Shown here: positions 1 to 64,000 of the stretch, one piece after another
Numbering within the stretch: position 1 is the stretch's first letter
Layout: each line of letters begins with the position of its first letter
Assembly: GCA_041447175.1 (NCBI GenBank)
Contig: CP166960.1
Span: 2,062,519 to 2,126,518, forward strand
DNA length: 64,000 bases
Source of the DNA: Candidatus Bathyarchaeia archaeon
Lineage (GTDB): Archaea > Thermoproteota > Bathyarchaeia > Bathyarchaeales > Bathycorpusculaceae
Reading direction: 5' to 3'
Position numbers and translations under genes: made by a program
Notes under the pieces: generated by a model
Database searches by the model: none
The model's input: the letters and a program-made list of their open reading frames with translations, nothing else
What the model was told of the DNA's origin: nothing

Positions 1-2660
1 ATGGGGGGCAAATCGCAGCTTTTGAGGGCTACACCAAATTTCTTATCCAACATCGCCAAAGTGGCGAGTTCAATAAGATTTACGCCGCGGGTCTTGCTTA
101 CAAACGGAATGGAGCGGGAAGCGCGCAGGTTGCATTCGATAACGCTCACTTCGCCGTCTTTCACAAGGTACTGGATGTTATAGGGACCTTTGATTTTGAG
201 GGCTTTGACAATTTTTTGGGTTGCATCTTCCACTTTCTTAAGAATGTCAGGAGTTAACGTTTGCGGCGGAATAGTCATGGTTGCATCGCCGCTGTGGACG
301 CCCGCGTTTTCCACATGCTCAATGACTGCGCCGATGAGGCAGGTTTCGCCGTCTGAGACGCCGTCAGCTTCGACTTCCTTGGCGCCCTCGATGAATTTAG
401 AAATAACAACGGGTTGGTCGCGGCTTACTTTGGCAGCCAACTTCAAAAAGTTGTCAAGCGAGGTTTCGTCGTAGGCGACCCGCATAGCCGAGCCCGAAAG
501 CACATAGCTGGGACGCACTATAACGGGGTAGCCGATTTTTTCGGCGAACAGTTTGGCGCCTTCGATGCTGGCGAGCTTGCTCCATGGCGGCTGGGGGATG
601 TCGAGTTTGTCAAGGAGTTCGCTGAATTTGGAGCGGTCTTCAGCGCGGTCGATGTCTTCGGCGGCAGTGCCAAGCAGTTTAACTCCGCTGTGAGCCAATT
701 TCATGGCAAGGGTATTGGGGATTTGTCCGCCTACGCTGGCTATGAGTCCCTGCGGGTTTTCCTTCTCGTAAATGTCCAGTATGCGTTCAGGACTTAACTC
801 TTCAAAGTACAGTTTGTCCGAAACGTCATAGTCGGTGCTGACGGTTTCAGGATTATAGTTAACCATGATGGCTTCTTGGACGCCGTACTTTTTGAGCGCC
901 CAAACCGTGTTAACCCCGCACCAGTCAAACTCTACACTGGAACCAATACGGAACACGCCCGCACCCAAAACTAAGACTTTACTTTTAGATTTGCTCAGTT
1001 CAATGTCGTCTTCGTCGCCGCCATAAGTCAAGTACAGGTAGTTGGTTTTAGCGGGGTACTCAGCCGCCAAAGTGTCAATCTGCTTCACCACAGGCACAAT
1101 ACCAGCGGTTTTTCTGAACTGCCGCACTTCAGGCTCGGTCGTGTCCGTGCAGATAGCGATTTGCTCATCAGAGAAGCCGAGGCGTTTTGCTTCGCGTACG
1201 GTTTCGGTGGCGGTGCTGTCTTTGAGGTGAAGCTCCCGCAGTTTGGTTTCCATGTTGATGATGTTTTGGATTTTATGTAAAAAGAAGGGATCCACGCCGC
1301 TAAGCTGATAGATTTCTTCGATGGATAACCCCATTTTGAGGGCTTTGACCAACTTGTAGAGCCGTTGGTCAGTGGGGTTTTGAAGAACTTCACGGATACG
1401 TTCTATGGGTTCAATCTCGGAGTCCTCAGGGTTACAAACCAAACCCAGCTTGCCCGTGTCAAGCATACGTACAGCTTTCTGCAGGGCTTCTTCAAGGCAT
1501 CGCCCAATAGACATAACTTCCCCGACGCTACGCATTTGGGGTCCAACGTGGCGGTCGGCGTACTTGAATTTCTGCAGGTCCCAGCGGGGAATTTTGACGG
1601 TGATGTAGTCTAGGGCGGGTTCAAAGCAGGCGGTGGTGACTTGGGTGACTTGGTTGAGCAATTCAGGCAACGTGTAGCCGATGGTCAGCTTTGTGGCTAT
1701 GTAGGCGAGGGGGTAGCCTGTGACTTTGCTGGCAAGGGCACTGCTTCGGCTCATGCGGCTGTTGACTTCTATGACACGGTACTCTTCGCTTTTTGGGTGC
1801 AACGCCCATTGAATGTTGCATTCGCCCACGATACCTAAGGCGCGGATAGCGTTTATGGAGGTGCTGCGGATAAGGTGATATTCACGGTTAGTCATGGTCT
1901 GCGAGGGCGCCACAACAATAGAGTCACCCGTGTGGACCCCCATAGGGTCAAAGTTTTCCATGTTACAGACGGTGAGGCAGTTATCGTTAAAGTCACGCAT
2001 AACTTCGTATTCGACTTCTTTCCAGTGCCCCACGTACTCTTCGACGAGAACTTGGCTGATGCGGCTTTGGGCTAAACCACGGGTTACGATTTCTTTAAGT
2101 TCGCTCTCGGTATGGGCTACGCCTGCGCCTTTGCCGCCCAAAGTGTAGGCAACGCGGACGATGACGGGGTAGCCAATTTCGTTTGCTACATCCAACGCGC
2201 CGCTAACGGTGGTCGCCGCTTTGCTTCTAAGGGGAGGAACACCTGCTTTGAGCATGGCTTCTCGGAAGCGTTCGCGGTCGCCCGTGTCCTCGATGGCTTG
2301 CACAGGGGTGCCTAAAACTTTAACGTTGTACTTTTCCAGTATGCCCTGTTTGTGGAGTTCAATACCGCAGTTCAACGCCGTTTGCCCACCGAAACCCAGC
2401 AGGACCCCATCGGGGCGTTCTTTGGCGATGACTTTCTCCACGTACTCAGGCGTGACAGGAAGCAAGTAAACCTTGCCAGACAATCGCGGGTCGGTTTGGA
2501 TGGTTGCAATGTTGGGGTTAATGAGAACGGTTTCGATGCCTTCTTCTTTGAGGGCTTTAAGACATTGGCTGCCGCTGTAGTCAAATTCTGCGGCTTCACC
2601 GATTTTAATTGCGCCGCTTCCCAGAACCAGAACTTTCTTGATCCATTCGAGCTTAGGCAT
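1..2660 (-). CDS. carB: Carbamoyl-phosphate synthase large subunit (3' end cut by window edge)
   Basis: Makes carbamoyl phosphate from ammonia (delivered by CarA), bicarbonate and two ATP, for arginine and pyrimidine synthesis. The ATG at 2660 overlaps the carA stop by one base (TAATG). The N-terminus reads MPKLEWIKKVLVLGSGAIKI and continues with typical ATP-grasp segments; near the window edge the frame still reads ECNLRASRSIPFVSK, a conserved stretch of the second synthetase half. About 886 codons are visible of a family length near 1070, so the C-terminal allosteric domain lies outside the window. Last gene seen of the argG-argH-carA-carB unit. Identification is firm. Confidence 0.96.
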   Translation of the reverse strand, partial: MPKLEWIKKVLVLGSGAIKIGEAAEFDYSGSQCLKALKEEGIETVLINPNIATIQTDPRLSGKVYLLPVTPEYVEKVIAKERPDGVLLGFGGQTALNCGIELHKQGILEKYNVKVLGTPVQAIEDTGDRERFREAMLKAGVPPLRSKAATTVSGALDVANEIGYPVIVRVAYTLGGKGAGVAHTESELKEIVTRGLAQSRISQVLVEEYVGHWKEVEYEVMRDFNDNCLTVCNMENFDPMGVHTGDSIVVAPSQTMTNREYHLIRSTSINAIRALGIVGECNIQWALHPKSEEYRVIEVNSRMSRSSALASKVTGYPLAYIATKLTIGYTLPELLNQVTQVTTACFEPALDYITVKIPRWDLQKFKYADRHVGPQMRSVGEVMSIGRCLEEALQKAVRMLDTGKLGLVCNPEDSEIEPIERIREVLQNPTDQRLYKLVKALKMGLSIEEIYQLSGVDPFFLHKIQNIINMETKLRELHLKDSTATETVREAKRLGFSDEQIAICTDTTEPEVRQFRKTAGIVPVVKQIDTLAAEYPAKTNYLYLTYGGDEDDIELSKSKSKVLVLGAGVFRIGSSVEFDWCGVNTVWALKKYGVQEAIMVNYNPETVSTDYDVSDKLYFEELSPERILDIYEKENPQGLIASVGGQIPNTLAMKLAHSGVKLLGTAAEDIDRAEDRSKFSELLDKLDIPQPPWSKLASIEGAKLFAEKIGYPVIVRPSYVLSGSAMRVAYDETSLDNFLKLAAKVSRDQPVVISKFIEGAKEVEADGVSDGETCLIGAVIEHVENAGVHSGDATMTIPPQTLTPDILKKVEDATQKIVKALKIKGPYNIQYLVKDGEVSVIECNLRASRSIPFVSKTRGVNLIELATLAMLDKKFGVALKSCDLPP

Positions 2661-3805
2661 TACTGTTTTGACTCCATGTTTTTGATGAAAATGTCAAAGA
2701 GAAATTCGGTGTCGTAGGGTCCCGGTGAGGCTTCAGGATGCCATTGCACGGCAAAAACGGGTTTGGTTTTGTGCCGCATGCCTTCGACGGATTTGTCATT
2801 GGCGTTGATGAACCAGCATTCCAGAGGCGTCTTGGAGAGGCAGTCAAATTCCGCAGCGTACCCGTGATTTTGGGTGGTTATGTAGCACCGGTTAGTTTTC
2901 AGGTCCAGCGCAGGCTGGTTTTGGCTCCGATGCCCAAACTTCATCTTGTAAGTGTTTCCACCCTGGGAAAGCGTCAGAATCTGCGCGCCCAAACAGATGC
3001 CCATGACAGGTTTCTCCTCTACGAGCACCTTCATGGTTTCGATGGTTTTGACGCATCTCTTAGGGTCGCCTGGTCCGTTGCTTAAGAATACGCCGTCGGG
3101 GTTGTAGCTGAGAACATCCTGGGCAGAAGTATCATAAGGAACACGAATCACATCCATGCCTCGGCGGAGGAGATTGCGTATTATGCTGTTTTTGACGCCG
3201 CAGTCGATGAGTACCACGGTGTGTTTGCCTTCTGCCTTGTACTGCACAGGTTCCTTTACGCTAACTTCACTAACCAAGTCGGTCAGGTTAGGGTCAGGAA
3301 TGCTTTGTGCTTCCTGCTGCAAGGCGTCAAGGTTTAGTTCTTCGTTTTCGGCGCAGACTTTAAGGATGCCCAGCATCACCCCGTGGGTTCGAAGTTTCTT
3401 AGTGAGCCTTCGGGAGTCCACGCCGCTTATGCCGGGGATACCTTCGTCTTGAAGCCATTTGTCCAGAGTCCGCGTGGAAGCCCAATGGTACGGCTCCGTG
3501 CAGAGCCCATGGATAATTAAGCCTTGAGTTTGGATACGTTCAGATTCAAAGTAAAGCGGCAGCCCCATATTCAGGTCATAAGGTGGAACGCCATAGTTGC
3601 CTACGAGCGGATAAGTTAGGGTTAGAATTTGTCCGCGGTAGGACGGGTCTGTGAGTGCCTCAGGGTAACCAACCATGGAGGTGGAGAAAACTACTTCACC
3701 AGAAAGTTTGGTTGATGCTCCGAAGCCTTTACCGAGAAAAATGGTGCCGTCTTCTAAGACCAGAGCCGCTTTTTTGCTTTTGCAGGAGTAAAGTTGTTGG
3801 ACCAA
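2660..3805 (-). CDS. carA: Carbamoyl-phosphate synthase small subunit (glutaminase)
   Basis: Hydrolyses glutamine and channels ammonia to CarB. At 381 residues it has the usual length. The N-terminal CPSase domain begins with ALVLEDGTIFLGKGFGA, and a class I glutamine amidotransferase domain follows. The nucleophile elbow is GICLGAQ with the cysteine near residue 271, and the His/Glu pair sits in WHPEASPGP near residues 356-358. Many relatives have GICLGHQ, so the A is a small variation. It starts 16 bases after the argH stop and overlaps carB by one base, which points to translational coupling in one operon. Confidence 0.96.
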   Translation of the reverse strand: MVQQLYSCKSKKAALVLEDGTIFLGKGFGASTKLSGEVVFSTSMVGYPEALTDPSYRGQILTLTYPLVGNYGVPPYDLNMGLPLYFESERIQTQGLIIHGLCTEPYHWASTRTLDKWLQDEGIPGISGVDSRRLTKKLRTHGVMLGILKVCAENEELNLDALQQEAQSIPDPNLTDLVSEVSVKEPVQYKAEGKHTVVLIDCGVKNSIIRNLLRRGMDVIRVPYDTSAQDVLSYNPDGVFLSNGPGDPKRCVKTIETMKVLVEEKPVMGICLGAQILTLSQGGNTYKMKFGHRSQNQPALDLKTNRCYITTQNHGYAAEFDCLSKTPLECWFINANDKSVEGMRHKTKPVFAVQWHPEASPGPYDTEFLFDIFIKNMESKQ

Positions 3806-3821
3806 AGCCCTATTCTACCTA

Positions 3822-5330
3822 TCATGTATAATTTTTAAACGTTCCGTTGCCACGGAATTGTGAGGCATACTGTTGAGCAGTTGTGCCCAACTTGTTTTCT
3901 GCCTCCCCAAGTTCCTTGTCCATCTTAGATATATTGGATTTGGTGCTCAGCACCATTTTTTCACGCAAAGCCAACATCCTTTTCACCTCAACCGGTGCTG
4001 GTCCACCCTTCACATTGCATGCCTCCACCAATTTTAAGGGGTCCGCAAGCGCCAAAATGTCCGCCGCGGCGACTTCCAGTTGGATGCCTGTGGAGTCTTG
4101 TGCGGCTTTCTGCAGCATGTTGGGAGTGGCTTGGGCAAACGTCAATTTGGCGTCTATGAGCTGTTTTACGAGGGCGCCGACGATTTTGTGGGCGGAACGG
4201 AAGGGCACGTTGTATTTGCGTACTAGCAGGTTGGCAAGTTCGGTTGCCGCGACGTAGTTTTTGAGGGCTTTGCCTTGGACGCCGGTTGCTGTGACTTTGA
4301 GTTTAGGCATAAGCTTGTGGAACATGTCAAGCGAAGCGCGGACGCCGTCGAGTGATTTCCAGAGTTTGGGGGTGAGTTCCTGAAAGTCCAAGTTGTAGGT
4401 TGAAGGCAGGCTCTTCACTGCTGCAGTTACTGCAACAAAGTTTGCCAAGATGTCGCTTGCTCTTGCGCGGATAACCTCCAGAAGCTCAGGATTCTTTTTC
4501 TGAGGCATGATGCTGCTGGTGCTTGTGAACTCGTCAGGAAGCTCCACGACACCAAAGTCTGGGCTGCTCCAGATGATGAAGTCTTCGGCGAGGCGGCTCA
4601 GGTTCACCGCGATTAACGTGAGGTCAGCGAGGGTTTCGGCTATGAAGTCCCGGCTGCCCACCGCATCAAGCGAGTTCTCCACCAGACCGCTAAAACCGAG
4701 CAGTTCGGCGGTGCGGTCGCGGTTAATGGGAAAACTGGTTGTCGCTAAGGCTCCTGCGCCCAGGGGGCATAGGTTGACACGGGTGTAGTCGTTTTGGAGC
4801 CGTTGCGCGTCCCGCTCCAAAGCATCAACGTACGAAAGCAGGTAATGGGCAAACGTTACGGGCTGGGCAGGCTGCAAGTGTGTGTACTCCAAAATCACAG
4901 TTTCCACATGCTCTTCCGCAACTTCCACGAGGTGCTCCTGCACATGTGTCAAGGAACGCAGCAAGGTAAGAAGCTCATTGCGCAGGGTCATGCGGATGGC
5001 GGTGGCGACTTGGTCGTTGCGGCTTTTGGCTATGTGCAGGTTTCCGCCTGCCTCGGAGCCTGCCTCTTTGAGGACAGCCTCTTCGACAGCCATGTGAACG
5101 TCCTCCATTGAGGAGTCAAGGGTTAAGTCTTCAGTTTTTTCTAAGGCTGCCAGAAGCGCCGCGCCATCCTGTTTGGCAATTATGTTTTGCTCCATCAACA
5201 TGACGACGTGGGCTTTGTTTATGGCGACCACAGCACTAAGAAGACGTGCGTCATCTTCGATTGAGGAAGTGAACTTGGCAACGTCTATGCGCATTGAGCC
5301 GAGTCTTCCGCCGTGTAGAATCTTTGACAC
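3822..5330 (-). CDS. argH: Argininosuccinate lyase
   Basis: Splits argininosuccinate into arginine and fumarate, the last step of arginine synthesis. The fumarase/ASL-superfamily signature is seen as SSIMPQKKNPE, with the catalytic-loop serine, and the early motif LHGGRLG is present. I place the start at the GTG at 5330 because GGAGG lies 7 bases upstream (5342-5338) and the protein then begins MSKILHGGRLG as in relatives (502 residues). The open frame runs 32 codons further upstream, but that would overlap the 3' end of argG by 73 bases. It follows argG by 23 bases. Confidence 0.95.
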   Translation of the reverse strand: MSKILHGGRLGSMRIDVAKFTSSIEDDARLLSAVVAINKAHVVMLMEQNIIAKQDGAALLAALEKTEDLTLDSSMEDVHMAVEEAVLKEAGSEAGGNLHIAKSRNDQVATAIRMTLRNELLTLLRSLTHVQEHLVEVAEEHVETVILEYTHLQPAQPVTFAHYLLSYVDALERDAQRLQNDYTRVNLCPLGAGALATTSFPINRDRTAELLGFSGLVENSLDAVGSRDFIAETLADLTLIAVNLSRLAEDFIIWSSPDFGVVELPDEFTSTSSIMPQKKNPELLEVIRARASDILANFVAVTAAVKSLPSTYNLDFQELTPKLWKSLDGVRASLDMFHKLMPKLKVTATGVQGKALKNYVAATELANLLVRKYNVPFRSAHKIVGALVKQLIDAKLTFAQATPNMLQKAAQDSTGIQLEVAAADILALADPLKLVEACNVKGGPAPVEVKRMLALREKMVLSTKSNISKMDKELGEAENKLGTTAQQYASQFRGNGTFKNYT

Positions 5331-5353
5331 ACTCAAACCTCCAAAAGTTAGAG

Positions 5354-6571
5354 TTATGGCTTCTCGGTTTCCTGTGCTTTGGCTGAATGCTTCAGCGCGT
5401 TGTACATGCGGGTTTGTAGACCCCACAGTTCGATGAAGCCTTTGCTGTAGGACTGGTTAAAGGACGTTTTGATGTTGTAGTTCGCAAGGTTCTTGTCGTA
5501 GAGCGACATCGGGGAGGAGCGTCCGACAACTTGGAGTCCGCCCTTGTAAAGTTTGAGGCGAACTTCGCCAGTCACGTTTTCTTGTGAGCGGTTAATGAAT
5601 GCGTCTAAGTCGGCTTTTAAGGGGTCAACCCACAGCCCTGCATATGCCAAAAAGACCCATTCAGCGTCCACTTGCTGCTTGAAGAGAACCTCATGGCGGG
5701 TCATAACCATTTTTTCGAGGTCTTTATGAGCTTCCAAAAGGACAATTGCGGCGGGGCACTCGTAGACTTCGCGGGATTTTATGCCGACAAGGCGGTCTTC
5801 AATGTGGTCTATGCGACCAACCCCGTTTCTGCCCGCGATTTCGTTGAGGGTTTCTATGAGTTTGAGGGGTTTCATTTTTTCGCCGTTAACCGAGACAGGA
5901 ATACCCGCCTCGAACTGGATGGTTACGTATTCGGGCGTGTTGGGCGCTTCTTCAGGAGCAACCGTCCACTCATAAGCTTCTGCAGGGGGCTCTTGGCTGG
6001 CGTCTTCAAGCAGCCCGCATTCGATGGCTCTGCCCCAGACGCTGGCGTCGATGCTGAATTTTTTTGCTGCGGTGGAGACGGGGATGTCTTTGGTTTTGGC
6101 GTACTCGATTTCTTCGTCGCGGGTTAAGCCCCAGTCGCGGACGGGGGCGAGGACTTTTTTGTCGGGTGCAAGGGAGCTGAGGGTTATGTCGAAACGGACT
6201 TGGTCGTTGCCTCTGCCTGTGCAACCGTGAACCAAACCTGTGGCGTCTTCGTTTTGGGCGATTTCCACCATCTTTTTGGCAATGAGGGGTCGGCTCAGGG
6301 TGGTACTTATGGGGTATTTGCCTTCGTAGAGGGCGTTGGCTTTAATGGCGGGGTAGATGTAGTCGGTGACGAATTCGTCTTTGGCGTCTACGTGGTAGTG
6401 TTTGAGGACGCCAAGTTTGTTGGCTTTTTCACCTGCGGCTGCCAAGTCTTCTGGTTGCCCTACGTCAACTGTGACGGTTATGACTTGGGCATCGTATCTT
6501 TCTTGCAGGTATTTGATGAGGACGGAGGTGTCTAATCCTCCACTGTAAGCTAGGACGAATTTTTCTGGCAT
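5354..6571 (-). CDS. argG: Argininosuccinate synthase
   Basis: Condenses citrulline and aspartate with ATP to argininosuccinate. The protein opens with MPEKFVLAYSGGLDTSVLI, the N-type ATP-pyrophosphatase P-loop (SGGLDTS), and later shows STTLSRPLIAKKMVEIA and GCTGRGNDQVRFD, all typical of ArgG. ATG 6571 is preferred over the in-frame GTG at 6580 because GGTGAG lies just upstream of the ATG; this gives about 405 residues. First gene of the minus-strand arginine operon. Its promoter lies in the shared 55-bp element at 6628-6682, with a TATA-like TTTAAAAAC about 25 bases before the presumed transcript start. Confidence 0.96.
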   Translation of the reverse strand: MPEKFVLAYSGGLDTSVLIKYLQERYDAQVITVTVDVGQPEDLAAAGEKANKLGVLKHYHVDAKDEFVTDYIYPAIKANALYEGKYPISTTLSRPLIAKKMVEIAQNEDATGLVHGCTGRGNDQVRFDITLSSLAPDKKVLAPVRDWGLTRDEEIEYAKTKDIPVSTAAKKFSIDASVWGRAIECGLLEDASQEPPAEAYEWTVAPEEAPNTPEYVTIQFEAGIPVSVNGEKMKPLKLIETLNEIAGRNGVGRIDHIEDRLVGIKSREVYECPAAIVLLEAHKDLEKMVMTRHEVLFKQQVDAEWVFLAYAGLWVDPLKADLDAFINRSQENVTGEVRLKLYKGGLQVVGRSSPMSLYDKNLANYNIKTSFNQSYSKGFIELWGLQTRMYNALKHSAKAQETEKP

Positions 6572-6627
6572 ATTGCTCACCCGTTATTGAAACGCGAATT
6601 GTTCCCCTTACCTTCCAGACAGCGTTT

Positions 6628-6682
6628 TTAAACATTACGACTTTTTTGTAACATAACAAGCTTTAAATGTTCTAAATGATAC
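6628..6682. promoter_or_regulatory. Shared promoter/operator element, copy A (argG / ACT-protein)
   Basis: This 55-base stretch matches 18451-18505 at 43 of 55 positions by hand alignment without gaps. Both copies sit between a minus-strand biosynthetic operon (argG here, lysW there) and a plus-strand gene for a putative regulator. It carries inverted ACATT (6632-6636) and AATGT (6666-6670) ends with the same spacing as in copy B. On the minus strand the left end contains the TATA-like TTTAAAAAC of argG. The right end runs over the ATG at 6676. I infer a common operator. Confidence 0.7.
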
Positions 6683-7272
6683 AGTTTTGGTTTGTGACCA
6701 TCGCCCAACAAGTCCGCAGCTACCTGCGAAACAAACCCTACCTCCTCGAAGCCTTAGAAAAAGGCATCGTCAACCTCAGCGAACTAAGCCGCCAAATCCA
6801 ACAAGAACTCAAAACAGGAAACGCCGTCGCCATCAAAGCCGCCCTACGAAGATTCGCCGAGGAACTCCAACGCCACAAACAAAAACGCGAAGAAAAAGTA
6901 CTCCAACTGCTCAAACGCAGCGGCGTTGCAGTCTACGACCGAAAAAGCGTCATAATCACCGCCAAAGAAATCGCCCTCAAAAACGGCTTAAAAGTTGACC
7001 TGCCAAATAAATACGTGTACCTACTAGACCGAGCAGACTTACCTCAGCGAATAAGCACATTGGTAAAACACGATAACTGCACCATGATTGTGATTAACTC
7101 CCCTGAAGAGTTAGAAGCCACAGTCGGAGTTGTTTCCTTCTTGACTGCCTTGCTGGCGGAAGCAAACGTGAACATCGTAGAGTTCGTTTCCTGCTGGACC
7201 GAAACCATCATCGTCGTGGAGAAAAAAGACAGCCTGAAAACGTACGAAACACTCACAAATTTAGTGGGCTAA
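6676..7272 (+). CDS. HTH-like plus ACT-domain protein, putative amino-acid sensor
   Basis: A soluble 198-residue protein. The first ~60 residues look like a helix-turn-helix segment (LLEALEKGIVNLSELSRQIQ), a coiled region follows (EELQRHKQKREEKVLQLL), and the C-terminal ~80 residues form an ACT-like fold ending in VNIVEFVSCWTETIIVVEKK. ACT domains bind amino acids and regulate enzymes or transcription. It lies between the divergent argG promoter and the thrB-thrC-hom-ask operon, so a role in arginine or aspartate-family control is likely but inferred. The ATG at 6676 lies inside the shared 55-bp element; a GTG at 6694 is an alternative start. Confidence 0.7.
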   Translation: MIQFWFVTIAQQVRSYLRNKPYLLEALEKGIVNLSELSRQIQQELKTGNAVAIKAALRRFAEELQRHKQKREEKVLQLLKRSGVAVYDRKSVIITAKEIALKNGLKVDLPNKYVYLLDRADLPQRISTLVKHDNCTMIVINSPEELEATVGVVSFLTALLAEANVNIVEFVSCWTETIIVVEKKDSLKTYETLTNLVG

Positions 7273-7317
7273 ACCGCTTGGGGTCACACAATAGTATTAA
7301 TAATTACAGCCGAATAG

Positions 7318-8289
7318 TTGTGCAGAAGCTGGGGTGAAACAACGCCACTAAATCAAGTTACCTTAAAGTCACCCGCCACAAGCGCCAACGTGGGACCGGG
7401 ATTTGACGTTTTCGGGTTAGCATTAGAATACCCAACTGACAAGGTAACTTTAACTCTGAACAGAGACAAAGAAATCAAAATTAAAGTTGCCGGAGTGCAG
7501 GCAAGAACCATCTCAAAGCTTCCCGAACGCAACACTGCAGGCGTTGTCGCAAAATACATGATGCAGCATTTCAAGCTGGACTCTGGCTTAACTGTCCGCA
7601 TCAACAAAGGTATCTGGCCAAGCAAAGGTTTGGGAAGCAGCGCCGCATCCGCCGCGGCAGTAGCCTTTGGCATAAACCAGCTCTTTGACCTTAAACTAAC
7701 ACAAGAACAGCTCATACAGTTTGCCGCAAAAGGCGAAGCAGCATCCGCGGGTTCCGAACACGCAGATAATGTATCCGCCACGATATGCGGCGACTTTGTA
7801 ATCTTACGGTCCTACAACCCCTTGGAAACCGTCAAGTTGAAGGCCCCCGCCGACATGGAAGTTTGTGTGGCTTTCCCCCATATGGTAACTCCGCCGCATA
7901 AAACCGCCAAAGCCCGCTCGGTTGTGCCCAAAATGGTAGCCATCGGCAAGTTGGTGCAGAACTTGGGCAACGCAGCCGCCATGGTCAGCGGATTTGCCAA
8001 AGGCGACGTAGAATTGATTGGTAAATCCATGGAAGACGTGATTGTTGAGCCTGCACGGGCAGCCTCAATCCCTGGGTATCAGCAAGTGAAAGAAAACGCC
8101 CTTAAAGCAGGTGCATGCGGCGTAACCATAAGCGGGGCAGGACCCGCAATGCTTGCGGTAGTTAACAAAAAAACCGCTGACGCTGACAAAGTTGCTGCCG
8201 CCATGAAAGCAGGCTTTGAGTCAGCCAAGTTTGAAGCAACAGCCTTCGCCACCAAACCGGGCGCAGGCGTATGTTTACTGGAGAATTGA
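7318..8289 (+). CDS. thrB: Homoserine kinase
   Basis: Phosphorylates homoserine with ATP on the way to threonine. It is a GHMP kinase: the N-terminal motif SPATSANVGPGFDVFGLAL and the ATP-binding KGLGSSAASAAA are complete, and the C-terminal GACGVTISGAGPAMLAV segment is typical. Length about 320 residues. The start is uncertain: TTG at 7318 is the only usual start codon close to the conserved N-terminus, although GGGGTGA at 7330-7336 looks like a ribosome site with no normal start codon behind it. A TATA-like ATTAATAATTA lies near 7293. First gene of thrB-thrC-hom-ask. Confidence 0.93.
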   Translation: MCRSWGETTPLNQVTLKSPATSANVGPGFDVFGLALEYPTDKVTLTLNRDKEIKIKVAGVQARTISKLPERNTAGVVAKYMMQHFKLDSGLTVRINKGIWPSKGLGSSAASAAAVAFGINQLFDLKLTQEQLIQFAAKGEAASAGSEHADNVSATICGDFVILRSYNPLETVKLKAPADMEVCVAFPHMVTPPHKTAKARSVVPKMVAIGKLVQNLGNAAAMVSGFAKGDVELIGKSMEDVIVEPARAASIPGYQQVKENALKAGACGVTISGAGPAMLAVVNKKTADADKVAAAMKAGFESAKFEATAFATKPGAGVCLLEN

Positions 8290-8293
8290 AAAC

Positions 8294-9553
8294 GTGACAC
8301 ATCAAGAATGCATAAACTGTGGAGCCAAATACGGCATAAACGAGATTGTTTATTTCTGCAAAAAATGCGGGGACCTCTTGGAGGTCAAATACGACCTCAA
8401 GGAAATAGCTGAGAAACTGGAGAAGAGCAACTGGAGGGACGTGCCGCTTTCTGTGTGGCGCTACAAAGAACTCATGCCCATCGGCGACGTAAGCAAAATT
8501 GTGTCCCTTAACGAAGGAGGCACAGGGCTACATTCCTGCCACAAGTTGGGCAAAAAGCTTGGCTTGTTGCAGCTGTACGTGAAAAACGAAGGGGAAAACC
8601 CTACGGGAAGCTTTAAAGACCGAGGCATGACCGTGGGCGTTTCCAAAGCCAACGAGCTAGGCGCCAAAAACGCCATCTGCGCCTCCACTGGCAACACATC
8701 CGCGGCGTTGGCGGCGTACACGGCAAAAGCAGGCATGCAGTGTACCGTGCTCATCCCTTCAGGCAAAATCGCCTACGGCAAGCTCTCGCAGGCCATGATT
8801 TACGGCGCCAAAGTCTTTCAAGTCCGCGGCAACTTTGACCAGTCGCTGGACATGGTTTTAAAGTTGGCTGAGAAGCACCCCAGCATTTACTTGCTTAACT
8901 CAATTAACCCGTTCCGTGTGGAAGGACAAAAATCGTTGGGTTTCGAAATCTGCGACCAACTCGACGGAGAAGCCCCCGACCGCATCGTCGTGCCCGTTGG
9001 CAACGCAGGCAACATAAGCGCCATCTGGAAAGGCTTCACCGAATACCACCAGCTTGGCTTCATAAACAAGTTGCCCAAAATGACAGGCATCCAAGCCGCA
9101 GGTTCCGCACCCATCGCCCAGATGATAAAGTCAGGAAGCAACGAAATGATTCCTGTTAAGGCACCTGAAACCGTGGCGACTGCCATCCGCATCGGCGCCC
9201 CCGTCAGCTGGAAAAAAGCCGTCAACGCCATCCGCAACAGCAACGGCACCGCCGAAACCGTAACTGACGACGAAATCCTCGCCGCCCAAAAACTGCTGGC
9301 TCGCGAAGAAGGAATTTTTGTGGAGCCCGCAAGCGCCTCATCCATAGCAGGGCTAATTAAGCTGGTCAACAAGGGCGTCATAGGCAAAAACGAACGTGTT
9401 GTCTGCGTAACCACAGGACACGGACTTAAAGACCCTGACACTGCAGTCAAGATGAGCGAAAAACCCATCGAGGTTGAAGCGGAAACGGAAGCCATCGAAA
9501 AAGCGCTGGGTCTGAAAGGCGAAGCACAAATTGCTGCTGCACAGGTGAAGTGA
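8294..9553 (+). CDS. thrC: Threonine synthase
   Basis: A PLP enzyme that converts O-phosphohomoserine to threonine. It opens with a small zinc ribbon (CINCGAKY ... CKKCGDLL), then shows the PLP-lysine motif NPTGSFKDRGM and the phosphate loop around GNAGNIS, followed by EPASASSIAG. GTG 8294 is chosen: it comes 5 bases after the thrB stop with GGAGA upstream and gives a protein beginning MTHQECINCG (419 residues). The frame stays open for 26 codons inside thrB, but that is overlap without relation to the family. It overlaps the next gene by four bases (GTGA). Confidence 0.95.
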   Translation: MTHQECINCGAKYGINEIVYFCKKCGDLLEVKYDLKEIAEKLEKSNWRDVPLSVWRYKELMPIGDVSKIVSLNEGGTGLHSCHKLGKKLGLLQLYVKNEGENPTGSFKDRGMTVGVSKANELGAKNAICASTGNTSAALAAYTAKAGMQCTVLIPSGKIAYGKLSQAMIYGAKVFQVRGNFDQSLDMVLKLAEKHPSIYLLNSINPFRVEGQKSLGFEICDQLDGEAPDRIVVPVGNAGNISAIWKGFTEYHQLGFINKLPKMTGIQAAGSAPIAQMIKSGSNEMIPVKAPETVATAIRIGAPVSWKKAVNAIRNSNGTAETVTDDEILAAQKLLAREEGIFVEPASASSIAGLIKLVNKGVIGKNERVVCVTTGHGLKDPDTAVKMSEKPIEVEAETEAIEKALGLKGEAQIAAAQVK

Positions 9554-10581
9554 AAGTGAGAATCATCCTTGTGGGCTACGGCGTTGTCGGGCAGGGCTTA
9601 ACCAGCATACTGCTTAGGCGACGGCTGGAAACCATCAGGGATTACGGCTTTAACCCCCGAATCGTCGCCATCGTGGACAAGGGCGGTGCAGCAATCGACG
9701 AGAAAGGTTTAGACTTTGAGCGCATGCTAAAGCTCAAGAAGGAAAAAGGCTCCGTGTCCCTTGACCCCAACGTTGGGCACCCAAAAATGTCTCCGCTGCA
9801 AACCATCGAAGAGGTCGAAGCCGAAGTCATGGTTGAAGCCTCCTCCACCAACGTCCAGAACGGCGAACCCGGCTTGTCCCACATCACAAAAGCATTCAAA
9901 ACAGGCAAACACGTGGTAACCACCAACAAAGGCCCTTTAGCATTGGCGTTTCCCGCCTTGACTGAGTTGGCGGACCATAACAGGGTTTTTCTGCGTTTTA
10001 GTGGCACTGTCGGCGGCGGCACCCCCGTGTTGGAATTCGCCAAAAAATGCCTTGCAGGAGACAAAATTTTGGCGACCCGGGGCATACTTAATGGAACCAC
10101 CAACTACATCCTCACGGAGATGGGAGAAAACCACATAGGCTTCCAAGAGGCATTAAAGAACGCGCAGCGGTTGGGTTACGCGGAAACCGACCCCACCAAC
10201 GATGTGGACGGCATAGACCCTGCATGCAAAATTGTGATTTTGGCAAACTGGATTATGAACCGCAAAATAACCCTTAAAGACGTTAAAGTTACAGGCATCC
10301 GCGGCGTCACCGCCCAAGACCTCGAAGCTGCGGCTACACGGGGAAACACCATCAAACTTGTTGGCAGCGTAGATGGGGAAGCCAGAGTAGAGCCCACCGA
10401 AATTAGCAAACGCGACCCTCTCTGCGTGAGTGGTGTTTTGAATGCGGTGACTTTTGTTTCCGAGTTTGCCGGAGAAGAAACCATCGTAGGCAGAGGCGCA
10501 GGCGGCATGGAGACTGCAAGCGCAGTGCTAAGAGACTTATTAGACATCAGAACTAATTTAGCTAACCAGTTACTCTCCTAA
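9550..10581 (+). CDS. hom: Homoserine dehydrogenase
   Basis: Reduces aspartate semialdehyde to homoserine with NAD(P)H. Starts GTG in the GTGA overlap with thrC. The Rossmann motif VGYGVVGQGL is at the N-terminus. The catalytic region contains VVTTNKGPLA, FSGTVGGGTPV and the signature region GILNGTTNYIL with AQRLGYAETDPTNDVDGIDP. At 343 residues it lacks the C-terminal ACT domain of longer bacterial forms, so feedback sensing may come from elsewhere, for example the ACT protein at 6676. That last point is inference. Confidence 0.95.
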   Translation: MKVRIILVGYGVVGQGLTSILLRRRLETIRDYGFNPRIVAIVDKGGAAIDEKGLDFERMLKLKKEKGSVSLDPNVGHPKMSPLQTIEEVEAEVMVEASSTNVQNGEPGLSHITKAFKTGKHVVTTNKGPLALAFPALTELADHNRVFLRFSGTVGGGTPVLEFAKKCLAGDKILATRGILNGTTNYILTEMGENHIGFQEALKNAQRLGYAETDPTNDVDGIDPACKIVILANWIMNRKITLKDVKVTGIRGVTAQDLEAAATRGNTIKLVGSVDGEARVEPTEISKRDPLCVSGVLNAVTFVSEFAGEETIVGRGAGGMETASAVLRDLLDIRTNLANQLLS

Positions 10582-10603
10582 CAGAAGCAACAGTGCTTCG
10601 GAA

Positions 10604-12025
10604 GTGAAATGGATGGGCAAAACGATAGTTATGAAGTTCGGCGGAACCAGCGTAGGCAACGGCACAAGCATCCGCCACGTGGCAAACTTAGTTTCAGAAA
10701 ACGCTAAACAAGGCAACAAGGTTGTAGTTGTGGTTTCTGCATTATCCACGGTCACTAACAGCCTTATTGAAGTTGCCAGCCAAGCCTGCAAAGGCACCGA
10801 ACAGCAAATCAAAGACTTCACCACCGCACTATACCAGAAACACGCCCAAGCCATCGCTGAAGCCGTAAAAAACCCAGACCTCCAAAAAGAAATTGAACAG
10901 ATTACCCAGAAAGCCGTGGGGGAGCTGGAGAAAGTTCTCACGGGCATCTGTTATGTGGGGGAACTCACGCCTAAATCGAAGGATTATGTGTTGTCCTTTG
11001 GAGAACGTTTATCGGCGCCTATTGTTTGGGGTGCCCTGCGCGACCTCGGAGAAAAGGCAGAATGTTTTACGGGCAAAGACGCGGGCATTGTGACTGACGA
11101 CGTTTTTGGCAACGCCAGCCCCCTTATGAACGTCACCACCCACCTGCTAAAAGAGCGGCTGGAACCATTACTGGAAAAAGGCGTCATTCCTGTAGTTACT
11201 GGATTTATAGCGGCGACACAGGACGGCGTCACTACCACCATCGGACGAGGCGGTTCCGACTACACCGCAACCATTCTTGGTGTGGCGCTCTGCGCGGATG
11301 AGGTTTGGATATGGACCGACGTAGACGGCATCATGACCGCCGACCCCAAAATCATCCCGTCAGCTAAAATGCTTCCTGAACTCAGCTACCAAGAGGCAGC
11401 TGAGATGGCAATTTTTGGCGCCAAAGCCATGCACCCACGCGCACTCGAACCAGTCATTGAAGCAAAAATTCCCGTCCGCATCCGCAGCACCATGCGCCCA
11501 GAAAATCAAGGCACACTGATAACGAACGCCGAAAACGCCAAGTCCACGGGCGCGGTTAAGGCGGTTGCCCTCATTAAAGACGTTGCCATGGTAAACGTGA
11601 ACGGAGCCAGCATGGTCGGCGCGCCAGGCAGCTACGCCAAAGTCTTTGACGTGCTGGGCAAAAACAACATTAACATCATGATGGTTTCCACAGCGGTTTC
11701 AGAAGCCAACATCTCCATGGTCATCCGCCGAAGCCTCGTAGGCAGAGCACTAAGCACGCTGGAAATCGCGTTGCTGGGCCGAGGCGCAGTCAGCGAAGTC
11801 ACCGCCGAGGATGACGTGGCTGTTGTGGCGGTCATGGGCGCTAACATGAAAGGCACCCGCGGCATAGCCTCCAAAATCTTTGCCATCGTCGCCAACGCAG
11901 GCATAAACATACGCATGATTGCACAGGGCAGCTCCGAACTCAACATATCGTTTGTGGTGAAAGAAAAAGACGGCGCCGCTGTGGTTAAGGCAATTCATGA
12001 AGCGTTCCAGCTCGACAAACTCTAA
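10604..12025 (+). CDS. lysC: Aspartate kinase
   Basis: Catalyses the first step of the aspartate pathway. The amino-acid kinase domain starts MGKTIVMKFGGTSVGNG and contains GRGGSDYTATIL and the WTDVDGIMTADP segment. Two ACT domains fill the last ~150 residues (ASMVGAPGSYAKVFDVLG and MKGTRGIASKIFAIVANAG), so feedback inhibition is expected. The frame opens with GTG 10604; ATG 10613 with GGAAGTGA upstream is the likelier start (470 residues). Aspartate-semialdehyde dehydrogenase, the step between this enzyme and Hom, is not in the window. A T-rich tract after the stop probably ends the operon. Confidence 0.95.
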   Translation: MKWMGKTIVMKFGGTSVGNGTSIRHVANLVSENAKQGNKVVVVVSALSTVTNSLIEVASQACKGTEQQIKDFTTALYQKHAQAIAEAVKNPDLQKEIEQITQKAVGELEKVLTGICYVGELTPKSKDYVLSFGERLSAPIVWGALRDLGEKAECFTGKDAGIVTDDVFGNASPLMNVTTHLLKERLEPLLEKGVIPVVTGFIAATQDGVTTTIGRGGSDYTATILGVALCADEVWIWTDVDGIMTADPKIIPSAKMLPELSYQEAAEMAIFGAKAMHPRALEPVIEAKIPVRIRSTMRPENQGTLITNAENAKSTGAVKAVALIKDVAMVNVNGASMVGAPGSYAKVFDVLGKNNINIMMVSTAVSEANISMVIRRSLVGRALSTLEIALLGRGAVSEVTAEDDVAVVAVMGANMKGTRGIASKIFAIVANAGINIRMIAQGSSELNISFVVKEKDGAAVVKAIHEAFQLDKL

Positions 12026-12049
12026 AAAAGTCTGAAGGAGAAGCAAAAG

Positions 12050-12064
12050 TCTTTTTTATTTTAA
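12050..12064 (+). terminator. T-rich terminator after the threonine operon
   Basis: The bases CTTTTTTATTTTAAC lie 25-39 bases beyond the aspartate-kinase stop, between two convergent genes. Archaeal transcription commonly stops at such T tracts without a strong hairpin. Only the tract itself is seen. Confidence 0.45.
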
Positions 12065-12688
12065 CTATTGTTTTTGGGCAAGAACCGCGTTCCATGGCGA
12101 AGCAACTTTCGTGAAAACCTGAACCGCCACAAAACCAGCCCGCCACATCGCCCTCTGGATTCTAGCCAACGGAATGAGCTGCACATGGGTCTGCTCAATC
12201 AGCTCTGAATTTTCAACTTCGTATTTGCCGTCTTGAATCATCTCGTTTACCAAAAGCAGCCACCCACCGGGCTTGAGCACCCTTTGTATCTCCTTTAAAG
12301 CGGCGGGGAAGTTGTTCCAGAAGTAGTAGGTTTCGATGGCGGTCACCAAATCAAAGGAGTCGTCGGGGAAGGGGATTTGTTCTGCGGTGCCGTGGGTGAT
12401 TTCGACGCGGTTTTGGGCAATCAGTTCGTGGTTGACTTCTTTGGAGAACTTCACCATGTCGGGGGAGTGGTCGATGCCGTAGATTTTGCCTTTGGGTGCC
12501 AGTTGGGCGAGTCGGTTGAGGGTTTTGCCGCCTCCGCAGCCCACATCCAAAATTGCCCAGTTAGGCTTGATGGTTAAGTGTGATAGCCCCCAGAGGGTCA
12601 GCGGTTCGTGCCCGCGGTTCATTGACTCGGCGACTTTTTTGCCGTCTTCGCCTGTGGGGCAACGGTACTGGTCCATTAGGTTAGGCAT
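12065..12688 (-). CDS. Class I SAM-dependent methyltransferase
   Basis: The Rossmann motif AILDVGCGGGKTLNRLA binds S-adenosylmethionine, and the later motifs IPFPDDSFDLVTAIETYYF and RVLKPGGWLLLVNE are those of the Methyltransf_11 type. I start at ATG 12688 (MPNLMDQYRCP, 207 residues). The frame extends 25 codons upstream inside lysK but that part is low-complexity Ser/Thr/Lys. It overlaps the lysK end by 8 bases and is the last gene of the lysW operon. The substrate is unknown; a link to lysine or arginine synthesis rests only on position. Confidence 0.8.
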   Translation of the reverse strand: MPNLMDQYRCPTGEDGKKVAESMNRGHEPLTLWGLSHLTIKPNWAILDVGCGGGKTLNRLAQLAPKGKIYGIDHSPDMVKFSKEVNHELIAQNRVEITHGTAEQIPFPDDSFDLVTAIETYYFWNNFPAALKEIQRVLKPGGWLLLVNEMIQDGKYEVENSELIEQTHVQLIPLARIQRAMWRAGFVAVQVFTKVASPWNAVLAQKQ

Positions 12689-13826
12689 GGTTTTGTCCTT
12701 GGAGTTTGGCGTTTCGGTTGTAGAGGTGGGAGAGTTTGAGGAGGGTTTCCTTGTAGATTTCAATTGCGCTGAGGTAGTCGCTTATGACAATATGCTCGTC
12801 TAACGTGTGGTCAAGGTGTCCGTCTCCGGGTCCGTAAGTGACGATGGGCATGTTCATGGCGTGCCCCAAAATGTTCATGTCGCCAGTGCCCGTTTTCCGC
12901 AGCAACGTGGCAGGTTTACCCAGAACCCGACGCAGCGACGCCGACAAAGCATGCACCAACGGGCTGCTTTTGTTAACCTCAAAGGGCTCCACTGTGTCTT
13001 CCACGGAGATTTTTAGGGTGACTTTGGGGTTTGCTTGCTCATATTGGGCAATGACGAGTTGGGTTTGCTCAAACACCTGCGCCGTCGTGTAAGGCAGAGG
13101 CACCCGTATGTCAATGTACATTTCTGCCTCGAAGGGAATCACGGAGGTGGCGTTTCCGCCTGTGAGCTTGGTGAGGCAGGCGGTTATGGCGTAGAAGGGG
13201 CTTTCAGCTTTCTCCAGCGGCTCGTAGCTGTTTTTTATGTGCTGCCATAACTCGTAAGCCTTGTCTAAGGCGTTCTCGTAGAGCCACGGGGTGGAAGCAT
13301 GTCCTGTTTCGGTTTTGCAGATGACTTTGAGTTGGATTTGCCCTTTGTAGCCGATGGTTATGTTTTCGACCCCGCTGGGTTCCCCAAACACGGCGTAGTC
13401 CGCCTGTATGCCTTGGGTTATCATGTGGCGCACGCCTCGGCTGGTTGCTTCCTCTTCGACAACGCTGGCAACCAGAATTTTGCCTTTCCCCTTGAACGCG
13501 GGGTCTTTGGCAACCTGAGCCGCAGCCACAATCATCGAAGCAAGGGGTCCTTTGGCGTCGACTGCGCCGCGGGCGTAGATTTTGCCTTCCTCCACCCGCA
13601 ACGGCAAATACCCCTCCACGGTATCCATGTGACCGCATAGGAAAATGGTGGGTTCCCCTTCGCCGACCACGCCTATCACGTTGCCAATCGCGTCAATGCC
13701 CACTTGGAACCCCATTTTCTTCATTTCTTTAGCCAAAAAAGCCGCGATGGTCTCCTCTTTTCCAGAGGGACTGTAGATGCCCAGCAGGTTAGTTAGAAAC
13801 CGTACTGCTCGAGTTTGCTCTTGCAT
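12681..13826 (-). CDS. lysK: [LysW]-lysine/[LysW]-ornithine hydrolase
   Basis: Releases lysine or ornithine from the C-terminal glutamate of LysW. It is an M20-family metallopeptidase: LCGHMDTVEG, GAVDAKGPLASM, VEEEATSRG and FGEPSG supply the metal ligands and catalytic acids. Start ATG 13826 (MQEQTRAVRFLTN, 381 residues) has GGAGG in front; it lies 38 bases inside the 3' end of lysJ. The longer open frame upstream adds MQFWRKKK only. The neighbours lysJ, lysZ, lysY, lysX and lysW separate it from general DapE/ArgE homologues. Confidence 0.93.
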   Translation of the reverse strand: MQEQTRAVRFLTNLLGIYSPSGKEETIAAFLAKEMKKMGFQVGIDAIGNVIGVVGEGEPTIFLCGHMDTVEGYLPLRVEEGKIYARGAVDAKGPLASMIVAAAQVAKDPAFKGKGKILVASVVEEEATSRGVRHMITQGIQADYAVFGEPSGVENITIGYKGQIQLKVICKTETGHASTPWLYENALDKAYELWQHIKNSYEPLEKAESPFYAITACLTKLTGGNATSVIPFEAEMYIDIRVPLPYTTAQVFEQTQLVIAQYEQANPKVTLKISVEDTVEPFEVNKSSPLVHALSASLRRVLGKPATLLRKTGTGDMNILGHAMNMPIVTYGPGDGHLDHTLDEHIVISDYLSAIEIYKETLLKLSHLYNRNAKLQGQNHA

Positions 13827-15006
13827 TTTCTTCTTCCTCCAAAACTGCATCCAGAACCGCTATGGCTTTGTCAACCTGTTCTTTAGTGATGACCAGCGGC
13901 GGCAGGAACCGTAGCACGTTGCGTCCTGCATCCAAGATAAGCACGCCACTCTGGGCGCATTTCATGAGGACATTGTAAACGTCGAAGCGCAGCTCCATGC
14001 CCAGCATCATACCTAACCCGCGAACCTCCTTAACCATCTTGTGCTTATCCGCTAACCCTTCAAGGTGCCCCTTGAAATAGCCACCCATAGACGCGGCTTT
14101 CTCAACCAAGTTCTCCTCAAGCAAGGCGTCGATGGCGGCGCAGCCTGCAGCGCAAACCAGCGGTCCACCGCTAAACGTTGTGGAATGCTCGCCAACTTTA
14201 AAGGCAGACATGATTTCCTGAGTGGCAACGGTCATGCCAATGGGCAACCCACCAGCAAACGGTTTAGCAAGCGTCATCACGTCGGGAGTTGTATCCCAGT
14301 TTTGGCATCCAAAAAGCTTGCCCGTTCGTCCAAAGCTGGTCTGTACCTCATCAAACATCAACAAGACACCTTTTTCCGTGCAAAGTTCCCGCACGCCCTG
14401 CAAGTAACCGTCGGGGGGGACGCGGATGCCGCCTTCGCCGCGGATGGGCTCCATTAAGACGGCGGCGGTTTTGTCGGTGATGGCGCCTTTGAGTTTGTCG
14501 AGGTTGTCTGGGGGTACATGTTTGACTTCGGGAACCAGCGGCATAAAGGGGGCACGGTACTTCTTGTCCCATGTGGCAGAGAGGGCGCCCATGGTTTTTC
14601 CGTGGAAGGCTCCCATAAGTGCGATGATTTCGGGTTTACCCGTGTATTTGCGGGCAAGCTTGATGGCACATTCAACGGATTCTGCGCCGCTGTTGCACAA
14701 AAACGCCTTATCCAAGCCCTTGGGCGTGATGGAGGTGAGTTTTTGGAGAAACTCGCTGCGTTTGTCGTTGTAGAGGCTGCCGTGGCAACAAATCAGCTGT
14801 TCAGCTTGGTCGCGGATGGCGGCGACGATTTTGGGGTGGCAGTGCCCCAGCAAGGCAACGCCGTAGCTGCCCATGCAGTCCACATATTCTCTTCCGTGGA
14901 TGTCCCAGAGCGAGGCAGCTTTGCCTTTGGTGATGACGATTTGGCGTTTGCCAAAAACGTTAGCCATCAACCGATTTTCAGCGTCTATAATTTCTTGCTC
15001 ATTCAT
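13789..15006 (-). CDS. lysJ: [LysW]-aminoadipate/glutamate semialdehyde aminotransferase
   Basis: Transfers an amino group from glutamate to the LysW-bound semialdehyde. It is a class III PLP aminotransferase: CNSGAESVECAIKLAR, GAFHGKTMGALSAT, LMFDEVQTSFGRTG and the PLP lysine in MTLAKPFAGGLPIG are all present. ATG 15006 overlaps the lysZ stop (TGATG) and gives 405 residues; GTG 15009 directly before it is the alternative. Assignment to LysJ rather than ArgD follows from the operon with LysW. Confidence 0.94.
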   Translation of the reverse strand: MNEQEIIDAENRLMANVFGKRQIVITKGKAASLWDIHGREYVDCMGSYGVALLGHCHPKIVAAIRDQAEQLICCHGSLYNDKRSEFLQKLTSITPKGLDKAFLCNSGAESVECAIKLARKYTGKPEIIALMGAFHGKTMGALSATWDKKYRAPFMPLVPEVKHVPPDNLDKLKGAITDKTAAVLMEPIRGEGGIRVPPDGYLQGVRELCTEKGVLLMFDEVQTSFGRTGKLFGCQNWDTTPDVMTLAKPFAGGLPIGMTVATQEIMSAFKVGEHSTTFSGGPLVCAAGCAAIDALLEENLVEKAASMGGYFKGHLEGLADKHKMVKEVRGLGMMLGMELRFDVYNVLMKCAQSGVLILDAGRNVLRFLPPLVITKEQVDKAIAVLDAVLEEEENARANSSSTVSN

Positions 15007-15809
15007 CACGTAATCACCGTTCCTGTTTCATGGTTTAAAGCGGCTGAGATGGGGGTTTTGCCCGTGCCCGCAGTAATAAGAACTTCGCCAACCCCTTGGT
15101 TAAGCGCCTCGGTGGCGGCGTGGACTTTGGTACTCATGCCTGCGCCGATGCGGCCTTGAACTTCGCGGACTTCGGCAGCGGCAATCTTGGGAATACGTTC
15201 ACCTTTAAGCATCAAGCCTTCAACGTCAGTTAGGAGGATGAGTTTGTCGGCTTTGAGGACTCCAGCTATGACTGCGGCGGTTCGGTCACCGTCCACGTTG
15301 AGCGGCTCAAACTCCTCGCTAAGGGCTATAGGCGTCACAATCGGCGTGTACCCTTTTTCCAGCAACGTGTGTAGCAGGTCGACGTTGACTTGATTGATTT
15401 TGCCGGTGTAGCCGCCATCCACGACGCGTTTGCGTCCACGTTCATCTACGGTTATGAGGCGTTTTTTGCGTTCCGCCTGCAAAATCCCCGCATCCAACCC
15501 TGAAAGCCCCACGGCGGCGATGCCTTGGCTCTGCAGGGCAAGGACGATTTGCTTGTTGAGTTTGCCTGCCATGACCATGGTGTAGATTTCGATGGTTTCT
15601 TTGTCGGTGTAGCGGCTTCGAAAACCCTCCGGCGACATGAGGAACTGCTGCTGTTTGCCCAGTTTACTCGAGATTTCGGTAACTTCGGCGCCCCCTCCGT
15701 GAACCAGAATGACCTTGTGCTGTGCAAGAAGCGTTTTGAGGTCTGAGACTAGGTCGCTTGAGGCGCCTTCTTTGAGTATGCTTCCACCCATCTTAATTAC
15801 AAGCAGCAT
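15006..15809 (-). CDS. lysZ: [LysW]-aminoadipate/glutamate kinase
   Basis: Phosphorylates the side-chain carboxylate of the LysW-linked amino acid. It is a 267-residue amino-acid kinase of the ArgB type: MLLVIKMGGSILKEG at the N-terminus, VHGGGAEVTEIS, NVDGDRTAAVIAGVLKADKLILLTDVEGLM, and GRIGAGMSTKVHAA near the C-terminus. It lies between lysY (6-base gap) and lysJ (1-base overlap). A single gene set of this kind can serve both lysine and arginine in some archaea; the co-occurrence of argG, argH and carAB nearby favours dual use, but this is inferred. Confidence 0.94.
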   Translation of the reverse strand: MLLVIKMGGSILKEGASSDLVSDLKTLLAQHKVILVHGGGAEVTEISSKLGKQQQFLMSPEGFRSRYTDKETIEIYTMVMAGKLNKQIVLALQSQGIAAVGLSGLDAGILQAERKKRLITVDERGRKRVVDGGYTGKINQVNVDLLHTLLEKGYTPIVTPIALSEEFEPLNVDGDRTAAVIAGVLKADKLILLTDVEGLMLKGERIPKIAAAEVREVQGRIGAGMSTKVHAATEALNQGVGEVLITAGTGKTPISAALNHETGTVIT

Positions 15810-15815
15810 GGCAGA

Positions 15816-16871
15816 TCACATCGGGTGAAAACCCGTACTTTTTAGGCCCGTGGTTTCGTCAATGCCCAGCATGAGGTTGAGGCATTGTACGCCTTGGCCA
15901 GAAGCGCCCTTCACCATGTTATCGATTGCGCTGAACATGAGCAGGTGGTTGGTGTGGGGGTCAATTTCAAAGCCCAAGTCGCAGTAGTTGGTGCCCAAGG
16001 TGACTTTGGGGTCGGGCAACTGGTAGAGCCCCTTCTGGTATTTGACAAAGCGTATGAAGGGCTCGTCGATGTAGGTGGAGCGGAGGGCTTTCCAGAGGTC
16101 TTTGGCAGCAAGGGGCTGCTTGGGAAACGCGTGAACCGTCGCAAGTATGCCTCGCACCATGTTCACTGCGTGGGGGGTAAACCCGACCTTCACGGGTTCG
16201 CTGGTGAAGGCGTTAACTTCCTGCTCAACCTCGCCTATGTGGCGGTGCATGACAACCTTGTAGGGGCGCACGCCGCCAAACCGCTCAGGATGATGCGATG
16301 CGGGTGTGGGTTTGCTGCCGCCGCCGCTGCTGCCCACTTTAAGGTCAACCACAAGGTATTTGGGGTCAACCAACCCCGCCTTCACGAGAGGAACCAACGC
16401 GAAAATGGCAGCCGACGCCATGCATCCAGGACAGGCAACGAGGCGGGCTTTCTTGATTTCTTCTCGGTGGAACTCAGGCATACCGTAAGCGGCTTCTTGG
16501 AGCAGTTCGGGGTGGGCGTGCTTCCAACCGTACCAAGTTTCGTAGTCGGCGGGGTTTTTGAGGCGAAAATCCGCACTCATATCAATAACTTTGAGTCCTG
16601 CTTCGAGCAGTTTGGGCACAAGGTTTACGCTACCGCCGTGAGGGGTAGCTGTGAAGATGAGGTCGCAGTTCTTCTGCAACTCCCCGATGTCCATGGGAAC
16701 AAATTTAAGTTGGGTTAACCCGCGCAGGTTAGGGTGTGCATTGAAGACGTATTCTCCTGCGCTCTGCCGACTGGTAACCATGGTTACCTCTACTTCAGGG
16801 TGCAGAAGCAACAAACGGAGAAGTTCTCCGCCGACGTAGCCTGTTCCGCCAATTATACCAATTCGCATCAT
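15816..16871 (-). CDS. lysY: [LysW]-aminoadipyl/glutamyl phosphate reductase
   Basis: NADPH-dependent reduction of the LysW-bound acyl phosphate to the semialdehyde. It opens MMRIGIIGGTGYVGGELLRL (NAD(P)-binding), carries the active-site cysteine in LVACPGCMASAAIFAL, and has VGSSGGGSKPTPASHHPERF, a stretch typical of the ArgC/LysY group. ATG 16871 (351 residues) has GGAGA upstream. The frame is open for 40 more codons into the lysX 3' end, but those codons are the other strand frame of lysX and are not part of the protein. A 32-base gap separates it from lysX. Confidence 0.94.
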   Translation of the reverse strand: MMRIGIIGGTGYVGGELLRLLLLHPEVEVTMVTSRQSAGEYVFNAHPNLRGLTQLKFVPMDIGELQKNCDLIFTATPHGGSVNLVPKLLEAGLKVIDMSADFRLKNPADYETWYGWKHAHPELLQEAAYGMPEFHREEIKKARLVACPGCMASAAIFALVPLVKAGLVDPKYLVVDLKVGSSGGGSKPTPASHHPERFGGVRPYKVVMHRHIGEVEQEVNAFTSEPVKVGFTPHAVNMVRGILATVHAFPKQPLAAKDLWKALRSTYIDEPFIRFVKYQKGLYQLPDPKVTLGTNYCDLGFEIDPHTNHLLMFSAIDNMVKGASGQGVQCLNLMLGIDETTGLKSTGFHPM

Positions 16872-16903
16872 ACATTTTCTCCTGTGTTGTGTCTGTGTGA
16901 CTG

Positions 16904-18076
16904 TTAAAGGAGGCTTTGGGCACCCTTTAGAAGGGGGATTGCCACGTTCATGCCCGTTATGGTTCGGGTTTGCTCCCAAAACTCGGGGCATGAATTTGCC
17001 TCATGGAAAACGACGCAGGCACAATTTGCCTTTACGTTCTCCTCAATTATTGCCTTCACTTTAGCGTAAGGCTCAGTGGCTTTATAGCTGTTAACTGCAG
17101 CCTCCAGCCGCAGATTCCAAGCCGTGAAGTCCCGCAGCCGCGTTTCATCCCGCTTAACCTTCTGCACGTCGCCCCACGCCTTTGCTGCCTTTTCCGCCTC
17201 CGCTTTAAGAGCTTGGTCGTCGGCGTTTTTGTTTTCGCCCACGTTAACCATGGCGTCCATGGCAAAAACCCAAGCTTCATGTCCGCCGCCCAGAGCGGTG
17301 CCACAGCGGGATGCAAGCTCGCGGATGTTTTGGGGTAGTTTGGCGTCAAACACCAAGTTGCCCAAGAAGGTGTTGGTACGAAAATCGCTAAAGCTGGCGC
17401 GTGCCAGGGCGACTGGGTGGCATACGGGGTCTTTGTGTTTTTCTTTGTAAACGATTATTCGGAGGTCGTAGAACCATTTGTCTATGAGTTCCTGCCCAAC
17501 GATGCCCACGGGGTTAATGATTGAGGGTTCGGTTTGTCCGATGTTTGTGATGAGGTCTTGGTGGGTTTTGGAGAGCACGATGCCTTTGCCGTGGGTGCCT
17601 GCATCGGGTTTAACAAGCACTTCTTTGCCGATTTCTTGCTCCAATAGGTCGGCGATGTCGGGTTCGTTGCGGATTTTTCTGCCGTCCTTGGTTGTGTCGT
17701 AGGGGTCGCAGGGGACGTAGGTGGTTTGGGGAATGGGTAAGCCTGCTGCCCACAGATGCATGAGGGTGCGGAATTTGCTGTAGCACGTGAACTCTACACA
17801 CGAGGGGTTGATGACCTGTTTCTGGAGCAACTCCATGGTGTGGGCGGCGTAGAGGCGGCGGTTTTTGCTTTGCGCCCGATTAAGAACCACGGTCACGTCT
17901 TTGACGGTTTGAGTGAAGTCTTTACCCTTACTGGCGACGTGAAAGCCCGTTTTCCCAATGGAGACGGCGATTTTGCGGAACGGAATGAATGTGAGGTCGA
18001 TGCCGAGTTGTTGGGCGGTGAGTTTGATGCCGTTTTCGTCGTTTTCGGAGCGTTCATAAAGAAGACCAATGCTCAC
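16904..18076 (-). CDS. lysX: LysX-like ATP-grasp ligase with a ~75-residue insertion
   Basis: Links aminoadipate or glutamate to the C-terminal glutamate of LysW. ATP-grasp features: KEVLVKPDAGTHGKGI (residues ~151-166), WFYDLRIIVY, and the metal-binding pair in FHEANSCPEF (Glu359, Asn361). The protein has 390 residues while the family is usually near 280. The excess lies mostly at residues ~278-350, an alanine/lysine/glutamate-rich helical segment inserted just before the last metal-binding strand. Start GTG 18076 follows GGAGG by 9 bases. A TATA-like GTTTAAATAAC lies about 25 bases upstream of the start, so an extra internal promoter is possible. Confidence 0.85.
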   Translation of the reverse strand: MSIGLLYERSENDENGIKLTAQQLGIDLTFIPFRKIAVSIGKTGFHVASKGKDFTQTVKDVTVVLNRAQSKNRRLYAAHTMELLQKQVINPSCVEFTCYSKFRTLMHLWAAGLPIPQTTYVPCDPYDTTKDGRKIRNEPDIADLLEQEIGKEVLVKPDAGTHGKGIVLSKTHQDLITNIGQTEPSIINPVGIVGQELIDKWFYDLRIIVYKEKHKDPVCHPVALARASFSDFRTNTFLGNLVFDAKLPQNIRELASRCGTALGGGHEAWVFAMDAMVNVGENKNADDQALKAEAEKAAKAWGDVQKVKRDETRLRDFTAWNLRLEAAVNSYKATEPYAKVKAIIEENVKANCACVVFHEANSCPEFWEQTRTITGMNVAIPLLKGAQSLL

Positions 18077-18176
18077 AGACTGTTGCCTCCGATTGAAAAG
18101 TTATTTAAACAAATATTTGGGAGAGGGTTGCTGGTGTATCCCGAAGCGTGTTAAAAGTGCTTTGTGTGGATACTGT

Positions 18177-18350
18177 TTATTCGCCCCAGTCTTCTCCTTC
18201 CAGAGTCAGTTCCTGAAGGTCAACGCATCCACCGTGAACTTGTTTCACTTCAAGTTCTAGTCCGCATCCTGGGCAGCTTAGAATTTCCCCTGCGGCAGTG
18301 TCTTGTGGAACGTCTAGGTCGGCGTCACAATCGGGGCATTTAGCTTTCAT
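18177..18350 (-). CDS. lysW: LysW amino-group carrier protein
   Basis: Small acidic protein that carries the growing lysine or ornithine on its C-terminal glutamate. The C-terminus is EDWGE, the family signature. A zinc site is formed by CPDCDAD and CPGCGLE. I choose ATG 18350 (57 residues, the family's normal size) because GAGGTGA precedes it by 5 bases. An in-frame ATG at 18395 would add 15 residues (MSKETAKLETNEVKA) and sits about 25 bases behind the presumed transcript start, so it cannot be excluded. First gene of the lys operon. Confidence 0.92.
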   Translation of the reverse strand: MKAKCPDCDADLDVPQDTAAGEILSCPGCGLELEVKQVHGGCVDLQELTLEGEDWGE

Positions 18351-18450
18351 TGCCTTCACCTCGTTAGTTTCCAATTTTGCTGTTTCTTTACTCATTTTGG
18401 TTATCTCACTTTATTTTTGGAAATATCAGTGTGAGTTGCTCGCGTTTCTT

Positions 18451-18505
18451 TTAAACATTGCGACTTATTTGCAACACATTAGGCTTCTAATGTCCCAAAT
18501 GAGAC
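18451..18505. promoter_or_regulatory. Shared promoter/operator element, copy B (lysW / Lrp regulator)
   Basis: Second copy of the 55-base element at 6628-6682 (43 of 55 bases equal, no gaps). ACATT is at 18455-18459 and AATGT at 18489-18493, the same distance apart as in copy A. On the minus strand the TTTAAAAGAA at its left end is a TATA-like box for lysW. The plus-strand Lrp gene begins 142 bases beyond it. The placement, between a biosynthetic operon and a regulator, mirrors copy A. Confidence 0.7.
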
Positions 18506-18646
18506 ATCAAAACAGCGCCACCCGCAAGGACCCTTCCGAAAAAACTCAGCTCACACATCAAACACAACGAAAAACGCATCAAAAACCACCAGAAAATACG
18601 AAATCATTAAATTCAAATAAACCAACAGTACAACGAGGAAACACTG

Positions 18647-19057
18647 TTGGACGACGTAGACCGCAAAATTATCCAAATCCTAAAAGATGACGGACGCGCA
18701 GGATACATCGACATAGGCAAACAAATCAGCCTATCCGAAGGCGCCGTCAGAAAAAGAATCAAAACCCTCTCCGACACAGGAGTCATCCAAAAATTCACCA
18801 TCAAAGTGGGGGTTACAGAAGGCGCCGAAGCCATCGCCCTGCTCTCTGTCAGCCCATCCCTGCCAACACAAGAAGTCTCCAAAAGAATCCAGAAAATCCC
18901 CAACGTAGAAACCATCTACGAAGTCACCGGCGAATACGACATCGTGGTGGTTATCAGCGGCATAAACGTGGTTGAAGTTAACGAGGGAATAGAGAAAATC
19001 CGCCGCGTCGAAGGCGTAATGAAAACCAACACCATGATTGTCCTACGCGGCGCATAA
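18647..19057 (+). CDS. Lrp/AsnC-family transcription regulator (LysM-like)
   Basis: 136 residues. The N-terminal winged helix-turn-helix reads LDDVDRKIIQILKDDGRAGY followed by IGKQISLSEGAVRKRIKTLS. The C-terminal RAM/ACT-like effector domain includes VETIYEVTGEYDIVVVISG. Start is TTG 18647 with GAGG 8 bases upstream. It is divergent from lysW. In several archaea an Lrp-type protein called LysM sits beside the LysW operon and responds to lysine; the same job is likely here, and copy B of the 55-bp element would be the natural target. The effector is not known from sequence. Confidence 0.88.
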   Translation: MDDVDRKIIQILKDDGRAGYIDIGKQISLSEGAVRKRIKTLSDTGVIQKFTIKVGVTEGAEAIALLSVSPSLPTQEVSKRIQKIPNVETIYEVTGEYDIVVVISGINVVEVNEGIEKIRRVEGVMKTNTMIVLRGA

Positions 19058-19071
19058 CAATTGACAGCCAC

Positions 19072-19512
19072 TTAAACCTTGATGGCGGATACTTTGATGC
19101 CGTTTCGCTTCAGCAACGCCGCCGTCACCCCATCCCCATCTACCAACTTGTCAGAGAAGGTGCCATCAAAAAGTTTCCCGCAACCACAAGAAGGACTCCG
19201 TTCGGTGAGCAGGGCTTCGGTGGCGCCGATGTTTTTTGCGATGCTCAAAGCTGCTTGGGCGCCCTTCAAGAACTGGCTTGTTACGTCCACGCCATCCATG
19301 TTCACCATGCAAGCTTTTCCATCCAAAACATCGCCACCGTCGCCTCCTTGGATTTCGGCGGGGACACGGGGTACGGTTAAGCCGCCTAAAACTTCGGGGC
19401 ATACAGGGAACAGGTTGCCTTTGGCGAACTCCTCCAGCAACGTTTTCTGTTGCCAGTTTTTTGCCTCAAAATTACAGTTAACGCCCAGCAGGCACGCGCT
19501 GACCAGTTTCAT
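19072..19512 (-). CDS. DUF523 family protein
   Basis: 146 residues, soluble. It starts MKLVSACLLGVNCNFEAKNW and contains FPVCPEVLGGLTVPR and LLTERSPSCGCGKLFDG, the cysteine-rich signatures of the DUF523 family. The conserved cysteines (SACLLG, CPE, SPSCG) suggest metal or cluster binding, but no activity is established for the family as far as I know. It is convergent with the Lrp gene and may be co-transcribed with the upstream ASCH-domain gene, 48 bases away. Confidence 0.85.
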   Translation of the reverse strand: MKLVSACLLGVNCNFEAKNWQQKTLLEEFAKGNLFPVCPEVLGGLTVPRVPAEIQGGDGGDVLDGKACMVNMDGVDVTSQFLKGAQAALSIAKNIGATEALLTERSPSCGCGKLFDGTFSDKLVDGDGVTAALLKRNGIKVSAIKV

Positions 19513-19560
19513 GACTCAAAGGCAGGAGCGGGCGTTATTATTTCTTTCAGCGGACAGCAC

Positions 19561-19866
19561 CTATTTGGGTGGGGCAAGATGGTAGGCTGTGAAGAGCCCG
19601 TCGTAGTCGCCGTAGATGCCGCGCAGGTAGTTGCGGGCGGCTTGAAGGTTTTCGGCGGGGGGAATAATTTGGAGGTAGTTGTCGGCGCGGATGACTTCGT
19701 GTAGTTTGCCGGTTTCAGTTTTAACTATGGAGAACCGCAGGTAAGAGCTGCCTGACTGAAAAACGGCTACCTCTCCGCTGCGGGGGTTACCTTTGCGTAC
19801 GTCTATGGTTTTTTTGCCTTCTTTAAGCCAATGGTAGACTTCTTTTTTGGCAGTAAACAGCGGCAT
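19561..19866 (-). CDS. ASCH-domain protein
   Basis: 101 residues with the compact beta-barrel pattern of the ASCH (PUA-like) superfamily: MPLFTAKKEVYHWLKEGKKT, then DVRKGNPRSGEVAVFQSG, and LHEVIRADNYLQIIPPAE. The DVRKG motif corresponds to the basic ASCH motif thought to contact RNA or a nucleotide. The partner is unknown. It is transcribed in the same direction as the DUF523 gene. Confidence 0.75.
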   Translation of the reverse strand: MPLFTAKKEVYHWLKEGKKTIDVRKGNPRSGEVAVFQSGSSYLRFSIVKTETGKLHEVIRADNYLQIIPPAENLQAARNYLRGIYGDYDGLFTAYHLAPPK

Positions 19867-19869
19867 TTG

Positions 19870-20230
19870 TGTTTCACCTAAAAAAGGTTAACGCAGCGGT
19901 AAATAAAATCATCCGCATCATCGGAGTCCAAACGCGAATCTCCGCGCATTATTTGAGGTTAAGGGTCAGAAAGCCGATTTTAGCCCAATTCAGTCGAATC
20001 ACGCCGTTTTGCGCCGTTTCAAACCACAGAAAAACCCCATTTCAACGCCCAAATCAAAAATACAACCCAAAACGGGCGCCACACAGAAAAACAGTGAAGA
20101 AACACACAGACAAACCCGGCGGTATACAAAAGCATCAACAACCTTCGCTTAACATCGGGTTCCACCAAATAAATCAACAGGCAAAGAAGTAACAAATATT
20201 TACAAGCCCACAAATACAGAAACGGTCATA
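19870..20230. other. Intergenic region without a convincing gene
   Basis: About 360 bases between the divergent ASCH gene and the dehydrogenase at 20234. A plus-strand open frame of 107 codons is present, but its composition (many Lys, Asn, Gln, His, Pro without hydrophobic pattern) argues against a protein. No tRNA fold, repeat or copy of the 55-base element was seen. It should hold the promoters of both neighbours. Confidence 0.5.
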
Positions 20231-20233
20231 CCC

Positions 20234-21259
20234 ATGTCTAAAACTTACAACATCGCAGTTCTCAAAGGCGACGGAATTGGACCCGAAATAACCGACGCCA
20301 CCATAAAAGTCCTGGAAGCCATCCAAGAGAAAGCGGAATTTAAACTCAACTTCCTCTACGGAGAAGCAGGCTTCCACTGTATTGAAAAATTCGGCACCAA
20401 CCTGCCTGAAGAAACCATCGCCCTGCTCAAACGCACCGATGCATGCCTTAAAGGCCCCATGACCACGCCCGAAGAAGCAGGCGCCCCCGTCAGTGCAGCC
20501 GTCAAAATCCGCAAAATCTTCAACCTCTACGCCAACGTACGACCCTGCAGAAGCTTCCCCTCCGTAGAGTCCATTAAACCTGACTTGGATTTTGTGGTTG
20601 TGCGGGAAAACACTGAAGGACTATATGCAGGCGCGGAATTTGCCGTCGCACCCGGCGTTGGCATCGCATACCGCATAATCACCACCGAAGCCTCCACTCG
20701 GGTGGCAGAGTTCGCGTTTAAGCTGGCGCAGTCCCGCAAAAAACACCTCACCTACGTCCACAAAGGCAACATCTTGCGTGTCACGGACGGCATATTCAAA
20801 GACGCCATGAAAACCGTCGCCAAAAAGTACCCCGACGTAACCGTGGATGACCAACACATCGACGCGGCAGCCATGCAACTCATCAAAAACCCACAATTCT
20901 TCGATGTCTTGGTCACCAGCAACCTGTTTGGCGACATCCTAAGCGACGAAGCCGCCCAAGTCGTTGGCGGACTGGGCTTAGCGGCGGGGGCAAACATCGG
21001 CGACACCTACGGCATGTTTGAACCCGTCCACGGCAGCGCACCAAAATATACGGGCATGAACCGCGTCAACCCCATATCCATCATCATGGCAGCGGCACTT
21101 ATGCTCAAACACTTAGGCGAGCCCGAAGCAGCAGCAAAAATCGAAAAAGCCGTCACCAACGTGCTTGCTGAAGGCAAGGTACGCACCGCAGACCTTGGTG
21201 GAACCGCAACAACTACCGACATGACTGACGCCATAGTGCAAAAAATCCGCCAAGCCTAA
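20234..21259 (+). CDS. NAD(P)-dependent decarboxylating dehydrogenase (isopropylmalate / isocitrate / homoisocitrate type)
   Basis: 341 residues of the beta-decarboxylating dehydrogenase family. VLKGDGIGPEI at the N-terminus binds the cofactor; ANVRPCRSFPS and VVRENTEGLYAG form the substrate site; SNLFGDILSDEAAQVVGGLG carries the metal aspartates; VHGSAPKYTG is near the C-terminus. The family members look alike. NTEGLYAG and VRPCRS resemble isocitrate or homoisocitrate enzymes more than LeuB. Its place beside the LysW operon makes homoisocitrate dehydrogenase, which feeds aminoadipate, attractive but unproven. Confidence 0.85.
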   Translation: MSKTYNIAVLKGDGIGPEITDATIKVLEAIQEKAEFKLNFLYGEAGFHCIEKFGTNLPEETIALLKRTDACLKGPMTTPEEAGAPVSAAVKIRKIFNLYANVRPCRSFPSVESIKPDLDFVVVRENTEGLYAGAEFAVAPGVGIAYRIITTEASTRVAEFAFKLAQSRKKHLTYVHKGNILRVTDGIFKDAMKTVAKKYPDVTVDDQHIDAAAMQLIKNPQFFDVLVTSNLFGDILSDEAAQVVGGLGLAAGANIGDTYGMFEPVHGSAPKYTGMNRVNPISIIMAAALMLKHLGEPEAAAKIEKAVTNVLAEGKVRTADLGGTATTTDMTDAIVQKIRQA

Positions 21260-22414
21260 CTATATTCGACGAATAACGGTTGCCGACCGCGTCGACAACT
21301 CCATTTTTCCACTATAACCCATTTTGGCGTAAACGTTTTCCAGCAGGATTTTTTCGCCAATCATAAGCTCGCTTGCGGTTTCGGAGTGTTCTCGCCAAGC
21401 TGTCACCCGAACAACACCTGTCTCGTCTTGCAAATCAAACGAAGCTAACCGCACCGTTTCGCCCTTGGAAGTTTTAACTTCTCGCGCCAAAGGCACTGAA
21501 GCCACTTCGCCTTCCACGCAGACGTCGTCGGAACCCTCAGCTAAGTCGCCAATTTTCACCAAATCCAGCGGCACCTCCGAAACATCAACGTAAGTGGAGA
21601 AATCCGCGTGCACTTCAACTTCGTTGTTTTGGCTGGGTTTTACGCGGGCATTCACAATTTGGATGGGGGCGCCTCGGCGAAGCTTGGTTTCCACTTCGTC
21701 GGCTTTCTCATTCCAGAAAACCACAACCACCTCACCTGTTTCGTCGGCAACTTTGGCACGCAACACTTTACCGGCAGTCTGGTCGCTTCGGGTGAATGTG
21801 GAGGAGGAGAACACGTCGGTGACCTTGCCTTCCACCGTCACACTCTTCGAATTAAGCGTTATTTGGTCCAGTTTGGTGGCGAGCTTGCTTATTGTTGGGT
21901 AGTCGCCAGGGTTGATGTTCTGAGGGTTAAGGTCTAGGCTGCTTCGGTCTCCCATATGCAGCTCGGGGGTTCCGTATTTGTCGGCTTTGGTGTAGCCGTG
22001 GGCGAACTGGACAATTTGCCCCACTTTCAGTTCGCCAGCCTCAACCAAGTCCGCTTTCTCATTCCACAAAACCACCCGAACAGACCCATCGTTGTCCACG
22101 ATGGTGACGCTTGCCAGCTTTCCAGATTTGGCGCCCTCAAAAGTCCGCACAGGAAAAACCGCCACCACGCGTCCCGTAACGGTGGCGTTGTTTAAGCCCA
22201 CAACCAAATGCCCCAAAGAAAGCCGGTGAGTCGCAACCCCTTCTTCGCCTGCTACGTCTACACCTAACTCTGCGGCAATCATCCTCAAAAGCGACGCGTC
22301 CGCAATCAAACCTCCCGTCATGTTGCGGGCAACCGAAAGCCGAAACATCAGTTGCTCGCGCCCAACTTCGGGTTTTTTTGTGAGGATTTGCTGGATTATA
22401 TCTTCGGGGGTCAT
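21260..22414 (-). CDS. RPA-like single-stranded DNA-binding protein with three OB folds
   Basis: 384 residues. An N-terminal helical region is followed by three OB-fold repeats, each with the sequence pattern of archaeal replication protein A: around residues 70-165 (TVTGRVVAVFPVRTFEG ... VRVVLWNEKADL), 190-285 (VTVEGKVTDVFSSSTF ... VVVVFWNEKADEV) and 300-380 (VCVEGEVASVPLAREV ... VRVTAWREHS). No zinc finger is seen. Expected role: binding of ssDNA in replication and repair. It ends one base after the stop of the convergent dehydrogenase gene. Confidence 0.88.
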   Translation of the reverse strand: MTPEDIIQQILTKKPEVGREQLMFRLSVARNMTGGLIADASLLRMIAAELGVDVAGEEGVATHRLSLGHLVVGLNNATVTGRVVAVFPVRTFEGAKSGKLASVTIVDNDGSVRVVLWNEKADLVEAGELKVGQIVQFAHGYTKADKYGTPELHMGDRSSLDLNPQNINPGDYPTISKLATKLDQITLNSKSVTVEGKVTDVFSSSTFTRSDQTAGKVLRAKVADETGEVVVVFWNEKADEVETKLRRGAPIQIVNARVKPSQNNEVEVHADFSTYVDVSEVPLDLVKIGDLAEGSDDVCVEGEVASVPLAREVKTSKGETVRLASFDLQDETGVVRVTAWREHSETASELMIGEKILLENVYAKMGYSGKMELSTRSATVIRRI

Positions 22415-22553
22415 GAGGACTCAAGCGCCGTACCAATATTTGGCGGCGTAAGTTTTAAAGGTCGTTGCAGCAAACCCAGAACGGCTATGGTCAACAAGCA
22501 GATGCAGGTTTATTAGAGAATCAACCTCTGAAATAACACGGAGGATACAGACA

Positions 22554-22814
22554 GTGGATGCTGCAACGCTTTACTCTTTGGGCGTTACGCTGATTTTTGT
22601 AGGCATCTTAGTCTTGGTTGCCGCCGTGATTTTGATAAGCATCACACAGGGCAAGAAGGGCGAAACGAAAACGGCAGGCGCAATCATCATTGGTCCAGTG
22701 CCCATCATTTTTGGGTCAGACAAGAAATCCGTCAAAACCATCCTGACGCTTTCAGTGGCGTTAACCGCACTGCTGGTTGCCGCCATGCTAATTTACTATT
22801 TTCTACTGAGGTAA
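22554..22814 (+). CDS. DUF131 small membrane protein, copy 1
   Basis: 86 residues. Two membrane helices (residues ~8-29 and ~62-84) flank a conserved loop, GAIIIGPVPIIFGSDKKSV, which is the DUF131 signature. GTG 22554 has GGAGGATACA in front. The loop motif IGPxPIxFG recurs in the next gene. Function is unknown. Both genes form a small operon with a 7-base gap. Confidence 0.8.
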   Translation: MDAATLYSLGVTLIFVGILVLVAAVILISITQGKKGETKTAGAIIIGPVPIIFGSDKKSVKTILTLSVALTALLVAAMLIYYFLLR

Positions 22815-22821
22815 GCAAAAA

Positions 22822-23127
22822 ATGAAAACTGAAAACTGTGAAAGCGTGGAAGAGCAAACCTCAACAGGGTTTGGTAAATGGGGGTGGGTTTTCGCCGCGG
22901 GTTTTGGCATCATCATAGTAGGCATGCTGCTCATTGGGGCTTCTTCGGCGTTTAGCGGCAGCGGCTCCACCAGCACAGGCATCGTCATTTTCATTGGACC
23001 ATTTCCCATCGTCTTTGGTTCAGGTCCAGACGCAGCATGGCTCATCCTCATCGGATTAATTATTGCAGCTATAAGTGCGGTTTTGTTTGTGGTTAGAAGA
23101 AGAAAAGCAGAAACGTGGGTTGGTTAG
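22822..23127 (+). CDS. DUF131 small membrane protein, copy 2
   Basis: 101 residues; a hydrophilic N-terminal ~20 residues, then a helix (VFAAGFGIIIVGMLLIG), the DUF131 loop FIGPFPIVFGSGPDA and a second helix near the C-terminus followed by the basic tail RRRKAE. It is probably a diverged tandem duplicate of the preceding gene. Its stop overlaps by four bases the end of the convergent small gene at 23124-23249. Confidence 0.75.
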   Translation: MKTENCESVEEQTSTGFGKWGWVFAAGFGIIIVGMLLIGASSAFSGSGSTSTGIVIFIGPFPIVFGSGPDAAWLILIGLIIAAISAVLFVVRRRKAETWVG

Positions 23128-23249
23128 TCTTTTTCTTCTTTTTCCTCGTCTTTACCGTAGTACGCATCTAGCAGTATAATTGCAAGCGTGACAAAGGTAG
23201 CAGACATGGAAACGCCGATGAGAATCTGGAAATATCCGCCTATGTCCAT
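23124..23249 (-). CDS. Small single-span membrane protein (41 residues)
   Basis: A short frame that is easily missed. It begins MDIGGYFQILIGVSMSATFV, continues as one hydrophobic helix to about residue 28, and ends in the charged tail GKDEEKEEKD. Support: GAGGAA 6 bases before the ATG, a TATA core (TTTAAAT) inside a palindrome at 23284-23305, and a clean end that overlaps the convergent DUF131 stop by four bases. I do not recognise a family. The topology suggests a small subunit or regulator of a membrane complex. Confidence 0.6.
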   Translation of the reverse strand: MDIGGYFQILIGVSMSATFVTLAIILLDAYYGKDEEKEEKD

Positions 23250-23283
23250 GGTAGGTTCCTCATGTGATGTTATTTCATGTGGA

Positions 23284-23305
23284 GTTTAGGTATTTAAACC
23301 TAAAC
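23284..23305. promoter_or_regulatory. Palindromic operator around a TATA box
   Basis: Perfect inverted repeat GTTTAGGT (23284-23291) and ACCTAAAC (23298-23305) around the 6-base core ATTTAA, which can act as the TATA box of the minus-strand 41-residue gene. A repressor bound here would block TBP. The bound protein is not identifiable. Confidence 0.5.
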
Positions 23306-23338
23306 ATTAACCGGTGAATCAACGCTTTTTGGGGTGGG

Positions 23339-24265
23339 CTAGTAGACTATGATTTCGGTGACGAATTTTACCCAGAACTGTGCCCACTTGTACTGGTCTG
23401 TCGGGCAGAAAAGCCTGTAAGGTCCGCCTTCAGTGTGTGCCATGGGCATATCGTTTTCGAAGCACCCCAACATCATTGCACCGTCTTGAACTTGGGTGAA
23501 GGAGTAGTTTTTGGTGTAGCCGTCCACAGCGTTGACGACGATTTTTTCGGCTCTGGAGGACACGCCAGCCATGTCCAGCAGCTCCATGATGGGCATGCCA
23601 GTCCAGTTTGACCAACGTTTAACGCTGGGCGCAAACTCCGCGTACACGGTGGTGGTGGGGAAACTGGTGAGGTTTGCGCGAGTTATGGTCAAGGGGTTAG
23701 AGATTTCTGGCCCGGTTATGGTTATCATCCAGGGTTTAAAGTTAAGTTCGGCAACGTTTTGGACTTGGTATTCCATGGGGAAGTAAGGAGCAATGAGCTG
23801 CACTGGCCCACCTGTTTCGCTGGTCAGCCATTCCCCGTTTTTCACGAAGACCAAAGTGATTATGTTGTTGGTGTAGTAGTAGGGGTATGCACTGCTGTTG
23901 TAGGCGTGGAAAATGTTTAGGGTGGCTTTGGCGCCGTCGGTGCTGATTACGTCAATTGGCCCAACATCCCACCCAATGCCTGTGAGATTGCAGAAGTCGT
24001 AGAAGGGCACACCCACGTAGGTGACGTTTTCGCCAGTAAAATCGGCGGTGACATTGGTGAGGGGCATCTGGGTAAGTTCTTGAAGAGTGATTGACTTTTC
24101 TTGCCCCACATCGCCGGTGAGTTGGATTTGCCATTGTGGCGGTTCACCAGCAGGAAGCGAGCTTGGTTCCGAGGGACTGGCAAACTGGGTGAAATAAACT
24201 GTGAATGCGGCGGCTAAAATAACAACTATGGCTATGACGGCGTAGAGTGCGTTTTTTTTGTTCAT
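23339..24265 (-). CDS. Anchored extracellular protein with two molybdopterin-binding-like domains
   Basis: 308 residues. An N-terminal hydrophobic anchor (residues ~7-28) puts the rest outside the cell. Two repeats follow with the pattern of the sulfite-oxidase-type molybdopterin-binding fold: residues ~45-175 (ITLQELTQMPLTNVTADF, YVGVPFYDFCNLTGI) and ~185-305 (LTITRANLTSFPTTTVYAEF, WTGMPIMELLDMAGV, GGPYRLFCP). A cysteine is present in each repeat, but whether cofactor is bound is unknown. Related domains make up the 690-residue protein at 26523. Confidence 0.75.
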   Translation of the reverse strand: MNKKNALYAVIAIVVILAAAFTVYFTQFASPSEPSSLPAGEPPQWQIQLTGDVGQEKSITLQELTQMPLTNVTADFTGENVTYVGVPFYDFCNLTGIGWDVGPIDVISTDGAKATLNIFHAYNSSAYPYYYTNNIITLVFVKNGEWLTSETGGPVQLIAPYFPMEYQVQNVAELNFKPWMITITGPEISNPLTITRANLTSFPTTTVYAEFAPSVKRWSNWTGMPIMELLDMAGVSSRAEKIVVNAVDGYTKNYSFTQVQDGAMMLGCFENDMPMAHTEGGPYRLFCPTDQYKWAQFWVKFVTEIIVY

Positions 24266-24302
24266 TTCCCTTTCGTCCTAATCAACAAGCGGCGAATTAA
24301 CG

Positions 24303-24327
24303 ATATGCTTTTATAGACACAACGTTG
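24303..24327 (+). promoter_or_regulatory. TATA promoter, shared sequence copy 1
   Basis: Contains GCTTTTATAGACA, a strong archaeal TATA-like box about 80 bases before the metallophosphoesterase start. It matches 26467-26491 at 21 of 25 positions, beyond the TATA core itself. This suggests a common activator or simply a strong promoter type. Confidence 0.55.
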
Positions 24328-24387
24328 CCGTTTAATAAGACTTTCGCAGTAACTGATAAGTCTGTAAACGCAAATGAAGGATAAAAA

Positions 24388-25482
24388 ATGAAGAAACGGG
24401 CTCAAGTTAAGTTTGTTGCGGTGTTTTTTGTAGTTGCGGTATTTTGTGGGTTGGTTCAGTTCAGCAGCCAGCCAAGCACGGTTTGTGCTAAGGCGGTTTC
24501 AGACGCATCCATGGTTGCGGATGCATCCATAAACGCGACTTCGGGGGGGAATTTCTCGGTGATTTGGATTACCGACACACAGTACCTTACTGAAAGCTAC
24601 CCAACATACTATGAGGGCTTGTGCCATTGGATAGTGAACAACGCAGAAAAATACAACGTCCAAATGGTAATTCACACTGGCGACATAGTGGACACCGAGG
24701 GCAACACTACCCAGTGGGAATGCGCAAACAGGTCCATGAGTATACTTTGGGATGCAAATATTCCCTACACTTGGAACGCGGGCAACCACGACTACAACGC
24801 AACCTGCTGGATAGGCAACCAGTACGCAGCGTTTAATCCAGCAAACTTTGCGCAAGAACCGTACTGGATAGGAGATTTTGGTGATGGCCAGAACACGGCA
24901 GTTCACTTTGCATATAACGGGATGGAGTTTTTGGTTGTGAACTTGGAGTACAACGCGGATGATGCAGCATTGGCGTGGGCAAACAACGTGTTAGATGCGT
25001 ATCCAGATGCGCATGCCATCGTGGGTGCACATTTCTACCTTAACCGCACAGGCGGATACGAAACGTGGGCAACCAACCTAAAACAAACCATTCTGGCAAC
25101 TCACCAAAATGTATTCCTAACCTTAAGCGCCCACGTGTACCCGTTGGCGTATTCAGGTCTGCAGACCCGAGTCGGGGACAGGCACGAGCTGGTGTTTAAC
25201 CGTCAAGAAAAAGACAGTGAAATGGGAGCTGCAAGCTTGCGGATTCTGACCTTTGACACTGCCAACAACGTAATTGACGTGCAAACCTTTGTGATTTACT
25301 CCAACATATTCCTAAAAGACGAGCACAACCAGTTCACATTGAACACCAACTTCTGGAATGCCGCAGCAGTGAACGAAGAAATCCCCGAGTTCCCAACCGC
25401 CATTGCCTCGGTGGCAGTGTTAGCCTTTGCCACAGCCATTGTGGTCGCTGTGGGAAGGGACAAGAAAAAACAGAGAACATAG
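24388..25482 (+). CDS. Secreted metallophosphoesterase with IPEFP-type C-terminal anchor
   Basis: 364 residues. A signal peptide occupies residues ~1-35. The calcineurin-like phosphoesterase motifs are WITDTQY (metal ligands), HTGDIVD, NAGNHDY, VGAHFYL and LSAHVYPL, in the normal order, so the di-metal site looks complete. The C-terminus has IPEFP, then a hydrophobic helix, then GRDKKKQR. This tripartite end resembles archaeal sorting signals of the PEF-CTERM kind. It acts at the cell surface, on an unknown phosphate ester. Confidence 0.85.
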   Translation: MKKRAQVKFVAVFFVVAVFCGLVQFSSQPSTVCAKAVSDASMVADASINATSGGNFSVIWITDTQYLTESYPTYYEGLCHWIVNNAEKYNVQMVIHTGDIVDTEGNTTQWECANRSMSILWDANIPYTWNAGNHDYNATCWIGNQYAAFNPANFAQEPYWIGDFGDGQNTAVHFAYNGMEFLVVNLEYNADDAALAWANNVLDAYPDAHAIVGAHFYLNRTGGYETWATNLKQTILATHQNVFLTLSAHVYPLAYSGLQTRVGDRHELVFNRQEKDSEMGAASLRILTFDTANNVIDVQTFVIYSNIFLKDEHNQFTLNTNFWNAAAVNEEIPEFPTAIASVAVLAFATAIVVAVGRDKKKQRT

Positions 25483-25532
25483 ACACCTGCCTGCCCCCTT
25501 TTCCTATGGCTAACTTTAGCGGCGCACTACCG

Positions 25533-26336
25533 CTACCGGATTAAGTTACTTTTTTGTGCAGACTCGTTTTCGGCAGGGCTTGATTTGGGCAGGCGTCTTG
25601 TTGAGAGAAAGGCAACGGCAACAGAGACAACGGCTAACCCGAAGATTAAGGCTTCAAACACGGGCAAAGTAAGTGTTGAGGCGAAGGGCACAAAGAAGTC
25701 GATAAAGCCCATGGGCAACGCCAGCAGGAAATAGCGTTTTTTGTGAAATGCCGCGGCGATTAGGCAGAGGTAGCCCCACGCGAAATGTATCAGGAGGGAG
25801 GAGAAGCGTTCAAGCACGCCATAGCCGACCAGCGGCAGCGCTTCGGAAGTGGGATAAAACAGGGTGGGCTGTGTGTTTACGAGCTGCGTGTAGATTGTTG
25901 AGGCAATTGCCGTGTCTGAGGACAAGAGGGTGTAGATGAAGACCAAGTTGATTAAGGGCAGCACCCCTAACAGGACACCGTTTTCGTAGAAGGATAACCC
26001 CAACCCGTAGGCTTCGGCGTCTCTGGCGTCAAGCCGTTTTCGTGATGTGGCATACCATGCGACGACGTAGGCGATGCCGACCTCGAAAAGCATTGTTTGT
26101 AAACCGTAGTATACGCCGACGGGAACGCTTTGGGCTCCGAAACTGGAAACCACCGCGGAGGCAGTGAAGAACTGCAGGACATATTTTAGGGCAATAGCGA
26201 AGACGTAGGCTATGGCGGTGTAAAGCAGAATTATCCATTTGAAGCGGCGTTTTAGCCGCCAGTACAGAATTAGACCTACGCTGAGGGCAGTGACTATGAG
26301 GGGTTGAAGCACAAATAGGAGGTTTATGTTCTGCAT
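25533..26336 (-). CDS. Polytopic membrane protein, YhfC-like
   Basis: 267 residues with about seven membrane helices. Acidic and basic residues sit inside predicted helices: FEVGIAYVVAW, SFYENGVLLGV and GVLERFSSLLIHFAWGY. This spacing of Glu, Glu-Arg and His resembles the YhfC family of putative glutamic-type intramembrane proteases. The family match is by pattern only. It is convergent with the metallophosphoesterase. Confidence 0.55.
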   Translation of the reverse strand: MQNINLLFVLQPLIVTALSVGLILYWRLKRRFKWIILLYTAIAYVFAIALKYVLQFFTASAVVSSFGAQSVPVGVYYGLQTMLFEVGIAYVVAWYATSRKRLDARDAEAYGLGLSFYENGVLLGVLPLINLVFIYTLLSSDTAIASTIYTQLVNTQPTLFYPTSEALPLVGYGVLERFSSLLIHFAWGYLCLIAAAFHKKRYFLLALPMGFIDFFVPFASTLTLPVFEALIFGLAVVSVAVAFLSTRRLPKSSPAENESAQKSNLIR

Positions 26337-26466
26337 AGAGTTCCCCTTATGCTGTTTGGGCAGGTTTGTTTATATGGTTATGCGCCCAAGCGAATACAGG
26401 CAAAAGAAACAGCCGCACTAAGCCCGCAGTGTTAAAATTGTTGGGGGTTTTTTCTTCAAAAACTCG

Positions 26467-26491
26467 AAATGCTTTTATATACATAACGCTG
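26467..26491 (+). promoter_or_regulatory. TATA promoter, shared sequence copy 2
   Basis: GCTTTTATATACA forms a strong TATA box about 45 bases before the ATG of the 690-residue surface protein. It matches 24303-24327 at 21 of 25 bases. It probably drives the surface protein and perhaps wtpABC. Confidence 0.6.
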
Positions 26492-26522
26492 ATTTTGCGC
26501 CATAAAGGAGCGAAATCTAAAA

Positions 26523-28595
26523 ATGAGTTCTCAAACAAAAGGCAAATTCAACACTCAAGTAATTGCCGTAATTGCCATCATTGTCATCGTTGTCGCAGCA
26601 GTCGCAATCTGGCAAAGCGGTGTGTTCTCGCAGCCAGAATCCTCGCCCAGCCCAAGCCCAACCATTAACCCCACCAGCAACCCTAGCCCAACTGTCGTTC
26701 TACCTGACATGACCCTAACCGTTATTGGCGCAACTGGAGAACAGGTCGTCTTAAACGCACAAGACGTCGCAGCGCTTGAAGCCTACACCGCCAACGGCGG
26801 GTACAAAAGCAGCGGCGGATACATCGCAGCCGTAGGAAGCTACACAGGGGTACCCATTGTAACCCTCTGCGATATGGTCGGCGGAATCAACAGCGACCAA
26901 ACACTCACCATCACCGCATCCGACGGCTACTCCATGGTTTACACCTATGACCAAGCACACGGCGAAGGCTTCACCACCTACGACCCCGTCACAGGAAGCG
27001 AAAAAGACGCCACACAACCCATGACCATGGTAGCTAACTACTTCATGGACGGCGCCGATTTACCCTCCGACGAAGGACCCCTCAGAATCGGCGTCTTAGG
27101 ATCGGATGGTTTACTCACTGAAGGACACTTCTGGACAAAAATGGTCTCCAAGATAGAAATCACCAACAACGTCAGAGACTGGTCCATAACCGTTGACTCC
27201 ACAGGCGACACAGAACCTTACCACATGGACCGCCAAGCATTCACAGCCGACTACAACCACTTCACCCTCAGCTGGACTGACGAAAACGGCAACGTCTGGG
27301 CAGGCACAGCTCTGTGGCGATGGGTATCATGGTACAACTACAACGGCGGCATCAGCAACGACACCCTCAACAAAGGCTACCAAGTTAAACTCATAGCCGG
27401 CGACGGATTCTCCACAACATTTGACGACAGCGAAGTTTACCTTAACGACGACATCATAGTTGCAAGCACCATAAACGGCGGAGTCCTCTCGGAACCATAC
27501 TGGCCACTCACCATCGTAGGCCCAGACTTGACAGGACAACAAATGATCAAAAACATGGTCCACATCCAGATAGTGCTCGACGAAACCTCAGCTTCTCCAT
27601 CCCCAGCAGCCACTGCCACTCCAAAACCGACTGCTACCCCAACTTCCACACCCGCACACACCTCAACCCCAGCACCAACAACAGCTCCAACAACCACCCC
27701 AACACCCTCCCCATCCACAGCACCAACCCAAACCTACGACCTAACCGTCAATGGCACATCCGCAGTCACCATGGCCCAAACAGAGTTTGAGGCACAAGTC
27801 GCCACAGATGAAGTTACATGGACAGACAACAATGGCGGCGTCTACACAGGAACCCCACTTTACCAAATCGTAACATGGGGCGTGGATAACGGTGCAATAA
27901 GTAGCGACGCAATCGCAGACGGCTACGTCGTCAAAGTCATCGCATCCGACGGCACCACTTTAGCGCTTAATGACAGCCAAATCGACATGAACACAAACAT
28001 CTTCTTAGCAAACGAATACAATGGGGAAGCACTCGCAAGCGACACTGGACCCTTACGGCTCACTGGGGCAGATTTAAGCGGAGGCAAACAGCGGCTAAAA
28101 TGCGTGACCCAAATCCAAATCATGCCCATGGACCGTGACATGATTTTGACGGTGAAAGCAGCTAACGGAACAAGCGTCACCTTGTTTGCTAATGACATAG
28201 CCGCCATGGAAAGCTACACAGCAAACGGCGGAACCCGCAACAACGCAGCCATACTTGGCAACTTCGGCGAATACACTGGAATACCCATCATGGACCTGCT
28301 GGACTTGGTTGGCGGAGTCACCAGCGCAAATTCAGTTAAAGTAATTGCTTCAGACGGCTACGCATCCATCTACACCTACGGACAACTAAGTGGAGAAAGC
28401 GTCGCCATGTATAACGCCGCGGGCGAAGTTGTTACACCTACACAGCAAATAACCATGCTTGTCGCATACTACGTGAACGGAACCAGCATCGATTCAAGCG
28501 CAGGACCCTTGCGGACAATGTACGTTGGATCCGAAGGACTCTACTCTCAAGGCAACATGAACTCCAAGTTCGTCACAACCATCGAAATAGTCTAA
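26523..28595 (+). CDS. Surface protein with four molybdopterin-binding-like domains in A-B-B-A order
   Basis: 690 residues. N-terminal anchor (residues ~12-30) and a short Ser/Pro spacer. Domain A1 (~62-215) contains LEAYTANGGYKSSGG, GSYTGVPIVTLCDMVGG and TASDGYSMVYTY; domain B1 (~220-350) contains WTDENGNVWAGTALWRWVSW. A Thr/Pro linker (~355-403) is followed by domain B2 (~405-530, WTDNNGGVYTGTPLYQIVTW) and domain A2 (~533-690, MESYTANGGTRNN, GEYTGIPIMDLLDLVGG). The fold resembles the sulfite-oxidase molybdopterin-binding domain. It lies 29 bases upstream of wtpA, in the same direction, which suggests a role linked to tungstate/molybdate at the cell surface; that is inference. Confidence 0.75.
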   Translation: MSSQTKGKFNTQVIAVIAIIVIVVAAVAIWQSGVFSQPESSPSPSPTINPTSNPSPTVVLPDMTLTVIGATGEQVVLNAQDVAALEAYTANGGYKSSGGYIAAVGSYTGVPIVTLCDMVGGINSDQTLTITASDGYSMVYTYDQAHGEGFTTYDPVTGSEKDATQPMTMVANYFMDGADLPSDEGPLRIGVLGSDGLLTEGHFWTKMVSKIEITNNVRDWSITVDSTGDTEPYHMDRQAFTADYNHFTLSWTDENGNVWAGTALWRWVSWYNYNGGISNDTLNKGYQVKLIAGDGFSTTFDDSEVYLNDDIIVASTINGGVLSEPYWPLTIVGPDLTGQQMIKNMVHIQIVLDETSASPSPAATATPKPTATPTSTPAHTSTPAPTTAPTTTPTPSPSTAPTQTYDLTVNGTSAVTMAQTEFEAQVATDEVTWTDNNGGVYTGTPLYQIVTWGVDNGAISSDAIADGYVVKVIASDGTTLALNDSQIDMNTNIFLANEYNGEALASDTGPLRLTGADLSGGKQRLKCVTQIQIMPMDRDMILTVKAANGTSVTLFANDIAAMESYTANGGTRNNAAILGNFGEYTGIPIMDLLDLVGGVTSANSVKVIASDGYASIYTYGQLSGESVAMYNAAGEVVTPTQQITMLVAYYVNGTSIDSSAGPLRTMYVGSEGLYSQGNMNSKFVTTIEIV

Positions 28596-28624
28596 CAACG
28601 CTAAAAGTCAGGACACTGAGCTAA

Positions 28625-29716
28625 ATGAAAAAAACCTACGCGACGGCGGCAGTGATCATAGCAGTGATCCTGCTTGCCTCCACCTACTTTTTTGTTTTAA
28701 ACAACAACCCAGAAGAACAACAACCCAAACAAGTGCTCAAAGTTTACTGCGCCACCAGCCTCGAGTATCCACTGGCAATTGTAGAAGCTGACTTTGAGGA
28801 AGAATACCCCAACGTGGATTTACAGGTTCAGGGGCACGGAACAATCCAAGTAATCAGACACGTCACAGAGTTAAATCAAGAACTTGATGTGGTTATGGCA
28901 GCGGATTACTCGCTGATTCCAACCATGATGTACCCCACCAAAATTTCAGGCACCGACCAGAGCTACGGCACTTACTACATCCGATTCGCAACCAACACCA
29001 TGGTTCTTGCGTACACCAACACCAGCAAATACTCCGACGAAATCAACGCCGACAACTGGTACTCCATCCTCACGCGTCCCGATGTGAAGTTCGGGTTTGC
29101 TAACCCACAACTGGCTGCACTGGGATACCGCGCTTTAACAACCATTCAACTCGCCCAAGACTACTACAACAAACCCACACTGTTTCACGACTTAATCACC
29201 GATAACATGAACCCGCCGATAAACTCCATCGCCAGCGGAACCGGCTACACCATCACCGTTCCCGACACGCAGCAGCCGAAAAACGACAAAGTCACTTTGC
29301 GGTCAAGCGAAATAGACTTAATTGCTCTGCTTCAGTCCGGGTACCTTGACTACTCATTCATTTACCTGAGCAACGCAAGACAGTACGATTTTGGCTACAT
29401 AACGTTGCCTGACGAAATCAACTTGGGCTCGCCACAACAGCAAAGCAACTATGAACGCGTCCAAGTTGTCTATGACCACCAAAGATTTGCTACCGTGAAC
29501 CTTGACCGCACGGGCGAAAACATCTACTACGGCTTAACCATACCCACCAATGCGCCAAACCCGGAATGGGCAGAAAAATTTGTAGAGTTTGTTTTGGCGG
29601 GACAGGGAAAAACCGACTTTGACAACTGCTACCACCCTATCTACACTCCAGCATACACTGACCACATCGAGAACGTTCCAGCAAGCCTGCAGTCACTTGT
29701 CGCTGCAGAACCCTAA
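28625..29716 (+). CDS. wtpA: Tungstate/molybdate-binding protein of the ABC importer
   Basis: 363 residues. N-terminal signal/anchor (residues ~5-25), then a type II binding-protein fold: KVYCATSLEYPLAIVEADFE, VQGHGTIQVIRHVTEL and DVVMAADYSLIPTMMYP are typical of WtpA. The C-terminal region has YYGLTIPTNAPNPEWAEKFV. It captures tungstate or molybdate outside the cell for WtpBC. Tungsten use fits archaeal aldehyde:ferredoxin oxidoreductases and formylmethanofuran dehydrogenases, none of which lies in this window. A run of seven T follows the stop. Confidence 0.92.
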   Translation: MKKTYATAAVIIAVILLASTYFFVLNNNPEEQQPKQVLKVYCATSLEYPLAIVEADFEEEYPNVDLQVQGHGTIQVIRHVTELNQELDVVMAADYSLIPTMMYPTKISGTDQSYGTYYIRFATNTMVLAYTNTSKYSDEINADNWYSILTRPDVKFGFANPQLAALGYRALTTIQLAQDYYNKPTLFHDLITDNMNPPINSIASGTGYTITVPDTQQPKNDKVTLRSSEIDLIALLQSGYLDYSFIYLSNARQYDFGYITLPDEINLGSPQQQSNYERVQVVYDHQRFATVNLDRTGENIYYGLTIPTNAPNPEWAEKFVEFVLAGQGKTDFDNCYHPIYTPAYTDHIENVPASLQSLVAAEP

Positions 29717-29767
29717 CCTTTTTTTAAAAAGCACAGATAACCTCCAGTAGTGGACGGAGAGATAAGT

Positions 29768-30562
29768 GTGGGTTGGATAAAAGAGAAGTCCCTCTTCATC
29801 GCGGCATCCCTAATCTTAAGCGTAATTATGATACTGTTTCTGATGGTTCCAATAATAGGCACCTTGACAAGTTCAGCTTCAGGCATCCCCGCAGCCTTAA
29901 CAGACCAAAGAACGCTTAGCGCAATATGGACCAGTTTTTACTGCGCCTTCATAGCCACAGCTTTCATGTTGCTGCTGGGCGTGCCATTTGCTTACCTGTT
30001 CACCCACACGGAATTTCACGGAAAAAAACTCCTTGACTCCTTAATCGACATCCCCATACTTTTGCCCCACAACACCGCAGGCATCGCCCTGTTTGCCATT
30101 CTGGCGCCAAGCTACCCCATCGGAGCCGCCTTCGCCAAGTTAGGCATAGGGTTTGTGGACACGGTGTGGGGCATCGTGGCGGCTATGGCGTTTGTCAGCG
30201 CCCCCTTCATGATACGCAGCGCCCAAGAAGCCTTCACCTCCATAAGCCCCGACATGGAAAAAACCGGGCGCAGCTTAGGCGCAACACGGTTCAAAGTATT
30301 TAGGCATGTTACTTTACCGCTGGCGTGGCGGGGCATCCTAACGGGGTGCTTACTGACATGGGCAAGAGCCGTCAGCGAATTCGGAGCCGTAGCCATAATC
30401 GCGTACTTCCCCAAAACCGCACCCATCTACCTCTACGACACCTTCGTCACATACGGGTTAAACGCGGCGCTTCCAGTGAATGCGGTACTGATAATTCTTG
30501 CCATCACGATTCTGCTGGTGTTTAGGGCAACTGTGTTGAAATCAAAAAAGCTGATACCGTAA
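29768..30562 (+). CDS. wtpB: Tungstate/molybdate ABC transporter permease
   Basis: About 264 residues, six predicted membrane helices. The permease EAA loop is seen as SISPDMEKTGRSLGATRFKVFRHVTLPLAWRGILTG. GTG 29768 is preferred because GGAGAG lies 5-6 bases upstream; GTG 29750 would add only MDGEIS and has no ribosome site. The other two components of the importer flank it. Confidence 0.93.
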   Translation: MGWIKEKSLFIAASLILSVIMILFLMVPIIGTLTSSASGIPAALTDQRTLSAIWTSFYCAFIATAFMLLLGVPFAYLFTHTEFHGKKLLDSLIDIPILLPHNTAGIALFAILAPSYPIGAAFAKLGIGFVDTVWGIVAAMAFVSAPFMIRSAQEAFTSISPDMEKTGRSLGATRFKVFRHVTLPLAWRGILTGCLLTWARAVSEFGAVAIIAYFPKTAPIYLYDTFVTYGLNAALPVNAVLIILAITILLVFRATVLKSKKLIP

Positions 30563-30577
30563 CGCGGAGGAAAAAAA

Positions 30578-31636
30578 GTGGCACTGAAACTGGAAAACAT
30601 CACAAAAACATGGCGCGGATTCAAACTTCAAAACATCAACCTAACAGTCGAAAAAGGTGAATACTGCATCATTTTAGGACCCACAGGGTCAGGCAAAACC
30701 TTGCTGCTGGAAACCATCATGGGCTTCCAAAAACCCGACACGGGCAAAGTTCACCTTAACGGAGCCGACATCACGGGTCAGCTGCCTGAAAACCGAGGCT
30801 TAGGCTACGTCTCCCAAAACTGCACTCTATTTCCCCACCTGAACGTGCAGCAAAACGTCGAGTTTGGCCTAAAAATGCAAGGCACCCCGCAGGCGCAGAG
30901 AAGCAAAATCGCCCAAGACACACTAAAATCTCTTGGAATTGCAGCGTTGGCAAATCGGTCACCAGCCACTTTGAGTGGAGGAGAAAAACAGAAAACCGTC
31001 ATCGCGCGGGTTTTGGCGGTGAAGCCCACCACCATCCTGTTGGATGAACCATTGACGGGGTTGGACCCTGAATCTTCACGGGAGCTTAAAGCCATCCTCA
31101 AGCAAATTCACAAAGACGGCAAAACCATCCTACACGTAACCCATAACCAAGTGGAAGGCTTCAGCTTGGGCGAACGCATGGCAATCATAAAGGCGGGGCA
31201 GATAGAGCAAATAGGCAAAACCCGCGACGTCTTTGCTCAACCCAAAAACAGGTTTGTGGCAGGTTTCTTGGGTTACGAAAACATATTCCCCGCCCAAAGG
31301 GCAGAGCAACAAAACGGTGTACAGTTGGTTCATGTGGGGAACATGGTTTTGCGTTCATTAACAAAGCCCTCAACCGACAGGTTCAGTATTGCCATCCGCC
31401 CCGAAGACATCAACGTAAACCTCACAGAAGTGGAAAAGGCGGCGTGGAACATTTTGGAGGGAAATGTTGTGGACTTCACCGACCAGGGACCACACGTGGC
31501 GGTGACGTTTGAGGCGGGGCTACCCTTAATGGCGGTTATGACTAAAAGCGTGTTTGTGGAGGCAAATCTGGAGGTAGGGCAGAAGGTGTGGCTTTCCTTT
31601 AAGCCTCAAGCCGTGCGGGTAATCGAAGAAGCCTGA
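30578..31636 (+). CDS. wtpC: Tungstate/molybdate ABC transporter ATPase
   Basis: 352 residues. Walker A GPTGSGKT (~35-42), signature LSGGEKQKTVIAR, Walker B TTILLDEPLTGLDP and the switch histidine in LHVTHNQVE are all present. The last ~110 residues form a MOP/TOBE-like regulatory domain (FSIAIRPEDINVNL ... VWLSFKPQAVRVI), known in this family to bind oxyanions or adjust activity. GTG 30578 has GGAGG upstream. It energises WtpB. Confidence 0.94.
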   Translation: MALKLENITKTWRGFKLQNINLTVEKGEYCIILGPTGSGKTLLLETIMGFQKPDTGKVHLNGADITGQLPENRGLGYVSQNCTLFPHLNVQQNVEFGLKMQGTPQAQRSKIAQDTLKSLGIAALANRSPATLSGGEKQKTVIARVLAVKPTTILLDEPLTGLDPESSRELKAILKQIHKDGKTILHVTHNQVEGFSLGERMAIIKAGQIEQIGKTRDVFAQPKNRFVAGFLGYENIFPAQRAEQQNGVQLVHVGNMVLRSLTKPSTDRFSIAIRPEDINVNLTEVEKAAWNILEGNVVDFTDQGPHVAVTFEAGLPLMAVMTKSVFVEANLEVGQKVWLSFKPQAVRVIEEA

Positions 31637-32071
31637 TTACGTGGTTGGGGTTTTCCACTCTTTCATTAAACAATCATAAAGCTCGTCGCGCTCGTCAACA
31701 ACCTCGTACCAGCCAAGGTTTTTGGCGATTTTCTGCGCAATCAAGTGGTAACAAAGGTGGGCTTTTTTGTCTAAGACCCGAAAATAAAAATCGTCACAGG
31801 TGCAGAATTCGGCTTCAGGCATCAAAAGGTATTCCCGTTCGCGCCCAATTACAATCCAGACGCTGCGGTTGCTGGGTTTGAAGCGGTATTTTTTGATGCG
31901 GTTTTCCTTAAGTGCCTCCAAGGCTTTGGTGAAGCGTTGCCCAAAAAGGTCGTAGAGTTCGGTGAGGTTTTTGCCTGAGAGTTTATCCTGGGTTTTTGCC
32001 TGTTTGCATATGGCGTTTAAGCGGTCGATTTCGTTGGGTTCTTGCTTGTCGGGTTTATCGGTTTGAGTCAT
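31637..32071 (-). CDS. SWIM zinc-finger protein
   Basis: 144 residues. The C-terminal half has the SWIM pattern C-x-C ... C-x-H: FCTCDDFYF and HLCYHLIAQKIA, with the spacing seen in archaeal SWIM proteins. The N-terminal half is basic and helical. SWIM modules bind nucleic acid or proteins; one archaeal group is related to the eukaryotic Shu-complex protein SWS1, a recombination factor. Such a role is possible but not shown. Its stop abuts the wtpC stop (convergent). Confidence 0.75.
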   Translation of the reverse strand: MTQTDKPDKQEPNEIDRLNAICKQAKTQDKLSGKNLTELYDLFGQRFTKALEALKENRIKKYRFKPSNRSVWIVIGREREYLLMPEAEFCTCDDFYFRVLDKKAHLCYHLIAQKIAKNLGWYEVVDERDELYDCLMKEWKTPTT

Positions 32072-32113
32072 TTAGGGCACACGCTGAAGGTTAACAGAAA
32101 GAAAAAAGGGCGG

Positions 32114-32713
32114 TTAGCCGATGTCTATGAGGGTTCCTTTAGGTTTAGAGTTCTCCACTTTTGGGAAAACGATTTCTAACACGCCATTTTTGTAAGTGGA
32201 TTTGGCTTCGTGCACGCGGACTTTTGAGGGCAACATAACTTCCTTGCCGTACTTGTATTGGGGCGTATCCACCGTAATCTCCACAGAATCCTCGGTGCCA
32301 TGCAGTTTAATGTCAGTTTTCTCCACGCCCGGAAGCTCCACCACCACACGGACTTCGCTGCCGGTTTCCACAACATCCACCAGAGGTTCACGTTCCTGCT
32401 TAACCTGAGGGAGCCCTTTTTGGGATTTCTTTATGTTGCCAAACTCTTGAAATTCAGGTTTACCATCAGGCCCAATCTTCATGCTGTACCCGTAAACAAA
32501 CGGCCCAAACTCTTTAACAGTGCTTCCATCAGGAAGTTTGCGTTCTTTAACGTAATCTTTGGGAACTTTCTCGGTGAAATCCTTGAATTCATGCTCCATC
32601 ATTTTTTCCATTTCGCGAAAAACACGGTCAATGTCTCCAAAGAAGGGGTCTCCACCAAAGGGAGCTTTGCGGCGCCGTGTCCATTCAGGGAAAGATTCGT
32701 CATCTGAGGACAT
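32114..32713 (-). CDS. Hsp20/alpha-crystallin family small heat-shock protein
   Basis: 199 residues, longer than many sHsps. The alpha-crystallin domain fills the C-terminal half (residues ~105-199): EREPLVDVVETGSEVRVVVE, LPGVEKTDIKL, and KNGVLEIVFPK near the end, the usual GVL motif. The N-terminal half contains FFGDIDRVFREMEKMMEHEF and a FGPFVYGYSMKIGPDGKP stretch common in archaeal members. It acts as an ATP-independent holdase. It is divergent from the histidine kinase. Confidence 0.9.
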   Translation of the reverse strand: MSSDDESFPEWTRRRKAPFGGDPFFGDIDRVFREMEKMMEHEFKDFTEKVPKDYVKERKLPDGSTVKEFGPFVYGYSMKIGPDGKPEFQEFGNIKKSQKGLPQVKQEREPLVDVVETGSEVRVVVELPGVEKTDIKLHGTEDSVEITVDTPQYKYGKEVMLPSKVRVHEAKSTYKNGVLEIVFPKVENSKPKGTLIDIG

Positions 32714-32941
32714 TTACAAATCACCAGTAACAATTGCGTTTTCCGCTCCAATAAGGTTTACCCCAAAAAATAAACAAAACGCCACAAAAACTGGTTCTCT
32801 CGAAGATTAGCTGAAATGCACAAATATTTTATATTACGACACGTCATCGAGAGTTAGAAGTTACTAGTGTGGCGGATTCCTCTGGAAAACAGTTCAAAAA
32901 CCAACAAGCCAAACGCGATAATCAACAGTGGGAACTGCAAT

Positions 32942-34501
32942 ATGGAAGAGACACGGTGCCGTAGCCTTTTTGATGTCAGCCCAGATGGGGTGTTGTTGGT
33001 GACATTTGAGGGGAACATTTTTTTAGCCAACTTTAACGCGCGGCAAATGCTGGGTATAACTGAAAAAGAGCTGAAAACCAAAACCATTGAAGATATAGGA
33101 GTAAGCAAGGAGCAGCTAACAGCAGCATTCAAAGGACCAGACCGAACAAACAATACAAGAATCGAGCTGGAAGTTAAAGGCAAAGAAGTCCCCTTTTACG
33201 CGGAGATTTTCGCCAGCACTTTTGTGGACTGCGATGGCATAACCAAAATAATTATGAAAATAAGAGACATCAGTCAACGCAAAAAAGATGCCCAATCACT
33301 CGAGGAAAGCGAAGAAAAATATCACTCGCTTTTTCAAAATATGCTAAACGGCTTTGCATACTGCAAAATCATCACGGACGAAAATGGTGAAGTGGAAGAC
33401 TTTGAATACCTCGAAGTCAACGACGCGTTTGAGCAGATAACGGGACTTAAAAAAGCTGAGGTTACAGGAAAAAGAGTCACTGAAGTAATCAAAGGCATAA
33501 AAGAAGCCCATCCTGAACTGTTCGCAACCTATGGCAGGGTAGCCTTCACGGGAAAAACAGAGAAATTTGTGATTTATTTCAAACCGTTAAAAATTTGGCT
33601 TTCAATTACAGCGTACTGTCTTAAAAAAGGCTACTTCGCGGCGGTCTTTGAAAACGTCACGGAACAAAAACAGAACGAGAAAAAGCTGGAAGAGTACTCT
33701 GAAGGGTTAGAATTCACCATTGCCGCCCGAACTGAAGAGTTATCCAACATTAATGACCGCCTTTTGAAGGCTGAAAGGTTTGCAGCCATCGGCGAGTTGG
33801 CGGGCATGGTTGGGCATGACTTGCGCAACCCATTAACCGCCATAAAAAACGCTGTTTATTATCTGGACAGAAAACAAGGTCCCTCAATGGATGCAAAGAC
33901 CAAAGAAATGTTTAAGGTAATTAACAATTCAGTTGCGCATGCTAACAAGATTATAGGTAACCTGCTTGAATACTCCAAAGAGATAAGTTTAGAAATCGAA
34001 GAAGCCACACCTAAATCGCTTCTTGACTACATACTGTTAATGGTTCAAATTCCGTCACACATAAAAATACAGGACCGCACCCAAGATAACCCCATAATTT
34101 GGGTGGACTGCAACAAAATTGAGAGAGTGTTCATAAACCTCATAAAAAACGCAATTGACGCCATGCCTGAAGGGGGGACACTGGAGATAAGAAGCCGCCA
34201 TGTCGGGGAAGAAGTGGAGTTTAGTTTTTCTGACACAGGCTCAGGCATGACGGAGCAGAACAAAGCCAAAATCTTCATGCCGCTGTTCACCACAAAAGCG
34301 CAGGGTATGGGTTTTGGGTTAGCCATATGTAAACGCATTGTTGACGCCCACGGGGGCAGAATCAGCGTAGAAAGCACATTGGGCAAAGGAACCACGTTCA
34401 CAGTGACTCTTCCCGTGGAACAAAAACTTCGGGTCAAAGAAGAGGAAAACATGATAATTCAAACAGACCAATACGATGCCCTCCAACATGACCTGAGTTA
34501 A
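32942..34501 (+). CDS. PAS-domain sensor histidine kinase, soluble
   Basis: About 519 residues from ATG 32942; an in-frame GTG at 32867 would add 25 residues. Two PAS domains (~5-115, starting CRSLFDVSPDGVLLV; ~120-245, starting YHSLFQNMLNGFAYCKI) are joined by a coiled coil to a HisKA domain with the phospho-acceptor in GMVGHDLRNPLTAIKNA and a HATPase with NLIKNAIDAMPEGG, FSDTGSGM and GMGFGLAICKRI. No membrane helix is seen, so it senses an internal signal. No response regulator is nearby. A TATA-like box (32824-32834) lies between inverted 7-mers CTCTCGA and TCGAGAG. Confidence 0.88.
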   Translation: MEETRCRSLFDVSPDGVLLVTFEGNIFLANFNARQMLGITEKELKTKTIEDIGVSKEQLTAAFKGPDRTNNTRIELEVKGKEVPFYAEIFASTFVDCDGITKIIMKIRDISQRKKDAQSLEESEEKYHSLFQNMLNGFAYCKIITDENGEVEDFEYLEVNDAFEQITGLKKAEVTGKRVTEVIKGIKEAHPELFATYGRVAFTGKTEKFVIYFKPLKIWLSITAYCLKKGYFAAVFENVTEQKQNEKKLEEYSEGLEFTIAARTEELSNINDRLLKAERFAAIGELAGMVGHDLRNPLTAIKNAVYYLDRKQGPSMDAKTKEMFKVINNSVAHANKIIGNLLEYSKEISLEIEEATPKSLLDYILLMVQIPSHIKIQDRTQDNPIIWVDCNKIERVFINLIKNAIDAMPEGGTLEIRSRHVGEEVEFSFSDTGSGMTEQNKAKIFMPLFTTKAQGMGFGLAICKRIVDAHGGRISVESTLGKGTTFTVTLPVEQKLRVKEEENMIIQTDQYDALQHDLS

Positions 34502-35340
34502 AAACGCGTAAGCTGGCTGTATGTTCCCAGATAAGTCCCGTCCAAGAGATACGCCTCCGAGTTTTCTACATCCACCGCTTTGGAACGCAGAACAGGACCA
34601 ACCAACGCCTCGCCTTCAACGCCTCTCTTGTGGTATGCTTCGTTTATAGGTCTGCCACCTAAAAAGTCATTAAAACTGGGCATAACAAACAACTGTTTGG
34701 TTTGAGGCTCAAAACCGTAATGCTTCTTCACAGTTTCAGCAGCGGTGCCTTGGAGTTTCACGCCGTTTTTCTGCAGTAGAAGTCGCGCAAAAAATTCGGT
34801 GTTGCAGTTGGCTTTTAACCAGATTTGCCGCGTCAACTTCACTCCTGCAGGGTCATGGAAAACCACCACCGGATGTAGATGCCCCATGAAAAGCGTTTTG
34901 CACTGCAACAACAGGGGGGAAGGCCATTTGTGTCCATGAAACATACCCACGTCGCCCTCAACTAAGCCAGTTGCGGGATGCATGATTACGCCTTGGGGAA
35001 GCATGGGTTCAAGGTTGGCGTCGTGGTTGCCCCGGATGATGCCGATTTCTTTCACTTTCCCGTAAAGTTCATCAAAAAAGTCAGGTATGTCATGCCACTC
35101 GCCAGGCTCATTGGCAGTCACGGTGTATTTTACGTCTCCCAAAACCAGCAGACCATCAGGCTTAAACTCTGAGAGCAGCACAAGGAGTTTTTCAAGAAGC
35201 CGCGGCATCTGGCTTGGCACGTAGATGCCTTTCTCTTGAAGCGCCATCTCCCACCCCAAATGCGGGTCAGCGATAATCAGGGTGCGTTTGGCGGCTGTTT
35301 TCACCAAGGCTGCAGGGTGAGGCATCAAGAGAGTAAACAT
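34498..35340 (-). CDS. Archaeal metallophosphoesterase (SbcD-related family)
   Basis: 280 residues. Calcineurin-like motifs in order: LIIADPHLGWE, LVLGDVKY, IIRGNHDANLE, MFHGHKWP and LFMGHLHPVV. This arrangement, with AALVKTAAKRTLIIADPHLG at the start, is that of the cytoplasmic SbcD-related archaeal phosphoesterases. The substrate is unknown, perhaps a nucleic acid or nucleotide. It is convergent with the kinase (4-base overlap) and follows the IMPase gene by eight bases, probably in one operon. Confidence 0.85.
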   Translation of the reverse strand: MFTLLMPHPAALVKTAAKRTLIIADPHLGWEMALQEKGIYVPSQMPRLLEKLLVLLSEFKPDGLLVLGDVKYTVTANEPGEWHDIPDFFDELYGKVKEIGIIRGNHDANLEPMLPQGVIMHPATGLVEGDVGMFHGHKWPSPLLLQCKTLFMGHLHPVVVFHDPAGVKLTRQIWLKANCNTEFFARLLLQKNGVKLQGTAAETVKKHYGFEPQTKQLFVMPSFNDFLGGRPINEAYHKRGVEGEALVGPVLRSKAVDVENSEAYLLDGTYLGTYSQLTRF

Positions 35341-35348
35341 CGTTTTGC

Positions 35349-36176
35349 CTACTTTGGCTTAAGCAGCTGCAGGATGGACTGGTGAATTGCGGAGTTGCCT
35401 GACGCCACAAACTTTAACGTCTGCCTTGGGTCTAACGGGACATCAAATGCTTCCCCGTTGGGCGCTGAGAGCAAACCGCCTGCCTCCTGAAGAATCAAAA
35501 AGCCAGCAGCCACATCGGTTGTCCGCAGTTTCCCGCGGATGTCCACAAACGCGTCGGTTAAGCCTGCTGCAACAAAGCAGAGTTCCAACGCGTTGGCGCC
35601 GAAATGCCGGATATGCCTGGTTTCCTGAATTAGCTCCGACAGTTGAGGTGCCACTTCTTTGGCTTTGTAGGTGTTCAAGTCTAAGCCAATGAGGGCTTCT
35701 GTAAGGGAAGTGACGGTGGAGGTTGTGATTTTTTCGTTGTTACAAAAGGCGCCCTTGCCCTTGGCGGCGATGTAGGCGTCGCCGTGACGCAGGTCCGTCA
35801 CCATGGCGGCGTAAACGTCGGAGAGTAAGGGTTTTTGGGAGACGGCTATGGAGGAGCAGTAGAAGGGCAGCCCGCGGGTTAGGTTGGTGGTTCCGTCAAT
35901 GGGGTCAACTGTGACGTAGCAGTCGTTAGGTTGATTACCGTAGGTTTTTATGCCTGACTCCTCACTCACCAACGTAAACGACACATCATGCCGCAGAAGA
36001 ACATCCACGAGGGCTTTTTCCGCCGCCAAATCCACCAGCTTCATCTGGTCTCCACCCGCGCCCCTGCCCAAGTCAGGCTGCGGGTCCTTAAGAGTTTTAA
36101 GCAACGGCTGCAAGTTGGCGGCGACTTTTGTTTTGCATTCAAGAAAGATGGGCTGCCAATCAAAACTTTGCACCAT
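35349..36176 (-). CDS. Inositol monophosphatase / fructose-1,6-bisphosphatase family protein
   Basis: 275 residues. The metal-binding motifs are VSEESG (Glu), DPIDGTTNLTRG (Asp-Pro-Ile-Asp-Gly-Thr) and the C-terminal LRTTDVAAGFLILQEAGG. In archaea such enzymes often act on both inositol-1-phosphate and fructose-1,6-bisphosphate; the substrate here cannot be decided. It heads a two-gene unit with the phosphoesterase at 34498. Confidence 0.9.
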   Translation of the reverse strand: MVQSFDWQPIFLECKTKVAANLQPLLKTLKDPQPDLGRGAGGDQMKLVDLAAEKALVDVLLRHDVSFTLVSEESGIKTYGNQPNDCYVTVDPIDGTTNLTRGLPFYCSSIAVSQKPLLSDVYAAMVTDLRHGDAYIAAKGKGAFCNNEKITTSTVTSLTEALIGLDLNTYKAKEVAPQLSELIQETRHIRHFGANALELCFVAAGLTDAFVDIRGKLRTTDVAAGFLILQEAGGLLSAPNGEAFDVPLDPRQTLKFVASGNSAIHQSILQLLKPK

Positions 36177-36518
36177 AAAGATTCATCCTTAGGGTGATAT
36201 GCGGCTTCTACCCAATAAAGACAACCTTAAAAAGCACAGTAACAAAAACGAACCTATTTGCCGCCTATTAGCATCCAAATAACAATTCTATGCAGAACCT
36301 ATAGAGGGGTCTACCTTTCTGCGGTTTCCGAAGCAACACCAAAAAAACTAGAACCGAAAAACGTAGAGGAAAAAGGGCTATCGGGAGTAGCTGACTTCAC
36401 GGCGGGTTTGGTTTCGCATGCAAACGGGCAGGTTCTTCCGTGTAAGCAAGCTATCTTTAGATTCAAAAATATTATAACTGTGCACACGAAAGGAAAGACA
36501 GTGACACACTCAGCTATT
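36177..36518. other. Intergenic region between the IMPase and dehydrogenase genes
   Basis: About 340 bases between divergent starts. A plus-strand frame stays open through most of it, but the translation has no family character and the conserved protein begins only at 36519. A TATA-like AAATATTATAAC lies near 36466-36477 and probably serves the plus-strand gene. Nothing else is recognised. Confidence 0.5.
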
Positions 36519-37541
36519 ATGGGAATACCTTTGAAAGCAATCATATGGACAAAATATGGCGCCCCAGAGGTTCTGCAACTGCAAGAAGTAGACAAGCCTA
36601 CTCCAAAAGACAACGAAGTTCTGATAAAGGTACATGCGACGACGGTGACGGCGGGGGAATGCGAAATTCGGAGTTTAAAGTTGCCATTTTGGCTCCGGGT
36701 TTCTTTGCAGTTGTGGCTGGGAATTAGAAAGCCAAGGAAGAAAATTTTGGGGCAAGAGGTAGCGGGGGAAGTTGAAGCAGTGGGCAATGATGTGGAACGG
36801 TTTCGGAAGGGCGACCAAGTTTTTGGAACCACGGGTTTCAGTTTCGGCGCCGACGCCCAATACGTTTGCTTACCTGTAAAACCTCAAGAAGGGAACCTGG
36901 CGATAAAACCAGCCAACGTAACCTTTCAGGAAGCTGCAGCCTTGCCGTTAGGCGGGCTTGAAGCGCTCCATTTTCTCAGGAAAGGAAACATCCAGTCGGG
37001 GCAGAAAGTGCTGATTGTGGGGGCAGGCGGAAGCATAGGCACCTTTGCGGTGCAGCTTGCCCGCTACTGTGGCGCAGAAGTTACGGGTGTTGATCGCGCA
37101 GAAAAACTTGACATGATACGCTCCCTCGGGGCAGCCCACGTTATTGACTACGCCAGAGAGGACTTTACTAAAAACGGTGAAACCTACGATGCCGTCCTTG
37201 ATGTAGTGGGCAAGAGCCCCTTTTCGGGCAGTGTCAAATCGCTCAAGCCCAATGGACGGTATCTTTTGGCAAACCCAAGTCTGTCAGATATGCTTCGAGG
37301 GCGTTGGACCTCGATAAGGGGCGGCGGCAAGAAGGTAATATTTGGAGCATCGGACGCAAAGCCGGAAGATTTGATTTATCTCCAAGACCTGCTTGCAGCA
37401 GGAACGATAAAAACAGTCATAGGCAAAAGTTTTCGGTTGGAGGATATTGTCGAGGCACACCACTACGTGGAGAGCGGACAAAAAAAGGGAAACGTAGTTA
37501 TTACGGTAGAGCACGATTACGGGAAGGTTGGTTTGGCTTGA
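36519..37541 (+). CDS. Zinc-independent alcohol dehydrogenase / quinone oxidoreductase-like protein (MDR superfamily)
   Basis: About 340 residues from ATG 36519 (MGIPLKAIIWTKYGAPEVLQ); GTG 36501 would add six residues. The GroES-like domain includes ILGQEVAGEVEAVGNDVERF and the Rossmann domain VLIVGAGGSIGTFAVQLARY. The zinc-site residues of true alcohol dehydrogenases are not visible, so a quinone-oxidoreductase-type NAD(P)H enzyme is more likely. A flavodoxin gene overlaps its stop (TTGA), so the pair may work in one redox step. Confidence 0.85.
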   Translation: MGIPLKAIIWTKYGAPEVLQLQEVDKPTPKDNEVLIKVHATTVTAGECEIRSLKLPFWLRVSLQLWLGIRKPRKKILGQEVAGEVEAVGNDVERFRKGDQVFGTTGFSFGADAQYVCLPVKPQEGNLAIKPANVTFQEAAALPLGGLEALHFLRKGNIQSGQKVLIVGAGGSIGTFAVQLARYCGAEVTGVDRAEKLDMIRSLGAAHVIDYAREDFTKNGETYDAVLDVVGKSPFSGSVKSLKPNGRYLLANPSLSDMLRGRWTSIRGGGKKVIFGASDAKPEDLIYLQDLLAAGTIKTVIGKSFRLEDIVEAHHYVESGQKKGNVVITVEHDYGKVGLA

Positions 37542-38008
37542 AATCGTTAATCGTTGTGTATTCGTATCATCACCTGAACACCCAAAAAATCGCCGAGGTC
37601 TTTGCAAAGGTTCTTGGGGCAGAACTCAAAACGCCACAGCAAACAAACCCAACTGAACTGGGGGATTATGAGGTGGCGGGGTTTGGCGCGGGGATAGACA
37701 GCGGAAAACACTACAAGGAACTGCTCGACTTCGCAGATAGGCTTCCGCAGGTGGATGGCAAGAAGGCATTCATTTTTTCAACCAGCGGCGTTTCAAACCC
37801 CAAGTACAAGCAGAAAATCCATACGGAGCTTAGGGAGAAACTGCAGGCGAAGGGTTACCAGATTGTTGATGAGTTTAACTGCCACGGGTTTAACACAAAC
37901 AGCTTTCTTAAGGTGTTTGGCGGCATGAACAAGGGCAGACCCGACGCAAAAGACCTCAAAAACGCAGAGGCGTTTGCAGTGAACCTAAAACAAAAACTAC
38001 AACCTTAA
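37538..38008 (+). CDS. Flavodoxin family protein
   Basis: About 156 residues. From TTG 37538 it reads LKSLIVVYSYHHLNTQKIAE, the FMN-phosphate loop variant of the flavodoxin fold, followed by EVAGFGAGIDSGKHY and FIFSTSGVSNPKYKQK, which form the flavin-ring loops. The C-terminal part resembles flavodoxin-like proteins involved in menaquinone or protoporphyrinogen redox. The start overlaps the stop of the MDR oxidoreductase. The open frame extends 78 codons upstream inside that gene without meaning. Confidence 0.85.
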   Translation: MKSLIVVYSYHHLNTQKIAEVFAKVLGAELKTPQQTNPTELGDYEVAGFGAGIDSGKHYKELLDFADRLPQVDGKKAFIFSTSGVSNPKYKQKIHTELREKLQAKGYQIVDEFNCHGFNTNSFLKVFGGMNKGRPDAKDLKNAEAFAVNLKQKLQP

Positions 38009-38033
38009 AGTGCCATTTGCCAAAAATTGGTTT

Positions 38034-38140
38034 TGGTGCCGGGGGCGGGATTCGAGCCCGCGACCTCTGGCAATGGGCGTTTGGCCCTTTTGTCTCCAGA
38101 TTATGAGTCTGGCGCCCTAGCCAGGCTAGGCTACCCCGGC
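38034..38140 (-). tRNA. tRNA-Met (CAT) with a probable 29-nt intron in the variable loop
   Basis: Acceptor stem GCCGGGG/CCCCGGC, D arm GCCT...GGGC, anticodon arm CCAGA-CTCATAA-TCTGG (anticodon CAT), T arm GCGGG-CTCGAAT-CCCGC; discriminator A and an encoded CCA (38034-38036). Between the anticodon stem and T stem there are 34 nucleotides; removing 29 (from AGACAAAA to GCCAG) leaves the normal AGGTC variable loop. The extra piece contains a small hairpin GGGC-CAAAC-GCCC. The sequence outside is that of an elongator tRNA-Met. Confidence 0.93.
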
Positions 38141-38141
38141 A

Positions 38142-38158
38142 CACCTCTGTTTGAGGTG
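38142..38158. repeat. Hairpin directly upstream of tRNA-Met
   Basis: Perfect inverted repeat CACCTC / GAGGTG with a TGTTT loop, ending one base before the tRNA 5' end. It could help processing or start-site choice; no more can be said. Confidence 0.4.
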
Positions 38159-38315
38159 CCTTTGCAGCCAGTCTTAAGGTTATTCTGCATGGTTTGAGAT
38201 AAAGCTTTTTAATTCTTCCACAAAGTCTCGCCCTACAGCAGGCGTACCTACGGGCACAAAAAAAGCAATGCAGAATAAAACGGGTGCGCAACTAAAAAAT
38301 TGGGCTCTTAGTGAG

Positions 38316-39020
38316 CTAGTTTCTTTTTCGCTCCAGCTTCTCCACCTTAGACCCAGCGCCCAAGTAAACGATGTCAGTTAAACCCAAAAACAGCCCCGTT
38401 TCAACCACGCCCGGAATCATTTTGAGCCGCTGCTCCAACTCCGCGGGAGTGGCTATGTCGCCGAAGGTGGCATCCATGATAATGTTGCCGTTATCAGAAA
38501 TCACGGGTCCAAGCTTGCCTTTGGTTTCCCGCAACAGGGGGATTCCGCCCAGCTTCTGAATGCGGTCACGTACCAGTGCCACAGCAAACGGCACAACCTC
38601 AATAGGTACAAGGTGGTTGCCTTCGCCCAGCACATGCACTTTCTTTTTTTGGTCGGCTACAAAGATGTTGTGTCGGGATGAGGCAGCGACGATTTTTTCG
38701 CGCACAAGCGCGGCGCCCATGCCTTTAATCAGGTTCAGTTGGGGGTCAATTTGGTCGGCGCCGTCAATGTTTACGTCAACAAGTGGGTGCTCTTCAAGTG
38801 TAGTTATGGGGATGCCTGTTTGGACGGCTAACTGGAAGGCTTGGTAGCTGCTAGGAACACCCAGAATTTGGAGGCTTTCGTGTTGGCGGCGCTCACCCAA
38901 CGCGAGGATGGCGTAAGCGGCGGTGGTTCCACTTCCTAAACCCACAACCATGCCGTCTTTGACGTGCTCCACTGCGGCGTAGGCGGCGTTACGTTTTTCA
39001 ACATCAGGGGAAACTTGCAT
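38316..39020 (-). CDS. rpiA: Ribose-5-phosphate isomerase A
   Basis: Interconverts ribose-5-phosphate and ribulose-5-phosphate. Motifs: VGLGSGTTAAYAI, VDVNIDGADQIDPQLNLIKGMGAALVREKI (with the catalytic acids) and VADQKKKVHVLG, in an enzyme of the usual 234 residues. The ATG overlaps the stop of the upstream coiled-coil membrane gene (TAATG), so the two are translationally coupled. In an archaeon lacking the oxidative pentose pathway it serves ribose synthesis. Confidence 0.95.
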   Translation of the reverse strand: MQVSPDVEKRNAAYAAVEHVKDGMVVGLGSGTTAAYAILALGERRQHESLQILGVPSSYQAFQLAVQTGIPITTLEEHPLVDVNIDGADQIDPQLNLIKGMGAALVREKIVAASSRHNIFVADQKKKVHVLGEGNHLVPIEVVPFAVALVRDRIQKLGGIPLLRETKGKLGPVISDNGNIIMDATFGDIATPAELEQRLKMIPGVVETGLFLGLTDIVYLGAGSKVEKLERKRN

Positions 39021-39799
39021 TATGATTCAATCTCCATTTGCCCAAGTTTATTCATGACCTCATCAATCTGGTTTCGAATGGCGTCAATGCGCTGTTCCGC
39101 TTCGGATTTTTGCCGTTCCTGTGGAGGTTTGCGGGGTCGTTTGGGTTTTTCTTTTTCAGGCTCAGGTTCGGCTGACTCTTCGGCTTCTTCGTCATCTTTC
39201 TCCATCTGGTCGGGAACCACAGGAACTTGCGGTTTAGGCATGGGAACTTTAACTTCTCTAACAACGGGTTTGATGTCTATGCGTCCACGCAGCTCCTCCA
39301 CTTTACCCGTCAACTCACCAAAGCGTTCGCTGAAAAGCTTCATGAGGTCCTGCTGCATGCTTTCCAACTCGTGCAGTGCAACGATGGTTTCGTCTTTGGC
39401 TATGGAGTTTTTAACCGACATCATGCGGGATTTGTAGCTGCCAGCCAAGCGTTCCCGCTCGGCCTCAGTAATTTTGCCCTCCGCATGCGCTTCGTACAAT
39501 CGCCGAATTGCATCACCCAAGATTTCACGTTCTAAATCAAGGATGCGCAGTTCGTCTTTGGCATGCACTGCCTGAGTTGCTTGGACGCTTTTAGTAACGC
39601 GAAACGGAGAAGAGGAAGCAAACGAAGGCGCCGAGAGAAGCGTTTCGAGTTCGGGTTCTTTGGCAGAAGCTGTGGCAGCGGCGGCCACGACGGGTTTGGC
39701 GCGTTTACGCATGGCGTAAATGACAAGTGCACAGGCGAGAACGACGATTATCGCCACTAGAACAGTGATGATGATAGTTGCCGTCTCGTCGAGAGCCAT
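39020..39799 (-). CDS. Membrane-anchored coiled-coil protein, unknown function
   Basis: 259 residues. One N-terminal membrane helix (residues ~9-30, IIITVLVAIIVVLACALVIY) followed by RKR, so the rest faces the cytoplasm. A long helical part includes DLEREILGDAIRRLYEAHAEG and ITEAERERLAGSYKSRMMSV, then a charged, proline-rich linker (EPEPEKEKPKRPRKPP) and a final helix ending in MNKLGQMEIES. I have the impression of a conserved archaeal family but cannot name it. Coupled to rpiA by a one-base overlap. Confidence 0.75.
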   Translation of the reverse strand: MALDETATIIITVLVAIIVVLACALVIYAMRKRAKPVVAAAATASAKEPELETLLSAPSFASSSPFRVTKSVQATQAVHAKDELRILDLEREILGDAIRRLYEAHAEGKITEAERERLAGSYKSRMMSVKNSIAKDETIVALHELESMQQDLMKLFSERFGELTGKVEELRGRIDIKPVVREVKVPMPKPQVPVVPDQMEKDDEEAEESAEPEPEKEKPKRPRKPPQERQKSEAEQRIDAIRNQIDEVMNKLGQMEIES

Positions 39800-39946
39800 G
39801 AGATCCTCTGTATTCTGATAGCTTACGATGTATATAAAAATTAAACAAAAAAACGCAAAACAAAACGGCTACGATAAACAAAAAGGCATTTCCTTAAAAC
39901 GGGTGAACACCAAGCAGGCAGGAGCAAAATAAATGTTAGGGGAAGG

Positions 39947-41047
39947 TTAGTGGTTTACTTTTCGTCGGATCAGCAAGTACAGCAGCAGGGGTCCGCCTAG
40001 AAATGCCGTGATAGCCCCCACAGGAAGCACCACGGGAGCAAGCAGTCGCCTAGCTAAAATGTCGGCAAACAACAGCAGAACCGCCCCAAAAAGGGTTGAG
40101 GAAACAATCAGGAAACGCTCGTCTCCACCGATGATTGCACGGCAAATGTGCGGGGCAACCAGACCCACAAAGCCGATGGCGCCCGTGAAGCTGACCACCG
40201 TTGCTGTGGAGAGGCATGCCGCAATTAAGGTGATTCGTCTAACGCGGTTTACTTCTACGCCGAGACTTTTTGCGGTGTCGTCGCCCATCTTCATGAGGTT
40301 AAGGTCCCAAGATAAACGCATGTTAATTGCAAAGCATATGACCAGTGCGCCTAAGAGGTAGGGTAGCTGCCACCAAGCCGCTCGGGAAAGGTCACCAACC
40401 GTCCAAAAGACAGTGGCGCTGACGGCGTTGGATTCAGCAAAATACTGCAGTATGATGGTGCATGCTTGGAAAATGTACAGTATGGCTATGCCCGCCAAGA
40501 TTATGGTTTCAGGCGAGGGACCTCTACGCTTAACCAGCAGCAAAATGACTGCGACAGGAATCATGGAGAATAAAAAGGCGTTAGTGATTATCAGGAGAGG
40601 ACCTTCAGTTAAGCCGCTGCCCAAGATAATGGCGACAGCGGCGCCCAAGGCTGCACCTGCAGAGACACCTAAGGTGTAGGGGGTGGCAAGAGGGTTTCTT
40701 AGAATTGCCTGCGTTGTGGAACCAGACATGGCTAATGTAGCGCCTGCTAGAATTGCTAAAAGAATGCGGGGTAACCGGAGGGTCCACACAACCGTGTCAG
40801 CCAACGGGCTGACCTGAATCCAGTTCGGAAAGGCTCTAGCAAAAATTGCGGCGTAAGCCTCAAAAAACGAAAAGGAAGCGGAACCCAAAGCCAACGAAAC
40901 GCCGGCAACCACAAACAGCAGGACGGCACAGGTAACCAAAAAAAGAACACGTTTTGCTACTAGCTTTCGGTATTTTCTTTTTTCACTTTCCTCCGTGCTG
41001 AGTGCGGCTTTACTTTGAGCCGCATCTACTGGGGTTTGGTCCACCAT
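39947..41047 (-). CDS. FecCD/BtuC-type ABC transporter permease
   Basis: About 366 residues, ~10 membrane helices. Family motifs: LRLPRILLAILAGATLAMSG, TQAILRNPLATPYTLGVSAG, GFVGLVAPHICRAIIG and LPVGAITAFLGGPLLLYLL. ATG 41047 (MVDQTPVDAAQS) with GGAAGA upstream is preferred; TTG 41080 would add 11 residues. It overlaps the methyltransferase end by 22 bases. With the binding protein at 41882 and the ATPase at 43672 it forms an importer for an iron chelate, corrinoid or similar ligand. Confidence 0.93.
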   Translation of the reverse strand: MVDQTPVDAAQSKAALSTEESEKRKYRKLVAKRVLFLVTCAVLLFVVAGVSLALGSASFSFFEAYAAIFARAFPNWIQVSPLADTVVWTLRLPRILLAILAGATLAMSGSTTQAILRNPLATPYTLGVSAGAALGAAVAIILGSGLTEGPLLIITNAFLFSMIPVAVILLLVKRRGPSPETIILAGIAILYIFQACTIILQYFAESNAVSATVFWTVGDLSRAAWWQLPYLLGALVICFAINMRLSWDLNLMKMGDDTAKSLGVEVNRVRRITLIAACLSTATVVSFTGAIGFVGLVAPHICRAIIGGDERFLIVSSTLFGAVLLLFADILARRLLAPVVLPVGAITAFLGGPLLLYLLIRRKVNH

Positions 41048-41832
41048 ATCGTTGCGGTCTTCCTTTTTCGGTTCAGCCAAAGTTTTCCGTTGTCTACTAT
41101 TAAAATTCTGCGCAGATACGCTTTTAGAGCCGAATTTTTGCTGGGGTTTATATGGTACTGTTCAGCGTATTTTTCGGCTGCATCGTCTAAACTGCGAAAG
41201 TTCTGCATTGACTGGTAATCCCAAACCTCCACATTAGCAAGTATGCCCAAGTCATGCAGAATGTTGTAAACGTAGATATAGTCCGACTTCACAGAAACTG
41301 AGTCACTGTAGACTAAGTTTTGAATTTCACGGTCCATCCACTCAGAAGCGGACAGGAAAAGGTAGACGCGTTTTGTGGCAAGAGCATCCAGCTTTACCAG
41401 TTCCTTTTCAAGGTTAACCATGAACAGGGAAAAAGAGGCAATAACCACGTCGTGGGGTTGAACGTCATCGCCGACGCGTAAATCCTCCAAAGACCGCTGG
41501 ATGAAACGCAGATTGGTTAAGTTGGCTTTTTGGGCGTTTGCCTTCAGAAGGGCAAGCATGTTTCCAGCAGGCTCTAAAGCCGTGACTTGCTTGACCCTTT
41601 TTGCGACAGGTATTGTTATTCGCCCTGTGCCTGCGCCGACATCAAGAACGGTGTATTCGGGCGATAGCGGCAGTCTGCGTAGTTGTTTCTCGGTTAAGTC
41701 CTTGAGGGATGATACTTTTTCGTTAAAGCCGTTGGCGCATTTCTCCCAGTAACTTGGAGCACAACATGCGGTGCGGCGTGTATCTATCATCATTTGCTGC
41801 CGCAACTCGACCCAATTTGCTGCCTCTGCCAT
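41026..41832 (-). CDS. Class I SAM-dependent methyltransferase inside an ABC-importer operon
   Basis: 268 residues. SAM motif VLDVGAGTGRITIPVAKRVK with ALEPAGNMLALLKANAQ (the acidic ribose-binding residue). Also DVVIASFSLFMVNLEKEL. The N-terminal part contains a Cys-Cys pair in RRTACCAPSYWEKCANGF. It lies between the binding-protein gene (50-base gap) and the permease gene (overlap), so it is likely expressed with the importer; it could modify the imported ligand. The substrate is unknown. Confidence 0.8.
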   Translation of the reverse strand: MAEAANWVELRQQMMIDTRRTACCAPSYWEKCANGFNEKVSSLKDLTEKQLRRLPLSPEYTVLDVGAGTGRITIPVAKRVKQVTALEPAGNMLALLKANAQKANLTNLRFIQRSLEDLRVGDDVQPHDVVIASFSLFMVNLEKELVKLDALATKRVYLFLSASEWMDREIQNLVYSDSVSVKSDYIYVYNILHDLGILANVEVWDYQSMQNFRSLDDAAEKYAEQYHINPSKNSALKAYLRRILIVDNGKLWLNRKRKTATIWWTKPQ

Positions 41833-41881
41833 AGCACATCACTTAGCCAGTTAGTTTAGACCTAAAAAGAAAAAGAGAGGT

Positions 41882-43546
41882 TTATGTGGAGCCGTTGGGT
41901 ATGCCGACGATGTCACCGTTGATGGTGATGCCCGGATACAGGAAGACGCCTTCTTCGTCGAGGTTGTAATCTAGCCGCATGAAGTGAGTGATGTATTCTT
42001 GGTGTATGGCTTGTGGGTTAAAGTCCGTCAGTAAGTCAGGGTAGAGCACGTTGGTCAGGTAAACTGCTCCTAAAACGCCGCCCATGGCGTTGTTTCGGAA
42101 GTCACCTGCGATGATGTATACGTGCCCGTTCTTGACGGCTTTAAGGTTGGCAAACATCGGCTGGGAGATGTATTCTTGGAGGCATTGGCTTATGCTTGAG
42201 GTGTCGCTTACATCGTAGCCCTGAGCGGGGTCAGCGTTGGTTAAGCCGCTGAAGGTGTATCGAACTGTGTGCAAGAAAATGTAGTCAGGGTCTTGTGAGA
42301 GTATCCACTCCGCATCAACGTTTACCGAAGACGCGTTAAGGTAGGTGGGCATTGACTGAGCGATGTTTGCTCCGCCTGATAAGATGCAGACTTGTCCAAG
42401 AGTGTCAATTGTCGCGTAGGCTTTTACGGTCGCTGAAGCCGTATAGGGGTAGTTAGTTAACAAGACGGTTTGCTGTTGGTCCGAGGTTAGGGTGCTGGTT
42501 TTAGCGCGGATGGTGTCGGTCAAATTGAGCAGCCAACTTGCATATTCTGTGGCTTGGGGAACCCTGTCAAAGATGTAGCCAGCTTTGAGGATGCCTTGCA
42601 TGAAACTGGAGTCCTCAGGGTTGGTCACGTTAGGGTAGTATAGCCCCAGGAAGACTACGTCAACACCAGGCAGCTTTTCAGCTTTTTCTTCGGTGGCACT
42701 GGAGAAAGTCAACAGCACATCGGGGTCCAAGTTGAGAACTGCTTCATAGTCGGGGGTGTACATTTGCCCAACTGAGACTATGTTGGGGTTGTCTGGGAAG
42801 TAGTATTCTCTGAGGACATCAACGCAGAAGTCAACGCCGACGACTTCGTCTTCTAGGTCAAGAACGCGCATCATTTCGGCGTTCTGAATGTATTCGACCA
42901 CGATACGGTTTGCGGGAAGCGAAACCGTTATGAGTTTACCGTTGCCGTCCAGCAGAACAATGTAAGAAGCAGTGCCGTTTATGAGGGCAACAACTTGGTC
43001 TTTGTCTGCTGCATCAACTTTTCCATCGTTGTTTGCGTCTGCAAACTGAGTAGCAGAAGATGAGCCGCTGATTATGCTCGTTAGGTAAGTGAGGTCTTCT
43101 TCGTCCACTGCTGCGTCCATGTTAGCATTTCCGTAAACCTCCAACACCAAATCCATCGAGAGCTCAGGTGTTGGGGTTGGCGTTGGTTGAGGGGTGGTGG
43201 TTGGCTGCACTGTGGGGGTTGCTTGAGGTGTGGTTTGGGGGGTAGCTGTTGCGGTTGGCTTGGGGGTGGCGGAGGGAGAAGATGTGGAGGTTGAGGTGGC
43301 AGTTGGTGTGGCGGTTGACGTTGGTGTTGGGGTTGAAGTCTGCGGTGTGGAGGTTTGTTGGGGGGTGGGTGTTGCTTGTGGTGAAGCTGAGGTTTGTGGT
43401 GAGGGTGGGGCAGTTGCCGTGGGGGTCGGGGATACCTCAGGTGTGGGTGTCTCTGGTTGGGTGAACCAGTTGTTGCCGTAACCGATTACGAGGGAAGCCC
43501 CTATGATTATTGCGAGAATAAGGCCAATTACGAGGTTTCTGTTCAT
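41882..43546 (-). CDS. ABC-importer substrate-binding protein with Thr/Pro stalk and dockerin-like segment
   Basis: 554 residues. Anchor helix (~5-24), a Pro/Thr/Ser stalk (~32-129), a dockerin-like segment (~137-192) with a calcium-loop pattern D170-x-N-x-D174-G-x-V-D178-x-x-D181 and a weaker first loop (GNANMDAAVD), then a class III binding-protein domain (~200-545) with NRIVVEYIQNAEMMRVLDLE and ILSQDPDYIFLHT. The domain resembles BtuF/FepB-type receptors. The dockerin-like pair may stiffen the stalk or bind a partner on the surface; no cohesin was recognised in the window. Confidence 0.82.
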   Translation of the reverse strand: MNRNLVIGLILAIIIGASLVIGYGNNWFTQPETPTPEVSPTPTATAPPSPQTSASPQATPTPQQTSTPQTSTPTPTSTATPTATSTSTSSPSATPKPTATATPQTTPQATPTVQPTTTPQPTPTPTPELSMDLVLEVYGNANMDAAVDEEDLTYLTSIISGSSSATQFADANNDGKVDAADKDQVVALINGTASYIVLLDGNGKLITVSLPANRIVVEYIQNAEMMRVLDLEDEVVGVDFCVDVLREYYFPDNPNIVSVGQMYTPDYEAVLNLDPDVLLTFSSATEEKAEKLPGVDVVFLGLYYPNVTNPEDSSFMQGILKAGYIFDRVPQATEYASWLLNLTDTIRAKTSTLTSDQQQTVLLTNYPYTASATVKAYATIDTLGQVCILSGGANIAQSMPTYLNASSVNVDAEWILSQDPDYIFLHTVRYTFSGLTNADPAQGYDVSDTSSISQCLQEYISQPMFANLKAVKNGHVYIIAGDFRNNAMGGVLGAVYLTNVLYPDLLTDFNPQAIHQEYITHFMRLDYNLDEEGVFLYPGITINGDIVGIPNGST

Positions 43547-43555
43547 TCCAATCCC

Positions 43556-43620
43556 GTGTTACGGGTTACTAAAAAAGTAATACTTATACCTTGTGTTACT
43601 TAAAAACGGAAAAGTAACAC
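43556..43620. promoter_or_regulatory. Operator-rich divergent promoter of the FecBCD-type importer
   Basis: Three related GTTAC motifs lie here: GTGTTAC (43556-43562), GGTTACT-AAAAA-AGTAATA (43564-43582, an inverted TTACT/AGTAA pair) and a perfect inverted repeat GTGTTACTT (43593-43601) / AAGTAACAC (43612-43620) with a 10-base spacer. ACTTATACC between them is TATA-like. The layout is that of a repressor site controlling both sides of the divergent importer genes, perhaps responding to metal or corrinoid. Confidence 0.6.
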
Positions 43621-43671
43621 TAAAATACCCTCTTACGCTTCTAGGACAGAGCCACAAGCAGAGGCGCAATC

Positions 43672-44445
43672 ATGAAAATAACAGTCCAAGACGTTACATT
43701 CAACTACCGAAGCACCCCCACACTCTCACAAGTCTCCATGCAAATCGACGAATCCGAAGTCTTGGGCATGATAGGCCCCAACGGTTCAGGAAAAACCACC
43801 CTACTCAAATGCATAAACAAAATTTTAGAACCCAAACAAGGCAAAATAATCCTTGACACTCAAGAAGCAAAAAAAATGAGCCGCATGGAAGTCGCCAAAC
43901 ACATAGGCTACGTACCCCAAAGCACCAACAGCAACCCAACAGCGCTACCAGTTTTTGAGATTGTCCTGATGGGCAGAAGACCTCACATCACCTGGCAAAG
44001 TAGCGAAAAAGATAACGCCAAAGTTTGGGAAGCCCTCAAAATGCTCAACATCGAAAACCTTGCAATGCGCGATTTTTATGAGTTAAGCGGGGGTGAACAA
44101 CAAAGAGTCCTCATCGCCAGGTCAATAGCCCAAGAAGCCAAAGTTCTTCTGCTTGACGAGCCCACCAGCAACTTAGACATCAAACACCAACTAGAAGTCA
44201 TGTACCTAACCCGAAAGCTGGTTACCAAAGGAAAGCTTGCTGCTGCCGTGGCAATTCATGACCTTAACCTTGCATCCAGATTCTGCGACAAAATTGTGAT
44301 GATGAAAAACGGCAAAGTTTTTGCGGCTGGGGAAGCACAGAACGTTTTGAGCCCTGAAACGATAAGAACTGTTTATGGAGTGGAAGTTATGGTGAACTTT
44401 GACGCCAAATTCCCCTACATAATACCCATTGAACCCCTTAACTAA
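43672..44445 (+). CDS. FecE/BtuD-type ABC transporter ATPase
   Basis: 257 residues. Walker A GPNGSGKTTLLKCIN, Q-loop GYVPQSTNSNP, signature LSGGEQQRVLIARSIAQ, Walker B VLLLDEPTSNLD and switch VAIHDLNLASRFCDKI are intact and of the FecE/BtuD kind. It is transcribed away from the binding-protein gene, and shares the operator region 43556-43620 with it. It powers the permease at 39947. Confidence 0.93.
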   Translation: MKITVQDVTFNYRSTPTLSQVSMQIDESEVLGMIGPNGSGKTTLLKCINKILEPKQGKIILDTQEAKKMSRMEVAKHIGYVPQSTNSNPTALPVFEIVLMGRRPHITWQSSEKDNAKVWEALKMLNIENLAMRDFYELSGGEQQRVLIARSIAQEAKVLLLDEPTSNLDIKHQLEVMYLTRKLVTKGKLAAAVAIHDLNLASRFCDKIVMMKNGKVFAAGEAQNVLSPETIRTVYGVEVMVNFDAKFPYIIPIEPLN

Positions 44446-44609
44446 AACTCAGAAAAGAGAAACAAACAAAAAATAGGAGTAGGAGCTGCTTTTTTGCCAC
44501 AGCGGGAACAGCAGGTTGCTTGCGGGCTGAGGGGAGCGCCGCAGTTGGAGCAGCATTGGGATACAAGTCTGATGGCCATTTTCACTATGACCGTGCTCAG
44601 TGCAGGCAT
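44442..44609 (-). CDS. Small zinc-ribbon frame (55 residues)
   Basis: Short minus-strand frame with two paired cysteine knuckles, CSNCGAPLSPQATCCSRCGK, the layout of a zinc ribbon found at the ends of many archaeal proteins. It may start at ATG 44609 or 44579. Behind the ribbon it ends in a short hydrophobic stretch. The stop overlaps the ATPase stop by four bases (convergent). No good ribosome site is seen, so it may be a leftover of a larger gene. Confidence 0.4.
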   Translation of the reverse strand: MPALSTVIVKMAIRLVSQCCSNCGAPLSPQATCCSRCGKKAAPTPIFCLFLFSEF

Positions 44610-44702
44610 GATAGAGGAAAAACAGGGATACTTCCTTGTGACAGAGAGGACGGAAAAAAAGAGGTTGCCCTACACGCGACTGCTTCCCGAAGCAACACCA
44701 TA

Positions 44703-44897
44703 ATGGTTGTTTTAGGTGTTGCATTGATTTTTTTTCACTTTCTCGCTTAAACTGGAACTTTTGCCCGATGAAAGCGTCCTGTTCTTTGGGGTGACGCTGA
44801 TTGTGATTGGCTCGTGTTTTGGGCGGTAAGCCGAAAAAACAAACCTGAACTGTCCCCTGAAGCCAAAGAGTTACTCAAAGAACTAAATCGGCACTAG
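44703..44897 (+). pseudogene. Small membrane-protein gene broken by two compensating shifts
   Basis: Frame 1 reads MVVLGVALIFF up to a run of eight T (44728-44735). Frame 3 then reads SLKLELLPDESVLFFGVTLI up to TTTTGGG near 44820. A third frame reads WAVSRKNKPELSPEAKELLK and ends at TAG 44895-44897. Removing one T and adding one base would give a 64-residue protein with two membrane helices and a charged tail. It could be a decayed gene or homopolymer errors. The rest of 44898-45017 shows nothing. Confidence 0.4.
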
Positions 44898-45017
44898 CTA
44901 TTCCGCAGTTTCAGCAAGTAACCATTCTCGCTGGCAACGCCATCCAACAGGGAAGCAGTAACTTCTTTGCTTCCCTTAAAGCAGGAGAAACAACTGATAC
45001 GCTACGGGTAACTCAAT

Positions 45018-45635
45018 CTACCTGTTTAGCCCCGCTTGGAATAACTCCAAATATTTCCCAACATGGTAGGCATCCAATAACCCATGATTAGCATTAATCG
45101 AAACAGGAAGCAACAGCTTGCCAGCGGACTCAAAGAACTTGCCAAATGCAATCTTGGGAATACTTTCGCCTCGACAAAAGTTCCGTTCATGCTTAAAACC
45201 GGTGAAGCTAAACCAAGGCAACACAGTGTAATGAACAACGTCTAATCTTGCCGCGTCTTGGCTTACCCCAAGCCCAGAGCTTTCTTGAACTTCAGTGATG
45301 GCAACTTCGGCTTTTTTGCAGAAACCTTCGAAATCGTCGGTGTATTCGAAGAAGGCAAAACCGAAAGTGGAGTCTTTTCTGCCGACAGTGGTACTTACGT
45401 GTACTCTGTCAAAAACCCAGACTTCGCCATCGATAATTCGATATCGAAAGTTCTCCACCAAGTTAATTGCTTTAATCGACGCGTATAGGTAGTAGAGGAA
45501 GAAGGACAACTTTTCTTTTTTACAATGCTGGTAAGCGTCAGTGCAGTCCACGTTTACGACTACGCCAAAGTATGGGTCATCGCAGCCGCCGAAGTACTGG
45601 TAGTGGTCACGGCGGTTCCAGTTTTGTATGGCCAA
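45018..45635 (-). CDS. Chloramphenicol acetyltransferase-like protein
   Basis: 205 residues, CAT fold. N-terminal NWNRRDHYQYFGGCDDPYFG and central LVENFRYRIIDGEVWVFDRV match the family. The active-site region reads PVSINANHGLLDAYHVGKYL: the catalytic histidine and the structural aspartate of HxxxD are kept, while the glycine after the aspartate is alanine and the first His of the usual HH is Asn. It may acetylate something other than chloramphenicol. Start TTG 45635 is the only candidate near the conserved N-terminus. Confidence 0.8.
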   Translation of the reverse strand: MAIQNWNRRDHYQYFGGCDDPYFGVVVNVDCTDAYQHCKKEKLSFFLYYLYASIKAINLVENFRYRIIDGEVWVFDRVHVSTTVGRKDSTFGFAFFEYTDDFEGFCKKAEVAITEVQESSGLGVSQDAARLDVVHYTVLPWFSFTGFKHERNFCRGESIPKIAFGKFFESAGKLLLPVSINANHGLLDAYHVGKYLELFQAGLNR

Positions 45636-45703
45636 GTTTGGTCTTCATAGGCGCTCAAGCCAAGAGAGAGGTGATATGCATAAAAGTTTATGGCAAAGAC
45701 AAG

Positions 45704-45725
45704 GTGGAGCCTTCGGCGGGATTTG
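45704..45725. repeat. Distal attachment-site copy: 22-bp direct repeat of tRNA-Thr 3' end
   Basis: The 22 bases from GTGGAGCC to GGGATTTG are identical to 47735-47756, which is the 3' end (T-stem to CCA and one more base) of the tRNA-Thr gene. No tRNA follows here. This is the pattern left when an element integrates into the 3' part of a tRNA gene. Confidence 0.75.
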
Positions 45726-45880
45726 ATGCCAAAATAGTATAACTGGCCTCAACATAAAATGAGTATAAGCCTGAAAATTGAGGATAAGATATGAAAAAGC
45801 GAAGGTTGTATCCCTTTTAAAAAGCTAATTAGTGGTACAGATGAATGTGAAGGGAGCTAACCATTAAATTTTGGGTTTAT

Positions 45881-47131
45881 TTATTCGCTGAATATAGTGC
45901 AATTGCTGTGCTGTTGTTTTCCAGAGATTTTTTCGAAGAAGCTTAATGGTTTTCCGCACATAATACATTGCCCTAAAGACTTACGCTTAGTCTGGATTGC
46001 TGATTGGCGTTCTTTGTCAGCACGTCGTTTTTTCGCCTGTTCTTGTCGCAGTCTTTTCTTTTCCTCGTCCCGTTTTTTCTCGGCGTCTCGGCGTATCTTC
46101 TCGGCTTTTTGACGCTTTCGTTCGTCACTCAAGTGTTTTTTAGCTTTCTCCTCTTCAATTGCCAGTTCAGATAGGAAACGTTGCTTACGGTCGTATAGTT
46201 TTTCCCAAAGCGATTCTGGCAGAATACCTTGGTTAAAGTCAAATCCAGATGCTCTCCAATTTTCTGAACCCATATGGAAATTAAAGTGAAACCGACCTCG
46301 GACATCAGCAAGTCTTGGAAGCGCTTTAGCATACTTTGGTGCTGAGCGCCAGTCCTGCCCAAACAAACGAGCATCTTGAATAGAGGAGAATGGGTACAAA
46401 CCAACGAATTCTATGGGTTTTGTTCCAGGAGGTTCTTTCTCGAAAAGGCGCACACAGCACATATCCTCAGAGTTGCCACAAGAGTACTCAAGAAATTCCA
46501 CCCCAATCAGGTTCGCATAGTTCTCAACAATATCGCATAATTCCTCAGGAGTCATCCAGTATTCATATCCACAACTTTTAGGGTATTCTACAGGTGTAAA
46601 TGTAGTTCCGATAAATTTCCTAAGATCCTCGAATGAGGCAAGCATCGGAAGATTGCTAGTTCGTTCTGATGAGGGCTTTTTTCTCGAGGGCGCAGGTATG
46701 TGATTGACTTCAGGGTGTGATACCCTTCGCTCTTTCCTCAAATCACCTAAAGCTGAACGCGCAGCCATCCCGTTTCCTGCAAGATTTCCTTCGGAGTCAA
46801 TACGACCTTCCTCTGGAAGTGGCTCACCCCAACACTTGGAGCCTTCAACGAACATTGGATTTGCAGCTACCTTCCTAAGCTCTTCGGACCCGCTAAGCCC
46901 AGTTTTTACCCTTTCAATTATCCCTGAATCGTAGCTTTGAACTGCGAGACAGAAAACATTCTCACGCCTGTTCAGGGTTGCTTCAGTGTCACCATTGTAT
47001 AATGTAGCCCCGATGATTTGGCTTGGGTCAATTGCCTGCCAGAAAATTTTCCAACAGGTATAACCGTAATAACCTCGGTTCACCTTATCAATGTCGAATC
47101 GAATCCCTATTGTAGGAATATTTGGCATCAT
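45881..47131 (-). CDS. Unrecognised 416-residue protein with coiled coil and C-terminal zinc knuckle
   Basis: From ATG 47131 (MMPNIPTIGIRFDIDKVNRG) about 416 residues; the frame opens ten codons earlier at 47161. The N-terminal ~110 residues look globular, followed by a polar linker rich in Pro/Ser/Arg, a second globular part (SFEDLRKFIGTTFTPVEYPK to about residue 320), a highly charged coiled coil rich in Lys, Arg and Glu (~325-385), and CIMCGKPLSFFEKISGKQ with a final HSNC, a likely zinc site. I do not recognise a family. A TATA-like TTAATATAG lies near 47180-47190. It is the only intact gene of the tRNA-flanked element. Confidence 0.6.
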   Translation of the reverse strand: MMPNIPTIGIRFDIDKVNRGYYGYTCWKIFWQAIDPSQIIGATLYNGDTEATLNRRENVFCLAVQSYDSGIIERVKTGLSGSEELRKVAANPMFVEGSKCWGEPLPEEGRIDSEGNLAGNGMAARSALGDLRKERRVSHPEVNHIPAPSRKKPSSERTSNLPMLASFEDLRKFIGTTFTPVEYPKSCGYEYWMTPEELCDIVENYANLIGVEFLEYSCGNSEDMCCVRLFEKEPPGTKPIEFVGLYPFSSIQDARLFGQDWRSAPKYAKALPRLADVRGRFHFNFHMGSENWRASGFDFNQGILPESLWEKLYDRKQRFLSELAIEEEKAKKHLSDERKRQKAEKIRRDAEKKRDEEKKRLRQEQAKKRRADKERQSAIQTKRKSLGQCIMCGKPLSFFEKISGKQQHSNCTIFSE

Positions 47132-47161
47132 ACCCCTATTTTCGCCCCTGAGAGTAGACAA

Positions 47162-47340
47162 GCAGTCTTATGTAGTAAGGCTATATTAATTTGTTCAGCG
47201 TATGTTATCTATCCCTGAGAAGCCGACCAGTTTGCTACCTTCTGCTTCTCGGCGAGTAGCCATTAAGACTATAATCAGCAAATGACGATTGATGCGAAAA
47301 AAATCAAACGCCAGTTTACATATTTCAATAATACACTTGA
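47162..47340. other. AT-rich non-coding stretch within the element
   Basis: Holds a TATA-like box for the minus-strand gene and an inverted repeat GAGAAGC (47218-47224) / GCTTCTC (47245-47251) with a 20-base loop. No frame with protein character was found. Confidence 0.4.
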
Positions 47341-47558
47341 GTGCATGCTAATTTGGATATTGAAAATATTAAGGAGAAAGTAGAACCCCTCAACCCTCGT
47401 TAAGGAAAAGATTCAAAGTGGAAACTATAGGCTTTTTCGGCTCTTATATAAGGGGAGAACAGAAAAAGAAAAGCGACTTAGACGGCCTGGTTACCTTTTC
47501 TGAACCCATAGGACTTTTCAAGTTTGTTGAACTTGACCGCTCGTTCCGCCAACCCTGA
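47341..47558 (+). pseudogene. Broken MNT-type nucleotidyltransferase
   Basis: One frame from 47341 reads NLDIENIKEKVEP and then stops. A second frame continues with LRKRFKVETIGFFGSYIRGE, KKKSDLDGLVTF and SEPIGLFKFVELD, then stops at 47556-47558. GSYIRGE...SDLDGLV is the GSxxRG...SDxD motif of minimal nucleotidyltransferases, the antitoxin half of HEPN/MNT modules. A frameshift near 47390-47410 and a lost C-terminus make it non-functional. No HEPN partner is seen. The following 47559-47735 shows nothing. Confidence 0.6.
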
Positions 47559-47735
47559 ATTCTGCCGGGTAGACATATTGAGCGTTTTATCCGCAAGAAC
47601 TGCACTGTCTAATAATGTTTCCACTCGTTTGGTTTGCGCCTCCACCAATCATCCTTTTCTCATAAATAAATTCAACTGAAGAACCCTGAAAAGAATTGTC
47701 TGATTAATAGAGGGCAACTAAACTAAATGAAGAAG

Positions 47736-47812
47736 TGGAGCCTTCGGCGGGATTTGGACCCGCGACCATTACCTTACCAAGGTAACGCCCCACCGGGCTA
47801 GGCTACGAAGGC
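47736..47812 (-). tRNA. tRNA-Thr (GGT)
   Basis: Acceptor GCCTTCG/CGAAGGC, D arm GCCT...GGGC, anticodon arm TTACC-TTGGTAA-GGTAA (anticodon GGT), variable TGGTC, T arm GCGGG-TCCAAAT-CCCGC, discriminator T, and an encoded CCA (47736-47738). No intron. Its 3' end is duplicated at 45704-45725, which marks it as an integration site. Confidence 0.95.
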
Positions 47813-47907
47813 GCAACGCATTTCTCCAGAAAGAACGCAACTTGCACATAAAGAGGTTACGGTTTCGGAAGGCAAAAAGCAAACAGGCAAGCAGAGTGTA
47901 GCAGCAG

Positions 47908-48540
47908 TTAAAGACTTTGCAGGAAGCGTACCCGTTCATTAAAAGACGGATGTAACCGGGTGCCCGCCCAAAACGACACCCGTGAAGCTAACCCCCGTGA
48001 ATCGGGCATGCCAAAAGAGCTAATCTTCATCAAAGCATCCGCCAACTGTTTAGGCTCAACCAAGTAGAGGGCGGCGTTTCGGTCAGCCTCAAACTCGATA
48101 CGCACCTCCACCCGCCGCATTACGAGAGGCAGAGAGACGCCCCACCCCAAAGCCAACAACACTGCAATAACCAAAGTCGAAAACAGTGGAGACAACAAGT
48201 AAATCACAAGGGGAACAATGCCAAAAGAAATCAAGAGGCTCTCTGCAATGAGGTTGCGGAAGTTTGAGGATTTAGAGTCACGACGGAAATCCATCAGGTG
48301 CCCGATTTCGTGGGCGACGGTTGCTTCTATGTCAGTCTCGTTAAAGATTCCCTCCGCCCAGAGCCCGAGCAGGTGTTCGCCGACGCTTATGCGGTTTTGG
48401 AAAACGTTCACGTTGGCTAACCGCTCTGTTTTGGAAATGCACAGTTCAGGTGTTCGTTGCAGCTTTGCCTTTTTAGCTAAAGTTTCAATTGTTTGTGTTA
48501 GAAAAGCAACTTGCTGCGAAAGCTGCACATTTTGGCTCAC
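47908..48540 (-). CDS. M48-family zinc metallopeptidase
   Basis: 210 residues. The zinc motif is AHEIGHLMDFRR (HExxH), with a third ligand in IEFEADRNAALYL. Two hydrophobic helices lie between them (residues ~98-140), so the protein is membrane-bound with a cytosolic active site. It resembles short HtpX/Ste24-like proteins. It may take part in membrane-protein quality control. It follows hypD in the same direction but with a gap of about 115 bases. Confidence 0.85.
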   Translation of the reverse strand: MSQNVQLSQQVAFLTQTIETLAKKAKLQRTPELCISKTERLANVNVFQNRISVGEHLLGLWAEGIFNETDIEATVAHEIGHLMDFRRDSKSSNFRNLIAESLLISFGIVPLVIYLLSPLFSTLVIAVLLALGWGVSLPLVMRRVEVRIEFEADRNAALYLVEPKQLADALMKISSFGMPDSRGLASRVSFWAGTRLHPSFNERVRFLQSL

Positions 48541-48654
48541 GGCCTATGTCTCTCCGATGAGTTAAACAATTTGTGAACATGGGTTTTTTAACTTTTAGCC
48601 GTCTGCTCAAAAAACGGCACCACATCCAAACGCCCAGTCAGCATATGCTTACGG

Positions 48655-49740
48655 TTATTGAGCATTTACAGTTTTCGCCCAGACGCGGCATGTTCCTTCC
48701 ATGCTAACCATGCATGCGCCTACAGGGTTTTGAGGAGTGCACGCTTTAAGAAACAAGGGACAAGCAGGAGGTTTGATTTTGCCTACAACCACCAAATGGC
48801 ACTGGCAACCGGGCTGTGAATCAACACCGTCCACCAACGGGACACTGTGTTTCTTGAGTGCATCGAAGGAAGAGTAAGCATCTTTGAGTGCAAGCGTGGA
48901 GTTTGGAATGACACCTAAACCGCGCCATTTCCCATCGACCACCTCGAAAGCTTCGTTAATTAGGCGCTGGGCTTTCACGTTGCCTTGCCAACTGACTCCG
49001 CGAGAATACTCATTCTCCAGTCGAGGTTTACCTTCGCTAAGCTGCTTAACAATCATGTAAACTGAGAACAGCAAATCCAACGGCTCAAACCCCGCCACAA
49101 CTGTGGGCAACCCATATTTTTGGGGAAAAACCGCATAAGGCTCAACCCCAATAATTGTGCTCACATGACCGGGCGCAATAAAACCCTTGAGCTGTAAGTC
49201 ATCCATTTTGGCAAGCAACTCCATGGCGGGAGGCACTACCCGATGAGAAACCAGAAAACTCAGGTTCTTTGCCGCTTTCCGACCGACCTCAATTGCCGTG
49301 GAAGGCGCCGTGGTTTCAAACCCGACTGCAAAGAAAACAAACTCTTTTTGCGGCTCTTCCTGCGCCATCTTGACTGCGTCGCTGGTGCTGTAGACAATGC
49401 GGATATCTGCACCTTCAGCTTTGGCGTCCAAAAGTGCCCCATGGGAGCCGGGAACCCGCAACACATCCCCAAAACAAGTTATCACGATGCCTTTTTTTGC
49501 CATTTGGATGGCGGCGTCCACTTCGGAGGCGGGCAAAATGCATACGGGACATCCGGGTCCTGCGATTACTTCAATGTTGGAGGGTAGAAGGCTGCGTATG
49601 CCGAAGTGGCTTATGGTCCATTCGTGGGTTCCGCAGACATGGCAAATTTTGATTACGCCGTTTTTGGGGGTTAAGGCGTTTATTTTGTCGGCTACGCGTT
49701 TTGCCATTTCGGGGTCTCGATAACTTTGCGAGGTCACCAT
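48655..49740 (-). CDS. hypD: NiFe-hydrogenase maturation protein HypD
   Basis: 361 residues. Works with HypC to assemble the Fe(CN)2CO group. Motifs: ICHVCGTHEWTISHFG, AGPGCPVCILP, TCFGDVLRVPGS, and the C-terminal cysteines for the [4Fe-4S] cluster (GCQCHLV, PACPLFLKAC). Begins 12 bases after hypC. The order hypF-hypC-hypD with short gaps indicates one operon. Confidence 0.97.
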   Translation of the reverse strand: MVTSQSYRDPEMAKRVADKINALTPKNGVIKICHVCGTHEWTISHFGIRSLLPSNIEVIAGPGCPVCILPASEVDAAIQMAKKGIVITCFGDVLRVPGSHGALLDAKAEGADIRIVYSTSDAVKMAQEEPQKEFVFFAVGFETTAPSTAIEVGRKAAKNLSFLVSHRVVPPAMELLAKMDDLQLKGFIAPGHVSTIIGVEPYAVFPQKYGLPTVVAGFEPLDLLFSVYMIVKQLSEGKPRLENEYSRGVSWQGNVKAQRLINEAFEVVDGKWRGLGVIPNSTLALKDAYSSFDALKKHSVPLVDGVDSQPGCQCHLVVVGKIKPPACPLFLKACTPQNPVGACMVSMEGTCRVWAKTVNAQ

Positions 49741-49752
49741 GTAAATCAGCTG

Positions 49753-49977
49753 CTATTGGGTTCCTGCGTCTAAAACCTCATTCCACAAACTAAGGGTTTC
49801 TAAAGCGTCTTTTTCGCTCATGGTCTGGATTGCGTAGCCTGCGTGAACCAAAACGTAGTCGCCTACTTTCGCGTCAACCAATGTCACGTTAACTTCACGC
49901 AGAACTTTCTCGCCGAAATCCACTTGCGCTTTGTCGCCCGTGATGCTCATGACACGTGCGGGTATAGCTAAACACAT
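49753..49977 (-). CDS. hypC: NiFe-hydrogenase maturation chaperone HypC
   Basis: 74 residues. Starts MCLAIPARVMSITGDKAQVD with the essential Cys2, and the OB-fold pattern continues through VGDYVLVHAGYAIQTMSE. It carries the iron moiety between HypD and the hydrogenase large subunit. It lies between hypF and hypD. Confidence 0.96.
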   Translation of the reverse strand: MCLAIPARVMSITGDKAQVDFGEKVLREVNVTLVDAKVGDYVLVHAGYAIQTMSEKDALETLSLWNEVLDAGTQ

Positions 49978-50026
49978 AACAGGTCAACACATATTTGGGG
50001 CGTAAACAGCGATAAAAAGAGATTGG

Positions 50027-52306
50027 TTAAAAACCCCAAAAGCCACCAACAAATGCCTGCCCAAAGGAAACGCCACCATCACCAGAAGGAACTGCTTCAT
50101 GCACCAGAAAACGCAGCCCCCGCGCCTCCACCACCTCCCGCATCATTTGGACAAGCAAGGCGTTGACGGCTGAGCCGCCTGTGAATCCGACATTTCCAAC
50201 CCCCAACTCAACGGCTTTATCTGCAGCCAACGCTCCAAGCCCCCTCGCCAAGTAAACGTGAACGCTAAAAGCCAAGTCCGCCACGGAAAACCTGCGACGG
50301 TTCTGATAGATTTCCGACAGCAGCCCCGTTGTCTCCAGCACTCCGCCACATATTTGGGGAGGCAGTTTCAGGACATCTTTGCCGTTGACGGCTGCAGATT
50401 CGAGTTTCATTGCTGCTTCACCTTCGTAGGTGCGTTCGTAGCATATGCCAAGTATTGCGGATGCAGCGTCAAGGATTCTGCCGACGCTGGTGGTTTGGGG
50501 GATGTTTTGGGGTTTTTGAAGTTGGGTGAGGAGCAGTTCGGCTTCGGTTCGTCCATGGGGTAGGTGCACTGTGTTTTCTGTGAGCCACTGGGTTATGTCC
50601 ATTGTTTTGTTTAGAACTGCGGCGGCTATGCGCAGGGGATACCGCGTGGACACGTCTCCACCCAGAAGGGGCTGCGGCTCCAGATGCCCCACCCGCCTAA
50701 AACCCTTCGATGTGTCACTGCAGTGGAGGATTTCGCCGCCCCAAGCCCCACCATCAGCGCCATAACCGTAACCATCACAGGCAACCCCCACAACCTCACC
50801 GACACCGTGCTCAGCCATCAACGCGGCAACATGCGCATGGTGATGCTGCACCCTAACCAGACTCCAACCGTTTTGTTCAGCGAGTTCCTGCGCGAGGTGG
50901 GTGGTGGTGAATTTGGGGTGTAAATCGCAGGCGACGGCGTCGATTTTGCTGTTGGTAAGCCGAATAAGGTGCGAGGTGGCTTCTTTGAGGAAACCGCGGG
51001 TTTCCAAGTTTTCCATATCACCAATATGCTGGCTGAGGAAGGCTTTGTTTCCGTTGAGAACGCAGCTGGTGTTGTTAAGTTCCCCGCCCAAAGCGACCAC
51101 ACAATGTTTTGCTTTTTGTTTGAGCATGATGGGGGCGGGTGCGTATCCGCGGCTTCGGCGAATGAACACGTTGCGGGCGCCGTGGACGCGGGTAACGCTG
51201 TCGTCGCATCGGTGAGCTATTTTGCGGTTATGAAACAGAAAATAATCCACCGTGCCGCCTAAGACGTTTAGGGCGTGGGTGTTGTTGTTGATTATGGGTT
51301 GGCTGGTGGGGTTGGCGCTGGTCATCACGAAGGCGGCGTCGGGAACTTGGTCGAAGAGCATGTAGTGCATGGCGCTGTATGGCAGCATGACGCCTACGTT
51401 GTGCAAGTCGGGCGCAATCAGCGGCGAAAGAGTGTATGAGGCGGCTTTGTTGAGTAGAACGATTGGGTGTGCGGGTGAGGTAAGCAGTTCTTGTTCCTTC
51501 GGGTTAACTTCGGCGAACCCGCCGATGGCATCTATGCTGCGAGCCATCAGGGCAAACGGCTTAGCCAGACGGTGCTTCGAGGCTCGAAGCCTAACCAGCG
51601 GCTCCTCCCTGACAGCGGATGCGGCAATGTGAAAGCCCCCATAGCCCTTCACCGCGACGATTTTGCCCTCCGACAGCAGCCGCCCCGCTTCCCGCACAGG
51701 GTCATCTACATCTACGGGTTCGCCGCGGTTTGTGGTCAGGTAGGCTTTGGGTCCGCAGGTGGGGCAAGCCACGGTTTGTGCGTGAAAACGCCGATTTAAT
51801 GGGTCACGGTACTCTCGGGCACATAAGCCGCAGAGGGGGAACTCTTGCATGGTGGTGTTTTTGCGGTCGTAGGGCAAGCGTTCGATGATGGTGAAGCGGG
51901 GTCCACAGTTGGTGCAGGTGATGAAGAAGTAGTCAAAGCGGGGGTCGTTTGGGTCACGCAGTTCACGTAGGCAGTCGTTGCAGATGGCGCTGTCAGGCGG
52001 AATCACCGAACCCGAATGTTCCAACGCCTCCGAGCTACGGATAATTGTGAAGGTTTCGTACTCGTTTTTGCCCGTGAGAGCTGCTTTTTGGATTTCGTAA
52101 ATTTGAGCCAGCGGTGGCTTCTGCTTCTGTAAATCACGCAAAAAACCCGCGGCAGCTTCCTCTGTCCCTTCAAGATGGATTTCTACGCCAGCGTCCCCGC
52201 GGTTGCGCACGTACCCTGTCAGCCCGTTTTTGACGGCGATGCGGTACACGAACGGGCGAAATCCCACACCTTGAACAATACCCTTAACGTTGACTTTTAG
52301 ACGCAA
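50027..52306 (-). CDS. hypF: Carbamoyltransferase HypF
   Basis: 759 residues. Makes the thiocarbamate on HypE from carbamoyl phosphate, the source of the cyanide ligands. Domain order: acylphosphatase (GIVQGVGFRPFVYR), two zinc fingers (CNDCLREL ... CTNCGPRF; CGLCAREY ... CPTCGPKA), a YrdC-like domain (KGYGGFHIAASA) and a Kae1-like carbamoyltransferase (HHHAHVAALMAEHGVGEV, ACDGYGYGADGGAWGGE). Full length. The carbamoyl phosphate would come from CarAB, coded at the left end of the window. Confidence 0.97.
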   Translation of the reverse strand: MRLKVNVKGIVQGVGFRPFVYRIAVKNGLTGYVRNRGDAGVEIHLEGTEEAAAGFLRDLQKQKPPLAQIYEIQKAALTGKNEYETFTIIRSSEALEHSGSVIPPDSAICNDCLRELRDPNDPRFDYFFITCTNCGPRFTIIERLPYDRKNTTMQEFPLCGLCAREYRDPLNRRFHAQTVACPTCGPKAYLTTNRGEPVDVDDPVREAGRLLSEGKIVAVKGYGGFHIAASAVREEPLVRLRASKHRLAKPFALMARSIDAIGGFAEVNPKEQELLTSPAHPIVLLNKAASYTLSPLIAPDLHNVGVMLPYSAMHYMLFDQVPDAAFVMTSANPTSQPIINNNTHALNVLGGTVDYFLFHNRKIAHRCDDSVTRVHGARNVFIRRSRGYAPAPIMLKQKAKHCVVALGGELNNTSCVLNGNKAFLSQHIGDMENLETRGFLKEATSHLIRLTNSKIDAVACDLHPKFTTTHLAQELAEQNGWSLVRVQHHHAHVAALMAEHGVGEVVGVACDGYGYGADGGAWGGEILHCSDTSKGFRRVGHLEPQPLLGGDVSTRYPLRIAAAVLNKTMDITQWLTENTVHLPHGRTEAELLLTQLQKPQNIPQTTSVGRILDAASAILGICYERTYEGEAAMKLESAAVNGKDVLKLPPQICGGVLETTGLLSEIYQNRRRFSVADLAFSVHVYLARGLGALAADKAVELGVGNVGFTGGSAVNALLVQMMREVVEARGLRFLVHEAVPSGDGGVSFGQAFVGGFWGF

Positions 52307-52361
52307 CCCTGGACACTTCTATGCGTTAAAAGTAGAAAAAGTGAATTCATATAGATTGTGA

Positions 52362-54014
52362 CTAATTGGATGATAACTGTTCATCGCGCAGGCGTCGCCG
52401 CAACACTTTTCCCGCAGAGCTCAAAGGCAACTCTTTGCGGAACTCCAATTCGCGAACCGCTTTGTAGGGGGCGACTTTGCCGTTGACAAAAGCTGTCAGT
52501 TCTTGCGCCGAAACAGAAGCGCCATCCTTAAGCACCACAAAGGCTTTGGGAATCTCGCCTACGCCTGATACAGGTTTACCGACAACGGCACAGAGCTTCA
52601 CTGTGGGGTGCTCGTAGAGAACGTCTTCGATTTCGCGGGGGTAGACGCTGTAGTCTTTGTATTTGATGAGGTCTTTTTTGCGGTCGGTTATGTAGAAGTA
52701 GCCTTCGCTGTCCATGCGGGCGATGTCGCCGGTGAGAAGCCAGCCGTCGCGCAGAACCATAGCGGTTTCGTCGGGTTGCCGCCAATACCCCTTCATGACC
52801 TGCGGTCCTTTGACGGTAAGCTCGCCCACTTCGTCTGCCCCAAGAGCGTTTGCGCCCGTTACAAGGTCCACGATTTTGGCGTCTGTTCCGGGTAAGGGTA
52901 ACCCGATGGAGCCTACGCGCACGGTTTTCATGGTCTTATCCACTGGGTTACAGTGAGTAACTGGGGAAGCCTCGGATAAGCCGTAGCCCTCCGCCAGCAA
53001 GCCGCCTGTGATTTGCATGAAGGTTTTCTGGACTTGGGGTGGGAGCGGCGAGGCACCGGAGATACAGACACGAATTGAAGTCAGGTCGTATTTGCTTAGT
53101 TCAGGATTAGCCAAAAGAATGGAGTACATGGTTGGGGAGCCACAGTAAACACTGATTTTTTGCTGCTGAATGGTTTGCAGCACAGTGACAGGGTCAAATT
53201 TGGGCATCAGAACCACTGTGGAGGCAAGGCTTATGGGGACGTTAAGGCTGGTGGTCATGCCGTAAATGTGGAACAGAGGAAGCGCCGCCAAAAAAACGTC
53301 GGATTCAGCGCCGTTTATCCAGCTGGCAAAAGCCACTGCGTTGGCAACGAGGTTTTGGTGGGTCAGCATGGCTGCCTTTGCGGTGCCCGTGGTTCCGCCA
53401 GTGTACTGCAGCGCCGCCAAATCCACTGTGGGGTCAAGGGCGATTTTGGGGGGTTGGTTGCTGGTTTTGAGAAAATCTTGGAAAAGTATTACGTTTGGGT
53501 TGTGCCCTTGAAGCTGTATGGACGCGGGTGTCAGGGCGTATTCGCTTGGGCTTGTAATGATGGCACGTTTCAGGAGGGTTTTCTGCCAAACCGCCTCCAC
53601 CACTGGAAGAAGCGAATCCAACAAAACCACGGTCTGGGCTTGGGAGTCAGCCAGTTGATGCTCGACTTCACGTTCCCGATGCAAGGGGCTAATTGCCGTC
53701 AGAACCGCGCCTGCCTTGAGGACCCCATAGTAAGCAATTACGAACTGGGGAATGTTGGGCAAAAAGAGGGCTACACAGTCACCCTTCCTAACTCCCGAAG
53801 CTTCCAGCGCCGCGGCAAACTGGTCAGAAAGCAAGTTCAGTTTTTGATAGCTGATTTTGCGGTTAAGATACGAGATGGCGGTGTTTTCAGGGTGAGCTTT
53901 TGCAGTTTGGTTTAGAAGTTCGAACAGGGGGACCTGAGGGAAAGTTAAGGTTTTTGGGACATTTTGAGGCCATTTTTTAAACCAAGACTTGTTTTCTTTA
54001 GTAATAGCAAACAC
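52362..54014 (-). CDS. AMP-forming acyl-CoA synthetase
   Basis: 550 residues of the ANL superfamily. The phosphate loop is YTGGTTGTAKAAMLTHQN; further motifs are GYGLSEASPVTH, GWLLTGDIARMDSEGYFYI and DRKKDLIKYKDYSVYPREIE; the catalytic lysine lies in LPLSSAGKVLRRRLRDEQ. This resembles long-chain or aryl fatty acid-CoA ligases. The acyl substrate is not decidable. No beta-oxidation genes are adjacent. Confidence 0.88.
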   Translation of the reverse strand: MFAITKENKSWFKKWPQNVPKTLTFPQVPLFELLNQTAKAHPENTAISYLNRKISYQKLNLLSDQFAAALEASGVRKGDCVALFLPNIPQFVIAYYGVLKAGAVLTAISPLHREREVEHQLADSQAQTVVLLDSLLPVVEAVWQKTLLKRAIITSPSEYALTPASIQLQGHNPNVILFQDFLKTSNQPPKIALDPTVDLAALQYTGGTTGTAKAAMLTHQNLVANAVAFASWINGAESDVFLAALPLFHIYGMTTSLNVPISLASTVVLMPKFDPVTVLQTIQQQKISVYCGSPTMYSILLANPELSKYDLTSIRVCISGASPLPPQVQKTFMQITGGLLAEGYGLSEASPVTHCNPVDKTMKTVRVGSIGLPLPGTDAKIVDLVTGANALGADEVGELTVKGPQVMKGYWRQPDETAMVLRDGWLLTGDIARMDSEGYFYITDRKKDLIKYKDYSVYPREIEDVLYEHPTVKLCAVVGKPVSGVGEIPKAFVVLKDGASVSAQELTAFVNGKVAPYKAVRELEFRKELPLSSAGKVLRRRLRDEQLSSN

Positions 54015-54159
54015 ATCCGCGCGTTTGTCAGTACAAAGATGTGATGTTTTTTAAACTTGCCTTAGGCTGTGGCACCGAAAAAATGGGTCTTGCTGCAAAA
54101 GTAGAAGAAACAAAAACGAAAAGGTAGAGAGGGAAGGGGTAGGCTCAGAGATAGCTGAG

Positions 54160-55572
54160 CTACTTCTTGTTTGTGAGGTATTCGTGCATTGCTTGTGCTG
54201 CGCGTTTACCTGCACCCATGGCGCTGATGACTGTGGCTGCACCTGTGGCGACGTCTCCGCCTGCATACACTCCGTCAAGGCTGCTTTTGCCGACTTCGTC
54301 AACGCAGATGGTTCCGCGCTTGGGGTCACTTACCAAGCCTTCGGTTGTGCGTCCGATGATGGGGTTAGGTGTTTGTCCGATGGCGATGATGACTGTGTCG
54401 ACGTCCATGGTGAACTCGCTGCCAGGGATTGTTTTGACTCCGCGTCTGCCTCTGGCGTCGGGTTCGGTGAGTTCCATGCAGATGCATTTCATGGCTTTGA
54501 CCCAGCCGCGTTCGTTGCCGATGAACTCTAGGGGCGCTGCGAGGAACTTGCAGACTAAGCCTTCTTCTTCAGCGTTTTCGATTTCTTCGTGTCGTGCGGG
54601 TAGCTCATCGCGTGAACGACGGTAGACCAAGCAGACTTCTGCGCCTAAGCGCATGCTGCATCTGGCGCAGTCCATGGCTACGTTTCCGCCTCCGATGACA
54701 ACAACGTGTTTGCCGATGCGGATTGGGGTGTCGTAGTCGGGGAATGCGAAGGCTTTCATGAGGTTAACGCGAATGAGGAACTCGTTGGCACTGTAGACGC
54801 CGCCGAGGTTTTCGCCGGGGCACCCAGTGAATTGGGGTAAGCCTGCACCACTGCCGATGAACACTGCGTCGTATCCGCCTTCTTTCATAAGTTCAGGGAT
54901 GGTGTGGGTTCTGCCGATGAGGTTGCCTAAGCGAAGCTCGACACCGAGTTTTTGGACGTAGTTGACTTCGTTTTGGACAATGGCTTTGGGTAAACGGAAC
55001 TCGGGAATGCCGTAAGAAAGCACACCGCCGCCCACATGGAGGGCTTCGAACTGGGTGACTTCGTGTCCGCGCTTGACAAGGTCAGCTGCAACGGTGAGTC
55101 CTGCGGGTCCAGCGCCGATTACTGCAACTTTTTTGCCTGTTGGCTCGGGTTTAGGTGGAAGCTGAAAACCGTTGTCGCGTTCCCAGTCTGCGAGGAATCG
55201 TTCTAAGCGTCCAATGCTGATTGGGTCACCCATTTTGCCGACGACACATTTGCTTTGGCACTGGGATTCTTGAGGGCAGACACGTCCGCAGACTGCAGGC
55301 AGAGCATTCTTGGTTTTGATGGTGGCGATGCCTTCGGCGTACTTCTTTTCTTTGATGCATTTGATGAATTCGGGAATTGGGACACCTACGGGGCAGCCAG
55401 TTACGCACTGAGGCTTTGGACAGGTCAGGCATCGGCTGGCTTCTTCTAAGGCTTCTTCTTCGGTGTAACCTAAAGCTACTTCCTTGAAGTTTTTCGCGCG
55501 CACTTTAGGCTCTTGTTTACGCATATCTACAGCTTGTTTCTTGAGTTTAGGTTTAGGCTTTGTTTCTGCCAC
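54160..55572 (-). CDS. NADPH-dependent oxidoreductase, NfnB/GltD-like flavoprotein
   Basis: About 470 residues. An N-terminal Fe-S region (ASRCLTCPKPQCVTGCPVGVPIPEFI) precedes two Rossmann folds: FAD (KVAVIGAGPAGLTVAADLVKRG) and NADPH (HVVVIGGGNVAMDCARC), and GVYAGGDVATGAATVISAMGAG. This is the pattern of glutamate-synthase small chains, SudA and NfnB. GTG 55572 with GGAGG 8 bases upstream is preferred over 55587. It overlaps the partner gene by 20 bases. In the Nfn complex this subunit couples NADPH to ferredoxin and NADH. Confidence 0.9.
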   Translation of the reverse strand: MAETKPKPKLKKQAVDMRKQEPKVRAKNFKEVALGYTEEEALEEASRCLTCPKPQCVTGCPVGVPIPEFIKCIKEKKYAEGIATIKTKNALPAVCGRVCPQESQCQSKCVVGKMGDPISIGRLERFLADWERDNGFQLPPKPEPTGKKVAVIGAGPAGLTVAADLVKRGHEVTQFEALHVGGGVLSYGIPEFRLPKAIVQNEVNYVQKLGVELRLGNLIGRTHTIPELMKEGGYDAVFIGSGAGLPQFTGCPGENLGGVYSANEFLIRVNLMKAFAFPDYDTPIRIGKHVVVIGGGNVAMDCARCSMRLGAEVCLVYRRSRDELPARHEEIENAEEEGLVCKFLAAPLEFIGNERGWVKAMKCICMELTEPDARGRRGVKTIPGSEFTMDVDTVIIAIGQTPNPIIGRTTEGLVSDPKRGTICVDEVGKSSLDGVYAGGDVATGAATVISAMGAGKRAAQAMHEYLTNKK

Positions 55573-56398
55573 ACTTACAACCTCCACTTGTTTCCCATAC
55601 GAGTGAACTTAAACGCTCTTCTGGAAGCATTTGACGCTGGCGCTGAATCAGTTCCTCAAAGTCCGTCAGGTGACCGTCGAATTCTGGTCCGTCGACACAG
55701 CCAAACAGCATCTTTCCGCCGACTGTAACACGGCAGACGCCACACATGCCCATGCCGTCAATCATGACGGGGGTTAGGGTGATGATTGTGGGTATGCCGT
55801 AGGGTTTGGTTATTTCGCTGACATCACGCATCATAACCACGGGTCCCATGACGACGCAGCGGTCAAACTTTTCTTTCTCCAAAAGCTCCTTGAGGAAGTC
55901 TAAGCCTTTATAGCCGTACGAGCCGTCGTCTGTGGCTACGTAGACTTCGTCGCTGAGTTCTCGGGCTTCTTTCTCCAGAATCATTGCTTCTTTGATTCTG
56001 GCGCCTAAAACGGTGGTGACGTGGTTACCAGCTTCTTTCATGGCTTTAATCTGCAAGATTATGGGGGCAATCATGATGCTGCCGCCGACGCAGAGAACCT
56101 TGCCGTACTTTTTGATCTCTGAGGGGTTACCCAAGGGACCAGTTACGTTCAGCAGACAGTCGCCTTCGTTGTAGCAGCCAAGTTCCTTGGTTGTTTTGCC
56201 GACTTCGTGGAAAGCAAACGAAACCGTGCCCTTCTGGGTGTCGTAACCACAGATGGTTAAGGGTATACGTTCACCTTTCTCGTGGGGAACCACAATGATG
56301 AATTGTCCCGCTTGAGCTTTAGCGGCGATGTCGGGTGCTTCAACTTCGAACAGAGTTTCTTTGTAGGAAAGGGTTTTTTTGGTTACTATTTTGTACGT
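55553..56398 (-). CDS. FAD/NAD-binding [2Fe-2S] subunit, NfnA/SudB-like, apparent ACG start
   Basis: 281 residues from the codon at 56398. FAD part: EVEAPDIAAKAQAGQFIIVV, HEKGERIPLTI; NAD part: CVGGSIMIAPIILQIKA; C-terminal [2Fe-2S] cysteines in MCGVCRVTVGGKMLFGC. Relatives usually begin Met-Tyr-Lys-Ile-Val. Here the frame reads ACG-TAC-AAA-ATA-GTA at that point, with GGAGG 10 bases upstream, and there is no ATG, GTG or TTG until GTG 56293, which would remove the first 35 residues of the conserved domain. Either ACG initiates or a T was changed to C. Confidence 0.85.
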   Translation of the reverse strand, partial: TYKIVTKKTLSYKETLFEVEAPDIAAKAQAGQFIIVVPHEKGERIPLTICGYDTQKGTVSFAFHEVGKTTKELGCYNEGDCLLNVTGPLGNPSEIKKYGKVLCVGGSIMIAPIILQIKAMKEAGNHVTTVLGARIKEAMILEKEARELSDEVYVATDDGSYGYKGLDFLKELLEKEKFDRCVVMGPVVMMRDVSEITKPYGIPTIITLTPVMIDGMGMCGVCRVTVGGKMLFGCVDGPEFDGHLTDFEELIQRQRQMLPEERLSSLVWETSGGCKCGRNKA

Positions 56399-57615
56399 TT
56401 TCCTTTCGCCTCCATTTCAATTGCTACAGTACACTGGGGCATCGCAGCAATTTTGTTGTAGAAAGCTTCAAAGTGAGGTTTGAATTGATTCTCGCATCTT
56501 GGTGAGAGTTCAACCATTTCAAAGCGGTCAGAAAGACCCAGCTTCTTGAGCACGTCTTGCAGGACACCAAGTTGGCGCTCTGCTACATCGCGGCCTTCCT
56601 GCAGTTTACAGTCTTCTGCAGCACAGACCACACCCATGACGCCGTCAAATCCTGACCTGAAGGCGTTCACGATGTGCACGGGATCCAAGGATTTAAAGCA
56701 GGGAACCTCCAGCACCATGGCGTTTTTGCCTTTGAGAACACATTCAGGGTCATCTAAACCTGAATATTCAGACCATTGACAACTAAAGACCAAAACTGCG
56801 GGAGCATTTTTCTGCTCTTTCAGTTTGGTTATGGCGCATCCGTAACGGTCCAAGACATTGTTGAATTCAAAACCTTTCACTTGGATGGCGTCATGTGGGC
56901 AAACCAGCTGGCAAGCGCCGCAACCCGTGCATTTTTGCGTGTCAATTGTGGGGGTTGCAAACGATTGTGCGGTGATTGCTCCGTATGGGCAGACAAAGAC
57001 GCATTTGTCGCAGCCCACACATTCTTCGGTAACGTAAACTGCTTTTCGGGAATATTTGACAACACGCACTGCGTTTTCGTCATAGCCCAACTGTTGAAGA
57101 ACGGCTTTGCTCAAAAGCAGGCGGCGAGTTTCAATTTTTGTGCCTTCCTTCATGCGGCAAAAGGCGTCTTCACACTGGACAGAAACAATGTTTTTCACGC
57201 CAGAACTTAAGGCGGTGAAAATGAAGTCAGCAGGGATTCTTCCTGCACAGGGTACACGCAGGGGGATATAGTTTGTGACGCTTAAGCCTTGTTCCTTGAG
57301 GATGTCAGCGATTTCGCCAGTGGAGGGCGAGTTTCCGCGGCACATCATAACAAGAGTATCGGCTTGTGCGGTTTTTAATTCGTTGTTAACGTATTCGTTT
57401 AGGTGGTCGTAGTCGTAGTAAGCCATCTCAATGGCAGTTACGGGACATGCGCTGTAGCAAATCCCGCAAACTTGACATTTCTGGTTATCTATTTCCACTT
57501 TGCCAGATTCTTCTTCACGGGTTATGGCTTCAAAAGGACACAGAGAATAGCATACTGCACAACGACTACACAGGTCTTGGTTAATTTTCACGGCAGCGAG
57601 ACACTTTTCACTCAT
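56386..57615 (-). CDS. Ferredoxin protein with two MvhD/FrhD-type domains
   Basis: About 409 residues from ATG 57615 (GAGG upstream); the frame opens at 57630. Order: two 4Fe-4S clusters (CSRCAVCYSLCP, CQVCGICYSACP), MvhD-like domain 1 (VMMCRGNSPSTGEIA, SVQCEDAFCRMKEG), two more clusters (CVGCDKCVFVCP, CTGCGACQLVCP) and MvhD-like domain 2 (VFSCQWSEYSGL, VVCAAEDCKLQEG). MvhD links hydrogenase and heterodisulfide reductase in methanogens. Here it overlaps the NfnA-like gene, so it likely hands electrons to the Nfn-like pair. Confidence 0.85.
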   Translation of the reverse strand: MSEKCLAAVKINQDLCSRCAVCYSLCPFEAITREEESGKVEIDNQKCQVCGICYSACPVTAIEMAYYDYDHLNEYVNNELKTAQADTLVMMCRGNSPSTGEIADILKEQGLSVTNYIPLRVPCAGRIPADFIFTALSSGVKNIVSVQCEDAFCRMKEGTKIETRRLLLSKAVLQQLGYDENAVRVVKYSRKAVYVTEECVGCDKCVFVCPYGAITAQSFATPTIDTQKCTGCGACQLVCPHDAIQVKGFEFNNVLDRYGCAITKLKEQKNAPAVLVFSCQWSEYSGLDDPECVLKGKNAMVLEVPCFKSLDPVHIVNAFRSGFDGVMGVVCAAEDCKLQEGRDVAERQLGVLQDVLKKLGLSDRFEMVELSPRCENQFKPHFEAFYNKIAAMPQCTVAIEMEAKGKRTK

Positions 57616-57857
57616 TTCAGTGAACCTCAATTTTTGGTTTCCCCAGTGCTTTTTTTACACCGTAAGCAGGTCAACCTATGCTTATGAATCCATGATGAGG
57701 GCTGTTGGATGATATAACGTTTACTGTTTAATTTCGGAAATACGAATATAATTTTAGCGGTCACTTACCCGCCAATTGCATCGTTTGTCTTGGTTTTTTT
57801 GCGACATAAAACAAATATAGCATAAGCGGAGGGAAGAAAAGGGGGAAAGGAGTTAAA

Positions 57858-59732
57858 ATGAAAAAAAGCAGCCTCGCTTCTGTATCAACGATAATTTTAC
57901 TCATCTTAATGTGTGTTCCACCAGTTTTTGGTGAAACCATCTTAAGCTTAGAAGACTTTGAGAGCCCTCTAAGAATCGACTCAGACGCCTCGTTAACCAT
58001 AAACGTAGGCGAAAAAGCCACACTCCAAAACGACATCAACATCTATGAAGAAAGCGGAAGGGCACTTGTTCGAATCGTTAACCACGGCGAATTAACAATC
58101 AAAGCAAAAATAAACTGCACTGGCGCAAATCTAACAATACAAAATACAGGAAAACTTACCCTCCAAGACGAAAACATCAACATAACTGACTTGGCTAACC
58201 TGAACGTAGTAAACGAAAGCGAAATGGTCATACGTAACTACCTGTTTGATGTGAATTTTGGGGGAACAGTAACCCTTGACAGCAGCCAAGGAACCTTAAC
58301 TGTGGACAATAGCTACATGGATGCAAGCGGGTCATTCAATGGGCACCTCTCAACAATTGCGGTCACAACTGGAAAAACCACGTGGGTCAATTCAGGAATG
58401 AACTGCGTAGGCGCAAATCTGACAATAAAAAACACAGGAGAGCTAACGTTACGAGATGAGGTAGTCAGCATTTCAGGCTGGGGAAACCTGTCTGTAATAA
58501 ATGAAGGTGAGATGTTTATACATAATCAGACTATCGGCGTTTACGCTGGCTACTGCTACATCACAAACAACGGCAACTTAACCACCGAAGACTGGTATCT
58601 TAAAGACCAAAACGACGGAACAGTCTTCACCAACAACGGCAACGCCAACCTAACACACACAAGCTTCATCGCAAATGGCGCTGCAGGAAAACACATCATT
58701 GTCAACAGAGGCAACCTTCAACTTACCCAATGCCAACTTGACACAAACTATGGAGGGTTAATAAGCCTTGACAGCCGCCAAGGAACCCTAAACGTGGACA
58801 ACAGCATATTGGATTCTAACGGCTCATCCCACGGAAACCAATCTACAATCGAACTAACCACGGGCAAAACCACATGGACCAACACCACCCTGAGCACTCG
58901 AAGTGCCAGCTTAGTCTACTCAGACCACGGAACGGACAGCACAGTACAGAACTGTACGTTCAGCAACATCAGCTATAACGTCCACGGTCAAACCAGCATA
59001 ACCAAAAGCACCCTCACAAACAACAACCTCACCAATCAAGGCAACTTGGCGTTGACCACCTGCACCGTAACCCAAAGAAACACCACCATAGAAAACAGCA
59101 ACCACATGGAAATCGTCAACACCCAATTTGTCAGCGAAGAAACCCTGAACTTTGAAAACTTGGGAACAATAGACTGCGACAACTGGATGCTACAAACAAA
59201 AGCCACTGGAGACGCTCTTTTGACAAACAAAGGCACCATCACATTCATTCAGCCGTTTATTGAAGACACGAGGAGCCAAGAACTGGTCAGTCTAGGAGCG
59301 GCCCCCACAAGTTTTAGTCAGCGGTCAGGCGGAGATATAACTGTCATAAACCAAGGCATCATCCAAACTGCTCAAACAACCCCAAGTGCACCAAGCGCAA
59401 CATCAACAAGCACGCCAACACCCACCGTGACACCGACGAGTACAGCGACGCCAACAATGAGTGCCCCGAGCACAACACCAACCCCGACCAACACGCCCGC
59501 AACCACAAACATGAACCCAACCCCAACACCTACAAACACCCCAACATCACCAAGTAACCCAACACCGTCACCGTACACAACCCCAACAAACACGCCCACG
59601 CCAGCCACAAACACCCAAACCGATGAGTCTCCGCCGTTCGTGTACATAGGCTTAGCATTAGGGGCAGTTTTTGTTCTACTGATTATTGTGGTTGTTTGGA
59701 AAAGAAAGAAAAAGGACGCCCAGAACTCTTGA
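57858..59732 (+). CDS. Secreted beta-solenoid protein with Thr/Pro stalk and C-terminal membrane anchor
   Basis: 624 residues. Signal peptide (~1-26). A long repeat region (~30-510) of parallel beta-helix character with recurring NTGKLTL, NTGELTL, NNGNLTT, NRGNLQL and NQGNLAL units, and two near copies of LDSSQGTLTVDNS / LDSRQGTLNVDNS. Many Asn-x-Thr/Ser sites suggest N-glycosylation. Then a Thr/Pro stalk (~515-590), a membrane helix (YIGLALGAVFVLLIIVVVW) and a basic tail. Role unknown; a surface adhesin or sheath part is plausible. Confidence 0.8.
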   Translation: MKKSSLASVSTIILLILMCVPPVFGETILSLEDFESPLRIDSDASLTINVGEKATLQNDINIYEESGRALVRIVNHGELTIKAKINCTGANLTIQNTGKLTLQDENINITDLANLNVVNESEMVIRNYLFDVNFGGTVTLDSSQGTLTVDNSYMDASGSFNGHLSTIAVTTGKTTWVNSGMNCVGANLTIKNTGELTLRDEVVSISGWGNLSVINEGEMFIHNQTIGVYAGYCYITNNGNLTTEDWYLKDQNDGTVFTNNGNANLTHTSFIANGAAGKHIIVNRGNLQLTQCQLDTNYGGLISLDSRQGTLNVDNSILDSNGSSHGNQSTIELTTGKTTWTNTTLSTRSASLVYSDHGTDSTVQNCTFSNISYNVHGQTSITKSTLTNNNLTNQGNLALTTCTVTQRNTTIENSNHMEIVNTQFVSEETLNFENLGTIDCDNWMLQTKATGDALLTNKGTITFIQPFIEDTRSQELVSLGAAPTSFSQRSGGDITVINQGIIQTAQTTPSAPSATSTSTPTPTVTPTSTATPTMSAPSTTPTPTNTPATTNMNPTPTPTNTPTSPSNPTPSPYTTPTNTPTPATNTQTDESPPFVYIGLALGAVFVLLIIVVVWKRKKKDAQNS

Positions 59733-59775
59733 GCTGCCTCGCCAAAACTAACGGCAGCAGCCACAGGTGTTAGGC

Positions 59776-59804
59776 AAAAGGAAGAGTTTCCTTTTTTATT
59801 TTCT
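59776..59804. terminator. Bidirectional hairpin terminator
   Basis: AAAGGAA-GAG-TTTCCTTT is followed by TTTATTTT on the plus strand. It lies between the convergent surface-protein and thioredoxin-reductase genes, whose ends it touches. Confidence 0.55.
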
Positions 59805-60731
59805 GTAGTAGGGTCGTTTAATGTAGCTGTAGGCTTCTAAGGCGGCGGTTATGCCTTGCCCCACTGCAGTTCCCACTTGCTTCACGGGATGATTGGTTAC
59901 GTCGCCAGCTGCGAAAACACCTGCAAGGTTAGTTCGTTGATGCATGTCAATTTTGATGCTTTTGCCGCCTTCTTCAGCTTCCACGCCTGCCTCCAACGCA
60001 GGTGCACTATTGGGGGACTCGCCGACCTGCACAAAAACCGCAGACACAGGCAACTCAGTGGTTTCTTTGGTTTTAACGTTGAAGAGCACGACGGAGTTGA
60101 CGACTTTTTCGCCTTTGATTTCTTGGATTTCGGTGTTCCAGTAAACTTTGATGTTGGCTTTTGAGGAAACATCCTTAACCAACGCTTCTTCAGCGCGGAA
60201 AGCGTCCCGCCTGTGGACAACTGTGACTTCACCTGCGATACCACCAAGGTAAAGGGTAGTTGTGCAGGCAGAGTTGCCGCCTCCAACCACCAGGACATGT
60301 TTACCTTTAAAGAAGGGACCGTCGCAGACGCCGCAGTAGCTGACGCCTCTGCCGTGGAATTCTTTTTCACCTTTTACGCCGAGTTCATTGTAGTGGGAGC
60401 CAGTGGCTATGATAACGGCGGTGGCTTCATAGTCGGCGCGGGAAGTCTTCACCTTTTTAACTTCGCCTTCAAGGTCCATGCTGACGACGGGTTCGACATC
60501 GTGGATGACGGCGCCTGCTTTTTTGCAGTGCAGCGTCATTTTTTCGGCGAGTTCAGTGCCAAGTATCTGGGGAAAGCCAGGGTAGTTCTCCACCATGGGG
60601 GCTTCAGCTGCGGTTCCGCCTGCCAGCCGTTCATCCAAAAGAAGCGTACGCAACCCACTCCGGGCACCATAAATGCCTGCAGCCAACCCAGCTGCGCCTG
60701 CACCGACAATTATCAAATCCCACTTTTCCAT
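59796..60731 (-). CDS. trxB: Thioredoxin reductase
   Basis: 311 residues. FAD motif DLIIVGAGAAGLAAGIYGARSG, NADPH motif VLVVGGGNSACTTTLYL, and the redox-active CxxC in SYCGVCDGPFF (the usual CATC is CGVC here). The C-terminal FAADVTNHPVKQ-type segment reads VFAAGDVTNHPVKQVGTAVG. It reduces thioredoxin or glutaredoxin-like proteins. A promoter would lie in 60732-60890, shared with the plus-strand PQQ-repeat gene. Confidence 0.93.
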   Translation of the reverse strand: MEKWDLIIVGAGAAGLAAGIYGARSGLRTLLLDERLAGGTAAEAPMVENYPGFPQILGTELAEKMTLHCKKAGAVIHDVEPVVSMDLEGEVKKVKTSRADYEATAVIIATGSHYNELGVKGEKEFHGRGVSYCGVCDGPFFKGKHVLVVGGGNSACTTTLYLGGIAGEVTVVHRRDAFRAEEALVKDVSSKANIKVYWNTEIQEIKGEKVVNSVVLFNVKTKETTELPVSAVFVQVGESPNSAPALEAGVEAEEGGKSIKIDMHQRTNLAGVFAAGDVTNHPVKQVGTAVGQGITAALEAYSYIKRPYYRK

Positions 60732-60902
60732 ATCAAAGTCACTTTCGCTAAGGTTAACTGAGGTTTGGAGTTTATGAATTATTCGGGAGCATGTTGCTGT
60801 TGGGTTGTGGGTTTGTTACAGAACAAGGTTTTCTTTTTGTCAAGACTTCTTTACAAACAAACTTTTAGGGAATAAGAGCCGAAATATGAAGTGGCGGTAG
60901 GC

Positions 60903-63020
60903 ATGAGAAAATCGCTCAAAGCTACACTCGTTGTCTGTACAGTGATTCTTTTAACCGCCATGAGTTCTCAGTGCACAAATACATATTCACAGGACGCTTC
61001 ACCTGACAACTGGCCCATGTTCCACACAAACCCATCGCATGATGGCGCAGGAACAGGCAAACCAGCCTTAAGCCCCGCCCTGTTCTGGAGCTACAACACC
61101 GGCACCAACACCGTTTATGCATCTCCCGCAGTTTATGAAAACACAGTCTACATAGGCACAGGTAACGGCACCCTTTATGCTCTGGACGCAAACAGCGGCA
61201 ATCAACGCTGGAAATACAATGCATACACAAGCAGCAGCAAAATCTCTTCCTGCCCCGCGGTGGTTAACGGCGTGGTCTATGTAGGGGTGGATTCGTTCAC
61301 ACCTGGGCGCCCCATCATTAACATCGGTGTCATTTGCGCTTTAAACGCCAGTAACGGCAAAAAACTCTGGGACTTCCAAACAGGGGGTCCTATTTCATCT
61401 CCAAATGTAGTGGATAACGTAGTTTTTTTCGGCACATACAACAATAACACTTACGCGTTAAACGCAGACAACGGGGCTTTACTGTGGAACTACACTACAG
61501 GGGGTTCAGTCCTGTCTTCACCTGCTGTAGTTAACGGCATTGCATACTTCGGTTCGTTTGACAGCAACATCTACGCCTTAAACGCCACCAATGGCTTTCC
61601 ATACTGGAATTATACGACAGGAGACGACGTTGTTTCATCTCCAGCTGTCGCGGAGGGCACCGTTTTTGTCGGCTCGGAAGACGGAAACGTCTACGCTTTG
61701 GATGCATCCACTGGAGCTAAAGTCTGGAGTTACGTAACGGAGGGGTATGTTGATTCTTCTCCAGCAGTTGCGTCTAATGTTGTTTACGTCGGCTCCATAG
61801 ACGGCAATGTTTATTCTTTGAATGCGTCAAATGGCGTGAAGCTTTGGAATTTCACTACGGGCGACGCGGTCTATTCCTCACCAGCCGTTGTTGGGTCTGT
61901 GGTTTACGTGGGCTCATTAGACGGCAACGTTTACGCGTTGAATGCAAACAACGGGTCTAAACTTTGGAATTATGCCACAAGCAGTTTTGTTAGGTCTTCG
62001 CCCGCGGTTGCCAACGGCGTAGTCTACATAGGCTCGTATGATGGCAACGTTTATGCATTGGGAATTCAGGGAACCTTAACTGAGCCGCCCATTGTTCTGT
62101 ACCCCAACACTTTTGTAATTAACGCCGATGGTCGTGTGACCCCTTCAACCACACTCATACAACAAACGGGCAACACTTACAGCTTAACGGATAACATGAG
62201 CAAACAAATATGGCTTCAAAGAAGCGACGTTGTTCTGGACGGAAAAGGATGCATCAACAGCGGAATTCACGCCAATGGGCAAACGAATGTAACAATCAAG
62301 AACTTCGGTGGTACCGAAATTAGCTTGCATGGTGTTTCAAATTTCACTGTTTTGAACAATACGTTATCGACTTTGGATATGCCGTGGTATGAAACGAGCG
62401 CAATCACAGTCTACAATAGCAGTTTTGTGAAAATCGTTGGAAACACCATTACAAACAGCGACATAGGCATATTCATGACTGCAAGCCAGAACAACCTGAT
62501 TTTAAGTAACACCATATCAGGCATGTCAACGGTATGGCAACATGTCAGCGCAGGAATAATGCTATACAATTCTTCAAACAACACCATACACCACAACAAC
62601 TTCGCTAACAACACTCTTGCGGTGGCTATCGAAGGTCTTAGCTCAGTCAACAACAGATGGAATGACGGTGAATCCTCTGGCGGGAACTACTGGGGAGACT
62701 ACCAATCGAAATACCCTAAAGGCTCTGAGAGGGACAATTCTGGGATTTGGAACACGCCATATGTAATTGACGCAAACAACATTGACCATTACCCCTTAAT
62801 CAACCAAGTAAGCATAACCGCCCCGTTATCTACACCAACTTCATCGCCAACCTCAAGATTAAGCCCAACCCCAACGCCGTCACCTACCGCTTCACCCTCA
62901 ATCCCAGAGTTTCCAGCGGGAATAGCAATCCTGGCATTCATCACAGCAACTTTGATCGCAATGTCACTTTTTAAGAGGAATAGGATAGCAGGAGGATTAA
63001 AACAGGCTAACGCCAAGTAA
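60903..63020 (+). CDS. Secreted PQQ-like beta-propeller plus NosD-like beta-helix protein with IPEFP anchor
   Basis: About 705 residues from ATG 60903 (the frame opens at GTG 60891). Signal peptide (~1-30). About eight PQQ/BamB-type repeats of the form SSPAVxNGVVYVGSxDGNVYALNAxNG-xKLWNYTTG (~45-395). Then a right-handed beta-helix with NosD-like copper-protein repeats (~410-625; NFTVLNNTLSTL, SNNTIHHNNFANNT, GGNYWGDYQ). A Pro/Ser stalk, IPEFP, a membrane helix and a basic tail end it. The last part matches the phosphoesterase at 24388. Role unknown. Confidence 0.85.
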   Translation: MRKSLKATLVVCTVILLTAMSSQCTNTYSQDASPDNWPMFHTNPSHDGAGTGKPALSPALFWSYNTGTNTVYASPAVYENTVYIGTGNGTLYALDANSGNQRWKYNAYTSSSKISSCPAVVNGVVYVGVDSFTPGRPIINIGVICALNASNGKKLWDFQTGGPISSPNVVDNVVFFGTYNNNTYALNADNGALLWNYTTGGSVLSSPAVVNGIAYFGSFDSNIYALNATNGFPYWNYTTGDDVVSSPAVAEGTVFVGSEDGNVYALDASTGAKVWSYVTEGYVDSSPAVASNVVYVGSIDGNVYSLNASNGVKLWNFTTGDAVYSSPAVVGSVVYVGSLDGNVYALNANNGSKLWNYATSSFVRSSPAVANGVVYIGSYDGNVYALGIQGTLTEPPIVLYPNTFVINADGRVTPSTTLIQQTGNTYSLTDNMSKQIWLQRSDVVLDGKGCINSGIHANGQTNVTIKNFGGTEISLHGVSNFTVLNNTLSTLDMPWYETSAITVYNSSFVKIVGNTITNSDIGIFMTASQNNLILSNTISGMSTVWQHVSAGIMLYNSSNNTIHHNNFANNTLAVAIEGLSSVNNRWNDGESSGGNYWGDYQSKYPKGSERDNSGIWNTPYVIDANNIDHYPLINQVSITAPLSTPTSSPTSRLSPTPTPSPTASPSIPEFPAGIAILAFITATLIAMSLFKRNRIAGGLKQANAK

Positions 63021-63575
63021 CCCGCTGGTTATCGACAAGGCACCTAAAACTATGAACAGCGCGGATGTGCCGATTTTGAGCCACTTCAAGGGAAGTTTTG
63101 CCAAGAGCTTGGCGCCCACCAGCACCGCCACTCCCGTTAGCAGGGCAAACGCCAGCATCAACCCCACAAGCACAAGAACCGCTGAGCTTTCAGCCGCCAA
63201 AGTTATGGTTAGAATTTGGGATTTGTCGCCTAACTCCATAAGGGCAATCAACGAGAAGGAGGCAAACAGAGGCATACGACTAGTTTTGGGTTCCTTGATT
63301 GGTTGCTCTTTTCGGTTCAGCAGAGGCAAAACCCCAAAAATTATGAACACGACACCTGAAACAGTCTGCACCAGATTCAGGGGAAGAAAAGCCAGCAGGG
63401 GTCCACCGACTAGAGCGCTGACGCCGTCAACGACAAAAAACGCCAGCATCGCTCCAAAGAAGACGTGTTTGATTTTGTATTTGCTGGAAAGGGAGATGAC
63501 GGCAAGCTGTGTTTTGTCTCCCAGTTCAGCCACAAGTATGAGTAGAAACGTGGAGATTATGGGAACAAAGTCCAT
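62997..63575 (-). CDS. TMEM165/GDT1 family (UPF0016) cation transporter
   Basis: 192 residues, six membrane helices. Two ExGDK(T/S) motifs, VAELGDKTQLAV and MELGDKSQILTI, one in each half, are the hallmark of the family, which moves Mn2+ or Ca2+ against protons. ATG 63575 is preferred; a TATA-like CTTTATAGTT (63604-63595) lies ~25 bases upstream, so the transcript may begin at the ATG (leaderless). The frame extends seven codons further. It overlaps the end of the convergent PQQ gene by 24 bases. Confidence 0.9.
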   Translation of the reverse strand: MDFVPIISTFLLILVAELGDKTQLAVISLSSKYKIKHVFFGAMLAFFVVDGVSALVGGPLLAFLPLNLVQTVSGVVFIIFGVLPLLNRKEQPIKEPKTSRMPLFASFSLIALMELGDKSQILTITLAAESSAVLVLVGLMLAFALLTGVAVLVGAKLLAKLPLKWLKIGTSALFIVLGALSITSGLLGVSLF

Positions 63576-63682
63576 GCAGTTAAAATTGGCATTCAACTAT
63601 AAAGGAACTTCGCATCTATATGTGCCCGCTGAAAGCCTAAGCGGGCAAGAGTTATTAACCCAAACCCAACTTGGATACGGAT

Positions 63683-63958
63683 ATGCCAGACAAAGTTCGT
63701 TGCGCCCACATCCTTGTTAAAACGCAAACCGAAGCAAAAAACGTTCAAGACCGCTTAGCGAAAGGCGAAGCATTCGCTGAAATAGCCAAACAAGTTTCCC
63801 TTTGCCCTTCAGGAAAGAAGGGAGGCGACTTGGGAAAATTTGGACGTGGACAAATGGTTAAAGAATTTGAAGTTGCCGCGTTTAAACTTGAGAAAGGGCA
63901 AACTTCAGAGCCAGTGAAGACCCAATTCGGATACCACATCATTAAACGCACAGAATAG
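63683..63958 (+). CDS. Parvulin-type peptidyl-prolyl cis-trans isomerase
   Basis: 91 residues from ATG 63683 (the frame opens at TTG 63671). Compact parvulin: KVRCAHILVKTQTEAK, FAEIAKQVSLCPSGKKGGDLG, GQMVKEFEVAAFKL and FGYHIIKRTE are all present; both histidines and the cysteine of the active site are kept. Single-domain archaeal type, cytoplasmic, helps protein folding. Nothing further is seen up to 64000. Confidence 0.94.
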   Translation: MPDKVRCAHILVKTQTEAKNVQDRLAKGEAFAEIAKQVSLCPSGKKGGDLGKFGRGQMVKEFEVAAFKLEKGQTSEPVKTQFGYHIIKRTE

Positions 63959-64000
63959 CAGGCTACATTAAGCCTAAGCTTTGTTTATACGATGCCGCAC

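Follow-up and report, generated by a model that had tools for sequence, protein, structure and literature searches.

Gene regulation in Bathyarchaeia is little known, and the locus analyzed here raises a concrete question: why do two divergent promoters, one serving an arginine operon and the other a lysine operon, share a matching stretch of DNA, and which protein would read it? Within the window, meaning the whole 64,000-nucleotide stretch of DNA under analysis, positions 6628-6682 and 18451-18505 were originally predicted to share 43 of 55 bases in an ungapped alignment, and we found the same count; when the whole window was scanned, the next-ranking positions for either stretch reached 29-30 of 55. 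A core sequence, CATTRCGACTTWTTTGYAACA, occurs twice in the window against 0.01 expected occurrences, and its exact matches in the whole 2.73-Mb genome are the argG and lysW sites alone, with the next place carrying 3 mismatches.

A composite element at the argG and lysW promoters

Each stretch is flanked by a minus-strand biosynthetic operon and a plus-strand regulator-like gene, and each starts at the TATA box of its operon, as had been claimed. On the arginine side, the minus strand carries argG (argininosuccinate synthase, the operon's first gene, 5354..6571), argH (argininosuccinate lyase, 3822..5426) and carA (carbamoyl-phosphate synthase small subunit, named from its translation, 2660..3805). 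The divergent plus-strand gene (6694..7272, with its GTG start at 6694 placed by alignment with relatives) encodes a DUF7523-ACT_7 protein, hereafter the ACT protein, and is followed downstream by thrB, thrC, hom and an aspartate kinase gene. On the lysine side, the minus strand carries the lysW carrier protein gene (18177..18350, in a reading frame open to 18395) and lysX, lysY, lysZ, lysJ and lysK (12681..18076), facing a plus-strand gene for a LysM-like Lrp/AsnC regulator with a TTG start (18647..19057). LysZ matches best a bifunctional [LysW]-aminoadipate/[LysW]-glutamate kinase model (297.6 bits against a cutoff of 194), and the LysW operon may therefore serve both lysine and ornithine. 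Elsewhere in the window, genes at 28625-30562 resemble a molybdate/tungstate ABC transporter, judged from translation only.

The full unit spans 58 bp (6626..6683 and 18449..18506, both on the minus strand), extending the original 55-bp limits, and is ordered as Box1, a 14-bp spacer, Box2 and BRE/TATA; in gene orientation it reads TGTNYCAAATGGNACA - 14 bp - TGTNACAAATAAGTCRCAA-N2-TTTAAAA. Box1 is 16 bp long (TGTNYC-AAAT-GGNACA, a TGTNYC N4 GGNACA dyad), and Box2 is 18 bp long (TGTNAC-AAATAA-GTCRCA, a TGTNAC N6 GTCRCA dyad) and abuts BRE/TATA. By alignment and symmetry scan, the argG-side minus strand carries Box1 TGTATCATTTAGAACA at 6668..6683 and Box2 TGTTACAAAAAAGTCGTA at 6636..6653, with the operon TATA box TTTAAAA at 6626..6632 in nearly invariant alignment columns; the lysW-side minus strand carries Box1 TGTCTCATTTGGGACA at 18491..18506 and Box2 TGTTGCAAATAAGTCGCA at 18459..18476, with TTTAAAA aligned at 18449..18455. 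The argG-side Box1 also lies between the start of the divergent ACT gene and its probable TATA box, CTTTAAA (6661..6667, plus strand), which is kept in argG elements.

When symmetry was scanned at all positions of 92 orthologous copies, the top 16-mer was Box1 and the top 18-mer was Box2. The ACATT...AATGT ends noted in the original prediction are indeed equally spaced in both copies, but column conservation and the same scan ruled them out as dyad arms. A TTRC-N9-GYAA reading of Box2, prompted by compensating changes between the two copies in the window, showed low symmetry and is not kept in relatives. Between the centers of Box1 and Box2 lie 31 bp, close to three turns of the helix, which places them on the same helix face, and the register from Box1 to TATA is fixed, with 49 copies aligning without gaps; in the 61-column alignment, Box2 occupies columns 31-48 and TATA columns 52-58, gap-free among the aligned copies. 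One copy (genome G108, L060) has lost Box1. Together, these features make the 55-bp stretch most likely a composite operator-promoter with two dyads as predicted regulator sites.

Distribution and targets of the element

To survey relatives, argG and lysX were located in 91 genomes from this family, and the upstream DNA was searched for the element without using the flanks. By pattern search among these Candidatus Bathyarchaeota relatives, the element lies upstream of the TATA box at 40 of 44 argG and 52 of 57 lysW promoters, and R1, a sequence-only 61-column model of the element, added weak lysW copies in G009, G013 and G028. At E≤0.01, R1 matched 58 of the 91 family genomes; its matches in the window's genome are those at lysW (E=8.2e-16) and argG (E=1.4e-15) only. 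Many random hits, or a lack of conservation upstream of argG and lysW in related genomes, would have spoken against the original prediction; we found two sites in 2.73 Mb, no match outside the family at E≤0.001 in an order-wide search of 130 genomes, and strong conservation within it. Both the small number of sites and their conservation support a common regulator for the arginine and lysine operons.

Additional copies outline the target set. About eight relatives have a second lysW gene that stands alone, with the full element and its TATA ATATTTAA upstream (L165-L169, L172, L173, L175), and carA lies directly downstream of the element in two genomes where argG was not found (G017, L199, beside its ACT gene; G095, L198). 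The targets could be simply the arginine-plus-lysine branch of LysW metabolism. Separately, a copy was seen upstream of a TFS-like zinc-ribbon gene, named from its translation, in G075 (L181) and G074 (L182).

In one genus (g12), element copies precede a structured RNA of about 230-270 nt. The RNA has two similar domains and ends that form a closing stem; many copies also show a terminator-like hairpin with a T run. Its 5′ domain shows compensatory changes in 19 of 23 pairs, a level reached by 0 of 500 shuffles; fitting the alignment to the structure of the model favors such counts, but slid controls fell far below. An Rfam search with four of the RNA loci returned no match even at E≤1. The RNA occurs in 49 of the 130 order genomes, over several families and with several copies in some genomes (loci L212-L241). 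In the window's genome it lies outside the window (C1:620729-620921, L220) with no element upstream; in genus g12, many copies follow a Box1/Box2 promoter.

Candidate regulators

The original prediction named two proteins, the ACT protein and the LysM-like Lrp; co-occurrence and the Box1 at its own promoter favor the former, and the latter is disfavored. Among 58 genomes at least 90% complete, 40 have both the ACT gene and the element, 18 have neither and none is discordant, a co-occurrence confounded by shared ancestry because most element-bearing genomes also carry lysM; two of the 58 carry lysM without the element, and the contrast between ACT and LysM draws on few independent lineages. It may also be that entire lysW promoters were inherited along with their neighbors. 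Across the order, the full-length ACT protein was found only in element-bearing genomes, and beyond the family only its ACT half was matched. A single element-bearing genome lacks the gene (G030); its argG match begins at base 7 of the contig, and the ACT region therefore falls off the contig. Where the ACT gene has moved away from argG (G066, G085, G087), its promoter keeps TATA and Box1, while the argG copy loses the ACT-side TATA and retains both boxes. Box1 at this promoter is consistent with an autoregulated ACT gene, or more modestly with one that is controlled through this box.

The ACT_7 domain, at residues 126-188, is present in eight of eight members of the protein group, and the N-terminal DUF7523 half is helical and very conserved. 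AlphaFold models were weak (pLDDT 50 for the whole protein, 75.5 for the N-terminal half), and Foldseek searches with both gave no significant match. Comparison of the protein sequence with solved structures likewise returned nothing, and a search for Arg_repressor gave no significant match (best E 0.13, in one of eight members).

The gene for the LysM-like protein lies divergent from lysW in the window and at nearly all lysW-element loci, and one could propose that the protein binds Box1 and Box2 and controls both operons as an arginine- and lysine-responsive Lrp. Its best NCBIfam match is LysM (164.5 bits, below the curated cutoff of 180, hence clearly LysM-like but short of the equivalog), and among solved structures PH1519/FL11, reported to respond to lysine and arginine (PMC2995911), is the nearest relative. 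Moreover, LysM of Sulfolobus activates lysWXJK, and arginine-pathway transcripts of nutrient-limited S. acidocaldarius dropped together with lysM (PMC6335949). We nonetheless consider this proposal unlikely, because in family f6 lysM orthologues (63-68% identity) face lysW without the element and with a different dyad: TACG-N5-CGTA is present between the two genes at 7 of 7 loci, and the order-wide search found no copy of the element in that family. In the family studied here, a variant of this TACG-N5-CGTA type is present in 26 of 54 lysM promoters by strict count against 1.3 expected, and no TGT..ACA dyad was found in lysM's own promoter. The window's copy, AACGAAAAACGCA (18566..18578, plus strand), lies upstream of lysM's BRE/TATA, is conserved and, by comparison, is probably a LysM site. 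lysM and the element also occur apart: in G014, G098 and G104 the lysM gene neighbors dapA/asd and the element is missing, whereas G009 and G028 keep a strong element at argG though lysM sits at dapA. It thus appears that lysM has a dyad of its own and that this family's lysW promoter carries a different one. The dapA-lysM region of G014 and G104 contains TACGAAAAACGTA, and lysM orthologues divergent from dapA were observed at L200, L201, L202, L204 and L249, with asd adjacent in L200, L204 and L249; the regulator gene would seem to accompany whichever lysine pathway operates, DAP or LysW.

Alternatively, the element might be bound by a third regulator from this archaeal family, encoded at an unlinked site: linkage does not prove binding, and the genome may hold other Lrp-like candidates, of which a first look gave 43, most below threshold. 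Such a protein would need to share the phyletic pattern of the ACT gene, and Box1 at the ACT promoter would then mark that gene as a plain target; we rate this somewhat below even the LysM proposal. That the match reflects only a strong basal promoter, or a recently copied one, with no specific regulator is very improbable. The right half of Box2 does overlap the BRE and the TATA box lies within the match, but Box1 has its center some 46 bp upstream of TATA, and its half-site columns for the most part come close to TATA itself in conservation. The element is not a general promoter, given only two copies in the genome, and both copies persist across the family, contrary to a recent duplication. 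A leader or riboswitch acting as RNA is hardly credible: the element adjoins the 5′ ends of both operons, beyond which we found no support for this reading, and it lies upstream of the operon TATA box in all copies and hence outside the operon transcripts.

On balance, the ACT protein is probably the regulator that acts through Box1 and Box2 at the argG and lysW operons. One regulator would then govern argG-argH-carA together with the LysW carrier operon that would supply ornithine and lysine. With an amino acid as the signal read by its ACT domain, this regulator would occupy both boxes as dimers and control TBP/TFB access. When the amino acid is scarce, argG and lysW would be activated, a direction suggested by position, because Box2 adjoins the BRE in the layout of archaeal Lrp-type activators. 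The ACT gene would be repressed through the Box1 between its TATA and start, again judging by position.

More tentatively, and short of what we would call probable, a previously undescribed class of archaeal arginine/lysine regulator (DUF7523-ACT), acting through an operator of its own, may have displaced LysM at the LysW operon of a single Bathyarchaeia family; one genus may also use it to control a structured non-coding RNA not described before. A complete small regulon is legible from genomes alone: its operator and targets, a candidate for the regulator, and the probable switch of regulators at lysW. If true, this would provide a function for DUF7523-ACT proteins and show how arginine and lysine synthesis through the shared LysW carrier is coordinated outside Sulfolobus.

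Relation to known systems

Like other ACT-domain regulators of amino-acid metabolism, the candidate carries a recognizable ACT domain (ACT_7), but the N-terminal half consists of DUF7523, for which neither a DNA site nor a solved relative is known. In its proposed role it resembles bacterial ArgR, a single regulator that coordinates arginine synthesis genes with autoregulation; unlike ArgR, it lacks a significant Arg_repressor match. The dyad sequence of Box1 and Box2 differs from the bacterial ARG box, and in the ARG-box literature we found nothing on archaea.

Parallels in layout come from archaeal activators, for which a dimer site immediately before the BRE is described (PMC2995911); Box2 likewise holds a fixed position adjoining BRE/TATA. 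As with the archaeal Lrp activators Ptr2 and Ss-LrpB, sites are regularly spaced upstream of the BRE on one helix face; unlike theirs (the Ss-LrpB consensus is TTGCAAAATTTGCAA; PMC4046817), the boxes here measure 16 and 18 bp, have TGTNNC half-sites and exceed the 13-15 bp dyad of Lrp/FFRP operators. A further comparison is with LysM and lysWXJK of Sulfolobus, which share with this locus an Lrp-type gene linked to lysW and a link between the lysine and arginine pathways (PMC2995911, PMC8578740, PMC6335949), as well as the activator layout, with its dimer site directly before the BRE. The systems differ in that the Lrp-type protein here does not reach the LysM equivalog cutoff, the dyads at the lysW promoter are of the TGT..ACA kind, unlike the lysM-associated TACG-N5-CGTA, and the same element is also present at argG.

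Follow-up and report, generated by a model that had tools for sequence, protein, structure and literature searches.

A four-domain sulfite-oxidase-fold surface protein beside wtpABC and its possible role in uptake of the tungsten/molybdenum pterin cofactor

The 64,000-nucleotide stretch of archaeal DNA analysed here (the window) encodes, directly upstream of the wtpABC importer operon, a 690-residue protein, SO690, that comprises four sulfite-oxidase-fold domains in the order A-B-B-A. SO690 belongs to a little-noticed archaeal and bacterial family of uptake gene sets that probably take in the Mo/W cofactor or parts of it, and we consider the chances evenly balanced that SO690 works outside the cell as the receptor through which the tungsten (or molybdenum) pterin cofactor, or fragments of it, is captured for import. 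This reading is based on the domains, their fold, the loss of a metal-ligating Cys, repeated linkage to a phosphoesterase and to Wtp or ECF importers, riboswitches in Bacillota, and archaea that lack MoaC and MoaE.

Domain architecture and fold of SO690

SO690 (26523–28595, forward strand, as are all features below unless noted) matches Pfam Oxidored_molyb (PF00174) in three stretches (2.7e-16). Full-length relatives in three congeneric genomes are 72, 68 and 56% identical, which establishes that SO690 is a real gene. Inspection by eye identifies a TATA-like element ~40 bases 5' of the start codon (26474–26481; TTTATATA) and an N-terminal hydrophobic segment, a candidate signal or membrane anchor (approximately residues 12–30; 26556–26612), from which we infer an extracytoplasmic location; Pilin_N matches the N-terminus weakly (E 0.56, under cut-off), and a PHROGs search returned nothing relevant. 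Profile A and profile B define domains A1 (26706–27170) and B2 (27171–27578), and a Thr/Pro/Ser-rich linker (27579–27722) separates these from domains B3 (27732–28127) and A4 (28128–28592). The outer pair, A1 and A4, is 43% identical (z = 47), and the inner pair, B2 and B3, is 37% identical (z = 30), whereas the four cross pairs have z of 0.8, 1.3, 5.8 and 7.0 (300 shuffles). The A-B-B-A order thus clearly exceeds chance expectation; the four domains, the likeness of outer to outer and inner to inner, and the mirror order had been proposed in an earlier note on this DNA, and all three are borne out. The complete A-B-B-A order was found only in four proteins of the same genus, and other relatives have the orders A, AA, AB, BA, BAB, ABA, ABB and multi-B. 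A contig scan with SO690 alone as query detected no relatives; detection required closer A-domain alignments.

A structure model of AB (pLDDT 85) matches both sulfite oxidases (Z 14.9) and PruR (Z 15.0). Among the top solved chains listed by Foldseek, to which 'closest' refers throughout, the closest to A1 is the sulfite oxidase 3hbg (Z 14.9, 134 residues) and the closest to B2 is PruR 7kom (Z 15.0, 117 residues); PruR with neopterin, 7rkb, matches the AB model with Z 14.6. An AB alignment profile gave nothing convincing against PDB sequences (7kom, E 0.077), so that kinship to the solved PruR and sulfite oxidase structures is visible by fold only. Using as reference the metal-ligating Cys of a canonical sulfite oxidase family member from the same genome, we find a Cys within three columns of that position in 0/61 A domains and 0/43 B domains. 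SO690 itself has two Cys residues only, 116 and 527, neither at the metal-ligand column. A Cys that lies a few residues upstream of the column in 18/21 B rows, and that is missing from three rows of the window lineage, was considered as a metal ligand and rejected by alignment to the canonical member.

Because A and B domains lack the metal-ligating Cys, SO690 does not qualify as a sulfite oxidase family enzyme, and firm metal ligation is unlikely. The earlier note had suggested oxometal species as one possible ligand; with the canonical Cys missing, binding of such a species in an enzyme-type pocket has no direct support. SO690 shares with SUOX, SorA, SoxC and MsrP/YedY the fold and the PF00174 signature, and differs from them in the missing Cys, in its tandem repeated domains, and in reaching no enzyme-family cut-off. 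A secreted Mo/W oxidoreductase of this family, lying near wtp through its need for metal, is therefore highly improbable, even though PF00174 membership, sulfite dehydrogenase-like names among the weak NCBIfam matches of a neighbouring relative, SO308, and of other relatives, and the reading of genes under P3-lacking RNAs in Syntrophomonas wolfei as putative sulphite oxidases in the available text of Regulski et al. (PMC2408646) would favour it; every NCBIfam enzyme model, for SO308 and relatives included, falls far under cut-off.

PruR offers a nearer comparison. According to the available part of a review (PMC13259868), PruR is a periplasmic protein with the sulfite-oxidase fold that lacks the Cys and binds pterin. 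Its truncated site is probably unable to hold full Moco, and it acts as a signalling receptor for small pterins in the PruR-DcpA system, with a c-di-GMP or kinase regulator as partner. SO690 resembles PruR in fold, in missing Cys and in its presumed location, but PruR is a single small domain, and no adjacent DcpA or DTB-type regulator was found for SO690, its partners being an importer and a phosphoesterase. A PruR-like receptor for extracellular pterin status, with the adjacency to wtpABC incidental, would account for PruR being the closest solved fold of domain B; we consider it very unlikely, since no receptor-type regulator was recognised beside SO690 or its relatives, whose partners are importers and phosphoesterases, and since a PAS kinase in the window (32867–34501) lacks, by eye, an extracellular region. 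That kinase has a counterpart in one congeneric genome (G002).

Linkage to wtpABC and to a secreted phosphoesterase

As the earlier note had it, SO690 lies directly upstream of wtpABC: its reading frame ends 29 bases 5' of the operon. The operon comprises wtpA, for a tungstate/molybdate-binding protein (28625–29716; TIGR03730, 311.5 bits, passing the cut-off of 242.75), wtpB, for a permease (29750–30562; best model NF040839, 3.6e-76, 256 of 340 bits and so under the equivalog cut-off), and wtpC, for an ATPase with a TOBE domain (30578–31636; best model NF040840, 2.4e-109, 366 of 440 bits, likewise under cut-off). The source genome has a single WtpA match. Besides YhfC, the neighbours of SO690 include a calcineurin-like phosphoesterase, secreted and with a PEF-type C-terminal sorting tail recognised by eye (24388–25482; PF00149, 8.1e-9), and SO308, a two-domain relative of SO690 (23339–24265, reverse strand; PF00174, 4.4e-25, two stretches), whose position is conserved in three genomes (G006, G002, G001). 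The phosphoesterase and SO308 adjoin the locus and do not figure in the earlier note.

All four full-length SO690-type proteins are encoded upstream of wtpABC, and within the genus wtpA is present in those four genomes and in 0/3 others. In a further genome (G016), wtpABC is preceded by a combined WtpA-A reading frame, and B is encoded in a different frame. Relatives are linked to wtpA at loci L128, L130, L131, L133, L134, L136, L137 and L189, and the wtp-linked A/B relatives occur in Methanomethylicia, ANME archaea, one actinobacterium and one Bacillota genome. At the same time, 15/21 wtpA genomes of the order have no SO690 relative, and none of 10 wtpABC operons from such genomes has an adjacent SO-fold gene, so that WtpABC, although directly 3' of SO690, mostly occurs in the order with no such neighbour. 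We conclude that the wtp link is real, yet not obligate.

The phosphoesterase is the more constant of several partners. The same phosphoesterase gene lies beside SO proteins in genomes of three genera (g1, g12, g28), and some relatives are fused to a phosphoesterase. The phosphoesterase model (pLDDT 70) and profile match purple acid phosphatases, cyclic-nucleotide phosphodiesterases and Mre11-type enzymes alike, which makes cleavage of a phosphomonoester and of a pyrophosphate indistinguishable. The window-type and Bacillota-type phosphoesterases are 18–19% identical, a level that places both in the PF00149 superfamily without demonstrating orthology. Adjacency of homologues to wtpABC recurs across distant phyla, and homologues are not consistently far from the operon, a placement that would have counted against the earlier note; wtpABC is one of several partners, and the Bacillota relatives use an ECF transporter.

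ECF transporters and tungsten-type riboswitches in Bacillota

In Bacillota, the relatives accompany a YkoE-type ECF vitamin transporter. At one locus (L141) this comprises an S component (PF09819, YkoE-type), a CbiQ-type T component (PF02361) and an ATPase assigned by similarity, and a YkoE-type S component (PF09819) carries a C-terminal PF00174 domain. Of 30 matched Bacillota genomes, 20 (5 + 15) have the Moco/Tuco riboswitch RF01055 together with the module, against 0/12 control stretches. No element was seen in five genomes in which short contigs or contig ends lie near the genes (G175, G518, G283, G545, G529) or in five others (G300, G487, G508, G236, G363). All 21 elements lack P3, the type that, in the available text of Regulski et al. 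(PMC2408646), tracks the tungsten cofactor. The same text describes S. wolfei genes under P3-lacking RNAs as putative sulphite oxidases and calls them exceptions. In the present data, genes of this kind form part of a proposed uptake module, to which the S. wolfei genes may be related. Locus L189 unites riboswitch and wtp linkage, in the order riboswitch, multi-B protein, A protein, wtpA, wtpB. No riboswitch was found in the window itself: a search for RNA elements yielded only two tRNAs at gathering threshold, and one of 23000–32000 yielded nothing relevant even at E up to 10.

The Thr/Pro linker, the repeats, the shuffled multi-domain orders and the very long multi-B proteins of Bacillota might suggest a ligand-free, S-layer-like structural surface protein, built from an old fold and hitch-hiking in operons. 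Such a protein would not be expected to lie under a tungsten-type riboswitch, to be fused with a phosphoesterase or with an S component, or to recur beside Wtp genes, and we regard it as highly improbable. The arrangement resembles that of the riboswitch-controlled ECF salvage of queuosine by QueK-QrtT-QueL in C. difficile, where, in the available part of PMC11477304, a riboswitch, an S component and a hydrolase share one operon; the ligand there is another, and the system described has no extracellular SO-fold receptor. A paper on a Geotalea ECF transporter was set aside, its available text concerning cobalt only (PMC13119186).

Cofactor synthesis genes and a salvage model

In one archaeal genus (g12), MoaC is missing in 5/9 carriers of a relative vs. 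0/23 non-carriers (p 6e-4); on removal of two carriers that rest on short, weak matches (G087, G090), the counts are 4/7 vs. 1/25 (p 0.004). All five MoaC-less genomes of this genus carry a relative, all also lack MoaE, and four keep MoeA. Across the order, MoaC loss and carriage are weakly tied (6/17 vs. 24/145, p 0.09), and these being draft genomes, loss of MoaC or MoaE may reflect assembly gaps. A 99% complete genome without MoaC and MoaE (G092) has the module between mobA and mobB-fdhD-fwd; a different genome (G046) lacks MoaC, MoaE and MoeA and has no mob genes next to its cassette. In G092, G094, G089 and G086, the module has no recognised importer as a neighbour. MoaE had no match in any Bacillota genome tested, MoaC-bearing carriers included. 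PF00384, searched over 162 genomes (E 1e-20), misses divergent FwdB such as that of G092 (51 bits) and was therefore not used to judge cofactor need. Together, the wtp adjacency, the Moco/Tuco riboswitches and the mobAB-fdhD-fwd neighbourhood in the wider family uphold the earlier note's tie of this surface protein to Mo/W.

An alternative is a trap for inorganic tungstate or molybdate, in which the domains would bind an oxyanion or a thio/oxo species directly, with no pterin, and concentrate it for WtpA. Adjacency to wtpA in several phyla, the WtpA-A reading frame, the single wtpA of the source genome and the tungsten-type riboswitch on relatives all fit such a trap. It leaves unexplained the YkoE-type ECF partners, the recurrent phosphoesterase, the placement of the module among mobAB, fdhD and fwd genes where MoaC and MoaE are missing from the genome, and the PruR fold, and the canonical metal Cys is absent; we consider it unlikely, though deserving serious attention.

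For cofactor capture, the Cys-less sulfite-oxidase/PruR-fold domains at the cell surface would bind pyranopterin that other cells have released, as free molybdopterin or tungstopterin, the secreted phosphoesterase next door would remove a phosphate or nucleotide tail, and freed tungstate would pass to WtpA for import via WtpBC; in relatives, the YkoE-type ECF transporter would import the pterin itself. Here we infer which ligand is bound, in what sequence the steps run, what the phosphoesterase cleaves, what the ECF transporter carries and which piece enters the source organism. The source genome has MoaC, MoaE and three MoeA matches, so that the gain in this organism would mostly be metal. 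Of the two roles suggested by the earlier note, scavenger or sensor, the first has partial support, and its reach goes well past this locus; the second has little, as no adjacent regulator resembling the partners of PruR was recognised.

The general form of the model is a dedicated Mo/W cofactor salvage route across archaea and bacteria, in which receptors and phosphoesterase capture and trim tungstopterin, ECF or other importers take the pterin, WtpABC takes the metal, and a tungsten-cofactor riboswitch turns the system off when cofactor is plentiful. We hold this general form tentatively, at somewhat short of an even chance. The Mo/W cofactor is generally regarded as synthesised from scratch in each prokaryotic cell, and we found no description of a prokaryotic uptake system for it in the open-licence literature searched. 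In a Mo survey (PMC6147048), several hundred prokaryotes are listed that have molybdoproteins without a complete cofactor pathway, and the explanations put forward there are biosynthetic components not yet recognised or enzymes that work without the metal. An uptake system would be a third answer and could explain use of the Mo/W cofactor in microbes unable to make it. If the proposal is true, many proteins annotated as molybdopterin-dependent oxidoreductases become cofactor receptors, the 'sulphite oxidase' exceptions in the riboswitch literature could be settled, some 'orphan molybdoprotein' genomes would be accounted for, and organisms without molybdopterin synthesis could run tungstoenzymes on acquired cofactor.

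Architecture and predicted fold of SO690

SO690, a 690-residue surface protein (26523-28595), comprises an N-terminal hydrophobic segment, domains A1 and B2, a Thr/Pro/Ser linker, and domains B3 and A4, where A and B are two types of sulfite-oxidase-fold (PF00174) domain. The outer domains, A1 and A4, share 43% identity, and the inner domains, B2 and B3, share 37% identity, bearing out the pairwise resemblance claimed in an earlier note. The same note's placement of SO690 directly upstream of the tungstate/molybdate importer genes wtpABC also stands: the gap to wtpA is 29 bases. Since this gap and those between wtpA and wtpB (33 bases) and between wtpB and wtpC (15 bases) are so short, the four genes probably form a single transcript; a TATA-like element lies upstream of SO690. 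The window's genome is one contig of 2.73 Mb, with the MAGs Candidatus Bathyarchaeota archaeon DYS_6 and DYS_1 among its close relatives.

Near SO690 lie a YhfC-like membrane protein, SO308 (23339-24265, minus strand; two PF00174 stretches), and a secreted phosphoesterase (24388-25482, plus strand; PF00149) with, by eye, a PEF-type C-terminal sorting tail. SO308 is probably a further part of the same module (SO proteins with their phosphoesterase and importer partners) as the phosphoesterase. Elsewhere in the window, a tRNA gene (38037-38140, minus strand) is, at 104 bases (Rfam), above usual length and possibly intron-containing.

In a structure model of A1-B2 built from 21 aligned sequences (pLDDT 85, pTM 0.61), predicted domain A aligns structurally with sulfite oxidases (3hbg; Z 14.9, 134 residues, 2.3 Å), and predicted domain B with PruR (7kom; Z 15.0, 117 residues, 2.3 Å), including its neopterin-bound form (7rkb; Z 14.6). 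The column of the metal-ligating Cys was placed by alignment to a canonical family member encoded in the same genome: none of 61 A domains and none of 43 B domains has a Cys there or up to three columns away. SO690 has two Cys, neither at the metal-ligating position. Residues invariant across all 21 aligned rows include Asp, Gly and Lys. SO690 domains share the fold of sulfite oxidases but not their metal-ligating Cys, and share with PruR both the fold and the missing Cys. A review describes PruR as a periplasmic, sulfite-oxidase-like, free-pterin-binding protein without the metal Cys, and doubts the capacity of PruR's own site for Moco (PMC13259868).

Linkage to importers and phosphoesterases

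Within the genus, full-length SO690 and wtpA occur together in G000, G001, G002 and G006, with SO690 immediately before wtpABC in 4/4, and wtpA is absent from G003, G004 and G005. Across the order, SO relatives (proteins with A or B domains) occur in 17/162 genomes, wtpA in 21/162, and both in 6 (p 0.011); the two are adjacent in 5 of the 6 and on separate contigs in G080. The association with wtpABC, from which the earlier note read SO690 as a scavenger or sensor of oxometal species or pterin cofactor, holds in the five genomes with adjacent genes; at the ten wtp operons read in other genomes, an SO neighbour is absent. In G016, of another genus, a reading frame (L049:5098-7036, minus strand) starts as WtpA, runs on into an A domain, and is broken before a B domain, which is followed by a second wtpA, wtpB and wtpC; the draft genome is 58% complete, and the interruption may reflect misassembly or be a genuine frame break.

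The A-domain search yielded 21 named loci, nine of them wtp-linked: L126 and L127 (not independent of G002 and G006), L128 (Methanomethylicus), L130, L131, L133, L134 and L136 (Methanosarcinales and Methanophagales), and L137 (Thermoleophilia; three SO frames, wtpA, wtpB, wtpC). At L132 and L135 the sequence stops shortly after the SO genes. Separately, a 265-residue single-A-domain paralogue (L053:9171-9968, minus strand) lies, by eye, opposite in strand to surrounding ribosomal-protein genes, and similar paralogues in G006 and G002 (L051, L052) lie in a different ribosomal/RNA polymerase gene cluster.

Homologues of the window phosphoesterase adjoin SO proteins in G094, G092, G089, G086, G095 and G046 (genera g12 and g28), and no wtp genes were seen near these pairs; no phosphoesterase was recognised at L128 or L137. 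A PF00149-type enzyme with a C-terminal A domain occurs in Bacillota and one Thermoplasmatota genome (PF00149 confirmed for L141), and purple-acid-phosphatase-type enzymes (PF16656 plus PF00149) occur in one ANME and one Bacillota cluster. The aligned types have in common a nearly invariant D-x-Q and the GD, GNH and second-His positions; in the window enzyme, D-x-Q stands where D-x-H is the usual metal motif. SO308 is kept adjoining the phosphoesterase in G006, G002 and G001. Beside the SO/phosphoesterase cassette of g12, SelD (selenophosphate synthetase) recurs, as do a LysR-type regulator and a DsrE-like protein recognised by eye (L106, L108, L113).

ECF transporters and a riboswitch in Bacillota

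Bacillota loci L139, L141-L144 and L146 encode phosphoesterase-A, AB, an S component plus a C-terminal piece of A, an ATPase and a T component (some frames in L143 and L144 were misplaced by a simple ORF caller), and L140 (Thermoplasmatota) has a similar gene set. In L141 the S component belongs to PF09819 (YkoE type) and the T component to PF02361. The Moco/Tuco riboswitch RF01055 lies beside the operon in L139, L141, L143, L144 and L146. Among 398 genomes of the phylum searched, 30 have the AB family; RF01055 lies at the operon in 20 and was not seen in ten, five of which have short contigs or contig ends close to the genes. RF01055 was present in the module stretches of 15/24 further genomes vs. 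0/12 unrelated ~12-kb control stretches from twelve of the same genomes (p 2.6e-4). The P3 site is merely a few bases in 21/21 elements; Regulski et al. (PMC2408646) report that RNAs without P3 follow the use of tungsten cofactor, except at 'sulphite oxidase' genes of S. wolfei. At L189 a single gene run unites the riboswitch, a 1716-aa multi-B protein, an A protein, wtpA and wtpB, thereby tying the window-type operon to the riboswitch. At L183, L184 and L185, what by eye is a nitrilase-like protein comes after the riboswitch and AB protein. In L185, ABC genes and an NMT1-type solute-binding protein follow as well; here the module is accompanied by a third type of importer.

Cofactor synthesis genes and the proposed ligand

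MoaC was found in 132/162 genomes of the order. In g12 (32 genomes by our own count), MoaC is missing from 5/9 SO carriers (G086, G087, G089, G092, G094) vs. 0/23 non-carriers (p 6e-4); G087 and G090 count as carriers only through matches that are short and weak, and treating them as non-carriers gives 4/7 vs. 1/25 (p 0.004). All five also lack MoaE, and 4/5 retain one MoeA. In G092 (99% complete) the module lies between MobA and MobB, FdhD and Fwd genes; with MoaC and MoaE missing and these genes flanking the module, G092 can use the cofactor but apparently cannot synthesise it. The same setting is found in G095, where MoaC is present, together with a PF09819 S component adjoining an SO gene. 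Near the module are fdhD, mobA and selD in G089, and selD in G094 and, by eye, G086. Outside g12 the pattern is weak: order-wide, MoaC is missing from 6/17 carriers vs. 24/145 non-carriers (p 0.09), and many MoaC-less genomes have no SO relative. Tested genomes with wtp-linked modules keep MoaC, L134's excepted.

The Mo/W cofactor is the common thread of the riboswitch, the mob/fdh/fwd neighbours, the tungstate importer and L145:7088-12039, where an A-domain protein lies ~3 kb or less from an aldehyde ferredoxin oxidoreductase (PF01314/PF02730), of a tungsten-enzyme family. The wtpABC neighbours fit metal capture and so suit the alternative that bare tungstate is captured, which we regard as doubtful; the pterin-binding fold, phosphoesterase and vitamin-type importer fit bare tungstate less well and would be better explained by capture of an organic cofactor. 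Capture of the cofactor followed by its dismantling would be a single process accounting for both the organic and the metal sides. Because the support is inferential and the review doubts Moco binding by PruR, we hold with middling confidence that the module may serve to capture and dismantle the Mo/W pterin cofactor.
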